Shown here: positions 1 through 64,000 of the stretch, piece by piece
How positions within the stretch are numbered: position 1 is the first letter of the stretch
Layout: each line of letters opens with the position of its first letter
Assembly (NCBI GenBank): GCA_009664345.1
Contig: CP043547.1
Span: 6,352,709-6,416,708, forward strand
DNA: 64,000 bases
DNA from: Planctomycetales bacterium 10988
GTDB lineage: Bacteria > Planctomycetota > Planctomycetia > Pirellulales > Pb10988
Reading direction: 5' to 3'
Notes under the pieces: generated by a model
Told to the model about the DNA's origin: nothing
Database searches by the model: none
Seen by the model: the letters and a program-made list of their open reading frames with translations, nothing else
Translations under genes and position numbers: made by a program

Positions 1-2083
1 CCTGGGAGCCGCCATCTTCCACCTGGACTTCTTCGTCATAGCTGATGGTGCCGATGCGGGTATGTCCAAAGTCGTTCGATTCAGTAAATTCATCACTGAA
101 GATATCGCTTTCATCGTCTTCATCTTGGTTGAAGGAAACCTCGACGGGTTCCGATTCGTCCATTTTGCGACGATTGACGACCGCGGTGCCGCCTTCTTCG
201 GCGTCTTCCGTTTTATTCACTTCCGAGAGGGCACCGAGATCAAAGTCATCTTGATCCATGGTGTCTTCATCCGCTGCGGAAGATTTGGATTCGCCTTGCA
301 TGGAGGCTAACGAACCTTCTTGCTGAGCAATCCATTCGCCCAAGTCACCGCGAGGAGTCAGCTCTTCATCATGGCCGCGAACATCATCTCCGATGGCAAC
401 AGGTTCTTCGTCGTCGAAGACCTCTTCCCCTCGTTCGTGAGCCGCTGCTTCTTCTTCCGCCGCTTCTTCTTCTTCCGTGCTGGTGAGTACGGTGGGATCG
501 TCGGGACCGGCGTCGCCCTCGTCCAATTCTTCTCCAAAGATTTCTTCCTCTTCGTCATCTTCGGAGAAGTAGGTCGACTCTCCGGTCGATTCGCTGGAAG
601 TGAGGTTCGCCAGGTCCATCGCTTCGCTGAGAATTTGGGTCGAGGCCTCATCAGGCACGCCGCCAATTTCGACCGGCGCTTGTGTGATCAGATCGTCTTT
701 CTCTTCGGAAGATGCCTCTTGTGAATTTTCGGGAGGGGCCATCCCCATGACGGTGGTGTTATGATCTCCGGTCCCATCCAGGTCGAGTGTTTCGCCCAGG
801 ACCTCTTGGGGTTCTTTGGGCTCTTCGAGGTCTTCATCCTCTGTGGAAAAGCTTTGGACCTCTCCTTCCTCATTCATTTGGATATCGACCGATTCATCGA
901 TTCCTGAACTGGAAGGACCAACAATAGTTCCCATTTCGGAAGCATTGGGGTCCATATCCAAGTCGTCCCCGAAGATATCTCCGGCAATGTCAGAGCCAGC
1001 ATTCTCTGGATTAGTTGCCGTTCCTCCGACAACGACCGGTTCGGAAGCGGCATCTTTAAGGTCTTCGGCACTTCCCATGACCGTGCGAGAATGGTCCCCG
1101 ACATTCGTATCGAGATCATCTCCCAAGACCAGGGATTGGGCGGAAGCCGGCTCATCATCCGAGATCAAAGCTTCATCGACATCAAGTTGGATATCGTCGA
1201 CATCTTCCTCGTCCGATGAACCAACGAGAGTTCGCATCTCTTCACCGGAGTCTTCGGAAATTTCGAGATTCTCTCCGAAGATATCATCCTCTGTCTCCAT
1301 GACATCCGAATCGGAAAACCCACCGCTGGAGGCAACGATCGTACCGGCATCCTCATCCTGACCTTCGAGATCATCGCCAAAGATTTCCGCATCGTCTTCG
1401 TCTTCACCGTCGCCGATTTGGACCATTTCCGAAACGTCTTCCTTGGAAGATTCATCGACTTCCACGGAGATTTGATCCTCTTCATCGTCGTCATCGAAGT
1501 TCGAACCAACGACGGTTCGCATATCCGAGGAAGCACCGGCATCGATTTCCAGATTTTCTCCAAAGATATCCTCTTCTTCGGAAACCGGTTCGTCGGTGAA
1601 TTCGGGCTCTTTCTCGATGGTCGAGTCTTCATCTAGCTGGCCGAATTGAACATCAACCTCTTTGGATTCTTCTTCGCTTTGACCGACCACGGTCCGCATT
1701 TCATCCGCGCCTTGGAGGGCATCGAGGTCATCTCCCAAGACATAGCTGTCTTCTTTGGAGGATTCCTCATCCTTCGGATTGAGAAAGAGCAAGTCTTCTT
1801 CACTCTCAGCCTCTTCCTCATCCGCTCGGCCACTCATTTGAGCCAAGGCTTTGCCGAAGAATTCATCATCGTCCTCTTCGTCGTCTTCAACTTCCATATA
1901 TTCGATCGGAAGACTTTTTCCCAGACGACCAGCGGCAAGCGAAAGATCGGAAGGCGTCAACAGCCAGTCTCCGTCTTCTTCCGTACCCTCAAGAAGCCCT
2001 TGTTTACGAAGTGACTCAATCTCGGAGGGGTCAACTTTCAGCAGAGAGGCCGCTTCGGAGATCGAAAGATTTTTAGGAGCCAT
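1..2083 (-). CDS. Acidic repetitive protein with N-terminal HTH (partial, 3' end outside window)
   Basis: An open frame runs from an ATG at 2083 to the left edge (694 codons, no stop), so the C-terminus is missing. Residues about 7-49 resemble a MerR/excisionase-type helix-turn-helix (ISEAASLLKVDPSEI, ending in a Trp-Leu-Leu wing before SDL). The rest is extremely rich in Asp, Glu and Ser, looks disordered, and has no membrane segment in the visible part. Within it a short unit recurs seven or eight times: [FL]G-x-[DN]-L-[DE], an acidic spacer, then RT[VL][VM]G or a variant (Met of the second part at residues 129, 188, 283, 336, 384 and 446). The repeats stay in one frame, which supports the gene. 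A perfect palindrome lies 34-55 bp upstream of the start. Function is unknown. A DNA-binding regulator or scaffold whose Thr motifs are phosphorylated is conjecture. Confidence 0.85.
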   Translation of the reverse strand, partial: MAPKNLSISEAASLLKVDPSEIESLRKQGLLEGTEEDGDWLLTPSDLSLAAGRLGKSLPIEYMEVEDDEEDDDEFFGKALAQMSGRADEEEAESEEDLLFLNPKDEESSKEDSYVLGDDLDALQGADEMRTVVGQSEEESKEVDVQFGQLDEDSTIEKEPEFTDEPVSEEEDIFGENLEIDAGASSDMRTVVGSNFDDDDEEDQISVEVDESSKEDVSEMVQIGDGEDEDDAEIFGDDLEGQDEDAGTIVASSGGFSDSDVMETEDDIFGENLEISEDSGEEMRTLVGSSDEEDVDDIQLDVDEALISDDEPASAQSLVLGDDLDTNVGDHSRTVMGSAEDLKDAASEPVVVGGTATNPENAGSDIAGDIFGDDLDMDPNASEMGTIVGPSSSGIDESVDIQMNEEGEVQSFSTEDEDLEEPKEPQEVLGETLDLDGTGDHNTTVMGMAPPENSQEASSEEKDDLITQAPVEIGGVPDEASTQILSEAMDLANLTSSESTGESTYFSEDDEEEEIFGEELDEGDAGPDDPTVLTSTEEEEAAEEEAAAHERGEEVFDDEEPVAIGDDVRGHDEELTPRGDLGEWIAQQEGSLASMQGESKSSAADEDTMDQDDFDLGALSEVNKTEDAEEGGTAVVNRRKMDESEPVEVSFNQDEDDESDIFSDEFTESNDFGHTRIGTISYDEEVQVEDGGSQ

Positions 2084-2725
2084 GAATGCCTCACGTCAAA
2101 GAATATCGTTCACATGAAGAAGGTGAATTCACCTTCTTAGAATGGTGATTGCTTGGTAATTGGCAGCGAGCACAGATCGCGGTACTCCATTCTGAATCAA
2201 TGATCAGAAAACCGCGAGATTCCGTATCGCTCCTCTTCTATTGTACGTTCTGTCTTTGGCAAAGTTGCCTGGAAGCCTTTATTTTTAACTCGTTTATCCA
2301 GATTCCTCATAATCTATTGAAAAGAAGTCCTTGGACAAACGGTTTGCTGAGTACTTGGTTCTCATGTCATCGACGTTCGCAATCCGAAAGCTCAACTTTG
2401 CTTCGTCAAAGCTCCTAATCAGCAGTTATCGAGAGATCAGAGCATCTTTTCTTTTGCGTATAATCGTTGGATTAAGAAAAGCTTCTCCGATGCGATCTTC
2501 GACAACGCTTCCTATTCATTTCTACTGAGCGTAAGCATTGAATGAAGTCAAGCCCTTTACAGAGAATCTTTCTTCATTGTAAGTCGTTGCTAGCATGATG
2601 CAAGCGAAACGATGAAAGGACTGTCAGGAAACCAGGGAAAAGAGGGAAGATCCCACCTGTCGTACCGATTATTGATCCTGTCGATTGACCAACTAGCCGC
2701 AAAGAGAATCAAAGCAGGGGCGAGA
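2084..2725. other. AT-rich intergenic region
   Basis: About 640 bp between the acidic HTH protein and the sugar isomerase-like gene. Apart from the palindrome at 2117-2138 I see no convincing coding sequence. Short open frames here lack a ribosome-binding site and recognisable protein features. No tRNA or other structured RNA was recognised. Confidence 0.6.
2117..2138. promoter_or_regulatory. Perfect 22-bp palindrome upstream of the HTH protein gene
   Basis: The half-site AAGAAGGTGAA is followed immediately by its exact reverse complement, centred between 2127 and 2128 with no loop. It lies 34-55 bp upstream of the ATG at 2083, read on the minus strand. A loopless perfect dyad suits a dimeric DNA-binding protein better than an RNA hairpin. 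The adjacent gene itself carries a helix-turn-helix, so autoregulation is possible but unproven. The palindrome is seen directly; its operator role is inferred. Confidence 0.55.
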
Positions 2726-3658
2726 CTAAGCAAATTCGGTGGTGACGGCTTTCATTTTTTTCAAGCTAGTCCGGGCGACTTCCAAGGGGTCTTGCTTCCA
2801 ATAATCAGGATTGAACAGCTCGATCGAGAAGGCCCCTTCAAATCCAATCTCTTGCAAGTACTTCATAATTCTCGGATAAGGTGCGACCCCATCGCCGGGG
2901 TAAACACGGTCGGCATCTGCGATCTCCGTGGTGACAATCGGCGGATAATCATTGAGATGAAACATCTGCATCGCATGACCGGGGATCTTCAATAGGTCCG
3001 CAAAGTCGGAACCCCCTTTATAAAGATGATAGACATCGGGCAAGATGCACGCACGGGGATGATCGGCCTTCTTCATAACCTCGATGACTTCATCAAGCCG
3101 GCCCATCGTACTAGAAAAGCCCCAGACTTCGAGTTGAGGGGTAACCTCCAGAGATTCACCGACTTTCAGCAGTTCTCGGTACCGCTCCGCCGCAACCTCT
3201 GGAGCAATGTGAATTCCCCTTGTTGCCCCAGCCGGAGGAGCCGCGATCCGATGCCCGCCGAGTTGCTTGATTTGGTCCATCTGTAATTTGGCTTCTTCGA
3301 GGGCTTCCTTTCGCACCTTGGGATCATCTACAATCCAACGGGCAAAGCCGATCCCACTTTCTACCTTTAAGCCAAGATCGGAAATCAACTTTCCCAAATC
3401 CGAAAGGTTCCCACCCTCTGCCCGATAAGTGTCCATCTCACGAAACCAAGGCTCGATCGAATCGTAACCAGCTTCCGCGACCAGTCTGCAAAGGTCCGGC
3501 AGGGGAATTTTCTTTTCTCGAACCGTGCTGGTGTTAAAGCAATAGCGAACCGCACGTTTGGATTTTTTTTCACTGGCAAAGCTGAACCCACTCCCCAAAG
3601 CTCCCAGCAGAACTCCACTTTGTTGAAGAAACGAACGGCGATTCGGGTGAGCAAACAT
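2726..3658 (-). CDS. Sugar phosphate isomerase/epimerase-like TIM-barrel protein with Tat signal
   Basis: A 310-residue protein when started at the ATG at 3658; a longer frame from a TTG at 3694 would bury the signal sequence. The N-terminus has the twin-arginine motif NRRSFLQQSG followed by a hydrophobic stretch, so export by the Tat system is predicted. The body fits the xylose isomerase-like/AP endonuclease family 2 barrel. Candidate metal ligands are E177 (LEVWG), D208 (LPDVYH), H234 (MFHLND) and E280 (SIELFN). Members of this family isomerise or epimerise sugars, inositols or hydroxypyruvate, and planctomycetes carry many exported copies of unknown substrate. It is the last gene of a co-directional set with the CcbP-like and FAH-family genes upstream. 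The substrate cannot be read from the sequence. Confidence 0.9.
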   Translation of the reverse strand: MFAHPNRRSFLQQSGVLLGALGSGFSFASEKKSKRAVRYCFNTSTVREKKIPLPDLCRLVAEAGYDSIEPWFREMDTYRAEGGNLSDLGKLISDLGLKVESGIGFARWIVDDPKVRKEALEEAKLQMDQIKQLGGHRIAAPPAGATRGIHIAPEVAAERYRELLKVGESLEVTPQLEVWGFSSTMGRLDEVIEVMKKADHPRACILPDVYHLYKGGSDFADLLKIPGHAMQMFHLNDYPPIVTTEIADADRVYPGDGVAPYPRIMKYLQEIGFEGAFSIELFNPDYWKQDPLEVARTSLKKMKAVTTEFA

Positions 3659-3711
3659 CAATCGGGCCTTTGATTCGATAGAGAATAGGAACAAATCGAT
3701 TCGCGGAAGGA

Positions 3712-4419
3712 TTATCCAATAGAATCCGTGGGTTCCCAGGTTTCAAGACCACCCTCTAGCCACCATTGATATTCTTCCAAGAGGGCGTGAACTTTATCCT
3801 GATGCGGAACAATTGTGGAAAGAGGACGTAATCTTGGGCGGTTTTCTTCATGAAGATAGCATACCAATTCATTGCCAAAATCCACTTTTTGCATTTCAGC
3901 AAACGACTGGACCAAGACAAAGACCTCCCGCTCCTCTTCGATTAAGGTTGCGGCAAAAGGAAACGTAAGCGTTGGTTCGAGATAGTTTTGATATTTACGG
4001 ACGTTTTCCAAATTAAAAGGAGGAAGTCGCCAAGGTGCTTCTGGATTCGGAAGTTCTCCCAATCGGCTGAAGAGGGTTGCCACGCGATCTTGGAACTCTT
4101 TCAGCCAACGTAAATCGATCCCTTCAAACTTAGGTTTCGATTTGGAAGAAGGAACGAGAAAACAATCTTGAGGAAGGACAATTTCACCGAACTCAAGGTC
4201 CGCAAGCTCAGCAAAATGAGCATAAAGCGGATGGGCGGAAGCGAGTGAATCCGCCGTAAATCGCACATGAACCAGCGTCTCTGCTTCCGCTTGCGTGATG
4301 ATCTCAACAACCTTCCCCTGCCAATTTCCTAATCCAAACTGAGGGAAGTCCGGATCGCGGACGCCGAGTTTTATCTGAAGAAGGTCGCCTTCATGAAACG
4401 AAGTTAAGGGTGAATCCAA
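3712..4419 (-). CDS. CcbP-like (calcium-binding) domain protein, TTG start
   Basis: A protein of 235 residues. The start is TTG at 4419: no ATG or GTG lies between the upstream in-frame stop and this codon, and a near-perfect Shine-Dalgarno (GGGAGGA) sits five bases upstream. The N-terminal ~90 residues look like a small beta-barrel (GDLLQIKLGV, GNWQGKVVEI). The C-terminal part (about 140-225) has YLEPTLTFPFAA and a later run of acidic and aromatic residues, resembling the CcbP calcium-binding family, whose hallmark is YLED-x-L-x-FPF-x-A. The gene lies 27 bp after the FAH-family gene and 53 bp before the isomerase-like gene, so co-transcription is likely. No signal peptide is seen. Calcium binding is an inference from a short motif. 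Confidence 0.75.
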   Translation of the reverse strand: MDSPLTSFHEGDLLQIKLGVRDPDFPQFGLGNWQGKVVEIITQAEAETLVHVRFTADSLASAHPLYAHFAELADLEFGEIVLPQDCFLVPSSKSKPKFEGIDLRWLKEFQDRVATLFSRLGELPNPEAPWRLPPFNLENVRKYQNYLEPTLTFPFAATLIEEEREVFVLVQSFAEMQKVDFGNELVCYLHEENRPRLRPLSTIVPHQDKVHALLEEYQWWLEGGLETWEPTDSIG

Positions 4420-4446
4420 GCGTTCCTCCCAATGATTCCATCTGTA

Positions 4447-5319
4447 TTAAGAGGCAATCGGTTCGGTAGCAACGGGGTTGCGTAAGGTTCCAAGCCCCTC
4501 GATTTCCACCTCGGCCACATCACCGGGTTTTAGATAACGCGGAGGCTTCTGGGCCATGCCGACACCTGGGGGGGTTCCGGTGAAAATCAAATCCCCAGTG
4601 ACCAAAGTGAACAGTCTTGAAAGATAAGCAATCAACTGCGGCACCGAGAAAATCATCTGAGCTGTGGTTGAGGATTGCTGAGTTTCCCCATTCAAATGAA
4701 GTTTGATCGCGAGCTTCCCGGGATCAGGAATTTCATCGGCAGTGACCAATTCAGGACCGATCGGGGCAAAGGTATCGAACGTCTTGCCAAGGAGCCACTG
4801 TTTATTATTTTTGCGAAGTTGCCAATCCCGAGCGGAAACATCATGGCCACAACAGTAACCTGCCACCGATGCCAGGGCCTCTTCTTCGAAGACGTGTTTG
4901 GTTTTCTTGCCAATGACGACAACGAGTTCGGCTTCAAAATCAACTTCTTCACTGGCAGCGGGAAGCAAGATCGGGGCTTCCGGGCCGATAATGGTTGAAG
5001 GAAATTTGCTGAAGACAATCGGTTCTTTAGGAGGCTCGACTCCGCTTTCCTTGGCATGATCGAGATAATTGAGTCCGATGCAGATGACCTTCTCCGGGTT
5101 TGAAATCGGAGCCAAGAGCTTAGAAGAGTCGGCAGAGAAGCCGGATTCAGCGGAGGAAACGCTTTCCGAAATGGCCGCTTGCACAGTTGCGGGAAGTTCA
5201 AGAAAAGACTTGATGTCGGCCGGAAAGTCAGCTTGTAAATCCCCGACATCAACCCAAAGGTTGTCCTTTACCCCGGCGAGGCGTGGTCCTCGTTCGCTTT
5301 GATAGGTAATCCACCGCAT
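4447..5319 (-). CDS. Fumarylacetoacetate hydrolase-family protein
   Basis: A 290-residue cytosolic enzyme starting at the ATG at 5319. The C-terminal two thirds show the FAH fold: [10 protein letters not shown] near residue 82, the metal-binding [12 protein letters not shown] (D127, E129, E131), [10 protein letters not shown], the [14 protein letters not shown] segment, and FTGTPPGVG near the end. The family hydrolyses or decarboxylates acylpyruvates and related 2-oxo acids in aromatic or sugar-acid catabolism. Length and layout resemble acylpyruvase or 2,4-diketo-3-deoxy-L-fuconate hydrolase types more than true fumarylacetoacetase. The neighbouring sugar isomerase-like gene would suit a sugar-acid role, but the substrate is not determined by anything I can see. 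Confidence 0.93.
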
Positions 5320-5364
5320 TCCTGATCCCCTTGTTGCTAATCATCAAATGTTTAACAAGCTAAG

Positions 5365-5444
5365 AGCCAGTGGTAAAACCTCTCAGAATCAGATAAACAC
5401 CTGGAAAAGGTGACTCCCAGCTTACTTTTGACCACAAACTCTAA
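5365..5444. repeat. REPIN-like repeat, copy 1
   Basis: An ~80-bp unit beginning AGCCAGTGGTAAAAC and ending ACTTTTGACCACAAA plus a few bases. Its two ends are near-inverted copies of each other (GTGGT-AAAA against TTTTGACCAC), so a single strand could fold into one hairpin. A diverged second copy follows at 5491. The pair lies between arfB and the FAH-family gene. Confidence 0.65.
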
Positions 5445-5490
5445 GCTATCCCTCATCAGGAAGCAATGCGGCAGAGGTCGAGAAATCAAA

Positions 5491-5572
5491 AGCCAGTAGT
5501 CAAAACCCGATAGAAACGGTTGGTCATTTGGAAAACGTGGCTCTCAAATAACTTTTGACCACAAATTCTCAA
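5491..5572. repeat. REPIN-like repeat, copy 2
   Basis: Second copy of the unit at 5365, in the same orientation. The starts (AGCCAGTAGTCAAAAC), an internal TGGAAAA and the end (ACTTTTGACCACAAA, 15 bases identical in both copies) align, while the interior has diverged. In this copy the terminal inverted repeat is better: AGTCAAAA against TTTTGACC. It ends about 15 bp downstream of the arfB stop codon on the minus strand. Confidence 0.65.
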
Positions 5573-5586
5573 TTTCTTCCCCAAGC

Positions 5587-6042
5587 CTAGTCGTGACGGC
5601 TGAATCGCTGTCGGCGTTGGCTTTTCTTCTCGGAAAGTTTTCGTTTATTTTCCAAACGGCGGCGTTTCGATGCCCGGGAGGGTGCCGTTGGCTTGCGACG
5701 TGCCGGCGGAGTGGCAATCTCTTGGATCATCGTTTTTAATTTATCAAGACATTCCGCTACATTCCGCGGTTGATCACGAAAGCGGTCACTTTGCAAAATC
5801 AGCTCACCTTCGCGATTGATGCGGTTTCCGAACTTTCGTCGCAGTCGATTGCGTACCGGTTCCGAAAGCGAGTCGCTCTCTAGAACTTGCCATCGCATCT
5901 GGGCTTTACTATTGACCTTATTCACATTTTGGCCGCCAGGGCCGGAACTTCGGGCAAAGTTAAACTGTAGTTCATCCATTGGAATTTGAATGCCATGACC
6001 GACTTCTAAATAACGGTCATTGGTATTGGTTTCAGAAGACAT
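5587..6042 (-). CDS. arfB: Alternative ribosome-rescue factor ArfB (peptidyl-tRNA hydrolase)
   Basis: A 151-residue protein with the catalytic GGQ at residues 36-38 inside the conserved RSSGPGGQNVNKVNSK segment. It ends in a long Lys/Arg-rich tail (RRKPTAPSRASKRRR and onwards) that in ArfB/YaeJ/ICT1 proteins inserts into the empty mRNA channel of stalled ribosomes. The short length and the missing codon-recognition domains distinguish it from release factors RF1 and RF2. It hydrolyses peptidyl-tRNA on ribosomes stalled without a stop codon. The start is the ATG at 6042. It is separated from the downstream FAH-family gene by the two REPIN-like repeats, so it is probably its own transcription unit. 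Confidence 0.95.
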   Translation of the reverse strand: MSSETNTNDRYLEVGHGIQIPMDELQFNFARSSGPGGQNVNKVNSKAQMRWQVLESDSLSEPVRNRLRRKFGNRINREGELILQSDRFRDQPRNVAECLDKLKTMIQEIATPPARRKPTAPSRASKRRRLENKRKLSEKKSQRRQRFSRHD

Positions 6043-6418
6043 CGGATTCCTCTAATATTATTTCTCTATTCGAGTCTTTTATTTTAATCACTGCCGGGAA
6101 GTACGGTTTTGTTTCTAGCCTGGACAGTTTGGAAGGGCGACCAGTTCGGAAGAATTGAAATTCTTTGAGTTTGGTCAAAAATCGATGGAGAACCACCACT
6201 TCTAGTTGTTTGCCTATTTCCGATAGGTTTAGACGGTGGGCTTTTACTCCTTGACGGAATCTCCACTCTCACATCATAGTACTTGATGGGGAGTTTCGGA
6301 CACCGAACATCCTTCCAGCGGCTTCCTTCTCAACATGCCAGGAAGCGATATAATAAAAACGGTTGGGCGGGGTAGTTGGTTCAATTCTCAAGTAGTAAGT
6401 ATTGAGAACGAGGAAGTT
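6043..6418. other. Intergenic region between divergent genes
   Basis: About 375 bp separating arfB (minus) from the DUF1573 gene (plus). It should hold promoters for both directions. The only clear signal is the GAGGAAG ribosome-binding site just before the ATG at 6419. An in-frame extension of the DUF1573 gene back to 6335 exists but lacks a good start context. Confidence 0.5.
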
Positions 6419-7588
6419 ATGCGATTTTGGCTCGGAATGATTGTTTCAAGTTGTTTGCTCTTCGCCTTGGGCGGGCTAGTCGCGGTCTGGGATCAATCGG
6501 CTGACGACTCCTTAAACACAGCTGTTCAACTTTCTCGACCGGCGTTCTATCCAAAGGATCAACCTCAGCCCAAGGCCGTCCTTGTCGGCGAACCTATGTT
6601 TGATTTCGGTACGCAGGAAGTCAGCACAACCAGCAGTCATCAGTTTCTTATTCGGAACGAAGGCGAAGCGGACCTCATCTTAGGCGTCGGGGAGACGACA
6701 AGTCGCTCTATCTTTCCTGATTTTGCTCAGCCCCGTATTCCGCCAGGGGGAGAAGAATGGATTACCGTAGAATGGGCCATCGAGACAAGCCTTGAATACT
6801 TCCGGGAATCGACAACACTTCTTACCAATGATCGGCAAATGCCCTCGATCCCGCTCACCATCAAGGGAAGAATTGCGAAATTGCTGGAAACCAAGCCCGA
6901 TCACCTCATCTTGGAAGTGATGATGGCCGATCAAATCAATAAGGTTGATTTTGCTCTTTATTCCAAAGAAGTCGAGTCGTTTGAGGTTTTGAAGCATGAA
7001 TTCAAGACTGTGGGACTCGATCGCTACTTCTCGGCGGAATTTATCCCATTACAGGTGCGAGACTTGGAAAGGTTGGACGCACAGGGTGGCTATCGTGCGA
7101 TCATCACGATTCAGCCGGGGATGGACCTGGGGCGATTCGATCAGGTTTTGCAAATAGAAACGAACATCGCGAACCGGGCTCCCATCGAATACAACATTCG
7201 AGGCACCTTCCAAGGAAAACTTTCGCTCCTTGGTGGGCAAGGGGCTTGGGACCCGAAGACCGGGATTCTTGACCTGGGACTGATACGTTCGTCTCGGGGC
7301 ATTAATCTTCCCATGAAGCTAGTCGTTCGTGACCCGGAGAACACGGAGGTAAAGATCGAAGAGGTCTTCACTTATCCCAAGGATGGCCTAGAAGTCACCG
7401 TGGGAGAAAGGGAACGTCTCGGGGAATTCTATGCCTATCCGTTAACGATTAAGATTCCACGGGGAACGAAAAACATGAATTATCTCAGTACGAACGCAAC
7501 CGGTCGTGGGGAGATTTATCTACGAACCAACCACCCTGAAACGCCCAACTTTTTGATTTTGGTCGAATTTGCTGTCGTCGAACAGTAA
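6419..7588 (+). CDS. DUF1573 domain protein, exported or membrane-anchored
   Basis: A 389-residue protein from the ATG at 6419, chosen because GAGGAAG precedes it and because it places a hydrophobic segment (FWLGMIVSSCLLFALGGLVA) at the very N-terminus. Around residues 55-140 it has the DUF1573 pattern: FDFGTQEV, then FLIRNEGEADLIL, an Ig-like fold that in other families sits next to envelope or cilium proteins. A second Ig-like region follows (residues 240-385). DUF1573 proteins are very common in planctomycetes and their role is unknown. It is the first gene of a plus-strand run with two multiheme cytochromes and a barrel protein, 130 bp before the next gene. A scaffold or assembly role for those cytochromes is inference. 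Confidence 0.85.
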   Translation: MRFWLGMIVSSCLLFALGGLVAVWDQSADDSLNTAVQLSRPAFYPKDQPQPKAVLVGEPMFDFGTQEVSTTSSHQFLIRNEGEADLILGVGETTSRSIFPDFAQPRIPPGGEEWITVEWAIETSLEYFRESTTLLTNDRQMPSIPLTIKGRIAKLLETKPDHLILEVMMADQINKVDFALYSKEVESFEVLKHEFKTVGLDRYFSAEFIPLQVRDLERLDAQGGYRAIITIQPGMDLGRFDQVLQIETNIANRAPIEYNIRGTFQGKLSLLGGQGAWDPKTGILDLGLIRSSRGINLPMKLVVRDPENTEVKIEEVFTYPKDGLEVTVGERERLGEFYAYPLTIKIPRGTKNMNYLSTNATGRGEIYLRTNHPETPNFLILVEFAVVEQ

Positions 7589-7718
7589 CGATTGCAATGG
7601 AATGGAACATTGCGACCATGCTCCCGCCCTACAGGATGTGCAGTATGGAGGCGGTTTGAAAGCTCATTGAAGCTGGTGAGTTTTTGACGGCCTCTGGAGG
7701 AAAAAAGGAAGTTTCTCT

Positions 7719-9614
7719 ATGGACACGACTCCGCACGAGCGATGGAAACGGACCTCCCCCCAAGGACGCTGGCATTGGCTGGGAGTCTCCCTGATGGGCC
7801 TCGTTGCTGCCGGGTGTTGGCAACACGCGCAACAAATCACGACCCCGGCTCCGGTTCCATATCCACATTTTGCCACCAAACCGGTTACGCCGGTTGCCGT
7901 TGTGCCTCAAGAAATTGCTCCTACCGAAGCTCCCCGAACGGCGGCTCCTCAATCCGCCCGTCGTCAAACAGAGAAACAAACGGTCTCTCCGAGCGAAGTG
8001 AATACGCCTCGTTTGGCAATCGAAACCCCTGCGGTGAAGCCAACGCCTCATCAACCGGTCTCGTCTGATCTGGAAGAATTAAAGATCGAACTTGCCCAGC
8101 AACCAACTCCAGCTCCGGCTGCCCCGACTCCGGCAGAACCGAGACTCGCCGAGCCAACGCCAGCGGAACCTACCCCAGCGATGCCAACCCCGGCGGAACC
8201 GACTCCGGTCCAGGCGACTCCTCCGAAAACAGCCGGTATTGCCTCTTTCCAAGTTCAGGCGGAGTCCATTGAGAAATGGGAAAAGCCCGCTCTTACACTG
8301 GTTTTCACAGGGGATCAACATGGCTACATCGAGCCGTGTGGTTGCTCGGGACTCGAAAACAAAAAAGGAGGACTGGCGCGGAGGTATTCTTTCTTAGATA
8401 CACTCCGTGCGAAAGATTGGAGCATTGTCCCTTGCGATCTCGGCGGACAAGTCAAACGAAATGGCCCTCAAGCCGTGATGAAATTTCATCAAACGATCGA
8501 AGGGCTGGCGAAAATGGAATACGCCGCGATTGCCCTTGGGGAGTCTGATCTTCTTCTGCCTGCCGGTGACTTGGTAAGCAATGTCGTTGAATCCAAAAAC
8601 CACTTTTGTAGTGCGAATGCCAGCCTGTTTGGGAAAGATGCGGGGCTGACTCCTCGCTATCGGATCGTTGAGCAACAAGGCTACAAGATCGGGATTACTT
8701 CGGTTGTCCTCTCGGAAAATCGTACGCTTTCTTCCAGTACGGAGATCGAACTTCAACCCGCTCGCGAAGCACTGCGTGAAATCCTTCCTGAACTGAAATC
8801 CAAAGCAAATTACCTTGTTTTACTTGTAAACGGTTCAAAAACCGAAGCGATTCAACTATCTCAAGAATTTGGCGAATTTCATATTGTCGTCACGAAGGCC
8901 GATGCCGCGGAGCCGCCTGCTAGCCCTTCAAAAGTTCCTCAGCAAAACACCTTGTTGATCGAGCTTGGTCACAAAGCAATGCACGCGATTGCGATCGGGT
9001 TGCCCCAGTCGCCTGAGGAAGTTTGGAAGTACGCAAAAGTTCAGCTCGATAATCACTTCGGCGAAGCAGACCCCATGAAAGTTTTACTGGCCAATTATCA
9101 GGATCAATTAAAAACCTTGGGACTTGAGGGCTTAGGCATTCGTCCACGTCCTCATCCATCCGGAAGAACGTTTGTAGGCTCCGGCACTTGCGGCGAATGC
9201 CACACGACAGCCCATGCCATTTGGGACGGGACCCCGCATGCCCACGCTTTGGAAACCTTAGTAGAATTGGAAATCCCCCGGCATTATGACCCGGAATGTC
9301 TCAGTTGCCATGTCGTCGGCTGGGAACCACAACGCTATCTTCCTTTCCAAAGTGGATATCTGGGCGTGCAGAAAACCCCGAACCTTCATGACAATGGTTG
9401 CGAAAACTGTCATGGTCCCGGATCGGAACACGTCGCGGCGGAATACGGCGAAGTAGATTTAACCGAAGATGCCATTCAAGCTCGGCGGATGGCAATGAGG
9501 GTTACGAAAGAACAGTCGAAGCAAACTTGCCTGGAATGTCATGATATCGACAATAGCCCCGATTTTGACTTCGACGAATATTGGCCCCAAGTGGAACATA
9601 TTGGAAAGTATTAA
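7719..9614 (+). CDS. Lipoprotein tetraheme cytochrome c with degenerate metallophosphatase-like domain
   Basis: A 631-residue protein. The N-terminus has a basic stretch, a hydrophobic core and a lipobox (LVAAGC, Cys33), so it is a predicted lipoprotein. Residues ~60-175 form a Pro/Ala/Thr-rich linker with PTPAEP repeats. Residues ~195-470 resemble the UshA/5'-nucleotidase metallophosphatase fold: GDQHGYIEPCGCS, GGLARR, then ALGESDLL where the family normally has GN-H-[ED]. The catalytic His is therefore absent. The C-terminal part matches cytochrome c554-like domains with four CxxCH sites at C491, C527, C561 and C604. It probably transfers electrons at the membrane surface. The substrate and any residual phosphatase activity are unknown. 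It is followed by a second multiheme cytochrome in the same direction. Confidence 0.88.
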   Translation: MDTTPHERWKRTSPQGRWHWLGVSLMGLVAAGCWQHAQQITTPAPVPYPHFATKPVTPVAVVPQEIAPTEAPRTAAPQSARRQTEKQTVSPSEVNTPRLAIETPAVKPTPHQPVSSDLEELKIELAQQPTPAPAAPTPAEPRLAEPTPAEPTPAMPTPAEPTPVQATPPKTAGIASFQVQAESIEKWEKPALTLVFTGDQHGYIEPCGCSGLENKKGGLARRYSFLDTLRAKDWSIVPCDLGGQVKRNGPQAVMKFHQTIEGLAKMEYAAIALGESDLLLPAGDLVSNVVESKNHFCSANASLFGKDAGLTPRYRIVEQQGYKIGITSVVLSENRTLSSSTEIELQPAREALREILPELKSKANYLVLLVNGSKTEAIQLSQEFGEFHIVVTKADAAEPPASPSKVPQQNTLLIELGHKAMHAIAIGLPQSPEEVWKYAKVQLDNHFGEADPMKVLLANYQDQLKTLGLEGLGIRPRPHPSGRTFVGSGTCGECHTTAHAIWDGTPHAHALETLVELEIPRHYDPECLSCHVVGWEPQRYLPFQSGYLGVQKTPNLHDNGCENCHGPGSEHVAAEYGEVDLTEDAIQARRMAMRVTKEQSKQTCLECHDIDNSPDFDFDEYWPQVEHIGKY

Positions 9615-9776
9615 TCCTCGTCGCTGCTGAGTGCCGTTGGATTGAAGTAGCATTTAATTAATCTGGGCAATTTGGCCACACTTTGATATTCTCTCAAGTT
9701 ACAAGTGGATTCATTCCGATTTTTAAGAAAAGCGCACGACTTTTCCACTTCTCCCTTTGTGCCTGAGAGTCAACCG

Positions 9777-11813
9777 ATGCAGAAATGGATTTCCGCAGGG
9801 CGTCCCCTTCTCGACAGAATTCTGCGAATACGCCGACTGATCGGCCAACTCGATGCCGTGACGCTCGGGATGTTCGTGGTCGTCCTGGTTGCCGCTTCCC
9901 TTCTTTATTTGTTCGCTCCTCCCGAAAGCCGCCCGGTTCAGGCAACTCCGCCCTTGGTTCAGCATGCCCCTTTTCCTTTGGACCCGGATTGGCCTGCGGT
10001 TCGATTGATCTTGGATCAAAAATGTTTGGCTTGCCATCGCCCTGATAGCGACCGAACGGATTTCAGCTCCTTTCAAAGCCTACGAGCAGCGAATATGGAT
10101 GGGGAACCGCTGATCATTGCAGGGAATGCGGAAGATTCGCTCCTCTTTCAATATGTTGATTGGAATCACGCTTTTGCTGCGGACTGCGATTCCTCGGATG
10201 AGCCGTATATGCCGCCGAAGGAATGGGATTGGTTAACGGGAGGACAACTCGAAACCTTACGGCGTTGGATCGATCGCGGTGCTCATGAATATCAGCCCGT
10301 CTCCGGTCCCTTGCCGAGTAAGCGACGGCTCTCCGAAATGGATTTCCCCTCTGCAAAAACCTGTGGAAGTTGCCATCCCAAGCAATATGAAGAATGGTCT
10401 CGCTCGATGCACCATTATGCCCAGCATAGTCCGGTCTTCGAGGCATTTACCTTAACATTGATCGAGCGTACCGGCGGAACGATCGGAACTTTTTGCACAC
10501 GCTGTCATACCCCGATCGGGATCGCCCTGGGAGAAACGGCTTCGACCCGAAATGTTCACCGTTCTCAGATTTCAATGGAAGGCGTAAGTTGCGTTGTTTG
10601 CCATCGGCCCGCAGGCGAAACTTACAAATCCAGCGGTCGCGTGGCAATCCTTGCCGGGGGAACACTGGATCAATGTGTTTACGGACCTTTTGATCATTCC
10701 GTTAGTGAAGAACTCTCTACTCACCCATCCAAGGGAAGTGCTGCTCTGAAAAGTTCTGCCTTTTGTGGAAGTTGCCACGATGTGACCAATCCGCAAGGGG
10801 TTCGATTAGAAGAAGCTTTCAGCGAATGGCAAAACAGCCCCGCCGCGAAGGACGGGATCACTTGTCAGAATTGTCACATGGGACCTGTCCAAGGAAAGCC
10901 GATTCCTGATCATCAGCGACCTTTAGGCCGAGCCGCAGTTGTGCCTGGGGTTGATCCTTCTCGGATTCCACTCCGTCGGCTTTCGGATCATACGTTCGCC
11001 GGTCCGGATTATTCATTGCTGCCCGATACCGAGTTTCCGGAAAAATTGGACTGGATGTATGAGCAAGATTATTCTTGTCCAGAATGTTTAAATCCGCATC
11101 AACAAAAGACATTACATGAGTTGCGACAGAAAAACCGTTGGCAACTGCAAACGGCGGACAGTAAACGCTATGAACTGTTAAAAAATGCCGCTGAGATTAA
11201 AGTGACCCATCCTCGACAAGCTGCCTGTGGAGAAAAGATCAAGCTAGACGTGTGTGTACAAAGCAAAGTGGCCGGACACAATCTGCCAACGGGCTTTACC
11301 GCGGAACGTCAGATTTGGTTGGAAGTCATTGTCCGTGATCCGAGTGGAAAGATTATCTTTAACTCTGGAGATGTCGACCCTGAAGGGGATTTAAGGGATG
11401 AACATAGTTACTATGTCGAGATTGGAAAACTGCCGGCGGATCGACATTTATTTAATTTACAAAGTAAGTTTGTTGCATTGACTTTTCGAGGTACGGAAAG
11501 AAGTTTAATTATTCCAGTCAATCGACATTTAGCTCCTTTAAATGTTGTTCGACCTTCCACGGAGTTATCGGCTTCGTTTGGAAGACCACGAGGTTTTCGT
11601 GTGGCCAAGGCGAGCATTCCACCCTTGAGTTCGCGGTCGAAAGCTTACCCCGTTGTTTTTCATCAGCCGGGTCCCCACCATCTTTCAGTCCGTTTAAACT
11701 TCCGTCATTTGCCACCTGCTTTGTTTGAACATATTGGCTTACCGCATTTAAAACATTTGGTCGAAACGGTCGTTATGGATGAGTATCAACAAGTTATACA
11801 GGTTATGCCATAG
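9777..11813 (+). CDS. Membrane-anchored hexaheme cytochrome c (PSCyt1-like and c554-like)
   Basis: A 678-residue protein from the ATG at 9777; a GTG at 9705 would add 24 residues. One transmembrane segment (VTLGMFVVVLVAASLLYLF) anchors it near the N-terminus. Six CxxCH sites lie at C83, C196, C240, C272, C330 and C363. The first, followed by a segment on storing and ordering by LRRWIDRGA, resembles the planctomycete-type PSCyt1 domain; the other five lie in a cytochrome c554/NrfB-like region. The C-terminal ~280 residues lack hemes and look like beta-sandwich. Together with the preceding tetraheme lipoprotein and the following barrel it makes a plausible electron-transfer chain across the envelope. 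Electron donor and acceptor are unknown. The gap to the upstream gene is 162 bp. Confidence 0.88.
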   Translation: MQKWISAGRPLLDRILRIRRLIGQLDAVTLGMFVVVLVAASLLYLFAPPESRPVQATPPLVQHAPFPLDPDWPAVRLILDQKCLACHRPDSDRTDFSSFQSLRAANMDGEPLIIAGNAEDSLLFQYVDWNHAFAADCDSSDEPYMPPKEWDWLTGGQLETLRRWIDRGAHEYQPVSGPLPSKRRLSEMDFPSAKTCGSCHPKQYEEWSRSMHHYAQHSPVFEAFTLTLIERTGGTIGTFCTRCHTPIGIALGETASTRNVHRSQISMEGVSCVVCHRPAGETYKSSGRVAILAGGTLDQCVYGPFDHSVSEELSTHPSKGSAALKSSAFCGSCHDVTNPQGVRLEEAFSEWQNSPAAKDGITCQNCHMGPVQGKPIPDHQRPLGRAAVVPGVDPSRIPLRRLSDHTFAGPDYSLLPDTEFPEKLDWMYEQDYSCPECLNPHQQKTLHELRQKNRWQLQTADSKRYELLKNAAEIKVTHPRQAACGEKIKLDVCVQSKVAGHNLPTGFTAERQIWLEVIVRDPSGKIIFNSGDVDPEGDLRDEHSYYVEIGKLPADRHLFNLQSKFVALTFRGTERSLIIPVNRHLAPLNVVRPSTELSASFGRPRGFRVAKASIPPLSSRSKAYPVVFHQPGPHHLSVRLNFRHLPPALFEHIGLPHLKHLVETVVMDEYQQVIQVMP

Positions 11814-12004
11814 CCGACTCGTTCTTTATTGTATTTTTTTCTATTCATGAAAAAGACAAGTGAATCTCCAGCTTCCATAATAAGGACATAATAAAAGAGA
11901 TCATCATCTTTCCTAACAAACCTTCCTATTTCAATCAAAGTCGCTTTTATTATTTCATTTTGAAAAGGACTTTGTTCACCACTCACTGCACTGTATAACC
12001 GTAG

Positions 12005-13609
12005 ATGACGCTACCTGCTTGGTTCTGTCGATTTTTCTTGCAAAAGACCTTGATTTTTGGGGTCTTTTGGGGAACTGCGTCGATTCAGTTCGCTGCTGAG
12101 CCGGTAGAAATTTTATCGATTCCCCCTCAACCTGTGGAAGAACTCCCATTCTCAGAGGAGTTAACGAGTGAACCGCCTTGGAAGTCAATGGTCGTTCCTC
12201 CGCTTGAAGAGGAATTATACAATCATGGGGGGACGCATCTCTATCGACCCTTTGAATGCCACCCTTTTGAATATCATGAAAGTGTCAGAAATCATTCGCA
12301 TCCTTCTTGCAAATCTAACACTTGTGATATTTGTAGTGATCATTCTAGTCATTCAAAGTGTTTAAGACTGCCCGAGTGGTTTAAAGAACAGCAACCTTTC
12401 ACAGGTAAAGTTCCTTTTTTGGGTTCGGGGCCGATTTGTTTATCTGAACTTCATTGGCCGGGAAAGTATGGCTTCCATTGGGAACCACGTTTTGTCGGAT
12501 CAGGAAGCTATCAACTTTTTGGGCTCGCCTTTGAAGATGGTGATCAACGAACCGATGGCATTGGGCATCAATTATTGGTCGATTTAGACCTTCAGTTGAC
12601 AGGGACTGAGCGTGCTCATGTCCAGTTTCGCCCTTTAGGAAAAGAGAATAGTGGCGGGTCACTTTATCAATTGAATGACCCTGAAGGTTATAATGATAAT
12701 TCGACACTCATTCCTGATCGCTATTGGATTGAAGGCGAACTTTTTAGTCTTGCTAAAGGCTTGGGCATGGACCCTTTTGCCGTCCGAGATATCAACGGCG
12801 TGATCGGTAAATTTCCCATGTTTCTACATAATGGATATTTATTGAATGATGATCTTACAGGGCTCATCCTTAGCAAGAATAATTGGTACGCCCCGCCGCT
12901 GAGTAATTTAAATGCCCAATTCTTTTATGCCTTTGATGATGTGGATGCTTATCAAGATTCAAGTGCGGATTTGGTCGGCACGCATCTTTCGGCTGATTAT
13001 CAAGGGGACTTCATCGAGGCAACGTATGCGTATGTTTCCAATCAAGACCGCGGCGGGCTTGATCGGCAATACGCCGCACTGAGCTATACCAAGTTTGTTG
13101 GTCGTTGGACTTTTGCCGGTCGAGGAATGTTTCAGTGGGGAGAACGTCAAGGCAATGGGGCCGGCCAGCTTTTTGTCTTGGAATCCAACTTCACCCAGGT
13201 GCTGACCTGTGGGTGTCTTTATCAACTCGGGGTGAAGAAAACCGTTACGTATTGTAATGGTTTTGTTGCGACGGAAGGTTGGGATTCCATTAGTGGTGGG
13301 AATTTTGATCGACTGCGAAGTGCTTTGGAAGTAAACCCTTTGATCCGACTGTCTCGCCAGCGGAATCCGGATGACACCGCAGGAGTTGTTTTGGGAAGCC
13401 AGTTATTCCGGCATCATAAAGATGAATCGATCATTCCTGAATTTGTATATGAAAGCCCACAAGGCGATTCGGTCTTTGGGTTAGGACTTCGCTACTTTCG
13501 GAAGCTTAGCCCTCAATGTTTCTTGGAGTTGAGAGGTGTGAAGACCTTTTCAGAAGAGACAGACTATCGCCGTGAAGGGGCCTTTACCGGGCTAAGCTAT
13601 CTTTTTTAA
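12005..13609 (+). CDS. Predicted outer-membrane beta-barrel (porin-like) protein
   Basis: A 534-residue protein. The first ~31 residues form a signal peptide (KTLIFGVFWGTASIQFAA). After a Pro/Glu-rich segment comes a short Cys/His-rich stretch (residues ~99-120: four Cys and several His). From about residue 130 to the end the sequence alternates polar and hydrophobic residues with many aromatic positions (GKYGFHWEPRFVGSG, SLYQLNDPEGY) and ends in a Phe (GLSYLF), as in many outer-membrane barrels. I recognise no named family; planctomycetes encode large sets of such porin-like proteins. The ribosome-binding site before the ATG at 12005 is poor. Its position after two multiheme cytochromes suggests a porin-cytochrome conduit, which is inference. 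Confidence 0.75.
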   Translation: MTLPAWFCRFFLQKTLIFGVFWGTASIQFAAEPVEILSIPPQPVEELPFSEELTSEPPWKSMVVPPLEEELYNHGGTHLYRPFECHPFEYHESVRNHSHPSCKSNTCDICSDHSSHSKCLRLPEWFKEQQPFTGKVPFLGSGPICLSELHWPGKYGFHWEPRFVGSGSYQLFGLAFEDGDQRTDGIGHQLLVDLDLQLTGTERAHVQFRPLGKENSGGSLYQLNDPEGYNDNSTLIPDRYWIEGELFSLAKGLGMDPFAVRDINGVIGKFPMFLHNGYLLNDDLTGLILSKNNWYAPPLSNLNAQFFYAFDDVDAYQDSSADLVGTHLSADYQGDFIEATYAYVSNQDRGGLDRQYAALSYTKFVGRWTFAGRGMFQWGERQGNGAGQLFVLESNFTQVLTCGCLYQLGVKKTVTYCNGFVATEGWDSISGGNFDRLRSALEVNPLIRLSRQRNPDDTAGVVLGSQLFRHHKDESIIPEFVYESPQGDSVFGLGLRYFRKLSPQCFLELRGVKTFSEETDYRREGAFTGLSYLF

Positions 13610-13634
13610 ATTTCTGCACAGCGGTGAAATGTCT

Positions 13635-14861
13635 TTATTTTGTTTCTCTAGGGAATTCACCAAACGGGGCTTCCCAATCTAGGCTGAAGCGAAGTTTCTC
13701 AACCTGCTGGCGTTTGGGGGCTACGAGGGTCACATTCGAGACCTCCCCGTGTGCGGTATCCGTGAAAACGGAGCGATCCGCTTGAGAACGCCCATTTTGC
13801 GAATGAGCCCCTTCTTGTAAGGTACTTGTCCCTGCCTTTTCAAGCCAATCTTCAAGGTGTTTGGCAACCTCTTCGGCATTCGAATATCGCTGCGCGGGTC
13901 GTTTCGCCATAAGTTTGCGACAGACCTTGACGATCTCCGGTGGAATATCAGGACGGTGCTGTTCCAGTGCAGGAGGCTCATGCAATTGGTGCATCAGCAA
14001 TCGTTGTGCAGGGATCGTTGCTTCGAACGGAACCTTGCCGGTCAGCAGGAAATACATAGTACAGCCGAGGCTATAAAGGTCCGCTCGCCCGTCAATACGG
14101 TGAGGATCGAGAGCTTGTTCCGGAGAAAGAAAGTCTAAGGTTCCCAGCATCCGACCATCGCCAGAGAGAGTTAAGGATTCCCCATCTGGGAGGAAAAGAC
14201 GAACCACGCCTAGGTCGCTGATCTTGACGACTCCTTGCTTGTTCATCAACAAGTTCGCAGGTTTGATATCTCGATGGACAAGGCCGTGCTGATGAATATG
14301 TCCCAAACCTCGCGCACTTTGGGCGATTACATGGGCGGCCTTCCGGTAAGACAGCGGGCCTTGTTTTCCGACAATTCGATTGAGATCGGACCCATTGACG
14401 AATTCCATGGCCATATAATGCATGTTCCCATGCTCACCCGAGTCGTAGGCTCGGACAATATGGGGATGTTTCAACGAGCGATGAGCGTCGGATTCATGCT
14501 GGAAACGCTGGAGCACGGTTTCATTGGAAGCCTGCGAGGGGATCATGATCTTGAGCGCGACGACTCGATCTAATTTTCGATGCTTCGCAAGATAGACATG
14601 ACTCATTCCGCCCCGACCGAGGGAACGCAACAGAGTATAAGAACCGACATGAAACCCACTGAATCCCCGCAAGAGATAGAGATGTTGCCAAGAGGTCAGG
14701 CGACGGGCTCGAATTAAGTGACGTCCAAGCGTATCGGCGCTAACTTCCTTTCCCAAGGAATGCTCTTGTAAGTCAGAAACGATTTCGTCGAGTTGTTGAG
14801 CGGAGATGAGCCGGCTTTGCAGGAGGAAGCGACGATAGTCTGTCAGCGTCATCGTAGTCAT
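13635..14861 (-). CDS. Soluble Ser/Thr protein kinase
   Basis: A 408-residue Hanks-type kinase from the ATG at 14861. Residues 1-74 form the short helical extension ending TSWQHLYLLRG-x-[FL] that often precedes planctomycete kinases. The catalytic domain (about 76-345) has LGRGGMSHVYLA, the ATP-anchoring K104 (ALKIM), HRDIKPAN with D198 and N203, DLG at 216-218 in place of DFG, and the SPEQ activation segment. All catalytic residues are present, so it should be active. There is no transmembrane segment or sensor domain after the kinase; the tail is short and polar, so it is cytosolic. It lies 50 bp downstream of an uncharacterised gene in the same direction, a likely partner or regulator. Confidence 0.95.
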   Translation of the reverse strand: MTTMTLTDYRRFLLQSRLISAQQLDEIVSDLQEHSLGKEVSADTLGRHLIRARRLTSWQHLYLLRGFSGFHVGSYTLLRSLGRGGMSHVYLAKHRKLDRVVALKIMIPSQASNETVLQRFQHESDAHRSLKHPHIVRAYDSGEHGNMHYMAMEFVNGSDLNRIVGKQGPLSYRKAAHVIAQSARGLGHIHQHGLVHRDIKPANLLMNKQGVVKISDLGVVRLFLPDGESLTLSGDGRMLGTLDFLSPEQALDPHRIDGRADLYSLGCTMYFLLTGKVPFEATIPAQRLLMHQLHEPPALEQHRPDIPPEIVKVCRKLMAKRPAQRYSNAEEVAKHLEDWLEKAGTSTLQEGAHSQNGRSQADRSVFTDTAHGEVSNVTLVAPKRQQVEKLRFSLDWEAPFGEFPRETK

Positions 14862-14911
14862 GATCGCATTCCTTTTAGATCGATTAAGATCATATCCTAT
14901 TAGCAGTCATG

Positions 14912-15772
14912 TCAGTTTGGGAGAGGAAGAATTTGTGCTAATAAAGAAGTTAACTGTTCGCGATAGTTTAAGCGGATAAGAAGTACACGATAGGTTCCGT
15001 CGAGAACAACCCAAGACCAGTCTTCATAAGGATTACTCAGAGTAATGAACCGAGGTTTCATTTCTGAAGCAATTAATCCATCATGAAAGACGGTTCTCCG
15101 AACGGAATTGCACAGGTCATGAACCTCGGAGAGACTGAGATGCCCTAGTCTTCGACAGCGAACCGGAGTCGGCAGCCGCGAAGGTTCCTCCGTGCGGATG
15201 AAAAGGATTGCCCCTTCAACGTGATCGAGAAATTCTTCATAAATCGTAAGGGGAAGGTCTTCAGGGAGAGTATCCCATCGTTTGCTTACGGCCAGAAGAA
15301 GTTCAAAGTAACTAAAGGTCATCTTTTCGTCGTACTGAGTGGATAATTCCTCAGATTGACAAGTCAGAGGCTCATTTTTGCAAGCGGAAATCAGCGAAAT
15401 CGCATAAGCCGCCGCTTGTTGCAATAAGGCTGCTCTTATCCATTCATATTCTACGATTCCTTGATTGACCAACCATTCGCCAAGTGGGAGATTCGCCGCC
15501 CTAGCATGTTGAACCTCTTCACTGAGTTGGTGCTGAAAGGTTTTGTTTACAAATTGAGGATGAAGTTCCGCTAGAAATTGGCCAAGCAACCCTTTAGAAG
15601 AAAGAGAATGTAACCAGCAGATTCGATCATCCTGAAGCGCGATGGTCCCTATTTGACAGCCATTCTCTTGATGAATCTGAATCGTCTGGGTTCCCCCTAA
15701 GGATTCAACAAGACGTAATAAGCTGAACAATGGATTAATCGTTCGAATAGAATCCAATGAAATAGTAGACAT
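14912..15772 (-). CDS. Protein of unknown function, possibly DUF4388/PATAN-like N-terminus
   Basis: A 286-residue cytosolic protein from the ATG at 15772, with no signal or membrane segment. The first ~60 residues (SLLRLVESLGGTQTIQIHQ, then IGTIALQDDRICWLHS) resemble the beta-rich DUF4388/PATAN module that accompanies bacterial signalling and small-GTPase systems. Residues 60-150 are helical. The C-terminal ~70 residues (EVHDLCNSVRRTVFHDGLI and following) could be roadblock-like, which is a weak guess. It sits immediately upstream of a Ser/Thr kinase on the same strand with a 50-bp gap, so the two are probably co-transcribed. I cannot assign a function. Confidence 0.8.
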   Translation of the reverse strand: MSTISLDSIRTINPLFSLLRLVESLGGTQTIQIHQENGCQIGTIALQDDRICWLHSLSSKGLLGQFLAELHPQFVNKTFQHQLSEEVQHARAANLPLGEWLVNQGIVEYEWIRAALLQQAAAYAISLISACKNEPLTCQSEELSTQYDEKMTFSYFELLLAVSKRWDTLPEDLPLTIYEEFLDHVEGAILFIRTEEPSRLPTPVRCRRLGHLSLSEVHDLCNSVRRTVFHDGLIASEMKPRFITLSNPYEDWSWVVLDGTYRVLLIRLNYREQLTSLLAQILPLPN

Positions 15773-16114
15773 CCATCAATCCGGTCTGAAAGACCGTTGA
15801 CTCGAATAGAAACGAATTTAGAACGTGAATAAATAGATCGGCCGGAAGGTGCTGCCTGAAACGAGCCTTCACAATTGCCGTAAGTTCACATGAAAATGAG
15901 AATTAGAAAAGTTACCCTTCTATCCTAATCTCTGCTCTTGGAGAAAGTCAACTATTTTTCTTAAAATATTCGGGTCGCGAAAAAAGCAAACTAGACTTCT
16001 ATTTATCTAAAAAATATAGACTTTTAAGTAGAGCACTTCATTAACATAGCTAGATACTAGCCTTTAAGCAAGACTTTTCTAAATAAATTAGAAAAGAACG
16101 TGAAAAGGACGAAA
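15773..16114. other. AT-rich intergenic region with an AT-rich hairpin
   Basis: About 340 bp of AT-rich sequence between the unknown protein gene and the metallophosphoesterase gene. No coding potential was seen. Near its right end, 16074-16096 forms a 9-bp stem (CTTTTCTAA and its complement) with a 5-base loop, just after the metallophosphoesterase stop codon on the minus strand. It is almost all A-T and lacks a good U-tract, so a terminator role is uncertain. Confidence 0.45.
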
Positions 16115-17248
16115 TTAAGAGGCCGAGGTGAGTTCGAAAAGGGTCACTTCAGGAGAGCAGAAGAACCTCGCTTGAACCGCGGAACAGCCGATTCCTACAC
16201 TGGTATAGCCTTGCATCTCTCCCTGTGACCAAGAGCCTTTGATGCATTTTTTCTCGCAGTCGGAGTTCACCAACAACGGGGTTCCGCCCGGCAGACAAAA
16301 TTGTCCACCATGAGTATGGCCGCAGAGATAAAGATCGATGTCTGCCTGAGCGGCCTCATCCACAAGATCGGGAGAATGAGCCATCAAGACTTGGCAAGCA
16401 TCATTGGGAATCTGTTGTTGAGCACGTTCAAGATCCGCGGCATGATAATGATTGACATCGTCGACGCCTAAGAGCCAGAAATTCGCACCCTTTTCCGTTT
16501 TTATTTCGGTTCCTTCATTGAGTAGCCAGCGGATACCACGCTCCGCAAGCGGGGCCAGCAACGCGGATTCATCATGATTCCCGAGGATCCCGTAGACCCC
16601 ATATCGGCTGCGAATCTCGGGGAGCCAGCGGTCGACTTGCGGCAGAACTTGCTCAGAATCTCCATCAATGGCAAAGCGAAAATCTCCGGTGAGCAGGCAG
16701 AGATCGCATTCAATCGGTCGAAGCAAGTCTGCTAATTTCTCCGCGAGTTCCGGAAACGGGTCGATATGCATATCCGAGAGATGAAGGATACGAAAGCCGT
16801 TCAGTTCTTGAGGCCAATGACGCACCTTCACCGGAAGCGTATTTAGTCGTAAATCAAGAGCTTGCCGTTTTCCCCATCCAGCTAATCCAGAATAACGAAG
16901 GAGCACTCGCAACATCGGAGGCATCCAGTCGTCCATAAAACGGTGAAGATATCCCTTGATTCCACTTGGACTTAAGTCTAGATAACCTTCCTCCTGGAGT
17001 CTCCGCTTGGCCCAGGCGAAGGGTACTTCCCCCGATCCGGGAAATGACGGGGATTCTAAAATCTTTGCCAGGACTCGTTCAGCTTCCGTCGTTGGAATCT
17101 CATGAGCCAACCACTTTCGAAAAGCAATTTCCCAATCTTCCAATGCATTGTTCGCGGTGGAAAGAGAAAGGCGAGGTGACTTCGCTGGCTGCTCCGTCAC
17201 CGACTCAAGCTGCTGCGAAGGTTCGATTTCGGTGGCAGGGGCATTCAT
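16115..17248 (-). CDS. Metallophosphoesterase (YaeI-like)
   Basis: A 377-residue protein from the ATG at 17248. The calcineurin-like catalytic core (about 152-375) carries all expected metal-binding motifs: D-x-H at 159-161 (LSDMHID), GD at 188-189, GNHD at 223-226, then AHSPD and GHTHGG. Layout and spacing resemble YaeI/YkuE-type enzymes, which act on phosphodiesters of lipids or nucleotides; the substrate here is not known. The N-terminal 150 residues are mostly hydrophilic and unrecognised, and no signal peptide is evident. It lies 152 bp downstream of glmS on the same strand, too far for certain co-transcription. Confidence 0.93.
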   Translation of the reverse strand: MNAPATEIEPSQQLESVTEQPAKSPRLSLSTANNALEDWEIAFRKWLAHEIPTTEAERVLAKILESPSFPGSGEVPFAWAKRRLQEEGYLDLSPSGIKGYLHRFMDDWMPPMLRVLLRYSGLAGWGKRQALDLRLNTLPVKVRHWPQELNGFRILHLSDMHIDPFPELAEKLADLLRPIECDLCLLTGDFRFAIDGDSEQVLPQVDRWLPEIRSRYGVYGILGNHDESALLAPLAERGIRWLLNEGTEIKTEKGANFWLLGVDDVNHYHAADLERAQQQIPNDACQVLMAHSPDLVDEAAQADIDLYLCGHTHGGQFCLPGGTPLLVNSDCEKKCIKGSWSQGEMQGYTSVGIGCSAVQARFFCSPEVTLFELTSAS

Positions 17249-17400
17249 GGGATCAGCCGTACCTTTAGGCTACGAAGTTCAAGTAAGGAGGGAAAGCCGT
17301 TCGCTTTTCATTTTCATCAGATTGAAATTTCCAAGGTCAACTCCCTGACAAATCAAGGAGTCTTGACCCTGAAAATTCGATGTCCTCGGTCGGATACTTT

Positions 17401-19278
17401 TTATTCCACGGTGACGCTCTTGGCCAGATTTCGTGGCTTATCCACATCGCAACCTCGCAACACGGCAATGTGGAACGCCAGGAGTTGCAACGGAATACTT
17501 GCCAAAATTGGATACAGGAACTCATCAGCCTTCGGAATGAAAAGGGTATCGTCAGCGACTTCGGCCACGCGTTTGTCGCCTTCGTTAGCAACCGCGATGA
17601 TCGGGCCGCCACGGGCTTTGATCTCTTCGAGGTTGCTCATCACTTTGTCGAAGACCGCACCGCGCGGAATCACGAAGACACTCGGGGTTCGTTGATCGAC
17701 CAGGGCGATCGGACCGTGTTTCATTTCCGCCGCCGGATAGCCTTCGGCGTGAATGTAACTGATTTCCTTTAGTTTCAAGGCCCCTTCCAAGGCAGTCGGA
17801 TAATTGTACTGACGGCCCAGATAGAGGAAATTGTCACATTCATAATACTTTTCGGCGATCTGACGGACTTGATCGTTACAAGCCAACGCTTCCTCCACCA
17901 AGTCGGGCAACGATCGCAAACTCTCGATCAATCGCAGTCCTTCGGCGAAACTCAGATGGTGCATGCGTCCTAAATAGAGTGCCAACGTCGCTAGAACCAC
18001 GCATTGCGAAGTAAACGCCTTGGTACTCGCCACACCGATTTCGGGACCGGCATGCAGATAAATTCCGCCGTCCGCCTCTCGGGCAATCGTACTATCAACC
18101 ACATTACAAATACTGAGCGTCGCATGCCCTTTCCGCTTCATCTCACGCAGAGCTGCCAAAGTATCGGCGGTTTCGCCACTTTGCGTGATGGCAAAACATA
18201 GCGTGTTATGACTCATCGGAGGGTTGCGGTATCGCAACTCACTGGCATATTCCACTTCAACAGGAATCCGGGCGAATTCTTCAATCAGATATTCGCCGAC
18301 AAGACCCGCATGGAAACTCGTCCCACAGCCGGTAAAGACAATGCGATCAATCTGCCGCAGTTGCTGCGGAGTCAAATTCAAGCCACCAAAGTGCGCGGTT
18401 GCTTCATCTTCCAGCAGCCGCCCGCGGAGGGCATCGCGTAAGGAGTTGGGTTGTTCGTAGATTTCTTTGAGCATGTGATGTTGAAACTCACCCAAATCCA
18501 TCGAGGTCGCTTCCCCTTCAAGGATTTGGAAGTGAGGTTGAACATCGCCCTTGTCTCGATGAATGACTTTCAAATGATCGGGAGTAATCAAAGCCAATTG
18601 ATGTTCGGAAAGATAGACAATCTTCTCGGTCCACCCCATCAATGGCGAGGCATCACTCGCCAGGAAATGCTCTCCGACTCCGATGCCAACCACAAGCGGA
18701 CTTCCCAAACGAGCGGCAATCAAAACGTCGGGATATTCACGGAACGTCACCGCGAGACCATAGGTTCCTTTGAGCTGAGCCAAAGTCTGTTCAACCGCCA
18801 CGACCAGCGGAGCAAATCGCCCATGAGGATGTTGATCATCCCAAGAGTGAGCCTGTTGCTTGGAAAGACAATCCGCAATCAGATGGGCAATCACTTCGGT
18901 ATCGGTCGCGGAATGAAACTCATAGCCAGCTTTGATTAAACGTTCTCGCAGACTGGCATAATTTTCGATCACCCCATTATGAACAACCGCGACTTCGCCT
19001 TCTCCGCCGAAGTGGGGATGGGCATTCTCATCGGTCGCTTGGCCGTGGGTTGCCCAGCGGGTGTGCCCAATTCCGGTGGAGCCTTTTAAGTGTTCTTTGC
19101 GAAGCTTGCCTGCCAAGGTGTCGATTCTGCCGGCCGCCTTGCAGACTTGCAGTGTGCCATCGCGACCCACGATCGCCAACCCAGAACTATCGTAACCTCG
19201 ATATTCCAGTCGTCGTAAGCCTTCGAGAAGAAAATTTTGGGCTTCCGACGGTCCGATATAACCTACGATTCCACACAT
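17401..19278 (-). CDS. glmS: Glutamine-fructose-6-phosphate aminotransferase (isomerizing)
   Basis: A 625-residue enzyme, close to the usual ~610. It makes glucosamine-6-phosphate, the first committed step toward UDP-GlcNAc. The N-terminal glutaminase domain begins MCGIVGYIG with the nucleophile Cys2; HTRWATHG and the linker follow. The isomerase half has two SIS domains with TGCGTSFHAG, SQSGETADTLAAL (preceded by T) and VASTKAFTSQ. The C-terminal NLAKSVTVE is the conserved end that shapes both active sites. The leader upstream of the start (19319-19361) can form a strong hairpin. No glmS ribozyme was recognised. It supplies precursors for the polysaccharide genes nearby at 22332-24681. Confidence 0.98.
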   Translation of the reverse strand: MCGIVGYIGPSEAQNFLLEGLRRLEYRGYDSSGLAIVGRDGTLQVCKAAGRIDTLAGKLRKEHLKGSTGIGHTRWATHGQATDENAHPHFGGEGEVAVVHNGVIENYASLRERLIKAGYEFHSATDTEVIAHLIADCLSKQQAHSWDDQHPHGRFAPLVVAVEQTLAQLKGTYGLAVTFREYPDVLIAARLGSPLVVGIGVGEHFLASDASPLMGWTEKIVYLSEHQLALITPDHLKVIHRDKGDVQPHFQILEGEATSMDLGEFQHHMLKEIYEQPNSLRDALRGRLLEDEATAHFGGLNLTPQQLRQIDRIVFTGCGTSFHAGLVGEYLIEEFARIPVEVEYASELRYRNPPMSHNTLCFAITQSGETADTLAALREMKRKGHATLSICNVVDSTIAREADGGIYLHAGPEIGVASTKAFTSQCVVLATLALYLGRMHHLSFAEGLRLIESLRSLPDLVEEALACNDQVRQIAEKYYECDNFLYLGRQYNYPTALEGALKLKEISYIHAEGYPAAEMKHGPIALVDQRTPSVFVIPRGAVFDKVMSNLEEIKARGGPIIAVANEGDKRVAEVADDTLFIPKADEFLYPILASIPLQLLAFHIAVLRGCDVDKPRNLAKSVTVE

Positions 19279-19762
19279 ATGGCATCCATGTCTACGTTGG
19301 AGAATACTTCAAGGAGAGGAACAAGAGAGCGGACAGTTCGATCTAATTCTTTCTCTTGTTCTCAGCGGTGAGTTTTACAGGCATCCTGCCGAATGCCTAC
19401 ACTAAAGCTAAATTTCTTCTTTTCGTCTACCTCAATTTCCCCAAAACTCCCCGGAGGTCGAGAGTCAGAGCTTTTACTCAGAAGCTACTCGACAAACTTT
19501 CAATCTAGGTGAGTTGCGGAAGTTAGGCGAAAATAGGGAGGGTGTTCTGGAACAAGCTTTCTGGCTTCGGTGAGAATTACACCGTCACGAATAGAAAAAT
19601 TCAAGCTCTCTATTATACGAATCTGCACCAAAAAAGACTGCGCCCGACTTAGTGATGTGATAAAATGAAATTATATGGAGCTTTGAATTCTCCGCTGCAT
19701 GGCTCATGAACGGGTCATCCACTTTTGCCGCTCAAGGAAGAACGAAGAATTGAGGAAACCCA
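19279..19762. other. Divergent intergenic region upstream of glmS and the aminotransferase
   Basis: About 480 bp between two divergently transcribed genes; promoters for both must lie here. The clearest structure is the inverted repeat at 19319-19361. The aminotransferase start at 19763 is preceded by GAGGAAACCCA. No coding sequence or recognisable RNA gene was seen. Confidence 0.5.
19319..19361 (-). promoter_or_regulatory. Inverted repeat in the glmS leader
   Basis: GAACAAGAGA at 19319-19328 is the exact reverse complement of 19352-19361, with 23 bases between. The structure lies 41-83 bases upstream of the glmS ATG, so it would be in the 5' leader if transcription starts further upstream. 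It might affect translation or mRNA stability. The inverted repeat is seen directly; the role is a guess. Confidence 0.35.
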
Positions 19763-21094
19763 ATGTCAGCTCGGACGCCTTCGACCAACCCTCAAACCGA
19801 TCAAGAACTTGCTGAAACCACCCTCCTTCACCTCAGCCAACGTGCCCAACAAACGGGAAATCAGCCCATCGGCGAACTGATGCACCGGGCGCTTGCGAAT
19901 CCCGATCTCATCTCGCTCGCGGCGGGTTTTGTCGATCCTTTCACTCTCCCGCTAGGTCCCGTGCGGGAGGCGTTTGAGCAAATCTGGCAAGACCCCAAAC
20001 GGGTGCGATCCGTTTTGCAATATGGAACAACCGCCGGTTCGCCCGAACTGCGAGAACATATTTTATTGCGGCATCATGATCAGGATGGACAGTCCACTGC
20101 GGAGTCCGGGTTGAGCGTTGACAATTTGGTCGTAACCGCAGGTAGCAACCAGCTTTTGCATCTTCTCAGCGAACTCTTATTTAATCCTGGAGATATCGTT
20201 CTCTGTACAGCTCCCACCTATTTCGTCTATTTGGGTCTGCTCAAAAATCTAGGGGTCCGAGCGATTGGCGTGGAGATGGATGAGCAAGGCATGATCCCCG
20301 AAGCCCTGAAAGAGACGCTTGCCCAGCTTGAAGCCCAAGGGGAGCTTTCGAAGGTCAAAGCGATTTACCTTGTTGATTACTTTGACAATCCCTCCGGAGT
20401 GACACTTTCGCGAGAGCGGCGTCCGGAAATTGTGAAACTCGCCAAAACTTTTTCGCAGAAGCATCCCATCTATATTTTGGAAGATGCCGCCTATCGAGAA
20501 CTTCGTTATTCCGGCGAAAATCTCCCTTCCATGCGTTCGTTCGATGAGTCCGGCGAAACGGTGATTGTTTGTCAAACTTTTTCCAAATCGTTTGCTCCCG
20601 GCTTGCGGGTCGGTTGTGGCATGCTCCCTACTCATCTGGTCGAACCGGTTATCAATATGAAAGGGAACCTCGATTTCGGTTCTCCGCACTTCGCTCAAGA
20701 GTTGATCGCCGAAGTCTTCCGCCAAGACATTTATGACTGCCATATCCGCCGCTTGCAAAGAGAGTATCGAGTGAAGCTTCGGGCGATGCTCTCTGCCTTG
20801 GATACCCACTTCTCCCCGTTCCCTGAGGTTACCTGGCTGAAACCCGATGGCGGACTATACGTTTGGTTGAGTCTCCCCAACGATCTTGATACGAGCCCCG
20901 CCGGAACGCTTTTTGATCTAGCCTTACAAGAAGGAATATTATACGTTCCGGGCCACTTCTGTTTTCCGCCGGAAGGAACCGAGATTCCCAAAAATACCAT
21001 TCGGCTTAGTTTCGGGGTTCAAACCCCTGAGCGAATCGAAGCGGGAATCAAAGCCCTTGCTCAAGCTTTTCAACAAGTAAAGAAAAGTAAATAA
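19763..21094 (+). CDS. PLP-dependent aminotransferase, class I/II (2-aminoadipate type)
   Basis: A 443-residue enzyme from the ATG at 19763, preceded by GAGGAAA. It has the fold-type I signature: LQYGTTAGSPELREHI, VTAGSNQLLHLL, PTYFVYLG, DYFDNPSGVTLS, EDAAYRELRYSG, and the PLP-binding Lys at 275 (FSKSFAPGLRVG). This layout matches the LysN/2-aminoadipate and aromatic/branched-chain transaminase group without a fused GntR DNA-binding domain. It transfers amino groups between amino acids and 2-oxo acids in the cytosol. The specific substrates cannot be told from the sequence. The following permease gene starts 90 bp downstream, on the same strand. Confidence 0.93.
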   Translation: MSARTPSTNPQTDQELAETTLLHLSQRAQQTGNQPIGELMHRALANPDLISLAAGFVDPFTLPLGPVREAFEQIWQDPKRVRSVLQYGTTAGSPELREHILLRHHDQDGQSTAESGLSVDNLVVTAGSNQLLHLLSELLFNPGDIVLCTAPTYFVYLGLLKNLGVRAIGVEMDEQGMIPEALKETLAQLEAQGELSKVKAIYLVDYFDNPSGVTLSRERRPEIVKLAKTFSQKHPIYILEDAAYRELRYSGENLPSMRSFDESGETVIVCQTFSKSFAPGLRVGCGMLPTHLVEPVINMKGNLDFGSPHFAQELIAEVFRQDIYDCHIRRLQREYRVKLRAMLSALDTHFSPFPEVTWLKPDGGLYVWLSLPNDLDTSPAGTLFDLALQEGILYVPGHFCFPPEGTEIPKNTIRLSFGVQTPERIEAGIKALAQAFQQVKKSK

Positions 21095-21183
21095 ATTACA
21101 AAGTGTAATAATTATTTATTTTACATACGATTGAAGCTTGTCCGCGGAAGGTTCTGATACCAAACAAAATGAAGGTCGCGGTG

Positions 21184-22320
21184 ATGACTCGCATTGATCG
21201 TTATTTACTCACCGAGTTTTTAAAAACATTCTTTATCTGTTTCTGTAGTTTGTCAGGATTGCTGATCGTCTTTCATGCGTTTAGCAGTTTGGATTCCTTC
21301 TTGGAATGGACAACTTCCACCAAAGAGTTGCTCTTTGCGATGGGGGAATATTACAGTTATCAGTTGATCTTTTTATTTGAAAAGATCTCTCCGGTCGTTG
21401 TTGTGATCGCGGCCATGTTCACGATTACTTGGTTTCAACGTCACAATGAAATGATCGCCCTGTGGGCAGCCGGACTTTCCACGCGACGGTTGGTTCTACC
21501 GATTCTCGGCATGGGGATGATGATTGCCGGAGTTGATATGGGGGTCCGCGAATGGGTCATTCCCCAATTTAAAGATGAGTTAACTCGATCTCCAGAAGAT
21601 TGGAAAGGGGAACGCGCGCAAGAAGTTCAACCCCGTTATGATCAATGGAGCGATATTCTGATTCAAGGCTTTCGCAGCTATGCGGCTGAGAGTCGGATTG
21701 AACAACCGAATTTTATTTTGCCTGTAAGTCTCGTTGGGCAAACAACGGTGTTATCGGCAGGGAATGCTTTTTATCTACCTTCGACTTCAGAACATCCCGC
21801 TGGTTATTTATTGAAGGATGTCATCGAGCCGATCGATTTAACAACAACACCTTCTTTAAGAAATGCAGATCAAGAGCTAGTTCTTTTCACACCGGCAGAC
21901 CAAGCATGGCTGGAACCGAATGATTGTTTTGTTGTTAGCGAATTGACTTTTGAACAATTAACCGCTGGTGCAACCTATCAAACGTATACTTCTACCTATG
22001 GCCTGATTCAAACGCTTTACAATTCCAGCTTTGATCATTCCAATGATGTCAAAGTCACGATTCATTCACGAATCGTCAAGCCACTCCTGGACTGCACGTT
22101 ACTTTTTCTAGGTTTGCCTTTTGTTTTAAAAGGGAATAAACAAAATGTCTTTGTGGCCATTGGAATTTGTGTGACACTTGTGATCAGCTTCTTTGTCGTG
22201 ATCTTCACGTCGCATGCTTTGGGTGGCTTTGGCCTGATCAATCCTTCGCTTGCCGCTTGGCTGCCTTTGATGGTCTTCATCCCACTGGCAATTTATTTAT
22301 CAGAACCGTTGTTAAATTAA
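21184..22320 (+). CDS. LptF/LptG-family permease (YjgP/YjgQ)
   Basis: A 378-residue inner-membrane protein. I start it at the ATG at 21184, which has GAAGG eight bases upstream; an ATG at 21169 would add five residues. TM1 follows MTRIDRYLLTEFLKTFF, the conserved start of this family, and TM2-TM3 lie around residues 60-110. A ~150-residue periplasmic beta-jellyroll region follows, then three C-terminal helices (LLFLGLPFVLKGNKQN precedes TM5). LptF and LptG together with the LptB ATPase extract lipopolysaccharide from the inner membrane. Only one permease is encoded here, so it either acts as a homodimer or pairs with a gene elsewhere. It ends 11 bp from the convergent glycosyltransferase gene. 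Confidence 0.92.
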   Translation: MTRIDRYLLTEFLKTFFICFCSLSGLLIVFHAFSSLDSFLEWTTSTKELLFAMGEYYSYQLIFLFEKISPVVVVIAAMFTITWFQRHNEMIALWAAGLSTRRLVLPILGMGMMIAGVDMGVREWVIPQFKDELTRSPEDWKGERAQEVQPRYDQWSDILIQGFRSYAAESRIEQPNFILPVSLVGQTTVLSAGNAFYLPSTSEHPAGYLLKDVIEPIDLTTTPSLRNADQELVLFTPADQAWLEPNDCFVVSELTFEQLTAGATYQTYTSTYGLIQTLYNSSFDHSNDVKVTIHSRIVKPLLDCTLLFLGLPFVLKGNKQNVFVAIGICVTLVISFFVVIFTSHALGGFGLINPSLAAWLPLMVFIPLAIYLSEPLLN

Positions 22321-22331
22321 ATCAACAGTGT

Positions 22332-23258
22332 CTATTGAAGATGCCTGACTTTTCTCAAGCCTTGAATCAAGCGTTCAAAGCTTTGTCCCAGATAGGCAAG
22401 CAAAGAAAATAACCATCGCGAAGATTTAACTTTTCTTTGAAGAACGGCAACCGTAACGGGTTGCAAATGGAGTTTATTGGTAAACTCATGGGACGTGGCA
22501 AGTAACTCACCGATGGTTAAATTAACTTTTACTTGCCTATTTTTTTCTTCAGCAAGTGGCCGATAACGATCAAAGGCTTGATTTCGCTTTTGCCGATCCT
22601 GTTTATTTATCGGGACTCTGTAGAAGGAAGTTACCTCCGGAATGTAAACAACTTCCCCTTCCGAGAGATAGCGAATCCACAAGTTCCAATCTTCTAAACA
22701 ATCCAGCTCCAGATCAAAGCCGCCATACTTTAGAAATAATTCTCGTTTAAAAAGAATTGATTGAATAGGTAAATAGTTTCGGCACCATAATTCCATCCGA
22801 GAAAAATTCCCCGGACGAATGCGTTTCTTTTTTCCAACCTGATAGTTTAAAGGTTCTAAACTATGAAACTGGGTGGGAATTTCTTCGGAATCCGCATATC
22901 CAGCGATCGCTCCGCCGGTTTTTAAAATCGCTGACAGAATCGATTCAACATGAGTTGGATAGAGCTGATCATCATCATCGAGGAAGTTAATAAACTCCCC
23001 GGCGGCTTGTTCTAGGCCAAAATTCCCAGCAGCACACCTGCCGGCATGAGGAATAGAAAAATAGCGAATTGTATGCGAAGGTTTGTATGGAACAATCGCT
23101 TCCACCATTTCTTTCGCAACGTCGCTTCCATCCTCAATAATTAAAATTTCAATCGATGGATAGGATTGAAGAAGTACCGATTCAATCGCTTCACGCAAAA
23201 GATGATGACGCGATTGAATGGTACGTATAATCACACTGACAGAGGGTTCTTCTGTCAT
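22332..23258 (-). CDS. Family 2 glycosyltransferase
   Basis: A 308-residue GT-A enzyme from the ATG at 23258. Near the N-terminus it shows VSVIIRTIQSR, then SIEILIIEDGSD, and the metal/nucleotide-sugar motif FLDDDDQLYP near residue 93. The acceptor-side motif LDCLEDWNLWIRYL follows, matching the family's [ED]DW-x-L-W. No signal peptide or transmembrane segment is evident, so it acts at the cytoplasmic face. It lies 43 bp after the UDP-sugar dehydrogenase gene on the same strand, so the two likely cooperate in polysaccharide or glycan synthesis. The sugar and acceptor are unknown. Confidence 0.93.
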   Translation of the reverse strand: MTEEPSVSVIIRTIQSRHHLLREAIESVLLQSYPSIEILIIEDGSDVAKEMVEAIVPYKPSHTIRYFSIPHAGRCAAGNFGLEQAAGEFINFLDDDDQLYPTHVESILSAILKTGGAIAGYADSEEIPTQFHSLEPLNYQVGKKKRIRPGNFSRMELWCRNYLPIQSILFKRELFLKYGGFDLELDCLEDWNLWIRYLSEGEVVYIPEVTSFYRVPINKQDRQKRNQAFDRYRPLAEEKNRQVKVNLTIGELLATSHEFTNKLHLQPVTVAVLQRKVKSSRWLFSLLAYLGQSFERLIQGLRKVRHLQ

Positions 23259-23301
23259 GAAAGAATCTCACACTTTCAAGTGTTTAAAGAAGAAGTTGTG
23301 A

Positions 23302-24681
23302 CTAAGCTTTAATCACATTTTCTTTTGGAAGGTTTATCTTCGCGGTAGCATTGCGAGTGTCGATCACCAAGGGGGCGTATTGAACCACCATTTCATAATC
23401 GACCTCGGTATGGTCCGTTGCAATGATGACACAATCCTGACTTGCCAAAAATTCCGGCGTCAAGTCTTCACTTGCAAGGTCGGGAACGTTGTGATTTCGC
23501 ATGGAAGGAAGTTTTGGAACAAAGGGGTCGCTATAACTAAGGTCTGCTCCAAAGTGTAGAAGTTCATCTATCAAAACAAACGATGGGCTTTCACGGGGGT
23601 CATCAACATCTTTTTTATAAGCAACACCTAGTAAACAAATTTTACTGTTGCGAATTGCTTTTCCTTGATGGTTTAAACCTTCCATAGCTTTGGAAATGAC
23701 ATACTTTGGCATGGAAGTGTTTATCTCACCCGCGAGTTCGATGAATCGGGTGGAACAACCATTTTTGCGAGCAACCCAAGTTAAATAGAAAGGATCAATA
23801 GGTATACAGTGCCCCCCTAGGCCGGGGCCAGGATAAAACGCTTGAAAACCAAAAGGTTTTGTTTTGGCTGCGTCAATCACTTCCCAAATATCAATCCCCA
23901 TGCGATCGTAAAGCATCTTTAGTTCATTGACTAAAGCAATATTCACCGCACGGTATGTATTTTCTAAAATTTTACAAGCTTCCGCAATTTCACAACTGGA
24001 AACTTTAATCACATCGACAACGGCATTTTTATAGATTGCTTCCGCGAGGGTCGCGCTGGCTTCGTCGTGGCCCCCGACTACTTTCGGAATGCGAGAAGCA
24101 GTGTAATCTTTATTGCCTGGGTCTTCGCGCTCAGGGCTATAGGCTAAAAAGAAATCCTCTCCAACTTTCAAACCAGATTGTTCAAGAATCGGCAGAACAC
24201 AATCTTTCGTGGTTCCTGGATAAGTCGTACTTTCTAAAACAATCATCTGCCCTGGGCGAAGGCGTTTCGCAATTTCTTCCGCGGTACTTTCTACATAACG
24301 CAGGTCAGGATCACGGCTTTCACTCAAAGGGGTAGGCACACAGATTAAAATGATATCCGCCTCTTCCAAGCGATTCATTTCCGAGGTCGGTTCGAAGAGT
24401 TTGGAATCGAGCATCTCCGTAAGCATTTCATCGGGAAGATGGCCGATATAACTTTTCCCGGCGGTCAATTGTTCAATTTTGCGTTCATCGACATCAAAGC
24501 CAAGCGTCGGATGACCGGCACTGGCAAACGCATGGATCAAGGGAAGTCCAACATATCCCAAACCCATCACTCCGACACAAGCGGTTCGGTCTTCGATGGA
24601 TTGGGCAAGTTTTTGAAACGGCTCCGAACGGAGGGTTGTCGAGATCGGGGTTTCAGCCGGGAGGAAGGTGCGTATTCTCAT
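23302..24681 (-). CDS. wbpA: UDP-N-acetylhexosamine 6-dehydrogenase (WbpA-type)
   Basis: A 459-residue enzyme. The start is the ATG at 24681 (MRIRTFL), not the TTG 99 bp upstream, because the upstream segment is not conserved in the family and its start is poor. The Rossmann motif GVMGLGYVGLPL is near residue 37, and VPTPLSESRDPDL marks the substrate region. The catalytic Cys292 lies in GGHCIPIDPFYL, which is characteristic of the UDP-GlcNAc/UDP-ManNAc dehydrogenase branch rather than UDP-glucose dehydrogenase. It oxidises C6 with NAD to give the uronic acid used in surface polysaccharides. It is followed by a glycosyltransferase. The symbol is by similarity of motifs only. Confidence 0.93.
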   Translation of the reverse strand: MRIRTFLPAETPISTTLRSEPFQKLAQSIEDRTACVGVMGLGYVGLPLIHAFASAGHPTLGFDVDERKIEQLTAGKSYIGHLPDEMLTEMLDSKLFEPTSEMNRLEEADIILICVPTPLSESRDPDLRYVESTAEEIAKRLRPGQMIVLESTTYPGTTKDCVLPILEQSGLKVGEDFFLAYSPEREDPGNKDYTASRIPKVVGGHDEASATLAEAIYKNAVVDVIKVSSCEIAEACKILENTYRAVNIALVNELKMLYDRMGIDIWEVIDAAKTKPFGFQAFYPGPGLGGHCIPIDPFYLTWVARKNGCSTRFIELAGEINTSMPKYVISKAMEGLNHQGKAIRNSKICLLGVAYKKDVDDPRESPSFVLIDELLHFGADLSYSDPFVPKLPSMRNHNVPDLASEDLTPEFLASQDCVIIATDHTEVDYEMVVQYAPLVIDTRNATAKINLPKENVIKA

Positions 24682-24912
24682 TGGGGACTCTTCGTCTCTG
24701 AGGTAGGAACATCCTTGTAAAAACCAGACAAAGATGCCGTTGAGAGATGGACTCCCAAACGGACCTGCGAACGTTACCAACTTGTTCCATTCGATGCAAT
24801 GTCACTTTTCCCAAGCGACTCGGCGGGTCCTTGCAGAACTGCGAAGATTGCGGAAAATAGGAAATTGATGCAATGATGAAAACAATACCGAGTAGCGGGA
24901 GTTCGAAATCGC

Positions 24913-26316
24913 GTGAAGAAGCCATCGGTGCCTCGGCAAGTCCGCTCGCAGGAACTTAGGAAGCTGCATCGTCGAAGAAAACTCTCGACAGCCGAGTTGT
25001 TTGCAGGCTCCTTTCTGGCATTAATCATCGCCGGAACCCTCGCACTTCAATTCGTGCCCGGACTTTATGAAGGCGAACCGCTGAGCTGGACCGATGCCGT
25101 TTTTACTTCAACCAGCGCGGTTTGCGTTACTGGATTGATTGTTGTTGACACGGCTACTTATTTCACCTTTCGTGGCCAGCTTGTCATTCTTGTGTTGATT
25201 CAACTTGGCGGTTTGGGAATGCTGACGATTACCAGTATGGTGATTGCGGCGTTTGGCGGGCGGCTTTCGGTTCGTTCGGAGGCCATCGTTGCCAATACCC
25301 AACCGGCGGTTCCTCATATTCCTCCCAAGGCCCTGATTATCGATGTGGTCCGCTTCACTTTCTTTTTTGAAGCCATCGGGGCAATTCTACTCTATATAAT
25401 ATGGGCTCCGAAGATCGGCTGGTCCGAGGCGATTTGGCCTGCCATTTTTCATTCCATTAGCGCTTTTTGTAATGCCGGCTTTTCAACGAATTCGGACTCG
25501 CTGATGGCCTATCAATCCTCTCCGCTTACCTTGGCGGTGATCTCGGCGTTAATCATCGCCGGGGGTTTGGGCTTTATTGCCATTGAGGAAATGGTGTTGC
25601 GGGCGACTTCCAAGAGTAAACGAAAGCCAAAACTTTCCGTTCATACTCAACTCGCGGTTGGATGTACGATCTTCTTGTTGATTGGAGGTTGGGTGCTCTT
25701 CACGGTCCTGGAGTGGAATGCCTCCTTGCGGGAATTGTCGGTCTTGGATCGGCTTTCGAACGCATGGTTTCTCAGTGTGACGGCCCGGACGGCGGGTTTT
25801 AACACCGTTGATTATGCAACGGTTTCGAATAGTGGAAACTTCTTGACGATCCTGTTGATGATGATTGGGGGCTCGCCTGGCTCGACGGCTGGAGGGATGA
25901 AAACAACGACGTTTGCCCTGTTGGGATTGCTGGCTTGGTCCCGTTTGCGATCGCTGCCCACGGCGACCTTCGCGGATCGCTCCATCCCTGATGAAACGAT
26001 TCAAAGAGCGGTTGGACTGTTTGTGATTGGAACCGCGACGGTCGTGATCGGAGTCTTTCTCCTGGCGGCAACCGGGGATTTCTTGCATAAAGACGAAAAA
26101 TTCCTCGTTCATTTGTTCGAAGTCGTCAGCGCTTTCAACACGGTCGGTTTGACCATGGGACTAACTCCGGACCTTTCAATCAGTTCGCGGTGGCTCATCA
26201 TCTTGTTGATGTTTATGGGGCGAATTGGTCCGTTGTCGCTGGCCGCGGTTCTCAAGGTTCGTCTGGCACAGCGCGGATCATTCCGCCTGGCGTACGAAGA
26301 TGTCATCGTGGGGTAG
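24913..26316 (+). CDS. ktrB: Potassium uptake channel subunit KtrB (TrkH/KtrB family)
   Basis: A 467-residue integral membrane protein with a GTG start at 24913 (GGGAG upstream). It has the four pore loops of the Trk/Ktr/HKT superfamily, each with a filter Gly: [27 protein letters not shown] and [12 protein letters not shown]. About eight hydrophobic segments surround them. Ktr systems import K+ driven by membrane potential or Na+ and are gated by a ring of KtrA. The ktrA gene begins 30 bp downstream. The order B-A is inverted relative to the usual ktrAB but common in other phyla. Divergent from the wbpA-like gene, with ~230 bp in between. Confidence 0.95.
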
Positions 26317-26346
26317 GCTGCTTTTTGCTTTGAAAGAAGGCATTGC

Positions 26347-27003
26347 ATGAAACGGTTCATCATTATTGGTCTCGGCAATTTTGGGCTCACGGTAGCGACC
26401 ACGCTGGCGGATCAAGGGCATGATGTGATTGCCTTGGACCTGAAAGGGGAGGTCGTCGATCGCTTGGCCACGCAAGTTGCGAGGGCCGCTGTGGGAGATG
26501 CGACGGACATTGACACACTAAAACGGATCGGGGCGGAAGAGGCGGACATCGCGATCGTCAGCACCGGAGATAACATCACTGCGAGTATCTTAGCAACGAT
26601 GGCCCTTTTAGATTTGGGAATTAAGGAGATCTATACGAAAGTCGTGTCTGGCGAACATTCTCGCGTGATGAAAAGGATGGGTGTTTCCGAAACGATCTTT
26701 CCCGAGCGAGATACCGCCTTGAGTTTGGCAACGCGACTCAGTGGTTCTTCACTGCTGAATTATGTGAAGTTGGGAGAGGATTTCAGCATTCAAGAGATGG
26801 GCGTTCCGGTTGGGTGGTGCGGCAAGACCATTCGTGAGTTGCAACTTCGCCAAAAGTACGACATGAATATCGTCGCTCTTCATGATCGCATTACGGATGA
26901 AATCATTCCTTCTCCGAAGCCGGATCACTGCTTGAAAGACTCTGATTCCTTGCTTGTTGCGGGTAAAGATGACTCCTTGGCCAAAGTCGCAAAGTTGAAA
27001 TAA
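26347..27003 (+). CDS. ktrA: Potassium uptake regulator KtrA (RCK, TrkA-N/TrkA-C)
   Basis: A 218-residue cytosolic protein from the ATG at 26347. The N-terminal Rossmann RCK domain starts [14 protein letters not shown] with the G-x-G-x-x-G nucleotide motif, and the acidic D after the second strand (IALDL) fits NAD(H) or ATP/ADP binding. The C-terminal part (about 135-218) resembles a TrkA-C domain, a possible c-di-AMP site. KtrA octamers gate KtrB. The two genes are 30 bp apart with an AAGG ribosome-binding site before this start. A bidirectional terminator follows directly. Confidence 0.95.
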
Positions 27004-27004
27004 A

Positions 27005-27039
27005 AAAGCCGCTGTCGAGAAATCCCCAACAGCGGCTTT
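27005..27039. terminator. Bidirectional rho-independent terminator between ktrA and the sulfatase gene
   Basis: A perfect 11-bp stem (AAAGCCGCTGT and its complement) with a 13-base loop immediately after the ktrA stop codon. On the plus strand the T-run is short. Read on the minus strand the stem is followed by six T residues, so it should terminate the convergent sulfatase gene most strongly. Confidence 0.85.
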
Positions 27040-27061
27040 AGTCTAACTCACTTTATGGTAA

Positions 27062-28672
27062 TTAATGATAATCCCCGGAAGCACGGACTTCCTTCTTCCA
27101 CTGCTCAGATTTTTCTGACAGATCGCTGTCATCTTTGTATTTCTCTTCGAGCGATTTAAGTTGCTCTTTGAGATCGGCGACGATGTCGGCGTATTCCGGA
27201 TTGTTATACTCATTCGTCAGCTCATCGGGATCGACTTTCAGGTCATAGAATTCCCATTCCCCGAATTGATAGAAGTTGATGAGCTTGTAGCGGTCGGTGC
27301 GAATCCCATTGTGTTGAGCGACCATGTGGACACTGGGATATTCGTAATAATGATAATAGATCGCGGTTCGCCAATTTTTAGGATGCTTCCCTTTCAAGAG
27401 CGGCACCAACGAGCGGCCTTGCATATCACTGGGAATTTCCGCCCCAGCGATGTCAAGGAAGGTTTCCGCATAGTCCAAGTTCTGAACCAACTCTTGATTC
27501 ACCGAACCGGGCTTGGTGACGCCGGGCCATTTTACAATGAGCGGCATTTTCAGCGATTCTTCGTACATCCAACGCTTGTCATACCAGCCATGATCGCCGA
27601 TGTAGAACCCTTGATCCGAACTGTAAATCACAATGGTGTTCTTATCGAGACCGGTCTCTTTCAGGTAGGCCATCAATCTCCCGACGTTCTCATCAACACC
27701 TTTAACACAACGCAAATAATCTTTGGCATAACGTTGATACTTCCAGCGAACGAGGTCTTTCCCTTTGAGATTCGCTTTGAGGAAGGCTTCGTTTTTCGGT
27801 CCGTAAGCGGCATCCCATTCTGCCCGTTGTTCCGGGGTCATATCGTCCAAGTTTTTGAAACCCGACTTGTCCCCAGGGACTTTCGAAGCGTCAAAGTCCT
27901 CTGCAGGGGTCATTTTCAAATCGTAGACCAAACCCATATGACGATCGATTTCCAACTCTTGGTAGCGAGCCGGACTGGCATTGTCGGCATAGTCATCGAA
28001 GAGCGTTTTCGGCTCCGGCATGGTCATATCATCGTACAAGGTCAAATGCCGAGGGGCGGGCATCCAGGTACGGTGCGGGGCCTTGTGCTGACACATCAGT
28101 ATGAAAGGTTTGTCTGGATCGCGGCCTTCTTCCAACCAATCGATTGCCATATCCGTCACAATATCCGTGCAGTAGCCGGGGAAGCGCTTGCGGCCTTCCG
28201 GGGTAATCATCATCGGGTTGTAATAACTCCCCTGTCCCGGCAGCACGGTCCAAAAATCAAAACCAGTCGGTTGCGATTTCAGGTGCCACTTGCCAACGAT
28301 CCCCGTTTGATACCCAGCCTTTTGCAACAATTTCGGGAAGGTTTGTTGAGAAGAATCGAAGCTATTTCCATTGTGCATGAAGCCATTGAGGTGGCTATGC
28401 TTCCCGGTCAGGATCACCGCTCGGCTCGGACCGCAAATGGAATTGGTGCAAAAGCTGTTTTGAAAGAGCATCCCCTCTGCGGCAAGCTTGTCAATTTCCG
28501 GGGTAGGATTGACATCTTTCAACCAACCATCATAGGCACCGATCGCATGCGGGGCGTGGTCATCGGTGAAGATAAAAAGAATGTTCGGTCGGTCCGCCGC
28601 GGAGGCAGTCAAACTCATTGAGCCAAGGAAAAGGGCACTTAACAGCACCCAAGTGAAATTTCGTCGCTTCAT
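27062..28672 (-). CDS. Exported Cys-type sulfatase
   Basis: A 536-residue protein. The start is the ATG at 28672 (AAGGA nine bases upstream), which gives a clear signal peptide ([20 protein letters not shown]); the longer frame to 28726 is unlikely. The formylglycine motif is C80-G-P-S-R followed by ILTGK, and metal ligands include D37-D38 (FTDDH). The C-terminal third holds [21 protein letters not shown] and a DUF4976-like end. Sulfatases hydrolyse sulfate esters, typically of algal or host polysaccharides, and planctomycetes are known for many of them. The Cys must be oxidised by a formylglycine-generating enzyme, not encoded in this window. The exact substrate is unknown. Confidence 0.95.
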
Positions 28673-28947
28673 GAAGGTTCCTTCTTGGTTAGAGATCTTG
28701 GCAAAACCGAAGCCGACCTTTGGCAAACGCGAAGTAGGCGAAGGTCGCTCTCAAGTTTTGTCCATTCATTAAAATTTATGATCAATCGAAGTTGATATGT
28801 CCAATCTGGAGTATAGCTACCAAGCAAAGAAAAATCATCTAGCTAGTGCGGTAGAATTGAAGAAAGACTTCCTACGCTCGGAAAGAATGGTGGGGATTTG
28901 TGGATTCCTGGGAAAGCGAAGTCTGCCGAACGGAGAAGAGTGACTGC

Positions 28948-29736
28948 TTAACCAGTCTCTGCTCGACCCAAGACGAGGACTGAGGTGTCTTTCGCTCCTG
29001 CCCTTTTTAAAACCTTGGCGGCTTCGCGACAGGTCGCCCCGGTGGTCAGGATATCATCAACAAGGAGAACCGACTTTCCCGAAAGGTCCGTTTTGGGCCT
29101 CACCTCAAATGCCCCTTTGACATTCTCGGCTCGTTGGGTGGCGGAGCGTTGGGCTTGCATGGTCGTGGCTCGTTTACGCTGGAGGATATTTTTGGCGGGA
29201 AGATTCAATCTTCTACCCAATGTCTCTGCGATGACTTCCGGGGCATTCAACCCACGATCCCAACGGCGTTGCCAATGCATTGGGATAGGCACAATGACAT
29301 CAAGTGGAAGCGATTGCAAAGTGATTCCCTGCCGCTGCCAAGCCGCTTCTGCCAACGTTTTGGCAATCTGGCCGGAGCGATCGTGCTTCATTTGCAAGAT
29401 CAGCGACCGCAAAAGTCCTTGATAAATACCCAAGCGAAAGTGATACGCGAAAGGCACCTTTTCCGATCGGCAGCGAATGCAACCTGATTCATTGGCAGAA
29501 AAGAGAGGCTTCTCGCTTTCTTCCAATTGGTTGAAGCCCGGCAAGGACAAGCCGCAGCGAGTGCAATAGGGTCGGGCGGTCGCATTCAATTCCTCTTGGC
29601 AAGTCGGACAGAGAGCCATTTCATCGGTCGGCTCTTCCAACATCGCCTCACAGCCGAGGCAATAGGTAGGATAGAACAACTCCGCCGAGGCTTTCAACCA
29701 ACGCTGCCACTTCTCCCAACCTGGATTTTTTCCCAT
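28948..29736 (-). CDS. ComF-family phosphoribosyltransferase-like protein
   Basis: A 262-residue cytosolic protein from the ATG at 29736. The N-terminal double zinc ribbon has four C-x-x-C pairs at C26/C29, C43/C46, C58/C61 and C86/C89. The C-terminal half is a phosphoribosyltransferase fold with the PRPP loop VLLVDDILTTGAT and IPIPMHWQRRWDRGLN. ComF/GntX proteins act in DNA uptake in Gram-positives or have unknown roles elsewhere; no competence genes are nearby. It is divergent from addB with ~150 bp between. The start and length are typical of the family. Confidence 0.95.
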   Translation of the reverse strand: MGKNPGWEKWQRWLKASAELFYPTYCLGCEAMLEEPTDEMALCPTCQEELNATARPYCTRCGLSLPGFNQLEESEKPLFSANESGCIRCRSEKVPFAYHFRLGIYQGLLRSLILQMKHDRSGQIAKTLAEAAWQRQGITLQSLPLDVIVPIPMHWQRRWDRGLNAPEVIAETLGRRLNLPAKNILQRKRATTMQAQRSATQRAENVKGAFEVRPKTDLSGKSVLLVDDILTTGATCREAAKVLKRAGAKDTSVLVLGRAETG

Positions 29737-29888
29737 TGACCTTTTTATTTCTCCGCGTTCTTTCCTATTGCTGAAAAAGTAGATCCGAAATCAAAAAGTT
29801 CCTTAAGAAATGACCTTTTGTTCACGTGTCTTTCTGCCTAAAATGAAGAGAGAGGTCGTTCCTATCCGCTGCCAAAATAAAGGAGCCA

Positions 29889-32800
29889 ATGTTGGGTAGC
29901 AAGGCACAAATTCAAATGATTCGCGGTCCTGCCTCCTCGGGCAAGACTGGCTATCTGCTTGAGCAATATCGCGAAGCCCTCGCCCAGCGACCGTGGCGGG
30001 CCTGTGTCTGGCTTGCTCCGAATCATCGTGCCGTGGCCGAAATTCGCAACCGACTTCTGACGAAGGAATTTCCCAGTTGCCCCTATCCCGGCATCATGAC
30101 CTTTTCGCAGTTCGCCGACCATATCGTTCGGGCGTCCGGCAAAAGGGTCCGGCCTTTGACGGAGTCGATGAAGCGGCGATTGATCTCCGACTTGATTACT
30201 CGCTTTCATCGCCAGAAGAAGCTGAAGCATTTCGGGGGAATTGCCCATACGACGGGGCTGCTCGATCTCTTCGTGGAGATGATTGACGAGCTCAAACGGT
30301 TGGAAATCTGGCCGGAGGACTTCGCCGCTGCCCTCACCCGTGACCGCGTGCCGCGGCAGAAAGACAACGAATTACTCGCGATTTATAGTGCTTATCAAGA
30401 CGTTCTCTTGCGGGGGAATTTCTTTGATCCGGTAGGCCGTTTCTGGACGGCTCGACAATATCTGCAAGAAGGCCAGCGAAGGCCATTTGAAAACTTGCAA
30501 TATCTGGTCGTCGATGGCTTTATCGATTTTTCCTTTACACAAGTGGAAATCCTCGAGTGTCTTGCTGGGCGATGCGAACAAATTTTCCTTTCCCTGCCTG
30601 GCGAAAAAACGAACGCTCGCGGGGAACTCTTCTCGCGAACGGAACGGACTTGCGAACAACTCAAAAAGCGGTTTTCGAATATAATTTTGCAGTGGTTCAC
30701 GCGCAGTCGGCGTTCCCATTTTCCGACCTTGGCTAAAGTTGAACAAGAACTTTTCAAGAACCCTCGCAAACAGAAACCGCCTACGGAAGGGGCTCGGATT
30801 GAGGTCTGGGAGTCTTCACGAGAGGGAGATGAGGTCCATCTGCTGGCCCGGCGGATCAAGCAATTGCTCCTCGAAGGCGATCTACTCGACCTTCGTTCTT
30901 CGACTAAGCAGCCGGTTTCCCCGGAGGAGATCGTCGTTGTTTTTCGTTCGCTGGGTGGTTATCAGGAGCTTGTTCGCGAGATTTTCACTGCCAGCGGTAT
31001 TCCCTTTACTTTGGAACATGGTTATCGGCTGGAAGCCTCTCCGGCTCTGAATCGGTTGATGAATTGGTTTGAGTTTGATAAGGAAGATTGGCCTTTCCGC
31101 AAGCTGATCGGACTTCTGGGAAGCAACTACTTTCGTCCTCAGTGGGTGGAGAATCTTTCTTCTACTCAATTACGAGCCACGCAAAAACTCGTACAGGCTT
31201 TCCGCATTCCCAGAGGCAAAAAGCGGCTTTTGGATCGTGTGCAACAGTGGGTCAACAAGCCTGTCACCGAGGAAACCTCCGAAGAAGACTTTGCTACGGT
31301 TGAATTGGCGAAAGGTGCGGGGGCTGTGCTGGAAGGTCTAAAAGCAGTTTTTGAAAGTTTTCCCAAACGCGAAACCTTTCTTGGTTGGGCACAAGCCCTC
31401 GAACACTTTGCCGAAGAGATGGGACTTCTAAAAACTGTTTTTGAGGAGACGGAAGAAGACCTTCCTCGTTGGCTCGATCAGCAAGCATGGCAACACTTAC
31501 AACGGGTTTTGAATTCGCTCGAAACGTTGGATCAGCACCGCGGTGAAAAGCCGACGCTTTTGAGCCGCCAGCAGTTCGTCGCTCAGCTTTCCGATCTTTT
31601 GCGACAAGAGCAATTGCCACCGGCCACCGAGGAAATCGGCCGCGTGCGTGTCTTGACCGCTCATAGTCTGCAAGGAGTGCATGTCCCTTATTTGTTTTGT
31701 GCCGGGCTTTCCGAGCAGTCTTTTCCGCAACCGGATCGGCAAGATCGCCTCTATAGCGAATCGGAAACGAAAGAATTTCTACAAGCGGGGCTCCGGCTCG
31801 TACTTCGCGAGCAACGTCATCAAGAGGAGATGTTGCTCTTCTATCAAATGATCAATGCCGCCACACGCCAACTGATCTTGAGCTATCCAGGGCTCGATGA
31901 AAAAGGTCAGGAGTTGCTGCCCAGCCCTTATGTGCGGGAGTTGGAACAGGCCGCCGGCGATGCTCTTAAGAAAGAAATATTCTGGGAACTCAAGCCTATT
32001 CCAGATAAGTCGATCGAGCGGCGAAGCTGGCCGACTACGGCAGCGCAGTGGCGAGTCAATGGCGTGGCCGATGCCTTGCATGGTGGAATCGAACGCATCG
32101 ATCTCCTGGCCGGTTATGGCCGTCAGCCTAGTTTACGCGATACTTGGAAGAATCTCCTGGCCTCCTTCGATGTCACCGCCGCGCGTTCTCAAGCCGCACA
32201 ATTCACGGGTTATGAAGGGATGATCCTCAGTCCTCAAGCCCAACAAAAGCTGAGCCAGGAATTTGACGAATGGACCTGGAGTCCGCATGCCTTGGAGGAA
32301 CATCTGCACTGCCCTTACCAATTTTTTCTGGCGAGAGTTCTCAAGTTACAACGGCCGGTGCATCTGGAATTGCTGACCGATTATCAACGCCGGGGCGAAA
32401 GTGTGCATGACGCCTTAACGCAACTCCATCGCCGATTGTTTGCGGAATTTCCCGACAAAGGAGCCTTGCTGCATTTTCCTCCCGGCATGCTGGCCGATTA
32501 TTATCTTGAGGCGACCGAACAGGTTCTTGCGGGTTCGACTGAAGACGAATATCTTCAAGCCATGCGAGAGATCGAACGGCGGTGGTTGGCCGACTGGGGC
32601 GAACTTTATTGGCAGCAACATACGACTTACGACCATTCCAAAGACAGCGCCCAAGCCACCATCCAACCTCGGCACTTTGAAGTTTCATTTGGCTTAAAGG
32701 CAAAAAACAGTGATATGACGGATGTTCTCTCAACGGAGGCCCCGCTTGTGCTGGAGTCCGCCGATCGGCAAGTCCGACTCTCGGGGAGAATCGACCGCAT

Positions 32801-33278
32801 CGATTTTGGTCTGATTGAAGGGCAACCGGTCTTCAATATCGTCGACTTCAAAAGTGGTTCCTCTAGCAAGAAGCTGAATAAAAAAGCGGTTTCTGCCGGG
32901 GAAAGTTTGCAATTGCCTCTCTATGCCTTGGCCGTTCAGGAACATCTGCTGAAGAATCAACAGGCAATGCCGCATCAAATCGGCTATTGGTTTCTTGGCG
33001 ATAAAGGCTATCAGTCGATGATGGAGATGACCGAGAAGCCAAAAGACTCGGCCCTGCAACCAAATCCAGATTGGCCGATTCTACGTGACATTTTATTGGA
33101 AAAGGTTTTCTTGACCGTCAAGCAAATGCATGAAGGGGCCTTCCCGGTCGCTTGCGAAGACGAGCACTGCACCCGATATTGCGACTATAAAACCGTATGC
33201 CGAATTCAACAGGTCCGCGCGATGGAGAAACGATGGGAGCCGACCTCAACGGAACCGACACCCGACGGGCACGATTGA
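29889..33278 (+). CDS. addB: AddB-like helicase-nuclease subunit (PD-(D/E)XK)
   Basis: A 1129-residue protein from an ATG preceded by AAAGGAGCC. The N-terminus has a Walker A-like GPASSGKT near residue 14. Further on are helicase-like segments including RVRVLTAHSLQGVHVPYLFCAGL near residue 585, but degenerate helicase motifs are expected in AddB. The C-terminal PD-(D/E)XK nuclease shows SGRIDRIDF, FNIVDFKSG and QLPLYALAVQ. Cysteines in HCPYQFFL near residue 804 and in the terminal CTRYCDYKTVC fit the 4Fe-4S cluster of AddB. AddAB processes double-strand ends for RecA-dependent repair. The addA frame overlaps its 3' end by 46 bp, a sign of coupled translation. B upstream of A is the common order. 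Confidence 0.93.
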   Translation: MLGSKAQIQMIRGPASSGKTGYLLEQYREALAQRPWRACVWLAPNHRAVAEIRNRLLTKEFPSCPYPGIMTFSQFADHIVRASGKRVRPLTESMKRRLISDLITRFHRQKKLKHFGGIAHTTGLLDLFVEMIDELKRLEIWPEDFAAALTRDRVPRQKDNELLAIYSAYQDVLLRGNFFDPVGRFWTARQYLQEGQRRPFENLQYLVVDGFIDFSFTQVEILECLAGRCEQIFLSLPGEKTNARGELFSRTERTCEQLKKRFSNIILQWFTRSRRSHFPTLAKVEQELFKNPRKQKPPTEGARIEVWESSREGDEVHLLARRIKQLLLEGDLLDLRSSTKQPVSPEEIVVVFRSLGGYQELVREIFTASGIPFTLEHGYRLEASPALNRLMNWFEFDKEDWPFRKLIGLLGSNYFRPQWVENLSSTQLRATQKLVQAFRIPRGKKRLLDRVQQWVNKPVTEETSEEDFATVELAKGAGAVLEGLKAVFESFPKRETFLGWAQALEHFAEEMGLLKTVFEETEEDLPRWLDQQAWQHLQRVLNSLETLDQHRGEKPTLLSRQQFVAQLSDLLRQEQLPPATEEIGRVRVLTAHSLQGVHVPYLFCAGLSEQSFPQPDRQDRLYSESETKEFLQAGLRLVLREQRHQEEMLLFYQMINAATRQLILSYPGLDEKGQELLPSPYVRELEQAAGDALKKEIFWELKPIPDKSIERRSWPTTAAQWRVNGVADALHGGIERIDLLAGYGRQPSLRDTWKNLLASFDVTAARSQAAQFTGYEGMILSPQAQQKLSQEFDEWTWSPHALEEHLHCPYQFFLARVLKLQRPVHLELLTDYQRRGESVHDALTQLHRRLFAEFPDKGALLHFPPGMLADYYLEATEQVLAGSTEDEYLQAMREIERRWLADWGELYWQQHTTYDHSKDSAQATIQPRHFEVSFGLKAKNSDMTDVLSTEAPLVLESADRQVRLSGRIDRIDFGLIEGQPVFNIVDFKSGSSSKKLNKKAVSAGESLQLPLYALAVQEHLLKNQQAMPHQIGYWFLGDKGYQSMMEMTEKPKDSALQPNPDWPILRDILLEKVFLTVKQMHEGAFPVACEDEHCTRYCDYKTVCRIQQVRAMEKRWEPTSTEPTPDGHD

Positions 33279-36200
33279 CCGACGAGCAATATCAAGCCGT
33301 TGTGTTACGGGAAGCCTCCGTAGTTCTTTCCGCAGGGGCCGGTTGTGGAAAGACGCACGTCCTCACACAGCGATTTCTTTCGCATTTGGAACCGCAGGGG
33401 TTTTTCGAAGAGACGGAAACTTCCCTTGACCGGCTTGTAGCGATCACGTTCACCGACAAAGCCGCCCGAGAGATGCGACAACGGATTCGAGATACTTGTC
33501 GGCAGCGGGTCCTTGAGGCCAAGCCGGAGGAGGTCGATCATTGGCTGAAACTTTTGCGAACATTGGAAACCGCTCGGATCAGCACTATTCACTCGTTTTG
33601 CGGCTCTATCCTTCGAGCCAATGCCGTCGAGGCTCGACTTGATCCGCATTTCGGCGTCCTCGAACCTGCTCAAGCCCAGGCGGTTCTTTCCGAAACGATG
33701 GAAGATCACCTCCGGGAGCTGATCAGTAAACGCGACCCGTCCGCGATCGAGCTGGCCTATCATTTCGATCTTCGTTCTTTGCAAGATCGGATCGCCTTGC
33801 TGTTGGACGATCATCATCACATTGACTTCGATAATTGGAATCGTCTGACTCCTGACGATCTTGTAAAACGCTGGGAAGACTTTTATCAGCAAGATTTTAT
33901 GCCGCTGTTGTGGCAGGATTGGCTGAACACCCCCACGATCGATGCGACCCTCAAGCTCCTGTCGAAGGTTTCCCCGGAGCCGGGGCTTATGAAAGAACGT
34001 TGTGATTTTCTTCTAGAATCGCTGCGAAGTCTTGATGCTACTCCTCCCGCGAATGCCGGGGAGTTCCTTAATCAACTCATTGAACACGCCAGAGTCCAAG
34101 GCAAAGGTTGCAAGAAGGCGTTTGCCGATCCGAATGATTACGTAGAAGTAAAAAACCACTTTTCGGATCTGCGTGACTCTGTCAAAGATCTTTGCAAGCA
34201 GTTTCAGTGGAACCCGAACGAAGCCAAGCTCAGTGCCGAGCTAGGACTTCATTTGCTGAATGTCACCGGGCAAATCGTGCAGTCGTATGAAAAACGAAAG
34301 CGGGAATTGCGATCGCTCGATAATAACGACCTAATCGGCAGAGCCTATCAATTGTTGAAGGCCCCGCATCGAAAACGGCTCCGCGAGCGGATGAGCAAAA
34401 GCATTCGATTGCTTCTTGTCGATGAATTTCAAGATACCGATCCGATGCAGGCCGACCTAGTTCGACTCTTGTGTGGAGAGGAATTTTCAACGGGCAAACT
34501 CTTTCTGGTTGGCGATCGCAAGCAATCCATTTATCGCTTCCGCGGAGCGGACCCCCGTGTTTTTCGTGGCATGCGGGAAGAGTTGCCGAGCGAAGGTCAC
34601 CTGCCGCTGACTCGGAATTTCCGCTCGCAGCCAGCCATCATTCGCTTCGTCAATTATCTCTTTGCCAGGGATTTGAATGATCGCACCGAACAACAAGGGG
34701 ACGGCAAGGTCCCTTCTTTGTTGGAATATGAACCTCTCGTTGCTCACCATCCCCAAGTTTCTCCGGAGCCCGCGGTAGAGTTTCTTTGGGCACAGCCTTT
34801 GGAACAAGAGCAGAACGATTCCGACGATGAAAACAAGGAACGACAACGCAAACGGGAGGCGGAATGGCTCGCCAAACGGCTGCGGCAACTTCTTTCCGAC
34901 GAGCAGCCCAGGGTGCGAACGACGGTCGAGGGGAAGTCATCAGCTCGGCCCTTGGAACCCGGCGACGTGGCGATTCTCTTCCGGGCGATGACCAACCTGT
35001 CCTATTACGAACCTGCTTTGAGGGAGCAAGGGCTCGACTATTACATCGTCGGCGGGCGGGCCTTCTATGCCCAACAAGAGATTTATGATGTCCTCAATCT
35101 GTTGCGAACCTTGACTATTCCGGGAGATGAAATCAGTCTCGTCGGGGTTCTGCGTTCTCCCTTTTTTAATTTGGAAGATGAAACGCTCTTCTGGTTGGCT
35201 CGGCAGGGTAGCTTGGAACAAGGGATGACAATGGCCGCCAACGGCGAACTTCCCGATGGAGTCAGTAGTCAACAACAGGAGCGAGTTCTCTTCGCCGCGA
35301 AGACCTTGGCGTCTCTGCGAAAGAATAAAGATCGTTATCGCATGGCTCCGTTGATTCAGATGGCTTTAGAAATGACAGGCTACGATGCCGCCCTCGTCAC
35401 CGAATTCATGGGAGAAAGGAAGCTGGCCAACTTGCAAAAGCTAATCGACCTGGCCCGAACGTTTGATCGCTCCGGTTTTCTTTCGATCGACGACTATATC
35501 TATCAGCTCACGCAATTCGTTTCGAAGCAGCCCAAGGAGTCCCCGGCGGCCACGCAACCCGAGGCAAGCCAAGTCATTCGGATCATGTCGATCCACCAAA
35601 GTAAAGGACTTGAGTTCCCTTGCGTTGTCCTGCCGGACCTGGCGAGGCGGGAGCAACCGGAACACTCGGCGGCGTCCTTCCACCCTCAACTTGGCCCCTT
35701 GACCGATCCGCCTACCAAAGACTCTCGAAAAGTACTTTTGAATGGAAAGCGACTCTATCAAAACTTGGAAAAGGTTGAAGCCGCTGCCGAACACTTCCGA
35801 CTTTTTTACGTAGCGGCCACCAGAGCAGCGGATTATTTGCTTCTTTCCAGTAATATTAAGGACTTTGATAAGCCAGAGGGTTCTTGGATGAAGCTGTTAG
35901 CCGATCGATTCGATCTGACCACGGGCAAAGTTCTCGACCTAGATACCGAGTCCTGGCTGGCGGATCGCATCGGACCCGATCAAGCCAAGTTACCCGAAGT
36001 CTTGGTCACCAAAACACTCCCCCAGGTCAAAGCCAAAAAACAACGTCGCACGCTGCCGATTGAACAATTAGCGGAAGCCGCCCGAAATTCTCTCGCTTAT
36101 GAAACGCCGCCTCTGGTCCGCCCGCTTCCGCCGGCATTTGAAAAACTCTGGTCTTTCACGGTCTCTCGACTGGAAGGAACGTTGGAGATGGAGGAATTGG

Positions 36201-36865
36201 AACAAGAGCGACTTGATCGCCAAGCGGCTCACTTGGAAGGAGAGGTCATCACGCGACGAACGGAACTGCTCGCGATGGGAACGTTGATGCATGCCGTGTT
36301 GGAATCGTGGGATTACAAAGATCACCCCGATCTCGAAGAGCATGTCCGGTGGCAGGCCGAACAACTTGCTTTGCCCGGCTCTCCACTTCCCGACATCGCC
36401 GCTGCTACCGAGCTACTTCGTAAGTTTCTCCATTCGCCGCAGGCACAAGCTTTAATCCAAGCGGAGCAGCGCTGGACCGAAGTAGAATTTCTCCTGCAAT
36501 GGCCGCAGTCAGCCGAAGGCAATCTCGCGCGACAATTTAAGCAGCCCATTCAAATTCGTGGGACGATCGATTGTTTGTATCAAGATCAGAAGAAGGCTTG
36601 GCACGTCATCGATTACAAATCGAATCCGTTTCCTCCGCAACGCAAAAGCCAGTTGACGGAAAAGTATCGGTTGCAACTGTTGCTCTACGGGCTGGCGGCT
36701 GAACACCTCCTTGGGGCCGCTCCTTCGAGTTTAATTCTCTATTTCTTAGGGAACGAGCAAGCCGAGGTCATTCCGTGGAACGACCAAATGCGGGCCGAAG
36801 CCAATCTTCGCTTGGGCCGAGCAATTCACAAACTCCGCAATACCACCGCCACTGCAAGTTGGTGA
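33233..36865 (+). CDS. addA: AddA-like UvrD/Rep-type helicase-nuclease subunit
   Basis: A 1210-residue protein. I start it at the ATG at 33233 (GGAG five bases upstream) inside the addB 3' end; an ATG at 33197 is possible. Superfamily 1A helicase motifs are present: Walker A SAGAGCGKTHVLTQRF, motif II LLVDEFQDTDPMQ, motif III VGDRKQSIYRFRGADP, and a late RIMSIHQSKGLEFPCV with FYVAATRA. The C-terminal nuclease domain has GTLMHAVLESWD, RGTIDCLYQDQKK, VIDYKSN and YRLQLLLYG, the PD-(D/E)XK set. With AddB it unwinds and resects DNA ends. The pair substitutes for RecBCD. Downstream lies a DUF4139 gene after ~130 bp. Confidence 0.95.
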   Translation: MGADLNGTDTRRARLTDEQYQAVVLREASVVLSAGAGCGKTHVLTQRFLSHLEPQGFFEETETSLDRLVAITFTDKAAREMRQRIRDTCRQRVLEAKPEEVDHWLKLLRTLETARISTIHSFCGSILRANAVEARLDPHFGVLEPAQAQAVLSETMEDHLRELISKRDPSAIELAYHFDLRSLQDRIALLLDDHHHIDFDNWNRLTPDDLVKRWEDFYQQDFMPLLWQDWLNTPTIDATLKLLSKVSPEPGLMKERCDFLLESLRSLDATPPANAGEFLNQLIEHARVQGKGCKKAFADPNDYVEVKNHFSDLRDSVKDLCKQFQWNPNEAKLSAELGLHLLNVTGQIVQSYEKRKRELRSLDNNDLIGRAYQLLKAPHRKRLRERMSKSIRLLLVDEFQDTDPMQADLVRLLCGEEFSTGKLFLVGDRKQSIYRFRGADPRVFRGMREELPSEGHLPLTRNFRSQPAIIRFVNYLFARDLNDRTEQQGDGKVPSLLEYEPLVAHHPQVSPEPAVEFLWAQPLEQEQNDSDDENKERQRKREAEWLAKRLRQLLSDEQPRVRTTVEGKSSARPLEPGDVAILFRAMTNLSYYEPALREQGLDYYIVGGRAFYAQQEIYDVLNLLRTLTIPGDEISLVGVLRSPFFNLEDETLFWLARQGSLEQGMTMAANGELPDGVSSQQQERVLFAAKTLASLRKNKDRYRMAPLIQMALEMTGYDAALVTEFMGERKLANLQKLIDLARTFDRSGFLSIDDYIYQLTQFVSKQPKESPAATQPEASQVIRIMSIHQSKGLEFPCVVLPDLARREQPEHSAASFHPQLGPLTDPPTKDSRKVLLNGKRLYQNLEKVEAAAEHFRLFYVAATRAADYLLLSSNIKDFDKPEGSWMKLLADRFDLTTGKVLDLDTESWLADRIGPDQAKLPEVLVTKTLPQVKAKKQRRTLPIEQLAEAARNSLAYETPPLVRPLPPAFEKLWSFTVSRLEGTLEMEELEQERLDRQAAHLEGEVITRRTELLAMGTLMHAVLESWDYKDHPDLEEHVRWQAEQLALPGSPLPDIAAATELLRKFLHSPQAQALIQAEQRWTEVEFLLQWPQSAEGNLARQFKQPIQIRGTIDCLYQDQKKAWHVIDYKSNPFPPQRKSQLTEKYRLQLLLYGLAAEHLLGAAPSSLILYFLGNEQAEVIPWNDQMRAEANLRLGRAIHKLRNTTATASW

Positions 36866-36999
36866 TTTACAGAATCGTTACACTTCCCACCGGCCTTTTC
36901 GTTTATATTAAAAGACGAGAGCGAATCAAATGGCGAAGGCGTCCTCGCAAGGTGAAAACAGAAACGCTCCGACTCTTGGGAACATTAATGAGGCGAATA

Positions 37000-38844
37000 A
37001 TGCAACGATTTTTCACACAACTACTCGGTCTGAGTTTCCTCTCCCTATGCTTAGCGAACATGGGCTTTGCCGAGACGAAACCGGAACTACCACAGGATCG
37101 AATTACCCATGTCACACTCTATCGCGGCCAAGCGATGGTCACACGCGAAATTCAAGTGAGCCGCGAAGCAGGTAACTTTGAATGGGTGTTGGAGGACCTG
37201 CCTGAACAAGTCGTCTCCGATAGCCTTTTCGCGGAAGGAGAAGACGGGATTGAAATCCGAGCGGTCCGCTATCGGGAACGCCCCGTCACGGATGAACCCC
37301 GTGAGGAACTGCGGGCCCTCGAAGCTCAAATCATGGAGTTGAACTATTCGATTGGGTATCGAACCGAGCAGAATAAACAATTTCAAGAAAATCTCGAATA
37401 CTTGGAGAGCATGAAAAATTTTGTGGCACCGACCGCCACGAAAGAGCTTTCCCACGGGGTTTTGAACGCCGATACGCTCGAAGCAACCATCCGACTGATC
37501 TTCTCACAGCGTGCGGAATTGCTCAAGGAGACGATGGAAAACAACAAGGCCCTCCACGAAGAGCAAGTGCTTTATGAAACTTTGCAGCGAAAGCATGCGA
37601 CCTTAACCAAAGGGGCCAGCAAGACCATCCGCGAAGCGGTCCTCTTCTTGGAAAAGAAGAAAGCCGGTCAGGTCTCGGTGCGATTGAATTATCTCGTCAA
37701 CGGCTGCGGCTGGTCCCCGCAATATACGTTTCGTGCCGACGAAGACCGGCAGCGTGTCGCGATGGAATACAGTGCCGTTATTCAACAATTGAGTGGAGAA
37801 GATTGGAGCAATGTCCAGCTAATTCTCTCCACGGCATCGCCTGGCCTCAGCTCCAATGGCCCGGCCTTGGCTCCCTTTTACGTGACGCTTCAAGAAGAAG
37901 CTATTATACAGACGAACCAATCTCCAATGGTCCAAAGCCGCATCAAGCAACAAGTGAAGGACATCCGAGGGCGACAGCAGCAAGCCAATAATGATATCCG
38001 CAATTCCTACAATCGAGGCGAGTTATTCGGGAATACCTTGGCGACGAACTCCGCCGCGATGCAGCTGCAACAGCTTGAACTCAATGGCGGCAAGGCCGTG
38101 GTCCAAACCTTGCAACAGATGAATGGGGATTCCGTAGAAAGCCCCAGTATCAATTATGAAATCTCCGGTACGGTGAGTGTGGCCAGCCGTTCCGATCAGC
38201 AAATGGTTCAGATTTTGCAAACCGATCTAGAGACGGAATTCTATCACATCGCCACCCCGGTGCTGACGAGCTATGTTTACCGCGAAGCGAAGTTGAAGAA
38301 CGGAACAAGTGTCGATCTTCTGGCCGGACCGATCAATGTCTACCTCGAAGGTCGATATGTTGGCCGCGGGGAAATCAGTACCGTCGCCCGAGGGCAGATG
38401 TTCGTCGTGGGTTTCGGGGCCGATCCGCAACTTCGAACCCGTCGCGAGCTTGTCTCGAAAGAAGAAGATGTCCAAGGGGGCAATCGAGAACTTGAATTCA
38501 AATACCGCCTCGTTGTCGATAATTACAAGAGTGAAACGGTTCAGCTTTTGCTGATGGACCGCTTGCCGTATTCGCAACGCGACTCGGAAATCCGCGTCAC
38601 CTTCCTCGATTCGGATGTGCCTTTGAGTGAGGATGCATCCTATCAACGCCAAGCTCGCCCCCGTGGCTTGCTGCAATGGAAGGTCGATGCCTCGGCGGAA
38701 AGTGAAAATGAGGAAAGCTTCGTCCTCAATTATTCGTACCGAATTGAATTCGATCGCAGCTTCCAACTTGCCTCGCCATCTGGAAACGAGCCCGAATTCC
38801 AACAAGACTTCGAGCAACTCTATCGTGAGAATTACCGTCGCTAA
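37000..38844 (+). CDS. DUF4139/DUF4140 exported protein
   Basis: A 614-residue protein from the ATG at 37000, preceded by GAGG at six bases; an ATG at 36988 is an alternative. A signal peptide follows (FTQLLGLSFLSLCLANMGFA). An N-terminal DUF4140-like segment (ITHVTLYRGQAMVTREI) leads into coiled coil (residues ~95-205) and a DUF4139 domain with VRLNYLVNGCGWSPQYTFRA, the family's hallmark GWSP-x-Y. A Gln/Asn-rich insert lies near residues 325-380. The C-terminus (EFKYRLVVDNYKSETVQL) is a beta-sandwich. DUF4139 proteins are widespread and have no established activity. Nothing in the neighbourhood clarifies its role. A strong terminator follows. Confidence 0.92.
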   Translation: MQRFFTQLLGLSFLSLCLANMGFAETKPELPQDRITHVTLYRGQAMVTREIQVSREAGNFEWVLEDLPEQVVSDSLFAEGEDGIEIRAVRYRERPVTDEPREELRALEAQIMELNYSIGYRTEQNKQFQENLEYLESMKNFVAPTATKELSHGVLNADTLEATIRLIFSQRAELLKETMENNKALHEEQVLYETLQRKHATLTKGASKTIREAVLFLEKKKAGQVSVRLNYLVNGCGWSPQYTFRADEDRQRVAMEYSAVIQQLSGEDWSNVQLILSTASPGLSSNGPALAPFYVTLQEEAIIQTNQSPMVQSRIKQQVKDIRGRQQQANNDIRNSYNRGELFGNTLATNSAAMQLQQLELNGGKAVVQTLQQMNGDSVESPSINYEISGTVSVASRSDQQMVQILQTDLETEFYHIATPVLTSYVYREAKLKNGTSVDLLAGPINVYLEGRYVGRGEISTVARGQMFVVGFGADPQLRTRRELVSKEEDVQGGNRELEFKYRLVVDNYKSETVQLLLMDRLPYSQRDSEIRVTFLDSDVPLSEDASYQRQARPRGLLQWKVDASAESENEESFVLNYSYRIEFDRSFQLASPSGNEPEFQQDFEQLYRENYRR

Positions 38845-38879
38845 CGGTTGCACTCCTATTTAACCTATGAAAAAGTGGG

Positions 38880-38910
38880 AAGGCTTGCAGTTCGCTGCGA
38901 GCCTTTTTTT
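38880..38910 (+). terminator. Rho-independent terminator with UUCG tetraloop
   Basis: An 11-bp stem beginning AAGGCTTGCAG, a TTCG loop and the complementary arm (one G-T wobble), followed by seven T residues. It lies 36 bp after the DUF4139 stop codon, and the cca gene begins ~80 bp downstream. The UUCG loop and the T-run make this a convincing terminator. Confidence 0.93.
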
Positions 38911-38991
38911 CTTTCCATGAGTCTATTAAAAGTAGACAAGGTACAATCTTGATAACGCTCTCATCTTGTCGCGATAGGCAAAAGGAATCGG

Positions 38992-40299
38992 ATGTCGGCT
39001 TCTTCGAAACATCAAACTCCGCGAGAATTCGCTGTCTCGGTCGTGCGACGTCTGCAAGAGGCCGGCTTTCAAGCCCTCTTTGCCGGGGGATGTGTCCGTG
39101 ATTTCTTGCTGCATTTGCCGCCGAAAGATTATGACGTCGCCACGAATGCCCGGCCGGACGAAGTGCAAAAGCTATTTGGGAAAAAGCGGACCCTCGTGAT
39201 CGGGGCAGCCTTCGGAGTGATGATGGTTCGCGGACCAAGAAGTGCCGGAACCGTAGAAGTGGCGACTTTTCGGCAAGATGCTCAATACTCCGATGGGCGT
39301 CATCCCGACGCCGTGCATTTCAGCACCGCCGAAGAAGATGCCAAACGCCGCGACTTTACTTTAAATGGAATGTTCTACGATCCGTTGACCGAAACCATCC
39401 ACGATTTCGTTGGTGGCAAGGATGATATTCAGAAGGAAATTCTCAGGGCCATCGGCGATCCCAACGAGCGGATTCATGAAGATAAACTCCGCATGCTCAG
39501 AGCGGTTCGCTTTACGGCTCGCTTTGGTTTTCAACTCGATTTGCAGACCGCTGAGGCGATCCGTCGGCATGTCCGCGAAATTTCGATCGTCAGTGGAGAG
39601 CGGATTCAAGCCGAGATGCGGACCATGCTCTTGCACCCCTCCCGTGCCGAAGCGATACAGCTTTTGAGAAGTATGGGGCTTTTACAAGAAGTTCTTCCCG
39701 AGGCAATCATTCGCGGGGCCGACTCACCGACCGAATCCTTTGAGATGGCTTGGCAAGCAACCTGCAACCGCCTACGTCTATTGCACTCCCCAAGCTTTCC
39801 TTTGGCAATGTCAATACTGCTTTTTGGCTCTCCATCCATTGAAGAACTTAAAACAAGAGAGATCGAAGCTCGATTGAAGCAAGTCATCGACCGGTGGAAG
39901 CTTTCCAATCAAGATGCGGATCGAATCGCTTGGCTGCTCAAGCATGCAACCGCGATCGAAGGTGCAAGGCAACAGCCTTGGTCGAAGTTACAACCCATCT
40001 TGATTCATCCCGGTGCTCGGGAGCTTCTCGATTTTCATGCAGTTGTCAAAAAAGAAAAAGGGGCTCCCGATCTGGAAACCCCTTATTGTATCGAGCGTTT
40101 GTCATGGCCGGAGGAACGGCTCAACCCACCCCCTTTGATCAACGGTGAGGACTTGATTCAACACGGCGTGCCTCGCGGGAAGATCTATCGAACCCTCTTG
40201 GAGGCAGCCCGCGCGGCTCAACTTGATGACGAAATCAAGTCGAAAGCTGAAGCTTTAGCCCTCGTCGATCAAATTCGTTTCCGCGAAGACTCGCGTTGA
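38992..40299 (+). CDS. cca: CCA-adding enzyme / poly(A) polymerase family nucleotidyltransferase
   Basis: A 435-residue protein from an ATG preceded by AAAAGGAATC. The class II nucleotidyltransferase head is complete: AGGCVRDFLL (residues 31-40), catalytic D46 and D48 in KDYDVAT, TFRQDAQYSDGRHPD, KRRDFTLNGMFYDP, then HEDKLRMLRAVRFTARFGF. The C-terminal ~200 residues are helical, as in the family. It adds or repairs the 3' CCA of tRNAs, or tails RNA with A; the two activities cannot be told apart by motif reading. Its last 31 bp overlap the end of the convergent SdrD-B gene. The gene follows a strong terminator, so it has its own promoter. Confidence 0.95.
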   Translation: MSASSKHQTPREFAVSVVRRLQEAGFQALFAGGCVRDFLLHLPPKDYDVATNARPDEVQKLFGKKRTLVIGAAFGVMMVRGPRSAGTVEVATFRQDAQYSDGRHPDAVHFSTAEEDAKRRDFTLNGMFYDPLTETIHDFVGGKDDIQKEILRAIGDPNERIHEDKLRMLRAVRFTARFGFQLDLQTAEAIRRHVREISIVSGERIQAEMRTMLLHPSRAEAIQLLRSMGLLQEVLPEAIIRGADSPTESFEMAWQATCNRLRLLHSPSFPLAMSILLFGSPSIEELKTREIEARLKQVIDRWKLSNQDADRIAWLLKHATAIEGARQQPWSKLQPILIHPGARELLDFHAVVKKEKGAPDLETPYCIERLSWPEERLNPPPLINGEDLIQHGVPRGKIYRTLLEAARAAQLDDEIKSKAEALALVDQIRFREDSR

Positions 40300-43200
40300 G
40301 CAACGTCATGATCTTGAGCCGCTTCTGAATTCGCATCGTAACCGGCACCAGGCCGATAGAGGCCAACCTCTTCGATGCCGTCACCGTCAAAGTCTCCGAC
40401 AATCGGCAGCGATTCCGGTCCGCCCAATTCAAAGACTTTGTCCAAGGCATCCAGTTGATGATCGCCGTTGGTGTCGATCTTCCAGACGCCTTCTTGATAG
40501 AGGCCGAGTTCATCAACCCCATCCCCATCGAAGTCCCCGACGATCGGGAGCCCCACATCTTCGCCAAGGTGAACGACTTCATCGGTCGCAGTGAACTGGC
40601 CATCGCCATCGACATCGAGATACCAAATCCCATTGCGATAGACCCCGACTTTGTCCATGCCATCGCCATTCCAATCGCCGGAAAGCGGAATGTCGCCGGC
40701 CTGCCCATACGCAAAAACGTGGTCGATGAGGTCGGCACGAACTTCGCCGGCAGCCGTATGTTTCAACAGTCGCGGCGTCACCGGGGCTTCATCTTGGCGA
40801 GGAGGCACATTTTTCTGCACGCCAATCGGGGGATTCTCCGCACTCGGCAAGCCTACTTCCGCAGCCAAGGCACGATCGTCTCCTTCCCACGGCAAACCAT
40901 AAACCCCAATATCGCTTTTTCCATCTCCATTCCAATCCCCGACGACCGGGCGATCCCCAGGTTTCCCGAGCTTCGCCCACATGTCACCTTCATCCCAGCG
41001 GCCATTCCCGTTGGCATCGATAAACCATTCGCCATCGACGAAGATTCCGATATCAGTAACGCCATCGCCGTTGAAATCGCCGGTGACCGGAATTCCTTCC
41101 AGCGGACCAAACGCAAAGGAGCGGTCAACAATTAAGGCATCCGTGCCGCTCGGCAATTGCCACAGCGACTCGGTCATGTCTGGACCTTCCCAAGTCTCCG
41201 GGCTGAAGTAGACAGGGCGAATCACATTGTCCGCACTGGCTGTCGAAACATTCCCGCGGGGAAATCCACCATCGATCACGCTGAGGTGCCAAGTATAACC
41301 ATCGCCGGCATTCCCAACGCCGAGGCCTGCCCCAAGATCAACACGGTTCACAGAAACCACCGGCGGAGCCACGATGATCGGAGCAGGTGCCGGCGGAGCA
41401 CCCACCAAAACCGGCCCACCCAAAGAAGGCAGCGGATCGAGCGGCGGACGAATAATCAACCCCGGCGGAGTCTCAACTTTCAACTCGCTAAAGTGATAGA
41501 GGCTCGCCTGTTGTCCCGTTTTCAGCTCAATTCCAAGAATCGCATCACCAGGATTAACGGCCGTTCCCCCAGCATCCCCAGCGTGATCACGATTATCCAC
41601 ATAGTCGTCGGGTTGAACTTGCAAGAGCGAATACGACCCCGCATGCAAGGCATCGAAGCGGAAGGAACCGTCCGAGCCGGTCACGGTCGTGATCAAGTTC
41701 CCAGAGGCATCGAGAATCGGATTGCCATTCGTATCGCCAAGAATCAAAGTAACTCCGGCGATCGGTGTATCATCCGCACTCAAGATCCCATCACGTGTAT
41801 TACTCAGGTCGATTGTCGTTCCTGCGGAAAGCACAATATTCGGACCGTCTTGATAAACGCGTCCACTCAAGCTGGCATGAGGTTCTTCACAGAAATCATA
41901 ATCGACCAGCGTTTGACCGGAACCAATTGAGATGGCCGCGATGGTATTCGAGTCCGTAACCGTGCCCGTGCCGGAGCCGACCGAAGCCATGCCGTCAAAG
42001 AAACCAGCCGGTTGAATCTCTCGCACCGAGTAAGTTCCAGGGGGAAGATTATCAAAGAGGTACTCCCCGGCATCGTTGGTGAAGGTCGTGGCGACCACCT
42101 GCCCGGCATCATCCAAGAGTTCGATCTCAACACCAACTAGGGGCGATTCTTCCGGATCAAAGATGCAATCGCCATCGAGGTCTGCATGGACACGCCCCGA
42201 AATGCGACCGGCCAACACTTCGCCAAAGACATACTCTTCGCCAGTGGTTCCAGGCGGCAGAGCGATTCCACGAATCGAGTCGCCGGGGTTCTCAGGGATG
42301 CCTCCCAACGTACCAGGCGTATCAACTCCGTCGTAATACCCCGGTGGTTGAACTTCTTCGATGGTATAGGTATCCGGCGGAAGATTTTCAAAGCAATAAA
42401 AGCCTGTCTCATCCGTCACGACCGTCGCCACTAGATCGCCATTGGAGTTGTAAAGTTCAAGCTCGACCCCTGCGATGCCAGTTTCGCCGCTGTCAAAGTT
42501 GCCGTTTTGATTGGCATCGACATAGACAGAGCCAGCCAATTTGGAAGGGGGGTGTTCGCAGAAGACATATTCCGTGGCGACTGTACCCGAGCCAAGTTCA
42601 ATCGCGACAATGGTATCACTATCGCCAGAGGACAACGTGCCTCCAGCGGTGCCCACCATGGTGCCGCCTTGATAGTATCCGGCGGGTTGGATCTCGCGGA
42701 CACCGTAAGTTCCCGGCGGCAAACCTTCGAAAGAATAATCGCCGCCAGCATCGGTGGTCGTTGTCGCGATAACCTGTCCCGTTCCATCGAGCAGTTCGAT
42801 TTGTACCCCAGCGATAGGCGTTTCATTCGCATCAAGAATACAATCACCGTCGAGATCGGCAAAGACTCGGCCATGCAACGAAGCAGGCTCATACTCTCCA
42901 AATCGATACTCAACCCCTTGCATTCCGGGGCCTAATACGATTTGGCTAATTTGGTCACCAGGGTTTTGGGCGATCCCTCCCAAGCTCCCCGCTTGATCGA
43001 TCCCATCAAAATAACCGGCCGGTTGAATTTCGCGAATGCTGTAAGTTCCCGGTGGCAGCTGGTCAAAGAGATAATGCCCCGCATCGTTCGTCACCGTGGT
43101 CGCGACGACTTGACCGTTGACATCGAGCAGTTCCAACGTGACCCCGCCGATTCCTCGCTCACCACTATCGAGCGTGCCACTTTGATTTTGATCGACGTAG

Positions 43201-45686
43201 ACTTCCCCGGATAACTGTGCCGGCGGATGTTCGCAAAATACGTATTCCGTTGCGGCTTCCCCCGAGTGGAGTTCAATCGCAACAATGGTGTCCGCATCGC
43301 CAGGAGCAAGCGTTCCTCCGGCGGAACCTACGACCGTTCCCCCTTGGAAATATCCGGTGGGTTGAATCTCACGAATCCCATACGTTCCCGGCGGAAGGCT
43401 TTCAAAAGAGTAATCCCCATTCGCATCAGTCACTGTGGAATCGATGACATCGCCATTGCCATTCAATAACTGAATGACAACGTTTTCTAGCGGGCTTTCG
43501 CCTGGGTCTTGAATGCAGTCACCATCGAGATCGGCAAAGACCGAGCCTTGAATGCTGGCCGGCAACAATTCGCCGAAGTTGTATTCCGTGGCATGCTCAG
43601 CAGGATGCAAGGTGACTTGAGAGATGACATCGTTCCCTGGACCGAGGACGCCGCCAGCGGTTCCGATACTTTCTTCGCCATCGAAATAACCAAACGGTTG
43701 AACTTCGTGAACGCTGTATTCGCCGGGGAGAATGCTATCGAAGAGATAGGCTCCCGTCGAATCGGTGGCGGTGGTGGCCACGACGCTACCGCCAGCATCT
43801 CGGAGTTCTAAGGTGACTCCGCCAATACCCTGTTCCCCTCCGTCACGGACGCCATTTTGATTGGCATCGACATAAACATTTCCGGCCAAGGTCGCAGGTG
43901 GAACTTCACAGAAGGTATAACCTGCTGCGTTTTCCCCAGAAACTAAAGCGATACTCGTGACCGTGTCTTGCTCGAAGGTGCTGATCACCCCACCTGCGGA
44001 ACCGACGACAACGCCGCCTTGATAGTAACCAAACGGCTGAACTTCATGGACGGTGTATTCGCCGGGACGAAGGTTATCGAATTGATAAAGCCCTTGAGCA
44101 TCCGTTTGAGTCGTTGCAACAATGTTGCCTTGTACGTCTCGCAGATGGATTTCAACCCCTTCAATCGGACTTTCTTCGGGATCGAAATAACAGTCGCCAT
44201 CAAGGTCCGCAAAGACCTGTCCGCTAATACTAGCTGGAACCAGTTCCCCAAAGAGATAGTCTGTTGCATGAGTGCCCGAGGTCAACTGAATTTGGCGAAT
44301 CGCATCGCCGGGATTTTCCGCCAAGCCCCCAACCGAGCCGGCAGTATCAAGACCATCTAGATATCCGGCAGGCTGAATCTCTTGCAAACTATACGAGCCG
44401 AAGTGCAGATCGTCGAAGAGGTACTCCCCTTGAGCATTCGTGAAAGTCGTCGCTACCAGATTGCCTTGTTGATCGAAGAGTTGCACTTCCGCACCGGCGA
44501 TGCCTTCTTCACCAACATCTTGGAAGCCGTCGTTGTCTCGATCATGATAGACGACCCCTTCGATGGAGTTCGCTGCTGCTTCGGCGAAGTTGTTCTCGAT
44601 GGTATCGTCCCCACCCACGAGCTGAATATCCGTCAAAATATCCGGGGAAAAGACAGAACCGCGGGGAGAACCATCGACCGACCCGATCTCTGCACCGACG
44701 CTGTGGTAGCCATCAGGTTGATGCTCGACGACGCGATAGCGGCCAGGATCGACATCATCAAAGTGATAATCCCCTTGTGAATCCGTCGTCGTGACACGGC
44801 CGGTTGATTCATATTGAGAGCCGTTCCATTGCCACAACTCTAGCTCGACTCCACCGATGCCCTGTTCGCCACCATCTTGATGATTGTTGAGATTGCCATC
44901 TTCAAAGACCGTTCCTGAGATCGTGATTGGGAGCGGTACTTGTTGCAATTCTCCGATGGCCCCGGCGGTATAATCCGGTGCGGGGACCGAATTCGGCGGA
45001 ATGTAATCATCCGGCGGAAGTTGCAGACCGGTGCCATCGAGCGAAAATTGATTGTAGAACGTCGCTGTCTTCGTGGAATCATAATAAGTATCTGCCGAGA
45101 AGGTTGCCGTTAAGGTCGAGCCTTCGAACTCCGCCCCTTCGACTGTTGGGGTAAGCCCGCCTCCTTCGGCGACTTCATCAATGTCTACCCCAATCGTAAA
45201 ACTATCCCCGACATCGAAGCCACTAAAGGTAATCGTCAGGCTAGTCTGCCCATCCAGGTCGTTGCTGGAGAGGCTAAAGTTGATCGAGTCGATCCCGTTA
45301 TTTTCAACGATGGTCAGCGGCACGGCTCCGGAAGAACCTAGCCCGCCGGCCAGTGTATCGAAGATGCGATCCCCCGCTTCGAGACCGCCGGCATTCGGAT
45401 CGAGGTCGATCGTCAGCGAATGCATTTGCGTGCCGGCAGCACCTCCCTCGAAGGTGATTTCGATCAAATCCCCGGGATTACTGAAGTCCGCCCCACTTAA
45501 AAAGGCATCTTCATAATAGACCGCCCCGAAGTGCAACGGGTCGGCACTGAGCATTTCGCGACGCTCCATGGCTTCAATCCGGCAGCGACGAATGGGCCGT
45601 TGCGGAGTGGAGGGAGTAATTCTGGCGGCGGATGCTTGTTGCGATTTATTCCGTTGCCACCGTCGAAAAGGAGCGAGCCATTTCAT
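40269..45686 (-). CDS. Giant surface protein with ten SdrD-B-like repeats and FG-GAP/VCBS-like end
   Basis: A 1805-residue protein. I start it at the ATG at 45686, which has GGAG six bases upstream; an ATG at 45698 is possible. After a basic N-terminus, the sequence MERREMLSA (residues 40-48) is the kind of LE-x-R-x-LLSA signal seen at the start of large planctomycete exoproteins. A ~200-residue beta-rich domain follows, then ten SdrD-B/Cna-B-like repeats from about residue 255 to 1370, period ~112 residues, each ending FGELxP or FCExPP. The C-terminal region has five GD[FW][ND]GDG units typical of FG-GAP/VCBS calcium-binding propellers. A role in adhesion or as a structural surface protein is expected. 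The 3' end overlaps cca. Confidence 0.93.
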   Translation of the reverse strand: MKWLAPFRRWQRNKSQQASAARITPSTPQRPIRRCRIEAMERREMLSADPLHFGAVYYEDAFLSGADFSNPGDLIEITFEGGAAGTQMHSLTIDLDPNAGGLEAGDRIFDTLAGGLGSSGAVPLTIVENNGIDSINFSLSSNDLDGQTSLTITFSGFDVGDSFTIGVDIDEVAEGGGLTPTVEGAEFEGSTLTATFSADTYYDSTKTATFYNQFSLDGTGLQLPPDDYIPPNSVPAPDYTAGAIGELQQVPLPITISGTVFEDGNLNNHQDGGEQGIGGVELELWQWNGSQYESTGRVTTTDSQGDYHFDDVDPGRYRVVEHQPDGYHSVGAEIGSVDGSPRGSVFSPDILTDIQLVGGDDTIENNFAEAAANSIEGVVYHDRDNDGFQDVGEEGIAGAEVQLFDQQGNLVATTFTNAQGEYLFDDLHFGSYSLQEIQPAGYLDGLDTAGSVGGLAENPGDAIRQIQLTSGTHATDYLFGELVPASISGQVFADLDGDCYFDPEESPIEGVEIHLRDVQGNIVATTQTDAQGLYQFDNLRPGEYTVHEVQPFGYYQGGVVVGSAGGVISTFEQDTVTSIALVSGENAAGYTFCEVPPATLAGNVYVDANQNGVRDGGEQGIGGVTLELRDAGGSVVATTATDSTGAYLFDSILPGEYSVHEVQPFGYFDGEESIGTAGGVLGPGNDVISQVTLHPAEHATEYNFGELLPASIQGSVFADLDGDCIQDPGESPLENVVIQLLNGNGDVIDSTVTDANGDYSFESLPPGTYGIREIQPTGYFQGGTVVGSAGGTLAPGDADTIVAIELHSGEAATEYVFCEHPPAQLSGEVYVDQNQSGTLDSGERGIGGVTLELLDVNGQVVATTVTNDAGHYLFDQLPPGTYSIREIQPAGYFDGIDQAGSLGGIAQNPGDQISQIVLGPGMQGVEYRFGEYEPASLHGRVFADLDGDCILDANETPIAGVQIELLDGTGQVIATTTTDAGGDYSFEGLPPGTYGVREIQPAGYYQGGTMVGTAGGTLSSGDSDTIVAIELGSGTVATEYVFCEHPPSKLAGSVYVDANQNGNFDSGETGIAGVELELYNSNGDLVATVVTDETGFYCFENLPPDTYTIEEVQPPGYYDGVDTPGTLGGIPENPGDSIRGIALPPGTTGEEYVFGEVLAGRISGRVHADLDGDCIFDPEESPLVGVEIELLDDAGQVVATTFTNDAGEYLFDNLPPGTYSVREIQPAGFFDGMASVGSGTGTVTDSNTIAAISIGSGQTLVDYDFCEEPHASLSGRVYQDGPNIVLSAGTTIDLSNTRDGILSADDTPIAGVTLILGDTNGNPILDASGNLITTVTGSDGSFRFDALHAGSYSLLQVQPDDYVDNRDHAGDAGGTAVNPGDAILGIELKTGQQASLYHFSELKVETPPGLIIRPPLDPLPSLGGPVLVGAPPAPAPIIVAPPVVSVNRVDLGAGLGVGNAGDGYTWHLSVIDGGFPRGNVSTASADNVIRPVYFSPETWEGPDMTESLWQLPSGTDALIVDRSFAFGPLEGIPVTGDFNGDGVTDIGIFVDGEWFIDANGNGRWDEGDMWAKLGKPGDRPVVGDWNGDGKSDIGVYGLPWEGDDRALAAEVGLPSAENPPIGVQKNVPPRQDEAPVTPRLLKHTAAGEVRADLIDHVFAYGQAGDIPLSGDWNGDGMDKVGVYRNGIWYLDVDGDGQFTATDEVVHLGEDVGLPIVGDFDGDGVDELGLYQEGVWKIDTNGDHQLDALDKVFELGGPESLPIVGDFDGDGIEEVGLYRPGAGYDANSEAAQDHDVAQRESSRKRI

Positions 45687-45812
45687 ATCGATCTCCATGT
45701 CCCATGAAGCGGGGCGGGTAGATGGTGTCTACTTATCTAAAAAGTAGTTTTTGCTTTTGAAGCGTTTGGCAGGCGAGTTTACGATTGTAATCAAAGTTCG
45801 GGAAGCAACTTC

Positions 45813-46859
45813 TTATTGAACTCGGAACGGGTCACGCGCCGCGAGACCGGCATCGGCTAGATTCCAAACTCGTACCGTGCAGTCGAAACTTCCCGAAACT
45901 ACTTGCTTTCGGCTGGAATCGTACTTGACTGCGGCAACCGAACCGAGGTGGCCTTTAAGCTGATATTGTTCTTGTGAAGTCGTGAGGTTCCACGACCGGA
46001 TCACATTGTCACTTCCCCCGGTCAGCAATTGACCGGCCTCTCCATAACACATGGAGATGATGCTTCCCGAAGGATTTTGAATTGAATGCGTTTGCATCCC
46101 CGAGAGGGCATCCCAAATGCGGATTTGCCGTTCTTCTCCGGCCGCCGCAAGTTGAGAACCATCCAGTGAGAAACTTAACGTTCGCAATCGGCGGCTTTTG
46201 ACCTGCAGATCGCGTGCGATTTGATGCAAAGGGACATTCCACATTCGCAAAACCCCATGTCTTCCACCTGCTGCCAAGAGCAGACCATCCGGCGAATACT
46301 GCACCGTCCGCATGTCGCCGACCGGGCATTCCAGCCGCTCCGTCACGCGTCCTGACTGGGTATCGAGGATCTGCAACTCTTGATCAAATCCGACGGTGGC
46401 CAGCTGTTGCCCAAGCGGATGAAAGTCCAACTGATAAATCACTCGCTTGGATGCGGAGAGGTCACGGACCCAGGAACCGTTCTCAACATTCCACATTCGA
46501 ACCCGACGATCATCGCCTGCGGAAGCAAGGGTCTTTCCACCAGGATGGAACCGCACGCATCGAACCCAATCGACATGCCCCTTGAGAGTATGGAGCAGCG
46601 TCTGAGATTCTAAGTCCCAGATGCGAACTAGGTGGTCATCTCCTGCCGCTGCCAGATATCGCGAGTCCGGGGAAATATCCAAAGTGGTGATCACGGGAGG
46701 CCGGAAGGATCGACCAGCTTCTTCCCAAGGGAGAGTCAAATGGGGAACGCCGGGAGTGACGATCTGGGCAGGAAGTGTTCTCAAAAGGCCGAAACTAACA
46801 AGACCGGCGAGAAAAGTTCGTCGGTTCCATCGGATTGGATCTGCATTCTCTGGATTCAT
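45813..46859 (-). CDS. Exported WD40 beta-propeller with Tat signal
   Basis: A 348-residue protein from the ATG at 46859. The N-terminus has NRRTFLAG followed by a hydrophobic stretch, a Tat-type signal. From about residue 45 to the end lie seven WD40 repeats, each with the GH/D-to-WD framework (for example DHLVRIWDLES, DRRVRMWNVENG, DCTVRVWNLADAG), which should close a seven-bladed propeller. WD40 propellers bind partner proteins and this copy has no added enzyme domain. It lies 126 bp upstream of the SdrD-B gene in the same direction, so joint expression is possible. No function can be assigned beyond a folded, exported scaffold. Confidence 0.92.
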   Translation of the reverse strand: MNPENADPIRWNRRTFLAGLVSFGLLRTLPAQIVTPGVPHLTLPWEEAGRSFRPPVITTLDISPDSRYLAAAGDDHLVRIWDLESQTLLHTLKGHVDWVRCVRFHPGGKTLASAGDDRRVRMWNVENGSWVRDLSASKRVIYQLDFHPLGQQLATVGFDQELQILDTQSGRVTERLECPVGDMRTVQYSPDGLLLAAGGRHGVLRMWNVPLHQIARDLQVKSRRLRTLSFSLDGSQLAAAGEERQIRIWDALSGMQTHSIQNPSGSIISMCYGEAGQLLTGGSDNVIRSWNLTTSQEQYQLKGHLGSVAAVKYDSSRKQVVSGSFDCTVRVWNLADAGLAARDPFRVQ

Positions 46860-47054
46860 GATTCTCTCAACGGCAAGATGCCATCAGGTGGTGAGGAGTT
46901 CGGCAAGTAGGGAGAGCAGAAGGGCTTGCAAAACCACATTCATCAAGAAGCACCGGTTGCACTTTGCAATAGGGCTGCTCTTCCTATCGGCTAAATCGCT
47001 CGGCACACCTAATGGAATCCGTAAATTCCGCAAAGTTTCTCAGGGAAATCAATC

Positions 47055-47135
47055 CAAAAAACACTTTTTGAGAAAAGCATGAAGAGAAAAAGACTCGTGG
47101 AAGATGTTTCCAACGAGCCTAAAAAGTGTTTTTTG
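47055..47135. repeat. 15-bp perfect inverted repeat flanking a terminator hairpin
   Basis: CAAAAAACACTTTTT at 47055-47069 is exactly complementary in reverse to 47121-47135, with 51 bp between. The spacer contains its own hairpin (the terminator entry at 47087-47117). The arms are A/T-rich, so a nested or alternative fold of the SurA-gene 3' region is possible. Confidence 0.55.
47087..47117 (-). terminator. Rho-independent terminator after the SurA-like gene
   Basis: Read on the minus strand, CTCGT and TTGGAA form a stem of about nine base pairs with one bulged base around a five-base loop, then TCTTTTT follows. The stem occupies 47094-47117 and the T-run 47087-47092. It lies about 45 bp past the stop codon of the peptidylprolyl isomerase gene. 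Confidence 0.7.
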
Positions 47136-47163
47136 TTTTATTAGAGAAGCAGTTTAGTAAAAA

Positions 47164-49404
47164 CTACTTTTCGATAGTTTGGGCTTCGATTTTATGGCCA
47201 TCCGCGTAAAGAAGAGGCTGTGCGGAGAAGCGATCCTTAATCATGTCGGTGAGATAATCAGGATGGACCCAAACCGGAGCCAGATGGCGAAGCTTATCCG
47301 CATATTTCTCCCGAGCAACTTCTCGGCGTTGTTCCAAAATGCGCTCTTTGATTTCACGTTGCATTTCGGAGAACGGGGTATAGCCTTCTTCTTGGCGTTC
47401 ATGCACCCTTACAATGTGAAGGCCTTCTTTACTTTCGATGATGGTACTCAGCTTTTTCACCGGCAGCGTAAAGATGACCTCATCGACCTTTTCATTGACG
47501 AGGCTGCCCTTAGTCGTCCAGCTATATTGCCCCCCATCCTTTGCGTTGAAGCCTTGGGATTCGGCTTTGGCAAGTTCTGAAAACGGTTGGCCTGCTAGTA
47601 GTTGATTGCCAATGGACACGATTTTCTCATAAGCAGCACGCTTGGAGGAGAAGCGATCAAAGCGAACCATGATCTCTTCCCAGCGGCACTTCGCCTCAAG
47701 ATGGTAATCGTCTTTGTGCTGTTGATAGTATTGGTACAGTTCCTCACGCACGACGAGTTCTTTGATTTCGACGTTCTTTCGTTGCCATTCTCCAGCGAGC
47801 ATATTCTCGCGAAAGCTTTGACGTTCTCGTTCGAGAGAAGTCCCTTCTTCGCGAAGCATATCTTCCAGCTCGGCCAAGGAATTCAGGCCCCGACCGGTGA
47901 TCATGGAACTGACGTTATCCGCAAAGACCTTGTCCACTTGATCGATGACGTTCGGGAAATTTTCTTCGGGGATTTCCTGTTTCGCATGGAGATAGAGCAT
48001 CTTTCGATTGATCGATTGGATGATCATGATCTCCGTACGCTTCTTCCGGGCCTTTTCCAATTCCGAATCCGGCACTTTCCCTTTGTATTGAGCTAGCACC
48101 TTATCGATCTGGGGAAAGATATCCCGCTCTAAGATCAACTCGGAACCGACGCGTGCCAGGACTCCGGTTCCCCGGATGAACTCAGGCCCTTGCGGTTGCT
48201 GCGGGGTTTCCGTTTTGGGTGCAGGAGCGACAACTTCCGTGGGAGGAAGAATCGTCGCAGGTTGCTCCGGCTGGCGATTGGGGGGAGTAATCCGGCCCGG
48301 CGTGGTGATCATCTGAGGTCGAATTGTCCGGTCTTCGTCATTGAGCAAATTCGAAGTTTGAATCGGTTGCCGCGTCGGACCCGTCGTTGGGTAGGTCGGA
48401 TATCGGGCTTGTTGCGATGTTTGATTCGGTTGACTGATCGGAGCCGTCGCTTGTGAGACCGGTTGGGACATGGACGGAGCAGACGGCCGAGCTTCCGTTG
48501 CCGGAGGCGTCCAATTTGCATAACGGTCGTACCGTGGATTCGCCGGCTGTTCTTGTCTTGGTTCGGGTTGCGAAACCGTGGGCGTCCGCGCCGGAGCTTG
48601 TGCCGGCTGAGCAGAAGGTGACGGCGATCCTGAATAAGGGTCGACCGGAATGACTTCCCCGATCTTAGCTTGTTGCACACTCGGAGTCGTTCTTGGTGGC
48701 GAGGTTGTTTGAGCGATTTGCGTTATGGGAGCCGAGGTACGCGGATAAGAAACCGGAATCCCATACGGCTGATCACTAGCAACTGTCGTCTCTTTGGTCG
48801 GCTCGGGAGTTTGCTGCTCACTGGGAGTTTGAACCTTAGGAAGCGCTTTTTGGGTTTGAGGCGTGCGGCCAGTTGGAATCATCACCGGAGATCGACGCGT
48901 GGGTTGCTCTGGCTTGGAGACTGTTACTTGCTGAGGTTCGTGGGTTTCAGAGACTTGCGTAAAAGGGCTTGGCTTTGATTGCGAAGCGGATGCAACCGTC
49001 TCTTGACTTGAACGAGAGCTACTAATTTTTACTGAGACAAACCCATCTTCGTCTGTCGGTGGAGTTTCAATCACCGCAGCAGGGTTCGAAGCTGAAGGGA
49101 TTGCAAAGCCGCCACGATAACTTGGTTGGCCATGAGGATAGCCGGGAGTTGGCGGTTGTGCTGGAAAACTTTGTCTCGATGGATTCACAGCGGGCGAACT
49201 CGGATTCCCGGCAGGGGTATCGAATGGATTTTCCACCACCGTTTTCGTCAAAGGGTTGACGGCCCCTTCCACGGGGTTCGCTGGGTTTGTCGGACTCGCT
49301 TGATCACGCCGCAGCCATTGCCATTGGGACCACCCGGCCGATGGCATGGCAACCATCGAGGTGCAGACACTGCTTACGACCAACCATTTTTTCAGCGACT
49401 TCAT
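47164..49404 (-). CDS. SurA-like periplasmic peptidyl-prolyl isomerase with long Pro/Gln-rich region
   Basis: A 746-residue protein from the ATG at 49404; a GTG at 49413 would add three residues. A signal peptide (KKWLVVSSVCTSMVAMPSAGWS) is followed by ~370 residues rich in Pro, Gln, Ser and Thr, likely disordered. Residues ~420-560 hold a SurA N-terminal-like helical chaperone part (IQSINRKMLYLHAKQE). One parvulin domain follows (about 580-685), with GQPFSELAKAESQ, DGGQYSW and KEGLHIVRVHE. SurA assists outer-membrane protein folding, and a protein of this type could serve the porin-like and repeat proteins of this genome. The disordered extension is unusual compared with proteobacterial SurA. 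Confidence 0.9.
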   Translation of the reverse strand: MKSLKKWLVVSSVCTSMVAMPSAGWSQWQWLRRDQASPTNPANPVEGAVNPLTKTVVENPFDTPAGNPSSPAVNPSRQSFPAQPPTPGYPHGQPSYRGGFAIPSASNPAAVIETPPTDEDGFVSVKISSSRSSQETVASASQSKPSPFTQVSETHEPQQVTVSKPEQPTRRSPVMIPTGRTPQTQKALPKVQTPSEQQTPEPTKETTVASDQPYGIPVSYPRTSAPITQIAQTTSPPRTTPSVQQAKIGEVIPVDPYSGSPSPSAQPAQAPARTPTVSQPEPRQEQPANPRYDRYANWTPPATEARPSAPSMSQPVSQATAPISQPNQTSQQARYPTYPTTGPTRQPIQTSNLLNDEDRTIRPQMITTPGRITPPNRQPEQPATILPPTEVVAPAPKTETPQQPQGPEFIRGTGVLARVGSELILERDIFPQIDKVLAQYKGKVPDSELEKARKKRTEIMIIQSINRKMLYLHAKQEIPEENFPNVIDQVDKVFADNVSSMITGRGLNSLAELEDMLREEGTSLERERQSFRENMLAGEWQRKNVEIKELVVREELYQYYQQHKDDYHLEAKCRWEEIMVRFDRFSSKRAAYEKIVSIGNQLLAGQPFSELAKAESQGFNAKDGGQYSWTTKGSLVNEKVDEVIFTLPVKKLSTIIESKEGLHIVRVHERQEEGYTPFSEMQREIKERILEQRREVAREKYADKLRHLAPVWVHPDYLTDMIKDRFSAQPLLYADGHKIEAQTIEK

Positions 49405-49933
49405 GGAATTCACGTGCGGTCCACTCTTCCTCGAGAGCCGAGGTCTCGCAAAGATGATGAATGAGAATTACCCAATGTCTCGACTGCTTTCCTTGCGTAA
49501 TTCTGAGCTGAATTTCGACAATGTACCAACAGCAACATCATGAATTTTTAGCGAACAATTCGACAATCAAGCGACACGATGTTGATAACTCAATCCGGTT
49601 GGCTGCGTTCATTCGTAACAGCTTTCCCAAATTGAAATGTGTAGACAATTTCCCCTAGAGGCATTTTTCAGCTAGACGTTGCATCGGCTTCCTGGCTTGA
49701 CGGACTTGAGTTCGCCCTGCTGATTTTCGCAAATAATCTTATTAAGCGAATCAGGCAGAGTTGGCGAACTAGATAAATTGCAACGTCAAGTCAAATTATG
49801 GAAACGAAGATGATAGACCTATCTGAACTTTAAGACATGAAGAAACGAATCGAACCCGTCTCTCAGTGATGATCGTTGACATGACTTCGCCCCGAACGTT
49901 TGCATTCGAAACAAAGCGGGACACAAGATAGAC
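49405..49933. other. Intergenic region with a large imperfect palindrome
   Basis: About 530 bp between mfd and the SurA-like gene, both on the minus strand. The main structure is the imperfect inverted repeat at 49675-49787. The rest is AT-rich and shows no coding potential or RNA gene that I recognise. Confidence 0.55.
49675..49787. repeat. 113-bp imperfect palindrome (possible MITE or structured RNA)
   Basis: The ends are GACGTTGCA and TGCAACGTC. Inside, AGTTCGCC at 49709-49716 pairs with GGCGAACT at 49763-49770, and the adjoining CTGATT-CGC segments also pair with small gaps. The loop is AT-rich. The layered symmetry suits a small inverted-repeat element or a long RNA hairpin. No transposase or obvious target duplication was seen in the flanks. 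Confidence 0.55.
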
Positions 49934-52900
49934 TTAAGCAAGGGAGTTCTGCAAGAGCAATTCAAGGGCATGTAGAATGATATCCTGATTTTGATTCAAC
50001 TCGGTCTCCACTTCCGCCGCCTCGTTCCAAAAATTTTGTGCTCGCAGCCACTCGACAAGATGGAGATAAGCCTCCCGCTGATCGACTACACGGAGGTGGC
50101 CTTCACTTTTGAGGACCAGTTCCGCGACACGATTGGCATCTTGATACTGTAATACTGCGTATTGATCGTGAAGATGAATTCCGCGGATTCCCCAACCTAA
50201 CGACCAAAGCCGGAGCCGCGTCAGCCGGAGTAGCCGCTGCACCGGAGTCGGGGGGGCTCCGAAGCGATCTAAAAGTTCTGTTTCCAACTCTTTCAGGTCC
50301 TGCTCTGATTCAATTCGGGTAAGTCGGCGATAAAGATCGATCTTTTGCCGCATGTTGGAAATATAGGTAGCCGGGAGAAAGGCATCGCCCGGCAGATCGA
50401 GATTCGTTTCCAAGCGGGCTTTCGGAGGCATCTTCTTTAGCTTCCGCACGGCCCCTTCGAGCAATTGACAATACAGTTCATATCCAATTGCCGCTAAATG
50501 CCCACTCTGTTCATTCCCTAGCAGATTCCCCGCCCCGCGTATTTCCAAGTCACGCATGGCGATCGCGAAGCCTGCCCCAATACTACTGAATTCTTCGATG
50601 GCCTTGAGCCGCTTGGCCGCATCGGAAGGAAGCGGTTTGTCCGGATCAATCAACAGATAACAGTATGCCCGGCGATTATAACGACCAACCCGACCCCGCA
50701 ATTGGTGCATTTCCGCCAGACCGTATCTCTCCGCATCGTTGATAAAAATGGTATTGGCATTGGGAATATCGAGCCCGCTTTCGACAATCGTTGTTGAAAG
50801 AAGGAGGTCAAATTTCCCATCGACAAACTCCAACATGGTGCGGCTGAGTTGCTCTTCCGGCATTTGGCCATGTCCAATCGCGAGCTTGAGTTCAGGCACG
50901 AGCATCTGAAGTTTTTGCCCTAAGCTCTTCAGTTGCCCAATCCGGTTGTGAACAAAAAAGATCTGACCACCCCGGGCGAGTTCGCGACGAATCGCATATT
51001 GCACCAATTCTTCGTCGAAGCGGGCAACCCTGGTCTCCACCGCCAAACGATCGGCAGGCGGGGTTTCCAAATTGGAGATATCCCGAATGCCCATCAGCGA
51101 CATATGCAGCGTTCGCGGAATCGGCGTCGCCGTGAGGGTCAAAATATCGACCAGGGAGCGAAGGACTTTCAACTTCTCTTTGACTTCGACTCCGAAACGT
51201 TGCTCTTCATCGACAATTACGAGGCCCAAATTCTGAAAGCGGACATCCGGCTGCACAAGGCGGTGCGTGCCGATCACCAAATCGACGGAGCCATCTTCCA
51301 GCCCTTCCAAGACTTTTTGTTGTTCACTTCGCGTTCGAAATCGGCTGAGAGATTCGATGGTGAAAGGGAAATCGGTCATCCTTTCGCGGAAACTATGCGA
51401 ATGTTGTTCCGCCAAGACCGTCGTTGGCACCAGCACGGCGACCTGATATCCGCTATCGATGGCCTTGAAAGCGGCCCTCATCGCCAGCTCGGTTTTACCA
51501 AAGCCGACTTCCCCGCAAATCAAGCGATCCATCGGGCGGGCCTGCGTCATGTCCGTTTTAATCTCTTCCAGACAAGTCAATTGATCGGGCGTTTCGGTGT
51601 AAGGAAAAGAGGCCTCGAACTGCTCCATCCAAACGCTATCCTCGGCGAAACGAATCCCGACCCGCTGGGACCGCATCGCTTGAAGTTGCAGCATATCGCT
51701 GGCCAGATCGATCACCGCCGTTTCCGCGGCCTGCTTTCGTTTTAGCCAAGCCTTGCCACCGATGCTCGAAAGTCTCGGGGCACGTTTGGTAGGCCCGACG
51801 TACTTTTGCACCAAATCAATCTTGGAACTCGGCACATAGATCTTCGTGCCTCCGGCGAATTCCAATTGAAGATGTTCCTCGGCATGTCCATCGGAGTGAA
51901 GCAACTGCATCCCCAGATACCGACCGATGCCATGCGAGAGATGAACGACATAATCCCCTTCTCGCAGTTCCAAAAAGCTGTCAATCGAGCGGCTGAGATG
52001 CCTCGTCGAAGGACGATTGGAGACTTTTCGACCAAGGAGTTCGCTGCCGCTTAAATAGAGTGTCTGCTGTTCGAGAACACGAAAACCATTGCGAATATTC
52101 CCGATCGCGTAGTGAAGTCGGTTCTGTCGAACCAGCTTGCAATTTTCTAGTGCCGCGGTGAGATGGCCGATCTCCGCTTGCGACGGGCAAATGAGAAAGA
52201 CTTCATCCTTTCCCGCGGTTCGAGTCAGCAATTCGCTCAAACTATCCAACGAACCCGTAAAGCGTTCGGCGGATTCGATCGTCAGGTGGGCGGTTGTGTC
52301 CCACGGGCCAGCCTCGAAAGGACTGCAAGCAATGACCGGAAATTGCAACAAGCGTTTGAGTGTACTTTCGGTAGTATAAAGCCCTTTTCGGCGAGGAAGT
52401 TTTTCCAACCAGCGACGGCCACAGATTTCCAACTCCGACGGTTCCAGCAAGACCACCCAAGTATTCTCGGGGAAATAAGCCACGGCATGATCGAAATGCG
52501 TCATCTCTGTCGGGAGGAGACTGATCTCAATTTGATCCAATTTGCGGAGACTCCGCTGCGAACCGACATCAAATTGTCGTAGCGATTCGATTTCATTATC
52601 GAAGAACTCAATGCGAACCGGATGATGCCAGTCAGGTGCAAAGAGATCGAGAATCCCACCTCGCAAGGAAAATTCACCCGGCAGCTCGACCGCGGTCATC
52701 TTCCGCATGCCTTGCTCGGTGAGCCATTCGACCCACGCCTCTCGATCGATTTCCTCTCCGACACTGAGCGTTCGTGTCGAATGATCAAGCATTTGGAAAG
52801 GCGGAACGGGTTGCATCATCGCTTGGATGGAAGTCACGACCACGGAGTCGTCATCCCCTTCATCTTCGCTGATCACCGGGGAATTGGGGTCCTGCGTCCG

Positions 52901-53269
52901 CGAAAGCCAATGCTTCAAAACACGGAGCCGATCGGCATAGACTTCGTCGTGAACAGATTCCTTGGGAGGAATTTCCCAGCCAGGAAAGAGGCCGACGGAT
53001 TTTTCTCCAAAGAGTTCCAATTCCGCCCGCAGTGGTAGAAGGTCATCCGGTTGCGAGGTAACAATGACGACAGAACCAGCGGCTTGTTGCAACAGGGCGG
53101 CAATCGCGAAGGCATTGCTCGACCCTTCGATTCCCGTCAGCCCTACACCTTTCCCCTGCTGTAACGCCTGCAACAACGGAGCAAAGCTCTTTGACTTAGA
53201 TAGCTCCCTCACGCGAGAGGCTAGCTGCGATTCCTCCGCTTGCATCGCGGTCGAAGGGGATGGTTCCAT
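49934..53269 (-). CDS. mfd: Transcription-repair coupling factor Mfd
   Basis: An 1111-residue ATPase from the ATG at 53269, with AGGAGAACGAC upstream. The N-terminal UvrB-homology modules are present (about 1-330). The RNA-polymerase-interaction domain follows (EGDYVVHLSHGIGRYLGMQ, residue ~440). The RecG-like translocase has Walker A GEVGFGKTELAMRAAF, DEEQRFGV for motif II, TLTATPIPRTLHMSL and the TRG motif region near 860-880. The C-terminal D7 domain closes the protein. Mfd displaces stalled RNA polymerase at lesions and recruits UvrA. The length is close to the family's ~1150. The gene stands alone and is followed by ~530 bp of non-coding sequence. Confidence 0.98.
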   Translation of the reverse strand: MEPSPSTAMQAEESQLASRVRELSKSKSFAPLLQALQQGKGVGLTGIEGSSNAFAIAALLQQAAGSVVIVTSQPDDLLPLRAELELFGEKSVGLFPGWEIPPKESVHDEVYADRLRVLKHWLSRTQDPNSPVISEDEGDDDSVVVTSIQAMMQPVPPFQMLDHSTRTLSVGEEIDREAWVEWLTEQGMRKMTAVELPGEFSLRGGILDLFAPDWHHPVRIEFFDNEIESLRQFDVGSQRSLRKLDQIEISLLPTEMTHFDHAVAYFPENTWVVLLEPSELEICGRRWLEKLPRRKGLYTTESTLKRLLQFPVIACSPFEAGPWDTTAHLTIESAERFTGSLDSLSELLTRTAGKDEVFLICPSQAEIGHLTAALENCKLVRQNRLHYAIGNIRNGFRVLEQQTLYLSGSELLGRKVSNRPSTRHLSRSIDSFLELREGDYVVHLSHGIGRYLGMQLLHSDGHAEEHLQLEFAGGTKIYVPSSKIDLVQKYVGPTKRAPRLSSIGGKAWLKRKQAAETAVIDLASDMLQLQAMRSQRVGIRFAEDSVWMEQFEASFPYTETPDQLTCLEEIKTDMTQARPMDRLICGEVGFGKTELAMRAAFKAIDSGYQVAVLVPTTVLAEQHSHSFRERMTDFPFTIESLSRFRTRSEQQKVLEGLEDGSVDLVIGTHRLVQPDVRFQNLGLVIVDEEQRFGVEVKEKLKVLRSLVDILTLTATPIPRTLHMSLMGIRDISNLETPPADRLAVETRVARFDEELVQYAIRRELARGGQIFFVHNRIGQLKSLGQKLQMLVPELKLAIGHGQMPEEQLSRTMLEFVDGKFDLLLSTTIVESGLDIPNANTIFINDAERYGLAEMHQLRGRVGRYNRRAYCYLLIDPDKPLPSDAAKRLKAIEEFSSIGAGFAIAMRDLEIRGAGNLLGNEQSGHLAAIGYELYCQLLEGAVRKLKKMPPKARLETNLDLPGDAFLPATYISNMRQKIDLYRRLTRIESEQDLKELETELLDRFGAPPTPVQRLLRLTRLRLWSLGWGIRGIHLHDQYAVLQYQDANRVAELVLKSEGHLRVVDQREAYLHLVEWLRAQNFWNEAAEVETELNQNQDIILHALELLLQNSLA

Positions 53270-53411
53270 GTCGTTCTCCTTCCTCCATCATGGAATCGCC
53301 ACGAGGAAGCATTGGCCAAAGTTTGCAGAGGGCACTTTTATCATTATTGAACAGAGCAAAATCTCAGCAATCCCACCGCTTGAGTAAAGTGGAAAATTTG
53401 AGAAGTCTGCT

Positions 53412-54035
53412 CTATGCGGGATTGGTGCCGAGCATGTGGGTTTGAATGTGAGGAACCATCGCGCGAAGTGCCTTGCCGCGATGCGAGAGTTGATGTTTGA
53501 TTTCCGCAGGGAGAACCCCGAAGGTTTTGCCATACTCGGGAATTTCAAATAAAGGATCATAGCCAAAGCCGCCTTCGCCCTGTTCCTCCCACAAGATTCG
53601 TCCCTCACATTTTCCAATGGTGTGAGCACAGACGTTCCCCTCGGGATCAGAAAGCACAACATAGCAAACATAGTGAGCGGTTCGCTTTTCCTCGGGAACA
53701 TCGATCAGTTCGCGAAGCAGCTTGGCATTGTTCTCTTCGTCGGTTGCCTCTGGACCAGCAAAGTAGGCGGAATGAACCCCAGGGCGACCATCCAGGGCAT
53801 CAATGCAGATTCCACTGTCATCCGCTAGAACCCAGGTCTTGAGATGTTGGGCTTGTTCGACAGCTTTTTTGGTGGCGTGGTAAAGGAAGGTTTCGCCGTC
53901 TTCATCGACGGTGAGCGAGTCAGGATAGTCCACCAAGGTGCGAACTTCGATCCCAAGAGGTTCGAGCAAGGTCACCAATTCGGCAGCCTTTTTTCGATTA
54001 TTACTCCCGACCACAAGAATGGGACGCTCGGCCAT
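53412..54035 (-). CDS. rdgB: dITP/XTP pyrophosphatase (RdgB/HAM1 family)
   Basis: A 207-residue cytosolic enzyme from the ATG at 54035. It has VVGSNNRKKAAEL at the N-terminus (family S-x-N-x-x-K), LADDSGICIDALDGRPGVHSAYFAG with the catalytic Asp, and GEGGFGYDPLF, then LSHRGKALRAM. It removes non-canonical purine nucleoside triphosphates from the pool. Length and motif spacing are typical. It lies between mfd and an ABC permease gene, both on the same strand but with separate start regions, so whether it is co-transcribed with them is unclear. Confidence 0.97.
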   Translation of the reverse strand: MAERPILVVGSNNRKKAAELVTLLEPLGIEVRTLVDYPDSLTVDEDGETFLYHATKKAVEQAQHLKTWVLADDSGICIDALDGRPGVHSAYFAGPEATDEENNAKLLRELIDVPEEKRTAHYVCYVVLSDPEGNVCAHTIGKCEGRILWEEQGEGGFGYDPLFEIPEYGKTFGVLPAEIKHQLSHRGKALRAMVPHIQTHMLGTNPA

Positions 54036-54089
54036 AGCATTCCTTTCAGAGAGAAGAGATGGGCTGAAAGGAATATTCTACTCGAATTA

Positions 54090-55454
54090 TTACTCGTGAC
54101 GAAGGGCCTCGATGGGGTCCATAAAAGCGGCACGAATGGCAGGGTAAATGCCAAAAATAACCCCGATCACGACCGAAATCGTAAAAGCGAGCGGAATGGA
54201 AAGCGGCACAATCACCGGTTCCATGGTACGGATCACGTCCGGCAACGTTTCAATTAGATCGGGATATTGCCGCTGAAAGCCAAAACGAGCCAAGTTGATA
54301 ATGGGGGCACAGAGAAAACCCCCTAGCACCCCGGTTGCTCCCCCGACGACTGAAAGCAGTATCGTTTCGGTGAGGAATTGTTCGACAATATTTCCACGCG
54401 TTGCTCCCAAGGCCCGGCGAATCCCGATTTCGCGAGTCCGCTCGGTGACCGTGGCGAGCATAATATTCATAATCCCAATCCCACCCACCAATAACGAGAT
54501 GGCGGCGATTGCTCCCATGAAAAGAATGAACATCATCCGCGTCGTCTTGGCTTGTTCCAACAACTCAAGCGGAACCACCATGGCATAGTCTTCATAACGG
54601 TGATGCGTCTTTAGAAGTTGCTTGACCAGCTCGGCCGTTTCGGTGACATCATTGACATTTTTGATACGCAGGGTGAGTTGCGAAATTTGGAGAATTTCCC
54701 CTTCCCGCGACCCGCCAGAGCGGCGATAGATTCGATCTCCAATCCGATCCCAAAGCGTGGTAATAGGGATATAGACGTCATTATTGAATTCTTGTGCAGC
54801 CAGCGAGCCACCGATTCCAGCAGTAGGATTGCGGTCTCTGGTCACTCCCACCACTTTATAATAGTCGGAACCAATGCGAACCGATTCCCCAATGGGATTC
54901 CCGATCGGGAAGAGCGTACTGGCGGAAGTCGCCGCTAACACACAAACATTGTCTTTGGACCTCTCGTCAAAGCTATTGAGAAAACGGCCTTGGGCGAGTT
55001 CCAACCGCATCACTTCCGCATATTCCGGCGAACATCCAACCAAACGGCCATCGAATTCATAAACCCCTTGCGAGAAAGTTTCCCTAAGTTCACGAATGGT
55101 TAAGGCACGATCGACGGTCGGAATCGTCGATTGGAGACGGGAGGAGTCTTCTCGGGTTAGCCCGTATTCAACAAAGAAGGCGTTCGAATCGAGGGTTCCA
55201 TCCGGCGGTTTGACCGAACGAACGATAATATTGTTCGCCCCAAGTCCGGCGATTTGCTCTTGGGCTTTGACACTGATCCCTTCCCCGATTGCCAGCAGCC
55301 AGATAACGCTACTCGTTCCAATGAAGATCCCAAGCACTGTCAGCAAGGAACGCAAGGGGTGCAAGAGAAGGCTTTTGGAGGCGACTTTCCAGGTGCGAGG
55401 ACGAAATAGATTCGAGAGTTTAATCCCAAATCCATTTAGCATAAACCAAAGCAT
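54090..55454 (-). CDS. MacB-type ABC transporter permease (FtsX domain)
   Basis: A 454-residue membrane protein. The ATG at 55454 overlaps the ATPase gene's stop (TGATG), so translation is coupled. The topology is MacB-like: one N-terminal helix (SLLTVLGIFIGTSSVIWLLA), a large periplasmic MacB-type domain (about 60-270), and three C-terminal helices with the FtsX signature VTERTREIGIRRALGATRGNI. Unlike E. coli MacB the ATPase is a separate protein. Such mechanotransmission transporters drive lipoprotein or peptide and drug export with a membrane fusion partner, here encoded upstream. It is the last gene of that operon. Confidence 0.96.
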   Translation of the reverse strand: MLWFMLNGFGIKLSNLFRPRTWKVASKSLLLHPLRSLLTVLGIFIGTSSVIWLLAIGEGISVKAQEQIAGLGANNIIVRSVKPPDGTLDSNAFFVEYGLTREDSSRLQSTIPTVDRALTIRELRETFSQGVYEFDGRLVGCSPEYAEVMRLELAQGRFLNSFDERSKDNVCVLAATSASTLFPIGNPIGESVRIGSDYYKVVGVTRDRNPTAGIGGSLAAQEFNNDVYIPITTLWDRIGDRIYRRSGGSREGEILQISQLTLRIKNVNDVTETAELVKQLLKTHHRYEDYAMVVPLELLEQAKTTRMMFILFMGAIAAISLLVGGIGIMNIMLATVTERTREIGIRRALGATRGNIVEQFLTETILLSVVGGATGVLGGFLCAPIINLARFGFQRQYPDLIETLPDVIRTMEPVIVPLSIPLAFTISVVIGVIFGIYPAIRAAFMDPIEALRHE

Positions 55455-56179
55455 CAATGAGCCTCCACAGCCGAGGTTGTCGGGGAAGGTTGATTGAGAA
55501 CATCCGATTTCACGAGTCCATCCCGGAAACGAATGACTCGCTTTGCCTGTTCGGCCACTTCCTCTTCGTGGGTGACCATCACAATCGTCCGGCCTTCTTG
55601 ATTCAATTCACTCAATAAATTGAGAATCTCTTCGGTCGTAACCGAATCAAGATTCCCCGTTGGTTCATCCGCCAGCAGGATCGTCGGGCGATTGGCAAGT
55701 GCCCGAGCAACCGCTGCCCGTTGGCGTTGTCCCCCGGAGAGTTCCGTAGGTCGGTGATCGATGCGATCTCCCAACCCAACACGGCGAGCCAATTCCCGGC
55801 AACGCTCATGATCCTCGGTGGTGATTTTTCGATTGGAATAGAAGAGAGGCGTTTGAATATTTTCCAGCACAGTAAGTTGAGAAATCAGATTGAACGATTG
55901 GAAAATAAAGCCGATACGTTGCGAACGAATCTCGGAGAGTCGATCATCCGACATTTGAGCAACATCTTCTCCTTGAAGAATGTATTGCCCGGAGGTCGGT
56001 CGATCGAGACATCCTAACATGTTGAGGAAAGTCGACTTACCCGATCCAGATGGCCCCATGATGGCGACGTAATCGCCTCGCGGAAATTCCAGAGATACGC
56101 CCGCGAGTGCTCGAACGACTTCGCCACCAAGGTGATATTCTTTGGTCAGATCGACGACGCTTGCCGCTACTTCACTCAT
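55454..56179 (-). CDS. ABC transporter ATPase (LolD/MacB type)
   Basis: A 241-residue ATPase from the ATG at 56179, which overlaps the fusion-protein gene by four bases (ATGA). Walker A GPSGSGKSTFL, the Q-loop FIFQSFNL, the signature LSGGQRQRAA, Walker B ILLADEPTGNLD and the switch TMVMVTHEEE (as VMVTHEEE) are all intact. The length and the short DEPTGNLD layout match the LolD/MacB group. It powers the permease encoded immediately downstream. A C-terminal tail of ~15 residues is unremarkable. Confidence 0.97.
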   Translation of the reverse strand: MSEVAASVVDLTKEYHLGGEVVRALAGVSLEFPRGDYVAIMGPSGSGKSTFLNMLGCLDRPTSGQYILQGEDVAQMSDDRLSEIRSQRIGFIFQSFNLISQLTVLENIQTPLFYSNRKITTEDHERCRELARRVGLGDRIDHRPTELSGGQRQRAAVARALANRPTILLADEPTGNLDSVTTEEILNLLSELNQEGRTIVMVTHEEEVAEQAKRVIRFRDGLVKSDVLNQPSPTTSAVEAH

Positions 56180-58008
56180 TGGCCCCTCAAGCTACGTTCA
56201 CCGGCCGGTTTGTTGCTTTCAGGAGCTTGAGCGATGTTTTCCGGACTTGTTCGTTCGGCTCCGTTTGGCTTTCGTTTGGCCGGAAGTCCTTTCAACTCCG
56301 CGGTTTCCAGCTTCCCATTTCCATTTTTGTCCAATTCAGTGAAACGGGCTTGCAACGGGGCGGGCACTTCCTCGGAACTGAGCGAGCCATCGCCATCGGC
56401 GTCCAGGCGAGAAAGCATTGCTTGCGGAGTGCGGTTCGCTGGAGCAGCCGCCAGGGTATCGGATTCTCCCGATTTTTCTCCGGCTTTCGGTCGACCAGCT
56501 TTACCGGCCTTCCCAGCCTTTCCACCTTTGCCGCGTTCTCCTTTTTCGGAGGCAATCGCGGAAGGAATGACTTCGTCGATACGCTTTTCGCGGAAAGTAT
56601 CTTCAAGGAAGGGAAGCGGGTTCATCACCACTTCATCAGAATCCTTAACTCCTTTGCGAATCACCACATATTGATCATTATGGCTACCTAATTGAACCTT
56701 GCGAACCTCTGGTCCGCGAGGAGTTTTTAGGCAGACGAAATGATCTCGACCGATTTGCTTGACCGATTGCACAGGCACTTGGAAAGCATTTTCTTCAGCA
56801 TTGACCAAGATGGCCACTTGAGCCGACATTCCAGGCTTCAAACTTTGGCTGGGATTGTCGATCGAGACATTCACTGCGTACTCTTTGACATTACTGTAAT
56901 AGGAAGGAATCGGAATGGCATCGACTTTGGTAACATTTCCATAAAGCTCCATTCCATGCAGGGCATCCATCGTAAGTCGTGCTTCCTGACCGATTTCCAT
57001 CAATCCGACGCGGGATTCCTTGACCTTGACGCGAACTTGCATCTGGTCCGGATCAGGAAGACGAATAATGACCTGGCGTTCTCGAACCGAGAGGCCTTCT
57101 TCGATCAAAAGTTCGGTGCTTCCTCGACGATCCGTTTCATTGGCATAGACAACTTGGCCAGCCGAAGGGGCATAGACGACACAGTTGGCAATATTGGCCT
57201 GAATTTCCTTCAACTGATCTTCTTCCAATTTAAAGCTAGATTGTTGTGCCAACATTTTCGCTTCGGCGGTTCCCAAATCGCTTTCTAACAATTTAAGAGT
57301 TTTCTTCTTGGTGAAGTTCTCTAAAACCATTTTCTTCGTACGGGAAGCATCAAGATTGAGCTTCGCATTGGTGACCGCAAATTGATCGGCTTCCAACTGA
57401 ACCGGAGTAACATACCCTTTTTGTGCCATCTTTTCCGAATAGCGGGCGTAATCTTCGGCACGACGGAGATTTTCCTCGGCGACAACAATTTCCGCTTCAA
57501 CGGTTTGCAATTCTTGTTTGAAAGTCCCGTTGATATATTCATCAATTGCGATCTTGGCGGATTCAAAAGCCAATTCCGTTTGAATTTTAGCGGCACGGGC
57601 TTGCTCATAAATAATCCGTTGTTGAACTTCTTCTTCACGAAGAGCAGCCGATTCAAACTCGATGAGCTTTTCACCAGGTTGAACGAAGGTTCCTTCGGGT
57701 ATCAGCCATAGAATCGTGGTTGAATACCCACTCCCTTTCCCTTTGACTTCGCAACGGATGTCGACATTGCTGGAGCTTTCGACTTCCCCTTCAGCAAGAA
57801 CCCGGTGTTCAAAACGATTATGAATCACAGGAGTAACAATCACATTGGTTAATGATTGCCCCTCCGATTCGCCTGGATTGTAGAAATTCCAAGCGAGAGC
57901 CGCACATCCTGAGACAGCGGCTAACCCAAAGAGCATTCCAATCCAAGAAAGACCAAGGCGTGAAACAGTCCGGTTTCGTGAGCTTTTGGGAAGAGTTTGA
58001 TGATTCAT
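56176..58008 (-). CDS. Membrane fusion protein (MacA/HlyD type) with C-terminal EF-hands
   Basis: A 610-residue protein from the ATG at 58008; the frame extends 17 codons further but without support. One transmembrane segment (GLSWIGMLFGLAAVSGCAAL) near the N-terminus is followed by barrel-sandwich and long coiled-coil halves (about 140-300), then beta-barrel domains (VFQVPVQSV). Residues ~490-520 are Gly/Lys-rich (KGERGKGGKAGKAGKAG). Two EF-hand loops follow (DADGDGSLSSEE and DKNGNGKLETAE). The usual MacA length is ~370, so the ~120-residue calcium-binding tail is an addition. The gene is the first of a coupled three-gene operon with ATPase and permease. No TolC-like gene is in the window. 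Confidence 0.93.
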   Translation of the reverse strand: MNHQTLPKSSRNRTVSRLGLSWIGMLFGLAAVSGCAALAWNFYNPGESEGQSLTNVIVTPVIHNRFEHRVLAEGEVESSSNVDIRCEVKGKGSGYSTTILWLIPEGTFVQPGEKLIEFESAALREEEVQQRIIYEQARAAKIQTELAFESAKIAIDEYINGTFKQELQTVEAEIVVAEENLRRAEDYARYSEKMAQKGYVTPVQLEADQFAVTNAKLNLDASRTKKMVLENFTKKKTLKLLESDLGTAEAKMLAQQSSFKLEEDQLKEIQANIANCVVYAPSAGQVVYANETDRRGSTELLIEEGLSVRERQVIIRLPDPDQMQVRVKVKESRVGLMEIGQEARLTMDALHGMELYGNVTKVDAIPIPSYYSNVKEYAVNVSIDNPSQSLKPGMSAQVAILVNAEENAFQVPVQSVKQIGRDHFVCLKTPRGPEVRKVQLGSHNDQYVVIRKGVKDSDEVVMNPLPFLEDTFREKRIDEVIPSAIASEKGERGKGGKAGKAGKAGRPKAGEKSGESDTLAAAPANRTPQAMLSRLDADGDGSLSSEEVPAPLQARFTELDKNGNGKLETAELKGLPAKRKPNGAERTSPENIAQAPESNKPAGERSLRGQ

Positions 58009-58631
58009 GGTTGTCGCGATCCTGAAAGTGAAGGAATCTCGGAAAGAGATGAAGGGCAACGACCTCTAGACATTGAACCAAAAGGCTTGGCAAAAGTTTC
58101 GCTAGAAATAGTGATCGTAAATCTGCTAACAAATTAACAAAGATTTATATCTTTATTGATAGCATAATCTATTTTTAGATGCCACAACATAACAAAATTT
58201 CTGAAAAGTTTCTGAGAATGAAACGATTTTTCTTCCTGGAAGAACTAAAATTCTCACTCGATAAAATGACGCAAGATTAGTAATTACAATAATTTAAGTG
58301 CAGTACAGATTCGAGGTTTTTGGAAAGGTCTTTAGCAGCGTTAATGGATTATTCGTCCCCAGCAAAATCGAATCTTTTTCCAAGAGGTTTACCTATCTAT
58401 CCGATTTTAAGCGCCAATTGTTCACGAAACTTGAGAGGAATCCCTGTAAAAAATTTGTTTTTTGCAACAGTTAAACTGAAATTTACTTCATTGAAATCTC
58501 GCCAGTCGGTTCGTGAGGAGCTAGGTAGTTCGGTTGTGAGTTTTCCGCACTCCGAGTAGAATCAAGGTTGGTGCATTTCGATATCCCGCACGTTCAAACG
58601 CCACTTTTGCCTCCGTTTCTCGGGAGAATTT
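58009..58631. other. AT-rich intergenic region
   Basis: About 620 bp between the divergent ABC operon and the DUF4159 gene, so promoters for both should be here. It is strongly AT-rich, especially 58130-58300. I see no gene. The CGGGAGAATTT before 58632 is the downstream ribosome-binding site. Confidence 0.5.
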
Positions 58632-61097
58632 ATGTCCTTCCTTTATGGCCCTCGCTGGGAAAAAGTGGCAATGATGAAGAAAGCTAAGGGCTCTTTCTCT
58701 CCCCGTCCTCTGTTAGTACTCCTGTTTGGGTGTTGCAGCTTCCTGTTCGCTCCGGTTCAGAAATCTGCTTACGGGCAAGGTTTCGATCTCAAGCCTGAGC
58801 AAGTTCGCCGGGCCATTGATCGCGGGGTCGATTATCTCGTTCGACGGCAAGAAGATGATGGCACTTGGATTCACTATGGAGATTATGAACATGGGCAAGC
58901 GGCCCTGACGGTCTTGGCATTGTTGCAAGCGGGCATGTCTCCCGAGGATGGACCTGTTCAAAAGACACTCTCTTATTTACGGACGAAAGGTCGTTCCGAG
59001 AAAACTTATACGGTTGCTTTGGAGACCATGGCCTTTACCGCGGCTAGAAGTTTGCCGGATATCGGTATCATCCGTCGCAATGCGAAGTGGTTGGAACAGA
59101 ACCAAAACGACAACGGTACCTGGTCTTACGGCCCGGAGATCAGTCACAGCAATCGAACCGGCGATCATTCGAATACCCAATTTGCCCTGCTGGGGTTATA
59201 CGAGGCGGAACGCTTCTCCCAGTCGATTCAGGAAGACAATAATGCCAGTATCCGCATCGATTCCCGGACGTGGCAGAATTCTCTGGATCATTTTTTAAGC
59301 ACGCAGAATATTGATGGTTCTTGGGGATATACTTCTGCGGATCGGGCGGCGTCCGCGAGTATGACGTGTGCAGGTATCTCCTCGGTTATTATCTGTTCAA
59401 CGAAGCTCCGGGATTCTGAAAGTAAATTAGACAACCAAGGCGAGCTTCCCTGTTGCGGGGCGATGCCGGAGAATCGGGCGGATGAAAGCATCGACCGCGG
59501 GCTGCAATGGCTTGCTAAAAATTTCTCCGTCGATAGCAATATCGGGGCATCGGGTTCGTGGCTCTTTTATTATCTCTATGGGTTGGAACGAGTTGGGCGG
59601 CTTTCCTCGCAACGGTTTATTGGAAATCATGACTGGTATCGCGAAGGGACAGCCAAGCTGGTTCAGGCTCAAGATGGGCTCAATGGTTTTTGGCAAGGCG
59701 TTGGGTTGGTCGAAAATCAATATCCCGACATCGCGACCAGTCTGGCCTTGCTATTTCTCACCAAAGGCCGTCGCCCTTTGTTATTGGCCAAAGTGGTGCA
59801 TGGTCCCGCCAGAGATTGGAATCATCACCCCGATGACGCTGCTCATTTAACGAGGTATGTAGAAAATCAATGGGAAGTCGATCTCACCTGGCAGTTGATT
59901 GATCTTGAAGATGCCACCGTCGAGGACTTACGCCAAATTCCTGTCCTTTATATTAGTGGTCAACGTGCTCCCAATTTCAGCGATCAGAGCTTGACCAAGA
60001 TTAAGGAATATCTTCAAGAAGGCGGCTTCGTCTTCGCGGAGGCCTGTTGCAATGGAAAGCGCTCCGGCTTTGATCAAGGGTTTCGGCAAATGGTCCGCAA
60101 GATGTTTCCCGATCATCCACAAGGGCTGGTCCCACTTTTAGAAGAGCATCCTATTTGGCGCGTGGAGGAGATTGTTCCGCCCGAAGCGGTTGGTTCCCTG
60201 CATGGAATGAATGTCAGTTGCCGAACGAGTATTATTTATAGTGATGAAGATATCTCCTGCCGGTGGCAATTTGGAATGCCTCCGTTTGTGCGAAATCTCA
60301 AACGGCTCGACGCGGATCTTTACCAAGAAGTCCGCACGGCTCAATCGATTGGAATCAATGTGCTGGCTTATGCGACCAATCGCGAACTGAAGTACAAGTT
60401 TGAATATTTCAACGATCGCGAACTTGATCTTCCCCGAAATATCCTTTCTCGGAATCAACTCTATCTCGCCCAAGTTTTGCATAGTGGAGGAAGTGAAGCC
60501 GCCCCGCAAGCCTTGCCCAATCTCAAGCGGCAACTTGTGCAAACGGGGCGACTGGATGTTCATTTTCAACCAGCTGAACTCCCGCTGGCCGATCCGAAAA
60601 TCTTTGACTATCCCGTCCTGTTTATGCACGGAAGGAATGCCTTCACGCTCAGTCAGGCGGATCGTGATAATTTAAAGGAATATGTCAATCGCGGCGGGGT
60701 GGTGTTAGCGGATAGCATTTGTGGCAACAAAGCCTTCGCAGATAGTTTTCGCCAGGCGATGAAGGAGACCTTTCCCGAAATTCCCTTGGAAAGAATTCCC
60801 ACCGAACATCCTCTGTTCACATCACAATTTGGGGGATTTGATTTGAAAACGATCCGTCGTCGCGAAGCCCAACGGGCTGGGGAAAACCAACCATTGCGGG
60901 TCTTTGAAAGAAAAACGGAACCCTTGCTGGAAGGCATCGCCATCGGTGAGCGATACGCGGTTCTTTTCTCCCCTTATGATATGAGTTGTGCAATGGAAAA
61001 TAACGCCTCCATCGATTGCGAAGGTTATATCACCGAGGATGCCCTCAGGATCGGGGTCAATGCGGTTCTGTATTCTCTGAATCAACCTGGACCCTAG
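58632..61097 (+). CDS. Exported alpha-toroid (prenyltransferase-like repeat) plus tandem DUF4159 protein
   Basis: An 821-residue protein from an ATG with GGAG seven bases upstream. A signal sequence (RPLLVLLFGCCSFLFAP) precedes residues ~45-370, which have squalene-cyclase/prenyltransferase-type repeats (VDYLVRRQEDDGTWIHYG, LEQNQNDNGTWSYG, LSTQNIDGSWGY) expected to form an alpha/alpha toroid. Two DUF4159-like domains follow: about 415-585 (IPVLYISGQRAPNFS, EGGFVFAEACCNG) and about 637-821 (YPVLFMHGRNAFTLS, RGGVVLADSICGN). DUF4159 has a ThuA/glutamine-amidotransferase-like fold of unknown role. No terpene-cyclase DxDD motif was seen in the toroid, so enzymatic cyclisation is unlikely. The protein is common in planctomycetes but uncharacterised. 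Confidence 0.92.
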   Translation: MSFLYGPRWEKVAMMKKAKGSFSPRPLLVLLFGCCSFLFAPVQKSAYGQGFDLKPEQVRRAIDRGVDYLVRRQEDDGTWIHYGDYEHGQAALTVLALLQAGMSPEDGPVQKTLSYLRTKGRSEKTYTVALETMAFTAARSLPDIGIIRRNAKWLEQNQNDNGTWSYGPEISHSNRTGDHSNTQFALLGLYEAERFSQSIQEDNNASIRIDSRTWQNSLDHFLSTQNIDGSWGYTSADRAASASMTCAGISSVIICSTKLRDSESKLDNQGELPCCGAMPENRADESIDRGLQWLAKNFSVDSNIGASGSWLFYYLYGLERVGRLSSQRFIGNHDWYREGTAKLVQAQDGLNGFWQGVGLVENQYPDIATSLALLFLTKGRRPLLLAKVVHGPARDWNHHPDDAAHLTRYVENQWEVDLTWQLIDLEDATVEDLRQIPVLYISGQRAPNFSDQSLTKIKEYLQEGGFVFAEACCNGKRSGFDQGFRQMVRKMFPDHPQGLVPLLEEHPIWRVEEIVPPEAVGSLHGMNVSCRTSIIYSDEDISCRWQFGMPPFVRNLKRLDADLYQEVRTAQSIGINVLAYATNRELKYKFEYFNDRELDLPRNILSRNQLYLAQVLHSGGSEAAPQALPNLKRQLVQTGRLDVHFQPAELPLADPKIFDYPVLFMHGRNAFTLSQADRDNLKEYVNRGGVVLADSICGNKAFADSFRQAMKETFPEIPLERIPTEHPLFTSQFGGFDLKTIRRREAQRAGENQPLRVFERKTEPLLEGIAIGERYAVLFSPYDMSCAMENNASIDCEGYITEDALRIGVNAVLYSLNQPGP

Positions 61098-61369
61098 TCG
61101 CAAAATAAATATTCTTGCGAAACTTTCCTTCCAACCTAGGGTTAATATAGAGAACCTTGCTCTCTCCATGGGCAGGTTTTGGGCACCTACAAAAAGCTAA
61201 TCGAGTTCTGGCATCGCCTTCTGAGGAACGTTGACAGAGCTTCCAAGCGAAAACCGCTGAAAATCTTCCCCACGCGCGATGTCGCGTGCTATGTTCAAGA
61301 CAATCCCCACGCATTGAAGCAATGCGATCTTTCCACCTCATCGAATGAGGCTACGTTAGGTAAGGCGAT

Positions 61370-64000
61370 ATGAACTGCAAAAAATTCCCCCACGGCACCC
61401 TCTCAGGCAATGGATGGTCGTGCAGTCTGAAGCATCTTCTGCTTCCGTTGTTGCTCATTGCCGGTCTGACTTCCCCCAGCTTTGGTCAATCCATCCCCGA
61501 ATTGTTGGGGAAGATGGCACTCCTGGAAGAACCGGGAGTCATGAAATCTCTCAACCTACGCGAGGCGGAGCAAGAGCAAATCCTTGAATGGATCGATCGC
61601 CGCGTCGAAGCAGGCACGGAATTGTTGCTCGATGTCAATGACTTGCCGCCTGCCGAACGAGATCAACGCTTGGCTCCATTCCGTCGTGAAACCGAGTCGC
61701 TCGGCCAAAATCTCCTTTCGGAGGAACAGTGGGAAAAGCTCAATTCGATCGGGATTCGCTCCCAGGGGATGGAGTCACTCGCCGATCCAAAGCTGGCCGA
61801 GGAGCTGGAACTTTCCGAGCAACAACGCACCGCCAGAGATCAAATTTTAGCGGAGAAGCAACAAGCACTCATCGGGGCGGACTCGTTGGAAAAGGAGAAA
61901 GTCGAAGCGACTGCCGAACGCAGACTTCGCGATCTTCTTTCCGATAATCAATGGACGAAATGGCAAACCTTGGCAGGAGAGGATGAAACCGCCGATGCTG
62001 AACCTGCTGCCGAAATGACTGAAGATTCGACCGAGGCGGCGAATCCTCCTGCGGAAGAGTCCACTCAGCAACAAGTTGCAGCAGAGGAAACTTCAGAATC
62101 CATGCCCGCCGAAGAGGATGATGTCTGGAATCTGCTAGATGAGTTTGCCGATGAGACTCCTGCGACTACGATGCAACCCGTTCAACCCGCGGAACCTCCG
62201 GGAGAAATGAAGATCCGTTTCAATTTCCGCTATCAACCTTGGGCGGAAGTCCTCGATTGGTTCGCCGACATCGCGGACCTTTCCCTCGTGATGGAATCTC
62301 CCCCGCAAGGCACCTTTAACTATTCGGATTCGCGTTCATACACTGCCAGCGAAGCGATTGACCTTTTGAATAGTGTCCTCCTCACCAAAGGCTTTACGCT
62401 GGTGAGAAAGGAACGCTTGCTCATCTTGGTCAATTTGGAAGATACCCTGCCGCCCAACTTGGTGAATGAAATTCCGCTGACGGAACTCGATGACCGGGGT
62501 GAATATGAACTCGTCAAGGTTCGATTTCCTTTGAATAAAATGTCCGCCACGGAAGCGGAGACGGAAATTCAACCACTCATCGGGCCGCAAGGAAGTATTG
62601 TCAAACTGGAAAAAGCCCGCCAAATCGTCGTGACCGAAACCGCCGGGCGTTTGAGAACAATCCGCGATGTCATTGACCGTATCGAAAATCCCAATGGAGA
62701 AGGAACGATCCAGATCTTCACTTTGGAGAATGCCCTCCTTGATGACGCCATGATCGCCATTCGCCAGCTGATGGACATTCCGCTTGATCTGACCAACACC
62801 ACCGATGGCTCGTTGCGGTTGGCTCTCGACCCGATTGGGAATCGCTTTTTGGCTTCGGGAACTCCGGATAAGATTCGGCAATTGAAGGAGATCCTTGAAG
62901 TCGTCGATGTGCCAAGTACCGGAAGTGATACTTTTGGTGCCGGCACCGCTTTGGAAACGCCACAATTAGATATTTATCCAGTCGGCTCCGCGGATTCTGA
63001 GTCGGCGTTGCTTGTTTTACAGACCTTGTTGTCTGGAAGTTTGACGGCTCGCCTTTCGATCGATCCCAAGACGGGGAACCTGATCGCGTTGGCCACTCCA
63101 ACCGAACATGCCACCATCAACGCGACTTTGAAGCAGATGCAACAAGAAGCCCGCGAAGTGGAGGTCTTGCAACTTCGCGTGATCGATCCCCAGATTGCCG
63201 TGCTTTCCATTACCAAGCTCTTTGGGGCAACGGGCGATGGCGACGTTCGGGCACCGACGATCGATGCCGATCCGCTCTCGCGTCAATTGCTGGTGCGAGG
63301 TTCGCAATCACAAATTGCTCAAATTCGGCAGCTCTTGGAAAAGATGGGCGAGGATTTTTCGGAAGAAGCGAATACCGGCTCCCGCGTGCGAATGCTTTCC
63401 GTTTCGGAGCGGCAACTCGCCCCGGTGCTTCAACAACTGCAAACCCTTTGGCCGACGATGCGAGAAAATAAAATCCGCATTGTTCGACCCGGTGAATCTT
63501 TGCAAAACCCTAACAACCCAGCCATCAATCAAATTCCGCCGGAGGTATTGCGGCAGCTTTTTGAAGGCCCCTCCACTCCATCTCCGAATTCACAACGGCA
63601 AAGATACGAGGAGGATGAATACTATCAAGAGCGCGAGCCGAAAGCACAGCCAGAGCGTGAACCGCCACAGGCATATTACCAGCCGCAACAACGTTCGCAG
63701 TATGCCTCCTTGGTAAAAGAAGATTCCGCCGAATCCCAAAACTACTTTTTGCCTGTGCAGCAACGCGTGTCGCCCTCGCCTGCGGATTCGAATTCCTCGG
63801 CAAGTCCGGCTCCGATCTTCATCATGCCGGATGCCAATGGAATCATCATCGCTTCCGATGACCCCAGGGCGTTGGATGATTTCGAACGTTTGCTCCAAGC
63901 CTTGACGAGTAACAGCTTGTCTGGCCAAGAGTTCACAGTCTTCTATTTAAAAAGTGCCAGCGCTGCTGCGGTTGCAGAAGTTTTAAGTACCGTTTTGGGA
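61370..64000 (+). CDS. Exported protein with repeated secretin N-domains (partial, 3' end outside window)
   Basis: An open frame of 877 codons from the ATG at 61370 to the right edge without a stop. A signal peptide (KHLLLPLLLIAGLTSPSFG) opens it. Residues ~40-200 have two Spy-like LS-x-x-Q segments (LLSEEQWEKLNS, LELSEQQRTARD). An acidic Glu/Ala-rich stretch follows. From ~280 on there are a STN-like region (RFNFRYQPWAEVLDWFAD) and then repeated NolW/secretin N-domain units, recognisable by strings such as VKLEKARQIVVTETAGRL, ALDPIGNRFLASGT and SIDPKTGNLIALATP. Known secretins use these to build an outer-membrane channel. Whether the missing C-terminus has a secretin barrel cannot be judged. 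Function is unknown. Confidence 0.88.
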   Translation, partial: MNCKKFPHGTLSGNGWSCSLKHLLLPLLLIAGLTSPSFGQSIPELLGKMALLEEPGVMKSLNLREAEQEQILEWIDRRVEAGTELLLDVNDLPPAERDQRLAPFRRETESLGQNLLSEEQWEKLNSIGIRSQGMESLADPKLAEELELSEQQRTARDQILAEKQQALIGADSLEKEKVEATAERRLRDLLSDNQWTKWQTLAGEDETADAEPAAEMTEDSTEAANPPAEESTQQQVAAEETSESMPAEEDDVWNLLDEFADETPATTMQPVQPAEPPGEMKIRFNFRYQPWAEVLDWFADIADLSLVMESPPQGTFNYSDSRSYTASEAIDLLNSVLLTKGFTLVRKERLLILVNLEDTLPPNLVNEIPLTELDDRGEYELVKVRFPLNKMSATEAETEIQPLIGPQGSIVKLEKARQIVVTETAGRLRTIRDVIDRIENPNGEGTIQIFTLENALLDDAMIAIRQLMDIPLDLTNTTDGSLRLALDPIGNRFLASGTPDKIRQLKEILEVVDVPSTGSDTFGAGTALETPQLDIYPVGSADSESALLVLQTLLSGSLTARLSIDPKTGNLIALATPTEHATINATLKQMQQEAREVEVLQLRVIDPQIAVLSITKLFGATGDGDVRAPTIDADPLSRQLLVRGSQSQIAQIRQLLEKMGEDFSEEANTGSRVRMLSVSERQLAPVLQQLQTLWPTMRENKIRIVRPGESLQNPNNPAINQIPPEVLRQLFEGPSTPSPNSQRQRYEEDEYYQEREPKAQPEREPPQAYYQPQQRSQYASLVKEDSAESQNYFLPVQQRVSPSPADSNSSASPAPIFIMPDANGIIIASDDPRALDDFERLLQALTSNSLSGQEFTVFYLKSASAAAVAEVLSTVLG

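Follow-up and report, generated by a model that had tools for sequence, protein, structure and literature searches.

Two modules in a run of four genes

Does a run of four consecutive genes in Planctomycetales bacterium 10988 encode a porin-cytochrome system that carries electrons across the outer membrane? The window, that is the whole stretch of DNA that was analysed, comprises 64,000 nt of the forward strand (GCA_009664345.1, CP043547.1 positions 6,352,709-6,416,708), and a preliminary description of it had proposed such a conduit, built from a DUF1573 protein, a tetraheme lipoprotein, an inner-membrane anchored hexaheme cytochrome and a predicted outer-membrane barrel. The four plus-strand open reading frames and the gaps of 130, 162 and 191 bp between them were found exactly as first described. 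The features of the locus are as follows.

6419..7588, plus strand: DUF1573 protein, 389 aa, gene 1 of module 1, outside the cytochrome-porin pair (PF07610, 36 bits)
7719..9614, plus strand: likely lipoprotein with an UshA-like and a tetraheme domain, gene 2 of module 1 (NF041198, PF13435)
from about residue 192 (~8292), plus strand: UshA-like domain with PCGC motif (NF041198 match)
~9168-9611, plus strand: C-terminal tetraheme c554-like domain of the UshA-like protein (PF13435)
9777..11813, plus strand: hexaheme cytochrome, gene 1 of the conserved pair (module 2; six CXXCH, AF2 model)
9972..10301, plus strand: PSCyt1-like mono-heme domain, approximate extent (PF07635)
10338..11066, plus strand: predicted pentaheme PHC core (5ze8 profile, MccSep, NF040886)
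11184..11810, plus strand: predicted C-terminal Ig-like beta domain of the cytochrome (model strands 472-677)
12005..13609, plus strand: predicted outer-membrane porin, gene 2 of the conserved pair (AF2 model, structural matches)
12251..12361, plus strand: Cys/His-rich insertion in the N-terminal part of the porin (gap in the eight other rows of a nine-ortholog alignment)
12482..13606, plus strand: predicted barrel domain, about 375 residues and about 18 strands (DSSP on the model)

Convergent with the porin gene, and with no evident link to it, a Ser/Thr protein kinase and a weakly DUF4388-like protein are encoded at 13635-15772 on the minus strand.

The reading of all four genes as one porin-cytochrome operon, as first proposed, is favoured by their common strand, by gaps of less than 200 bp and by the lack of a terminator-like site in any of the three gaps; promoter-like matches in the same gaps were near chance level. 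Comparison across genomes, however, led us to reject a shared four-gene operon as a conserved unit. No DUF1573 or UshA-like gene was found near the cytochrome gene in 44 planctomycete loci, and in nine other genomes where a single contig carries the UshA-like gene as well as the cytochrome gene, 0.2-4.9 Mb separate the two, which makes a single operon very improbable. Since the preliminary description had itself named a gene order that is not conserved as grounds for refutation, its four-gene unit falls: only the DUF1573-UshA-like pair and the cytochrome-porin pair are each conserved. The locus consists of two unrelated modules, which meet only in this genome among those compared.

The association of cytochrome and porin is strongly supported, and for the third and fourth genes only. 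Among 146 related genomes, the cytochrome (E<=1e-20) and the barrel (E<=1e-5) were found in an identical set of 45, and in all 45 the two genes were adjacent on the same contig and strand with the cytochrome first (tables compared by eye). The log10 chance of identical genome sets was -38, a figure that treats genomes as independent, which related genomes are not; presence and absence of the pair were scattered across several families. In GTDB genomes, the barrel gene adjoined the cytochrome gene in every one of the 42 planctomycete loci (out of the 44) with enough contig, and the two genes overlapped by 4 bp in 12 of these 42. Cytochrome (9777-11813) and porin (12005-13609) are therefore inherited together and as neighbours.

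The DUF1573 and UshA-like/tetraheme proteins

The DUF1573 assignment of the first gene held, with PF07610 scoring 36 bits in the Pfam search against a cut-off of 26.1. The second gene had been called a tetraheme lipoprotein, and its four CXXCH motifs were borne out and it remains a likely lipoprotein; an N-terminal UshA-like domain had, however, been overlooked. Its product matched PF13435 (Cytochrome_C554) above the Pfam cut-off (E 1.4e-11) and NF041198 (UshA-like) with E 3.8e-56, the latter at 190.7 bits and so below the cut-off of 275, and among solved structures it matched a 5'-nucleotidase (2z1a, E 1.1e-6) and cytochrome c554 (1bvb, E 2e-5). The PCGC motif and the four CXXCH were kept in all 13 aligned UshA-like/tetraheme sequences, in which the phosphatase metal ligands were not kept. 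Because these ligands are lost while PCGC is invariant, the UshA-like domain appears degenerate and is probably not a working phosphatase.

Both UshA-like (CxU) and OS_HP2 DUF1573 (UxC) families also occur as selenoproteins (PMC2398784). The protein studied here resembles the NF041198 UshA-like (seleno)proteins in the fusion of an UshA-like domain with PCG(C/U) to a c554-like cytochrome and in its DUF1573 neighbour, but differs from them in having Cys in place of Sec and in its score below the equivalog cut-off. The DUF1573 protein likewise differs from the OS_HP2/DUF1573 selenoproteins in lacking a UxC/CxC motif and in scoring below the equivalog cut-off.

The UshA-like/tetraheme gene was present in 140 of the 146 related genomes (E<=1e-25), usually with a DUF1573 gene upstream, and where top matches to both were compared the DUF1573 gene lay directly upstream in 118 of 129 genomes. 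Module 1 is a near-universal pair in the order, independent of the cytochrome-porin pair. Its neighbours in other genomes (O-antigen ligase, glycosyl transferase, DUF4416, prolyl-tRNA synthetase) carried no clear meaning. We infer that module 1 is housekeeping-like and that its place beside the cytochrome-porin pair is due to chance.

The hexaheme cytochrome

Six CXXCH motifs (residues 83, 196, 240, 272, 330 and 363) were present in the cytochrome, and Pfam matched it to both the c554-like and the PSCyt1-like domain first noted at this locus, Cytochrome_C554 lying above its cut-off and PSCyt1 (PF07635, 22.0 bits) exactly at it. The AF2 model was confident (pLDDT 87.6), and its residues 188-674 superposed on cytochrome c552 of Thermochromatium tepidum (5ZE8) with Z 27.4 over 342 residues (rmsd 2.8 A, 22% identity). 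Profile comparison pointed to the same structure (5ze8, E 1.9e-20) and to MccSep, a multiheme cytochrome c selenoprotein (9wt8, E 1.7e-7). The ExtKL equivalog model NF040886 gave E 4.2e-13 and 48.7 bits, below its cut-off of 250, so that by this model the cytochrome is a relative of ExtKL and not an ortholog. Residues about 470-678 were modelled as an Ig-like domain, mostly with pLDDT >90 and with Ig-like structural matches at Z about 10. The cytochrome is thus predicted to consist of a core of the PHC family, to which T. tepidum c552 and Geobacter ExtKL belong, with an Ig-like domain and an extra N-terminal heme domain. The T. tepidum protein shares the pentaheme core and the Ig-like domain but lacks the fused PSCyt1 heme domain.

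Alignment of 39 hexaheme and 16 pentaheme sequences showed the five core CXXCH to be invariant in all 55. The layout of one plus five hemes was kept in 39/39 hexaheme rows and the N-terminal PSCyt1 heme domain occurred in 0/16 pentaheme rows, and in this alignment only the planctomycete hexaheme clade has that domain. A tree placed the planctomycete hexaheme sequences in one group against an alpha/gamma group (100/99 support), with long branches elsewhere. Conserved His and Met residues (H212, H316, H405, H501 and M368) are candidate ligands of the core hemes, and all five core hemes may be six-coordinate; if so, pure electron transfer would fit better than catalysis. To our knowledge, no enzyme activity has been assigned to the c552 homolog. 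The PHC family, ExtKL included, has been counted among potentially catalytic cytochromes (PMC11976967).

An A-x-A-like cleavage motif followed the hydrophobic stretch in nearly all hexaheme orthologs, as judged by eye and not by a signal-peptide predictor. Because of this motif a cleaved signal peptide is likelier than an anchor, and the protein is probably released into the periplasm. Thus, while the six hemes of the proposed inner-membrane anchored hexaheme cytochrome were confirmed, its anchor is not established.

The barrel

The fourth gene was first described as encoding a predicted outer-membrane barrel of no named family, and both parts of that description stood. Its AF2 model, which rests on nine sequences, has a mean pLDDT of 62.9 (about 80 in the barrel region) and comprises about 130 low-confidence N-terminal residues followed by a beta-barrel of about 18 strands and about 375 residues that ends in Phe. 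Pfam returned no family at E<=1, MtrB/PioB (PF11854) included, for this protein and eight orthologs, and the barrel profile matched no solved structure by sequence at E<=1, solved porins included. By structure, the model resembled MOMP (Z 22.9), OccK/OprD (Z about 22) and AlgE (Z about 21.6), and it is predicted to be an OprD/MOMP-like outer-membrane porin of about 18 strands. The insertion at 12251-12361, with six Cys and several His, was found in this genome only among the nine aligned orthologs and is possibly metal-binding.

Pentaheme relatives

Pentaheme relatives with a related barrel gene behind them were found in Alphaproteobacteria (Thalassobaculum, Tistlia, Roseibium and others), in one Methylococcaceae MAG and in further planctomycetes, Aporhodopirellula among them. 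Most of the alphaproteobacterial pairs are followed by genes for a tetraheme c554 protein and a decaheme, and a cNMP-binding/4Fe-4S (cNMP-Fer4) fusion was also present in pentaheme clusters with annotated neighbours, one of which has an FNR-like oxidoreductase. One gene set recurs in Alphaproteobacteria (L092, L094, L096-L098, L100-L102) and in the planctomycete locus L043: it comprises the pentaheme PHC, the porin, a tetraheme c554, the cNMP-binding/4Fe-4S fusion and a decaheme whose N-terminal part bears a Cys-rich segment. The planctomycete locus L042 shows part of this set. The cluster decahemes carry their Cys-rich region before a single hydrophobic stretch, with no lipobox there, and from these features look inner-membrane bound; some pentaheme clusters carry a decaheme with an MtrC/F-like domain. 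The recurrent gene set looks as if it feeds electrons from the inner membrane to the PHC.

No related barrel was found beside PHC relatives in Desulfobulbaceae (cable bacteria included), Desulfuromonadales and Nitrospirota. The conserved neighbours of lone PHCs in Desulfobulbaceae and Nitrospirae, considered as possible partners, were unrelated genes.

Comparison with known porin-cytochrome systems

The barrel of an MtrAB/Pcc-type conduit has about 26 strands and sheathes a multiheme wire. The pair described here shares with such conduits a porin gene adjoining that of a multiheme cytochrome, as seen in 45/45 genomes, and this part of the original porin-cytochrome proposal stood for genes 3 and 4, given their shared set of 45/146 genomes. 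Its MtrCAB/Pcc type, however, did not, on grounds of barrel size, family and fold. The barrel has about 18 strands in the model, and MtrB/PioB membership was rejected, there being no Pfam match to that family in the protein, in its eight orthologs or anywhere in the whole genome. MtrB-type structures were also absent among the 50 structural matches listed for the barrel, which proves nothing by itself. In place of a periplasmic cytochrome of the MtrA/OmaB type there is a predicted PHC fold, with the DmsE/MtrA-type model TIGR03508 at 22.9 bits against a cut-off of 192, and no surface cytochrome is conserved with the pair. Because the barrel is too small, has no MtrB/PioB match and accompanies a PHC rather than an MtrA-type cytochrome, an MtrAB/Pcc-type conduit is not supported.

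The nearest working counterpart, by analogy, comes from Geobacter, where the gene of the outer-membrane porin ExtI adjoins that of ExtKL and where loss of ExtI impairs selenite/tellurite reduction (PMC5877670). As here, a porin gene lies near that of an exported PHC-family pentaheme cytochrome with an Ig-like domain (PMC5877670, PMC6148476, PMC11976967). In contrast to the Geobacter extHIJKL cluster, the planctomycete pair lacks a rhodanese (ExtH), ExtJ and selenocysteine, has the reverse gene order and carries an extra N-terminal heme. ExtI has 21 predicted transmembrane strands against about 18 here, and the likeness between the two is one of general porin fold and gene context. Within the PVC superphylum, porin-multiheme pairs have been proposed in Verrucomicrobia; these differ in that their porins have 20 or more predicted transmembrane motifs and their cytochromes are octaheme, and they were proposed as conduits (PMC5615132).

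Possible functions of the pair

The cytochrome-porin pair resembles a redox protein supplied by a pore more than it does any known electron-conducting barrel, and with a probability of about one half we read it as a two-gene redox module. A soluble electron acceptor, whether oxyanion or small organic molecule, would be let selectively through the outer membrane by the porin and reduced in the periplasm below by the cytochrome; Geobacter offers a parallel in ExtI and ExtKL, with their link to selenite/tellurite reduction. The fused PSCyt1 heme would take over electron delivery, for which pentaheme clusters would instead use separate tetraheme and decaheme partners.

Extracellular electron transfer must also be weighed, since ExtI/ExtKL, the nearest pair known, is part of a cluster, extHIJKL, that was itself proposed as a conduit in Geobacter; a strain with only this cluster still reached up to about 50% (Fe(III) oxide) and 75% (Mn(IV) oxide) of wild-type reduction (PMC6148476). 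A new type of trans-outer-membrane conduit, in which a cytochrome lodged within the small barrel or docked beneath it would exchange electrons with the outside, would accord with that partial activity, with the obligate pairing and with a porin-cytochrome gene pattern that is the same as in known conduits. PHC relatives have moreover been discussed as possible nanowire formers (PMC11976967), and some pentaheme clusters add the decaheme with an MtrC/F-like domain. The small barrel, the lack of any MtrB/PioB match in protein or genome, the want of an outer-surface multiheme lipoprotein conserved alongside the pair and the apparently inner-membrane-bound cluster decahemes without lipobox all speak against such a conduit, which we regard as unlikely. 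Electron flow in the oxidative direction, with the porin admitting a soluble donor that the cytochrome oxidises for the respiratory chain, seems a little less likely still: it would suit the cultured hosts, as Blastopirellula, Roseibium and the like are described as aerobes, and the source of the c552 homolog, T. tepidum, a sulfur-oxidising phototroph, but the NAD(P)H-type oxidoreductase and ferredoxin genes of the clusters suit electrons leaving the cytoplasm better, and the window holds no hint of a donor. That the two genes are co-inherited for a role outside electron transfer, for instance because the cytochrome stores heme or metal while the porin serves as a nutrient channel unconnected with it, is hardly credible, given that the five-heme core never varies and that the pairing is obligate across phyla.

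No earlier description of the planctomycete PHC-porin pair, and no paper on the MccSep structures, was found in the literature searched, which was mostly that available without subscription. It is a tentative and rather doubtful proposition that a PHC and a small porin, obligately coupled, make up a widespread and so far undescribed respiratory module, shared by planctomycetes and marine Alphaproteobacteria, that moves electrons across the outer membrane with no barrel of the MtrB type. The Geobacter ExtI/ExtKL arrangement may, as the comparison suggests, be one case of a broader porin-plus-PHC design. Planctomycetes are rich in uncharacterised cytochromes, one of which now has a defined (modelled) fold, an obligate partner and a known distribution, and its role could be tested in the cultured strains Blastopirellula marina, Thalassoglobus, Thalassobaculum and Roseibium. 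In the genome of strain 10988 itself, the sole further c554/paired-CXXCH match lies in an 854-aa open frame on the minus strand (G000:C1:3983050-3983601).
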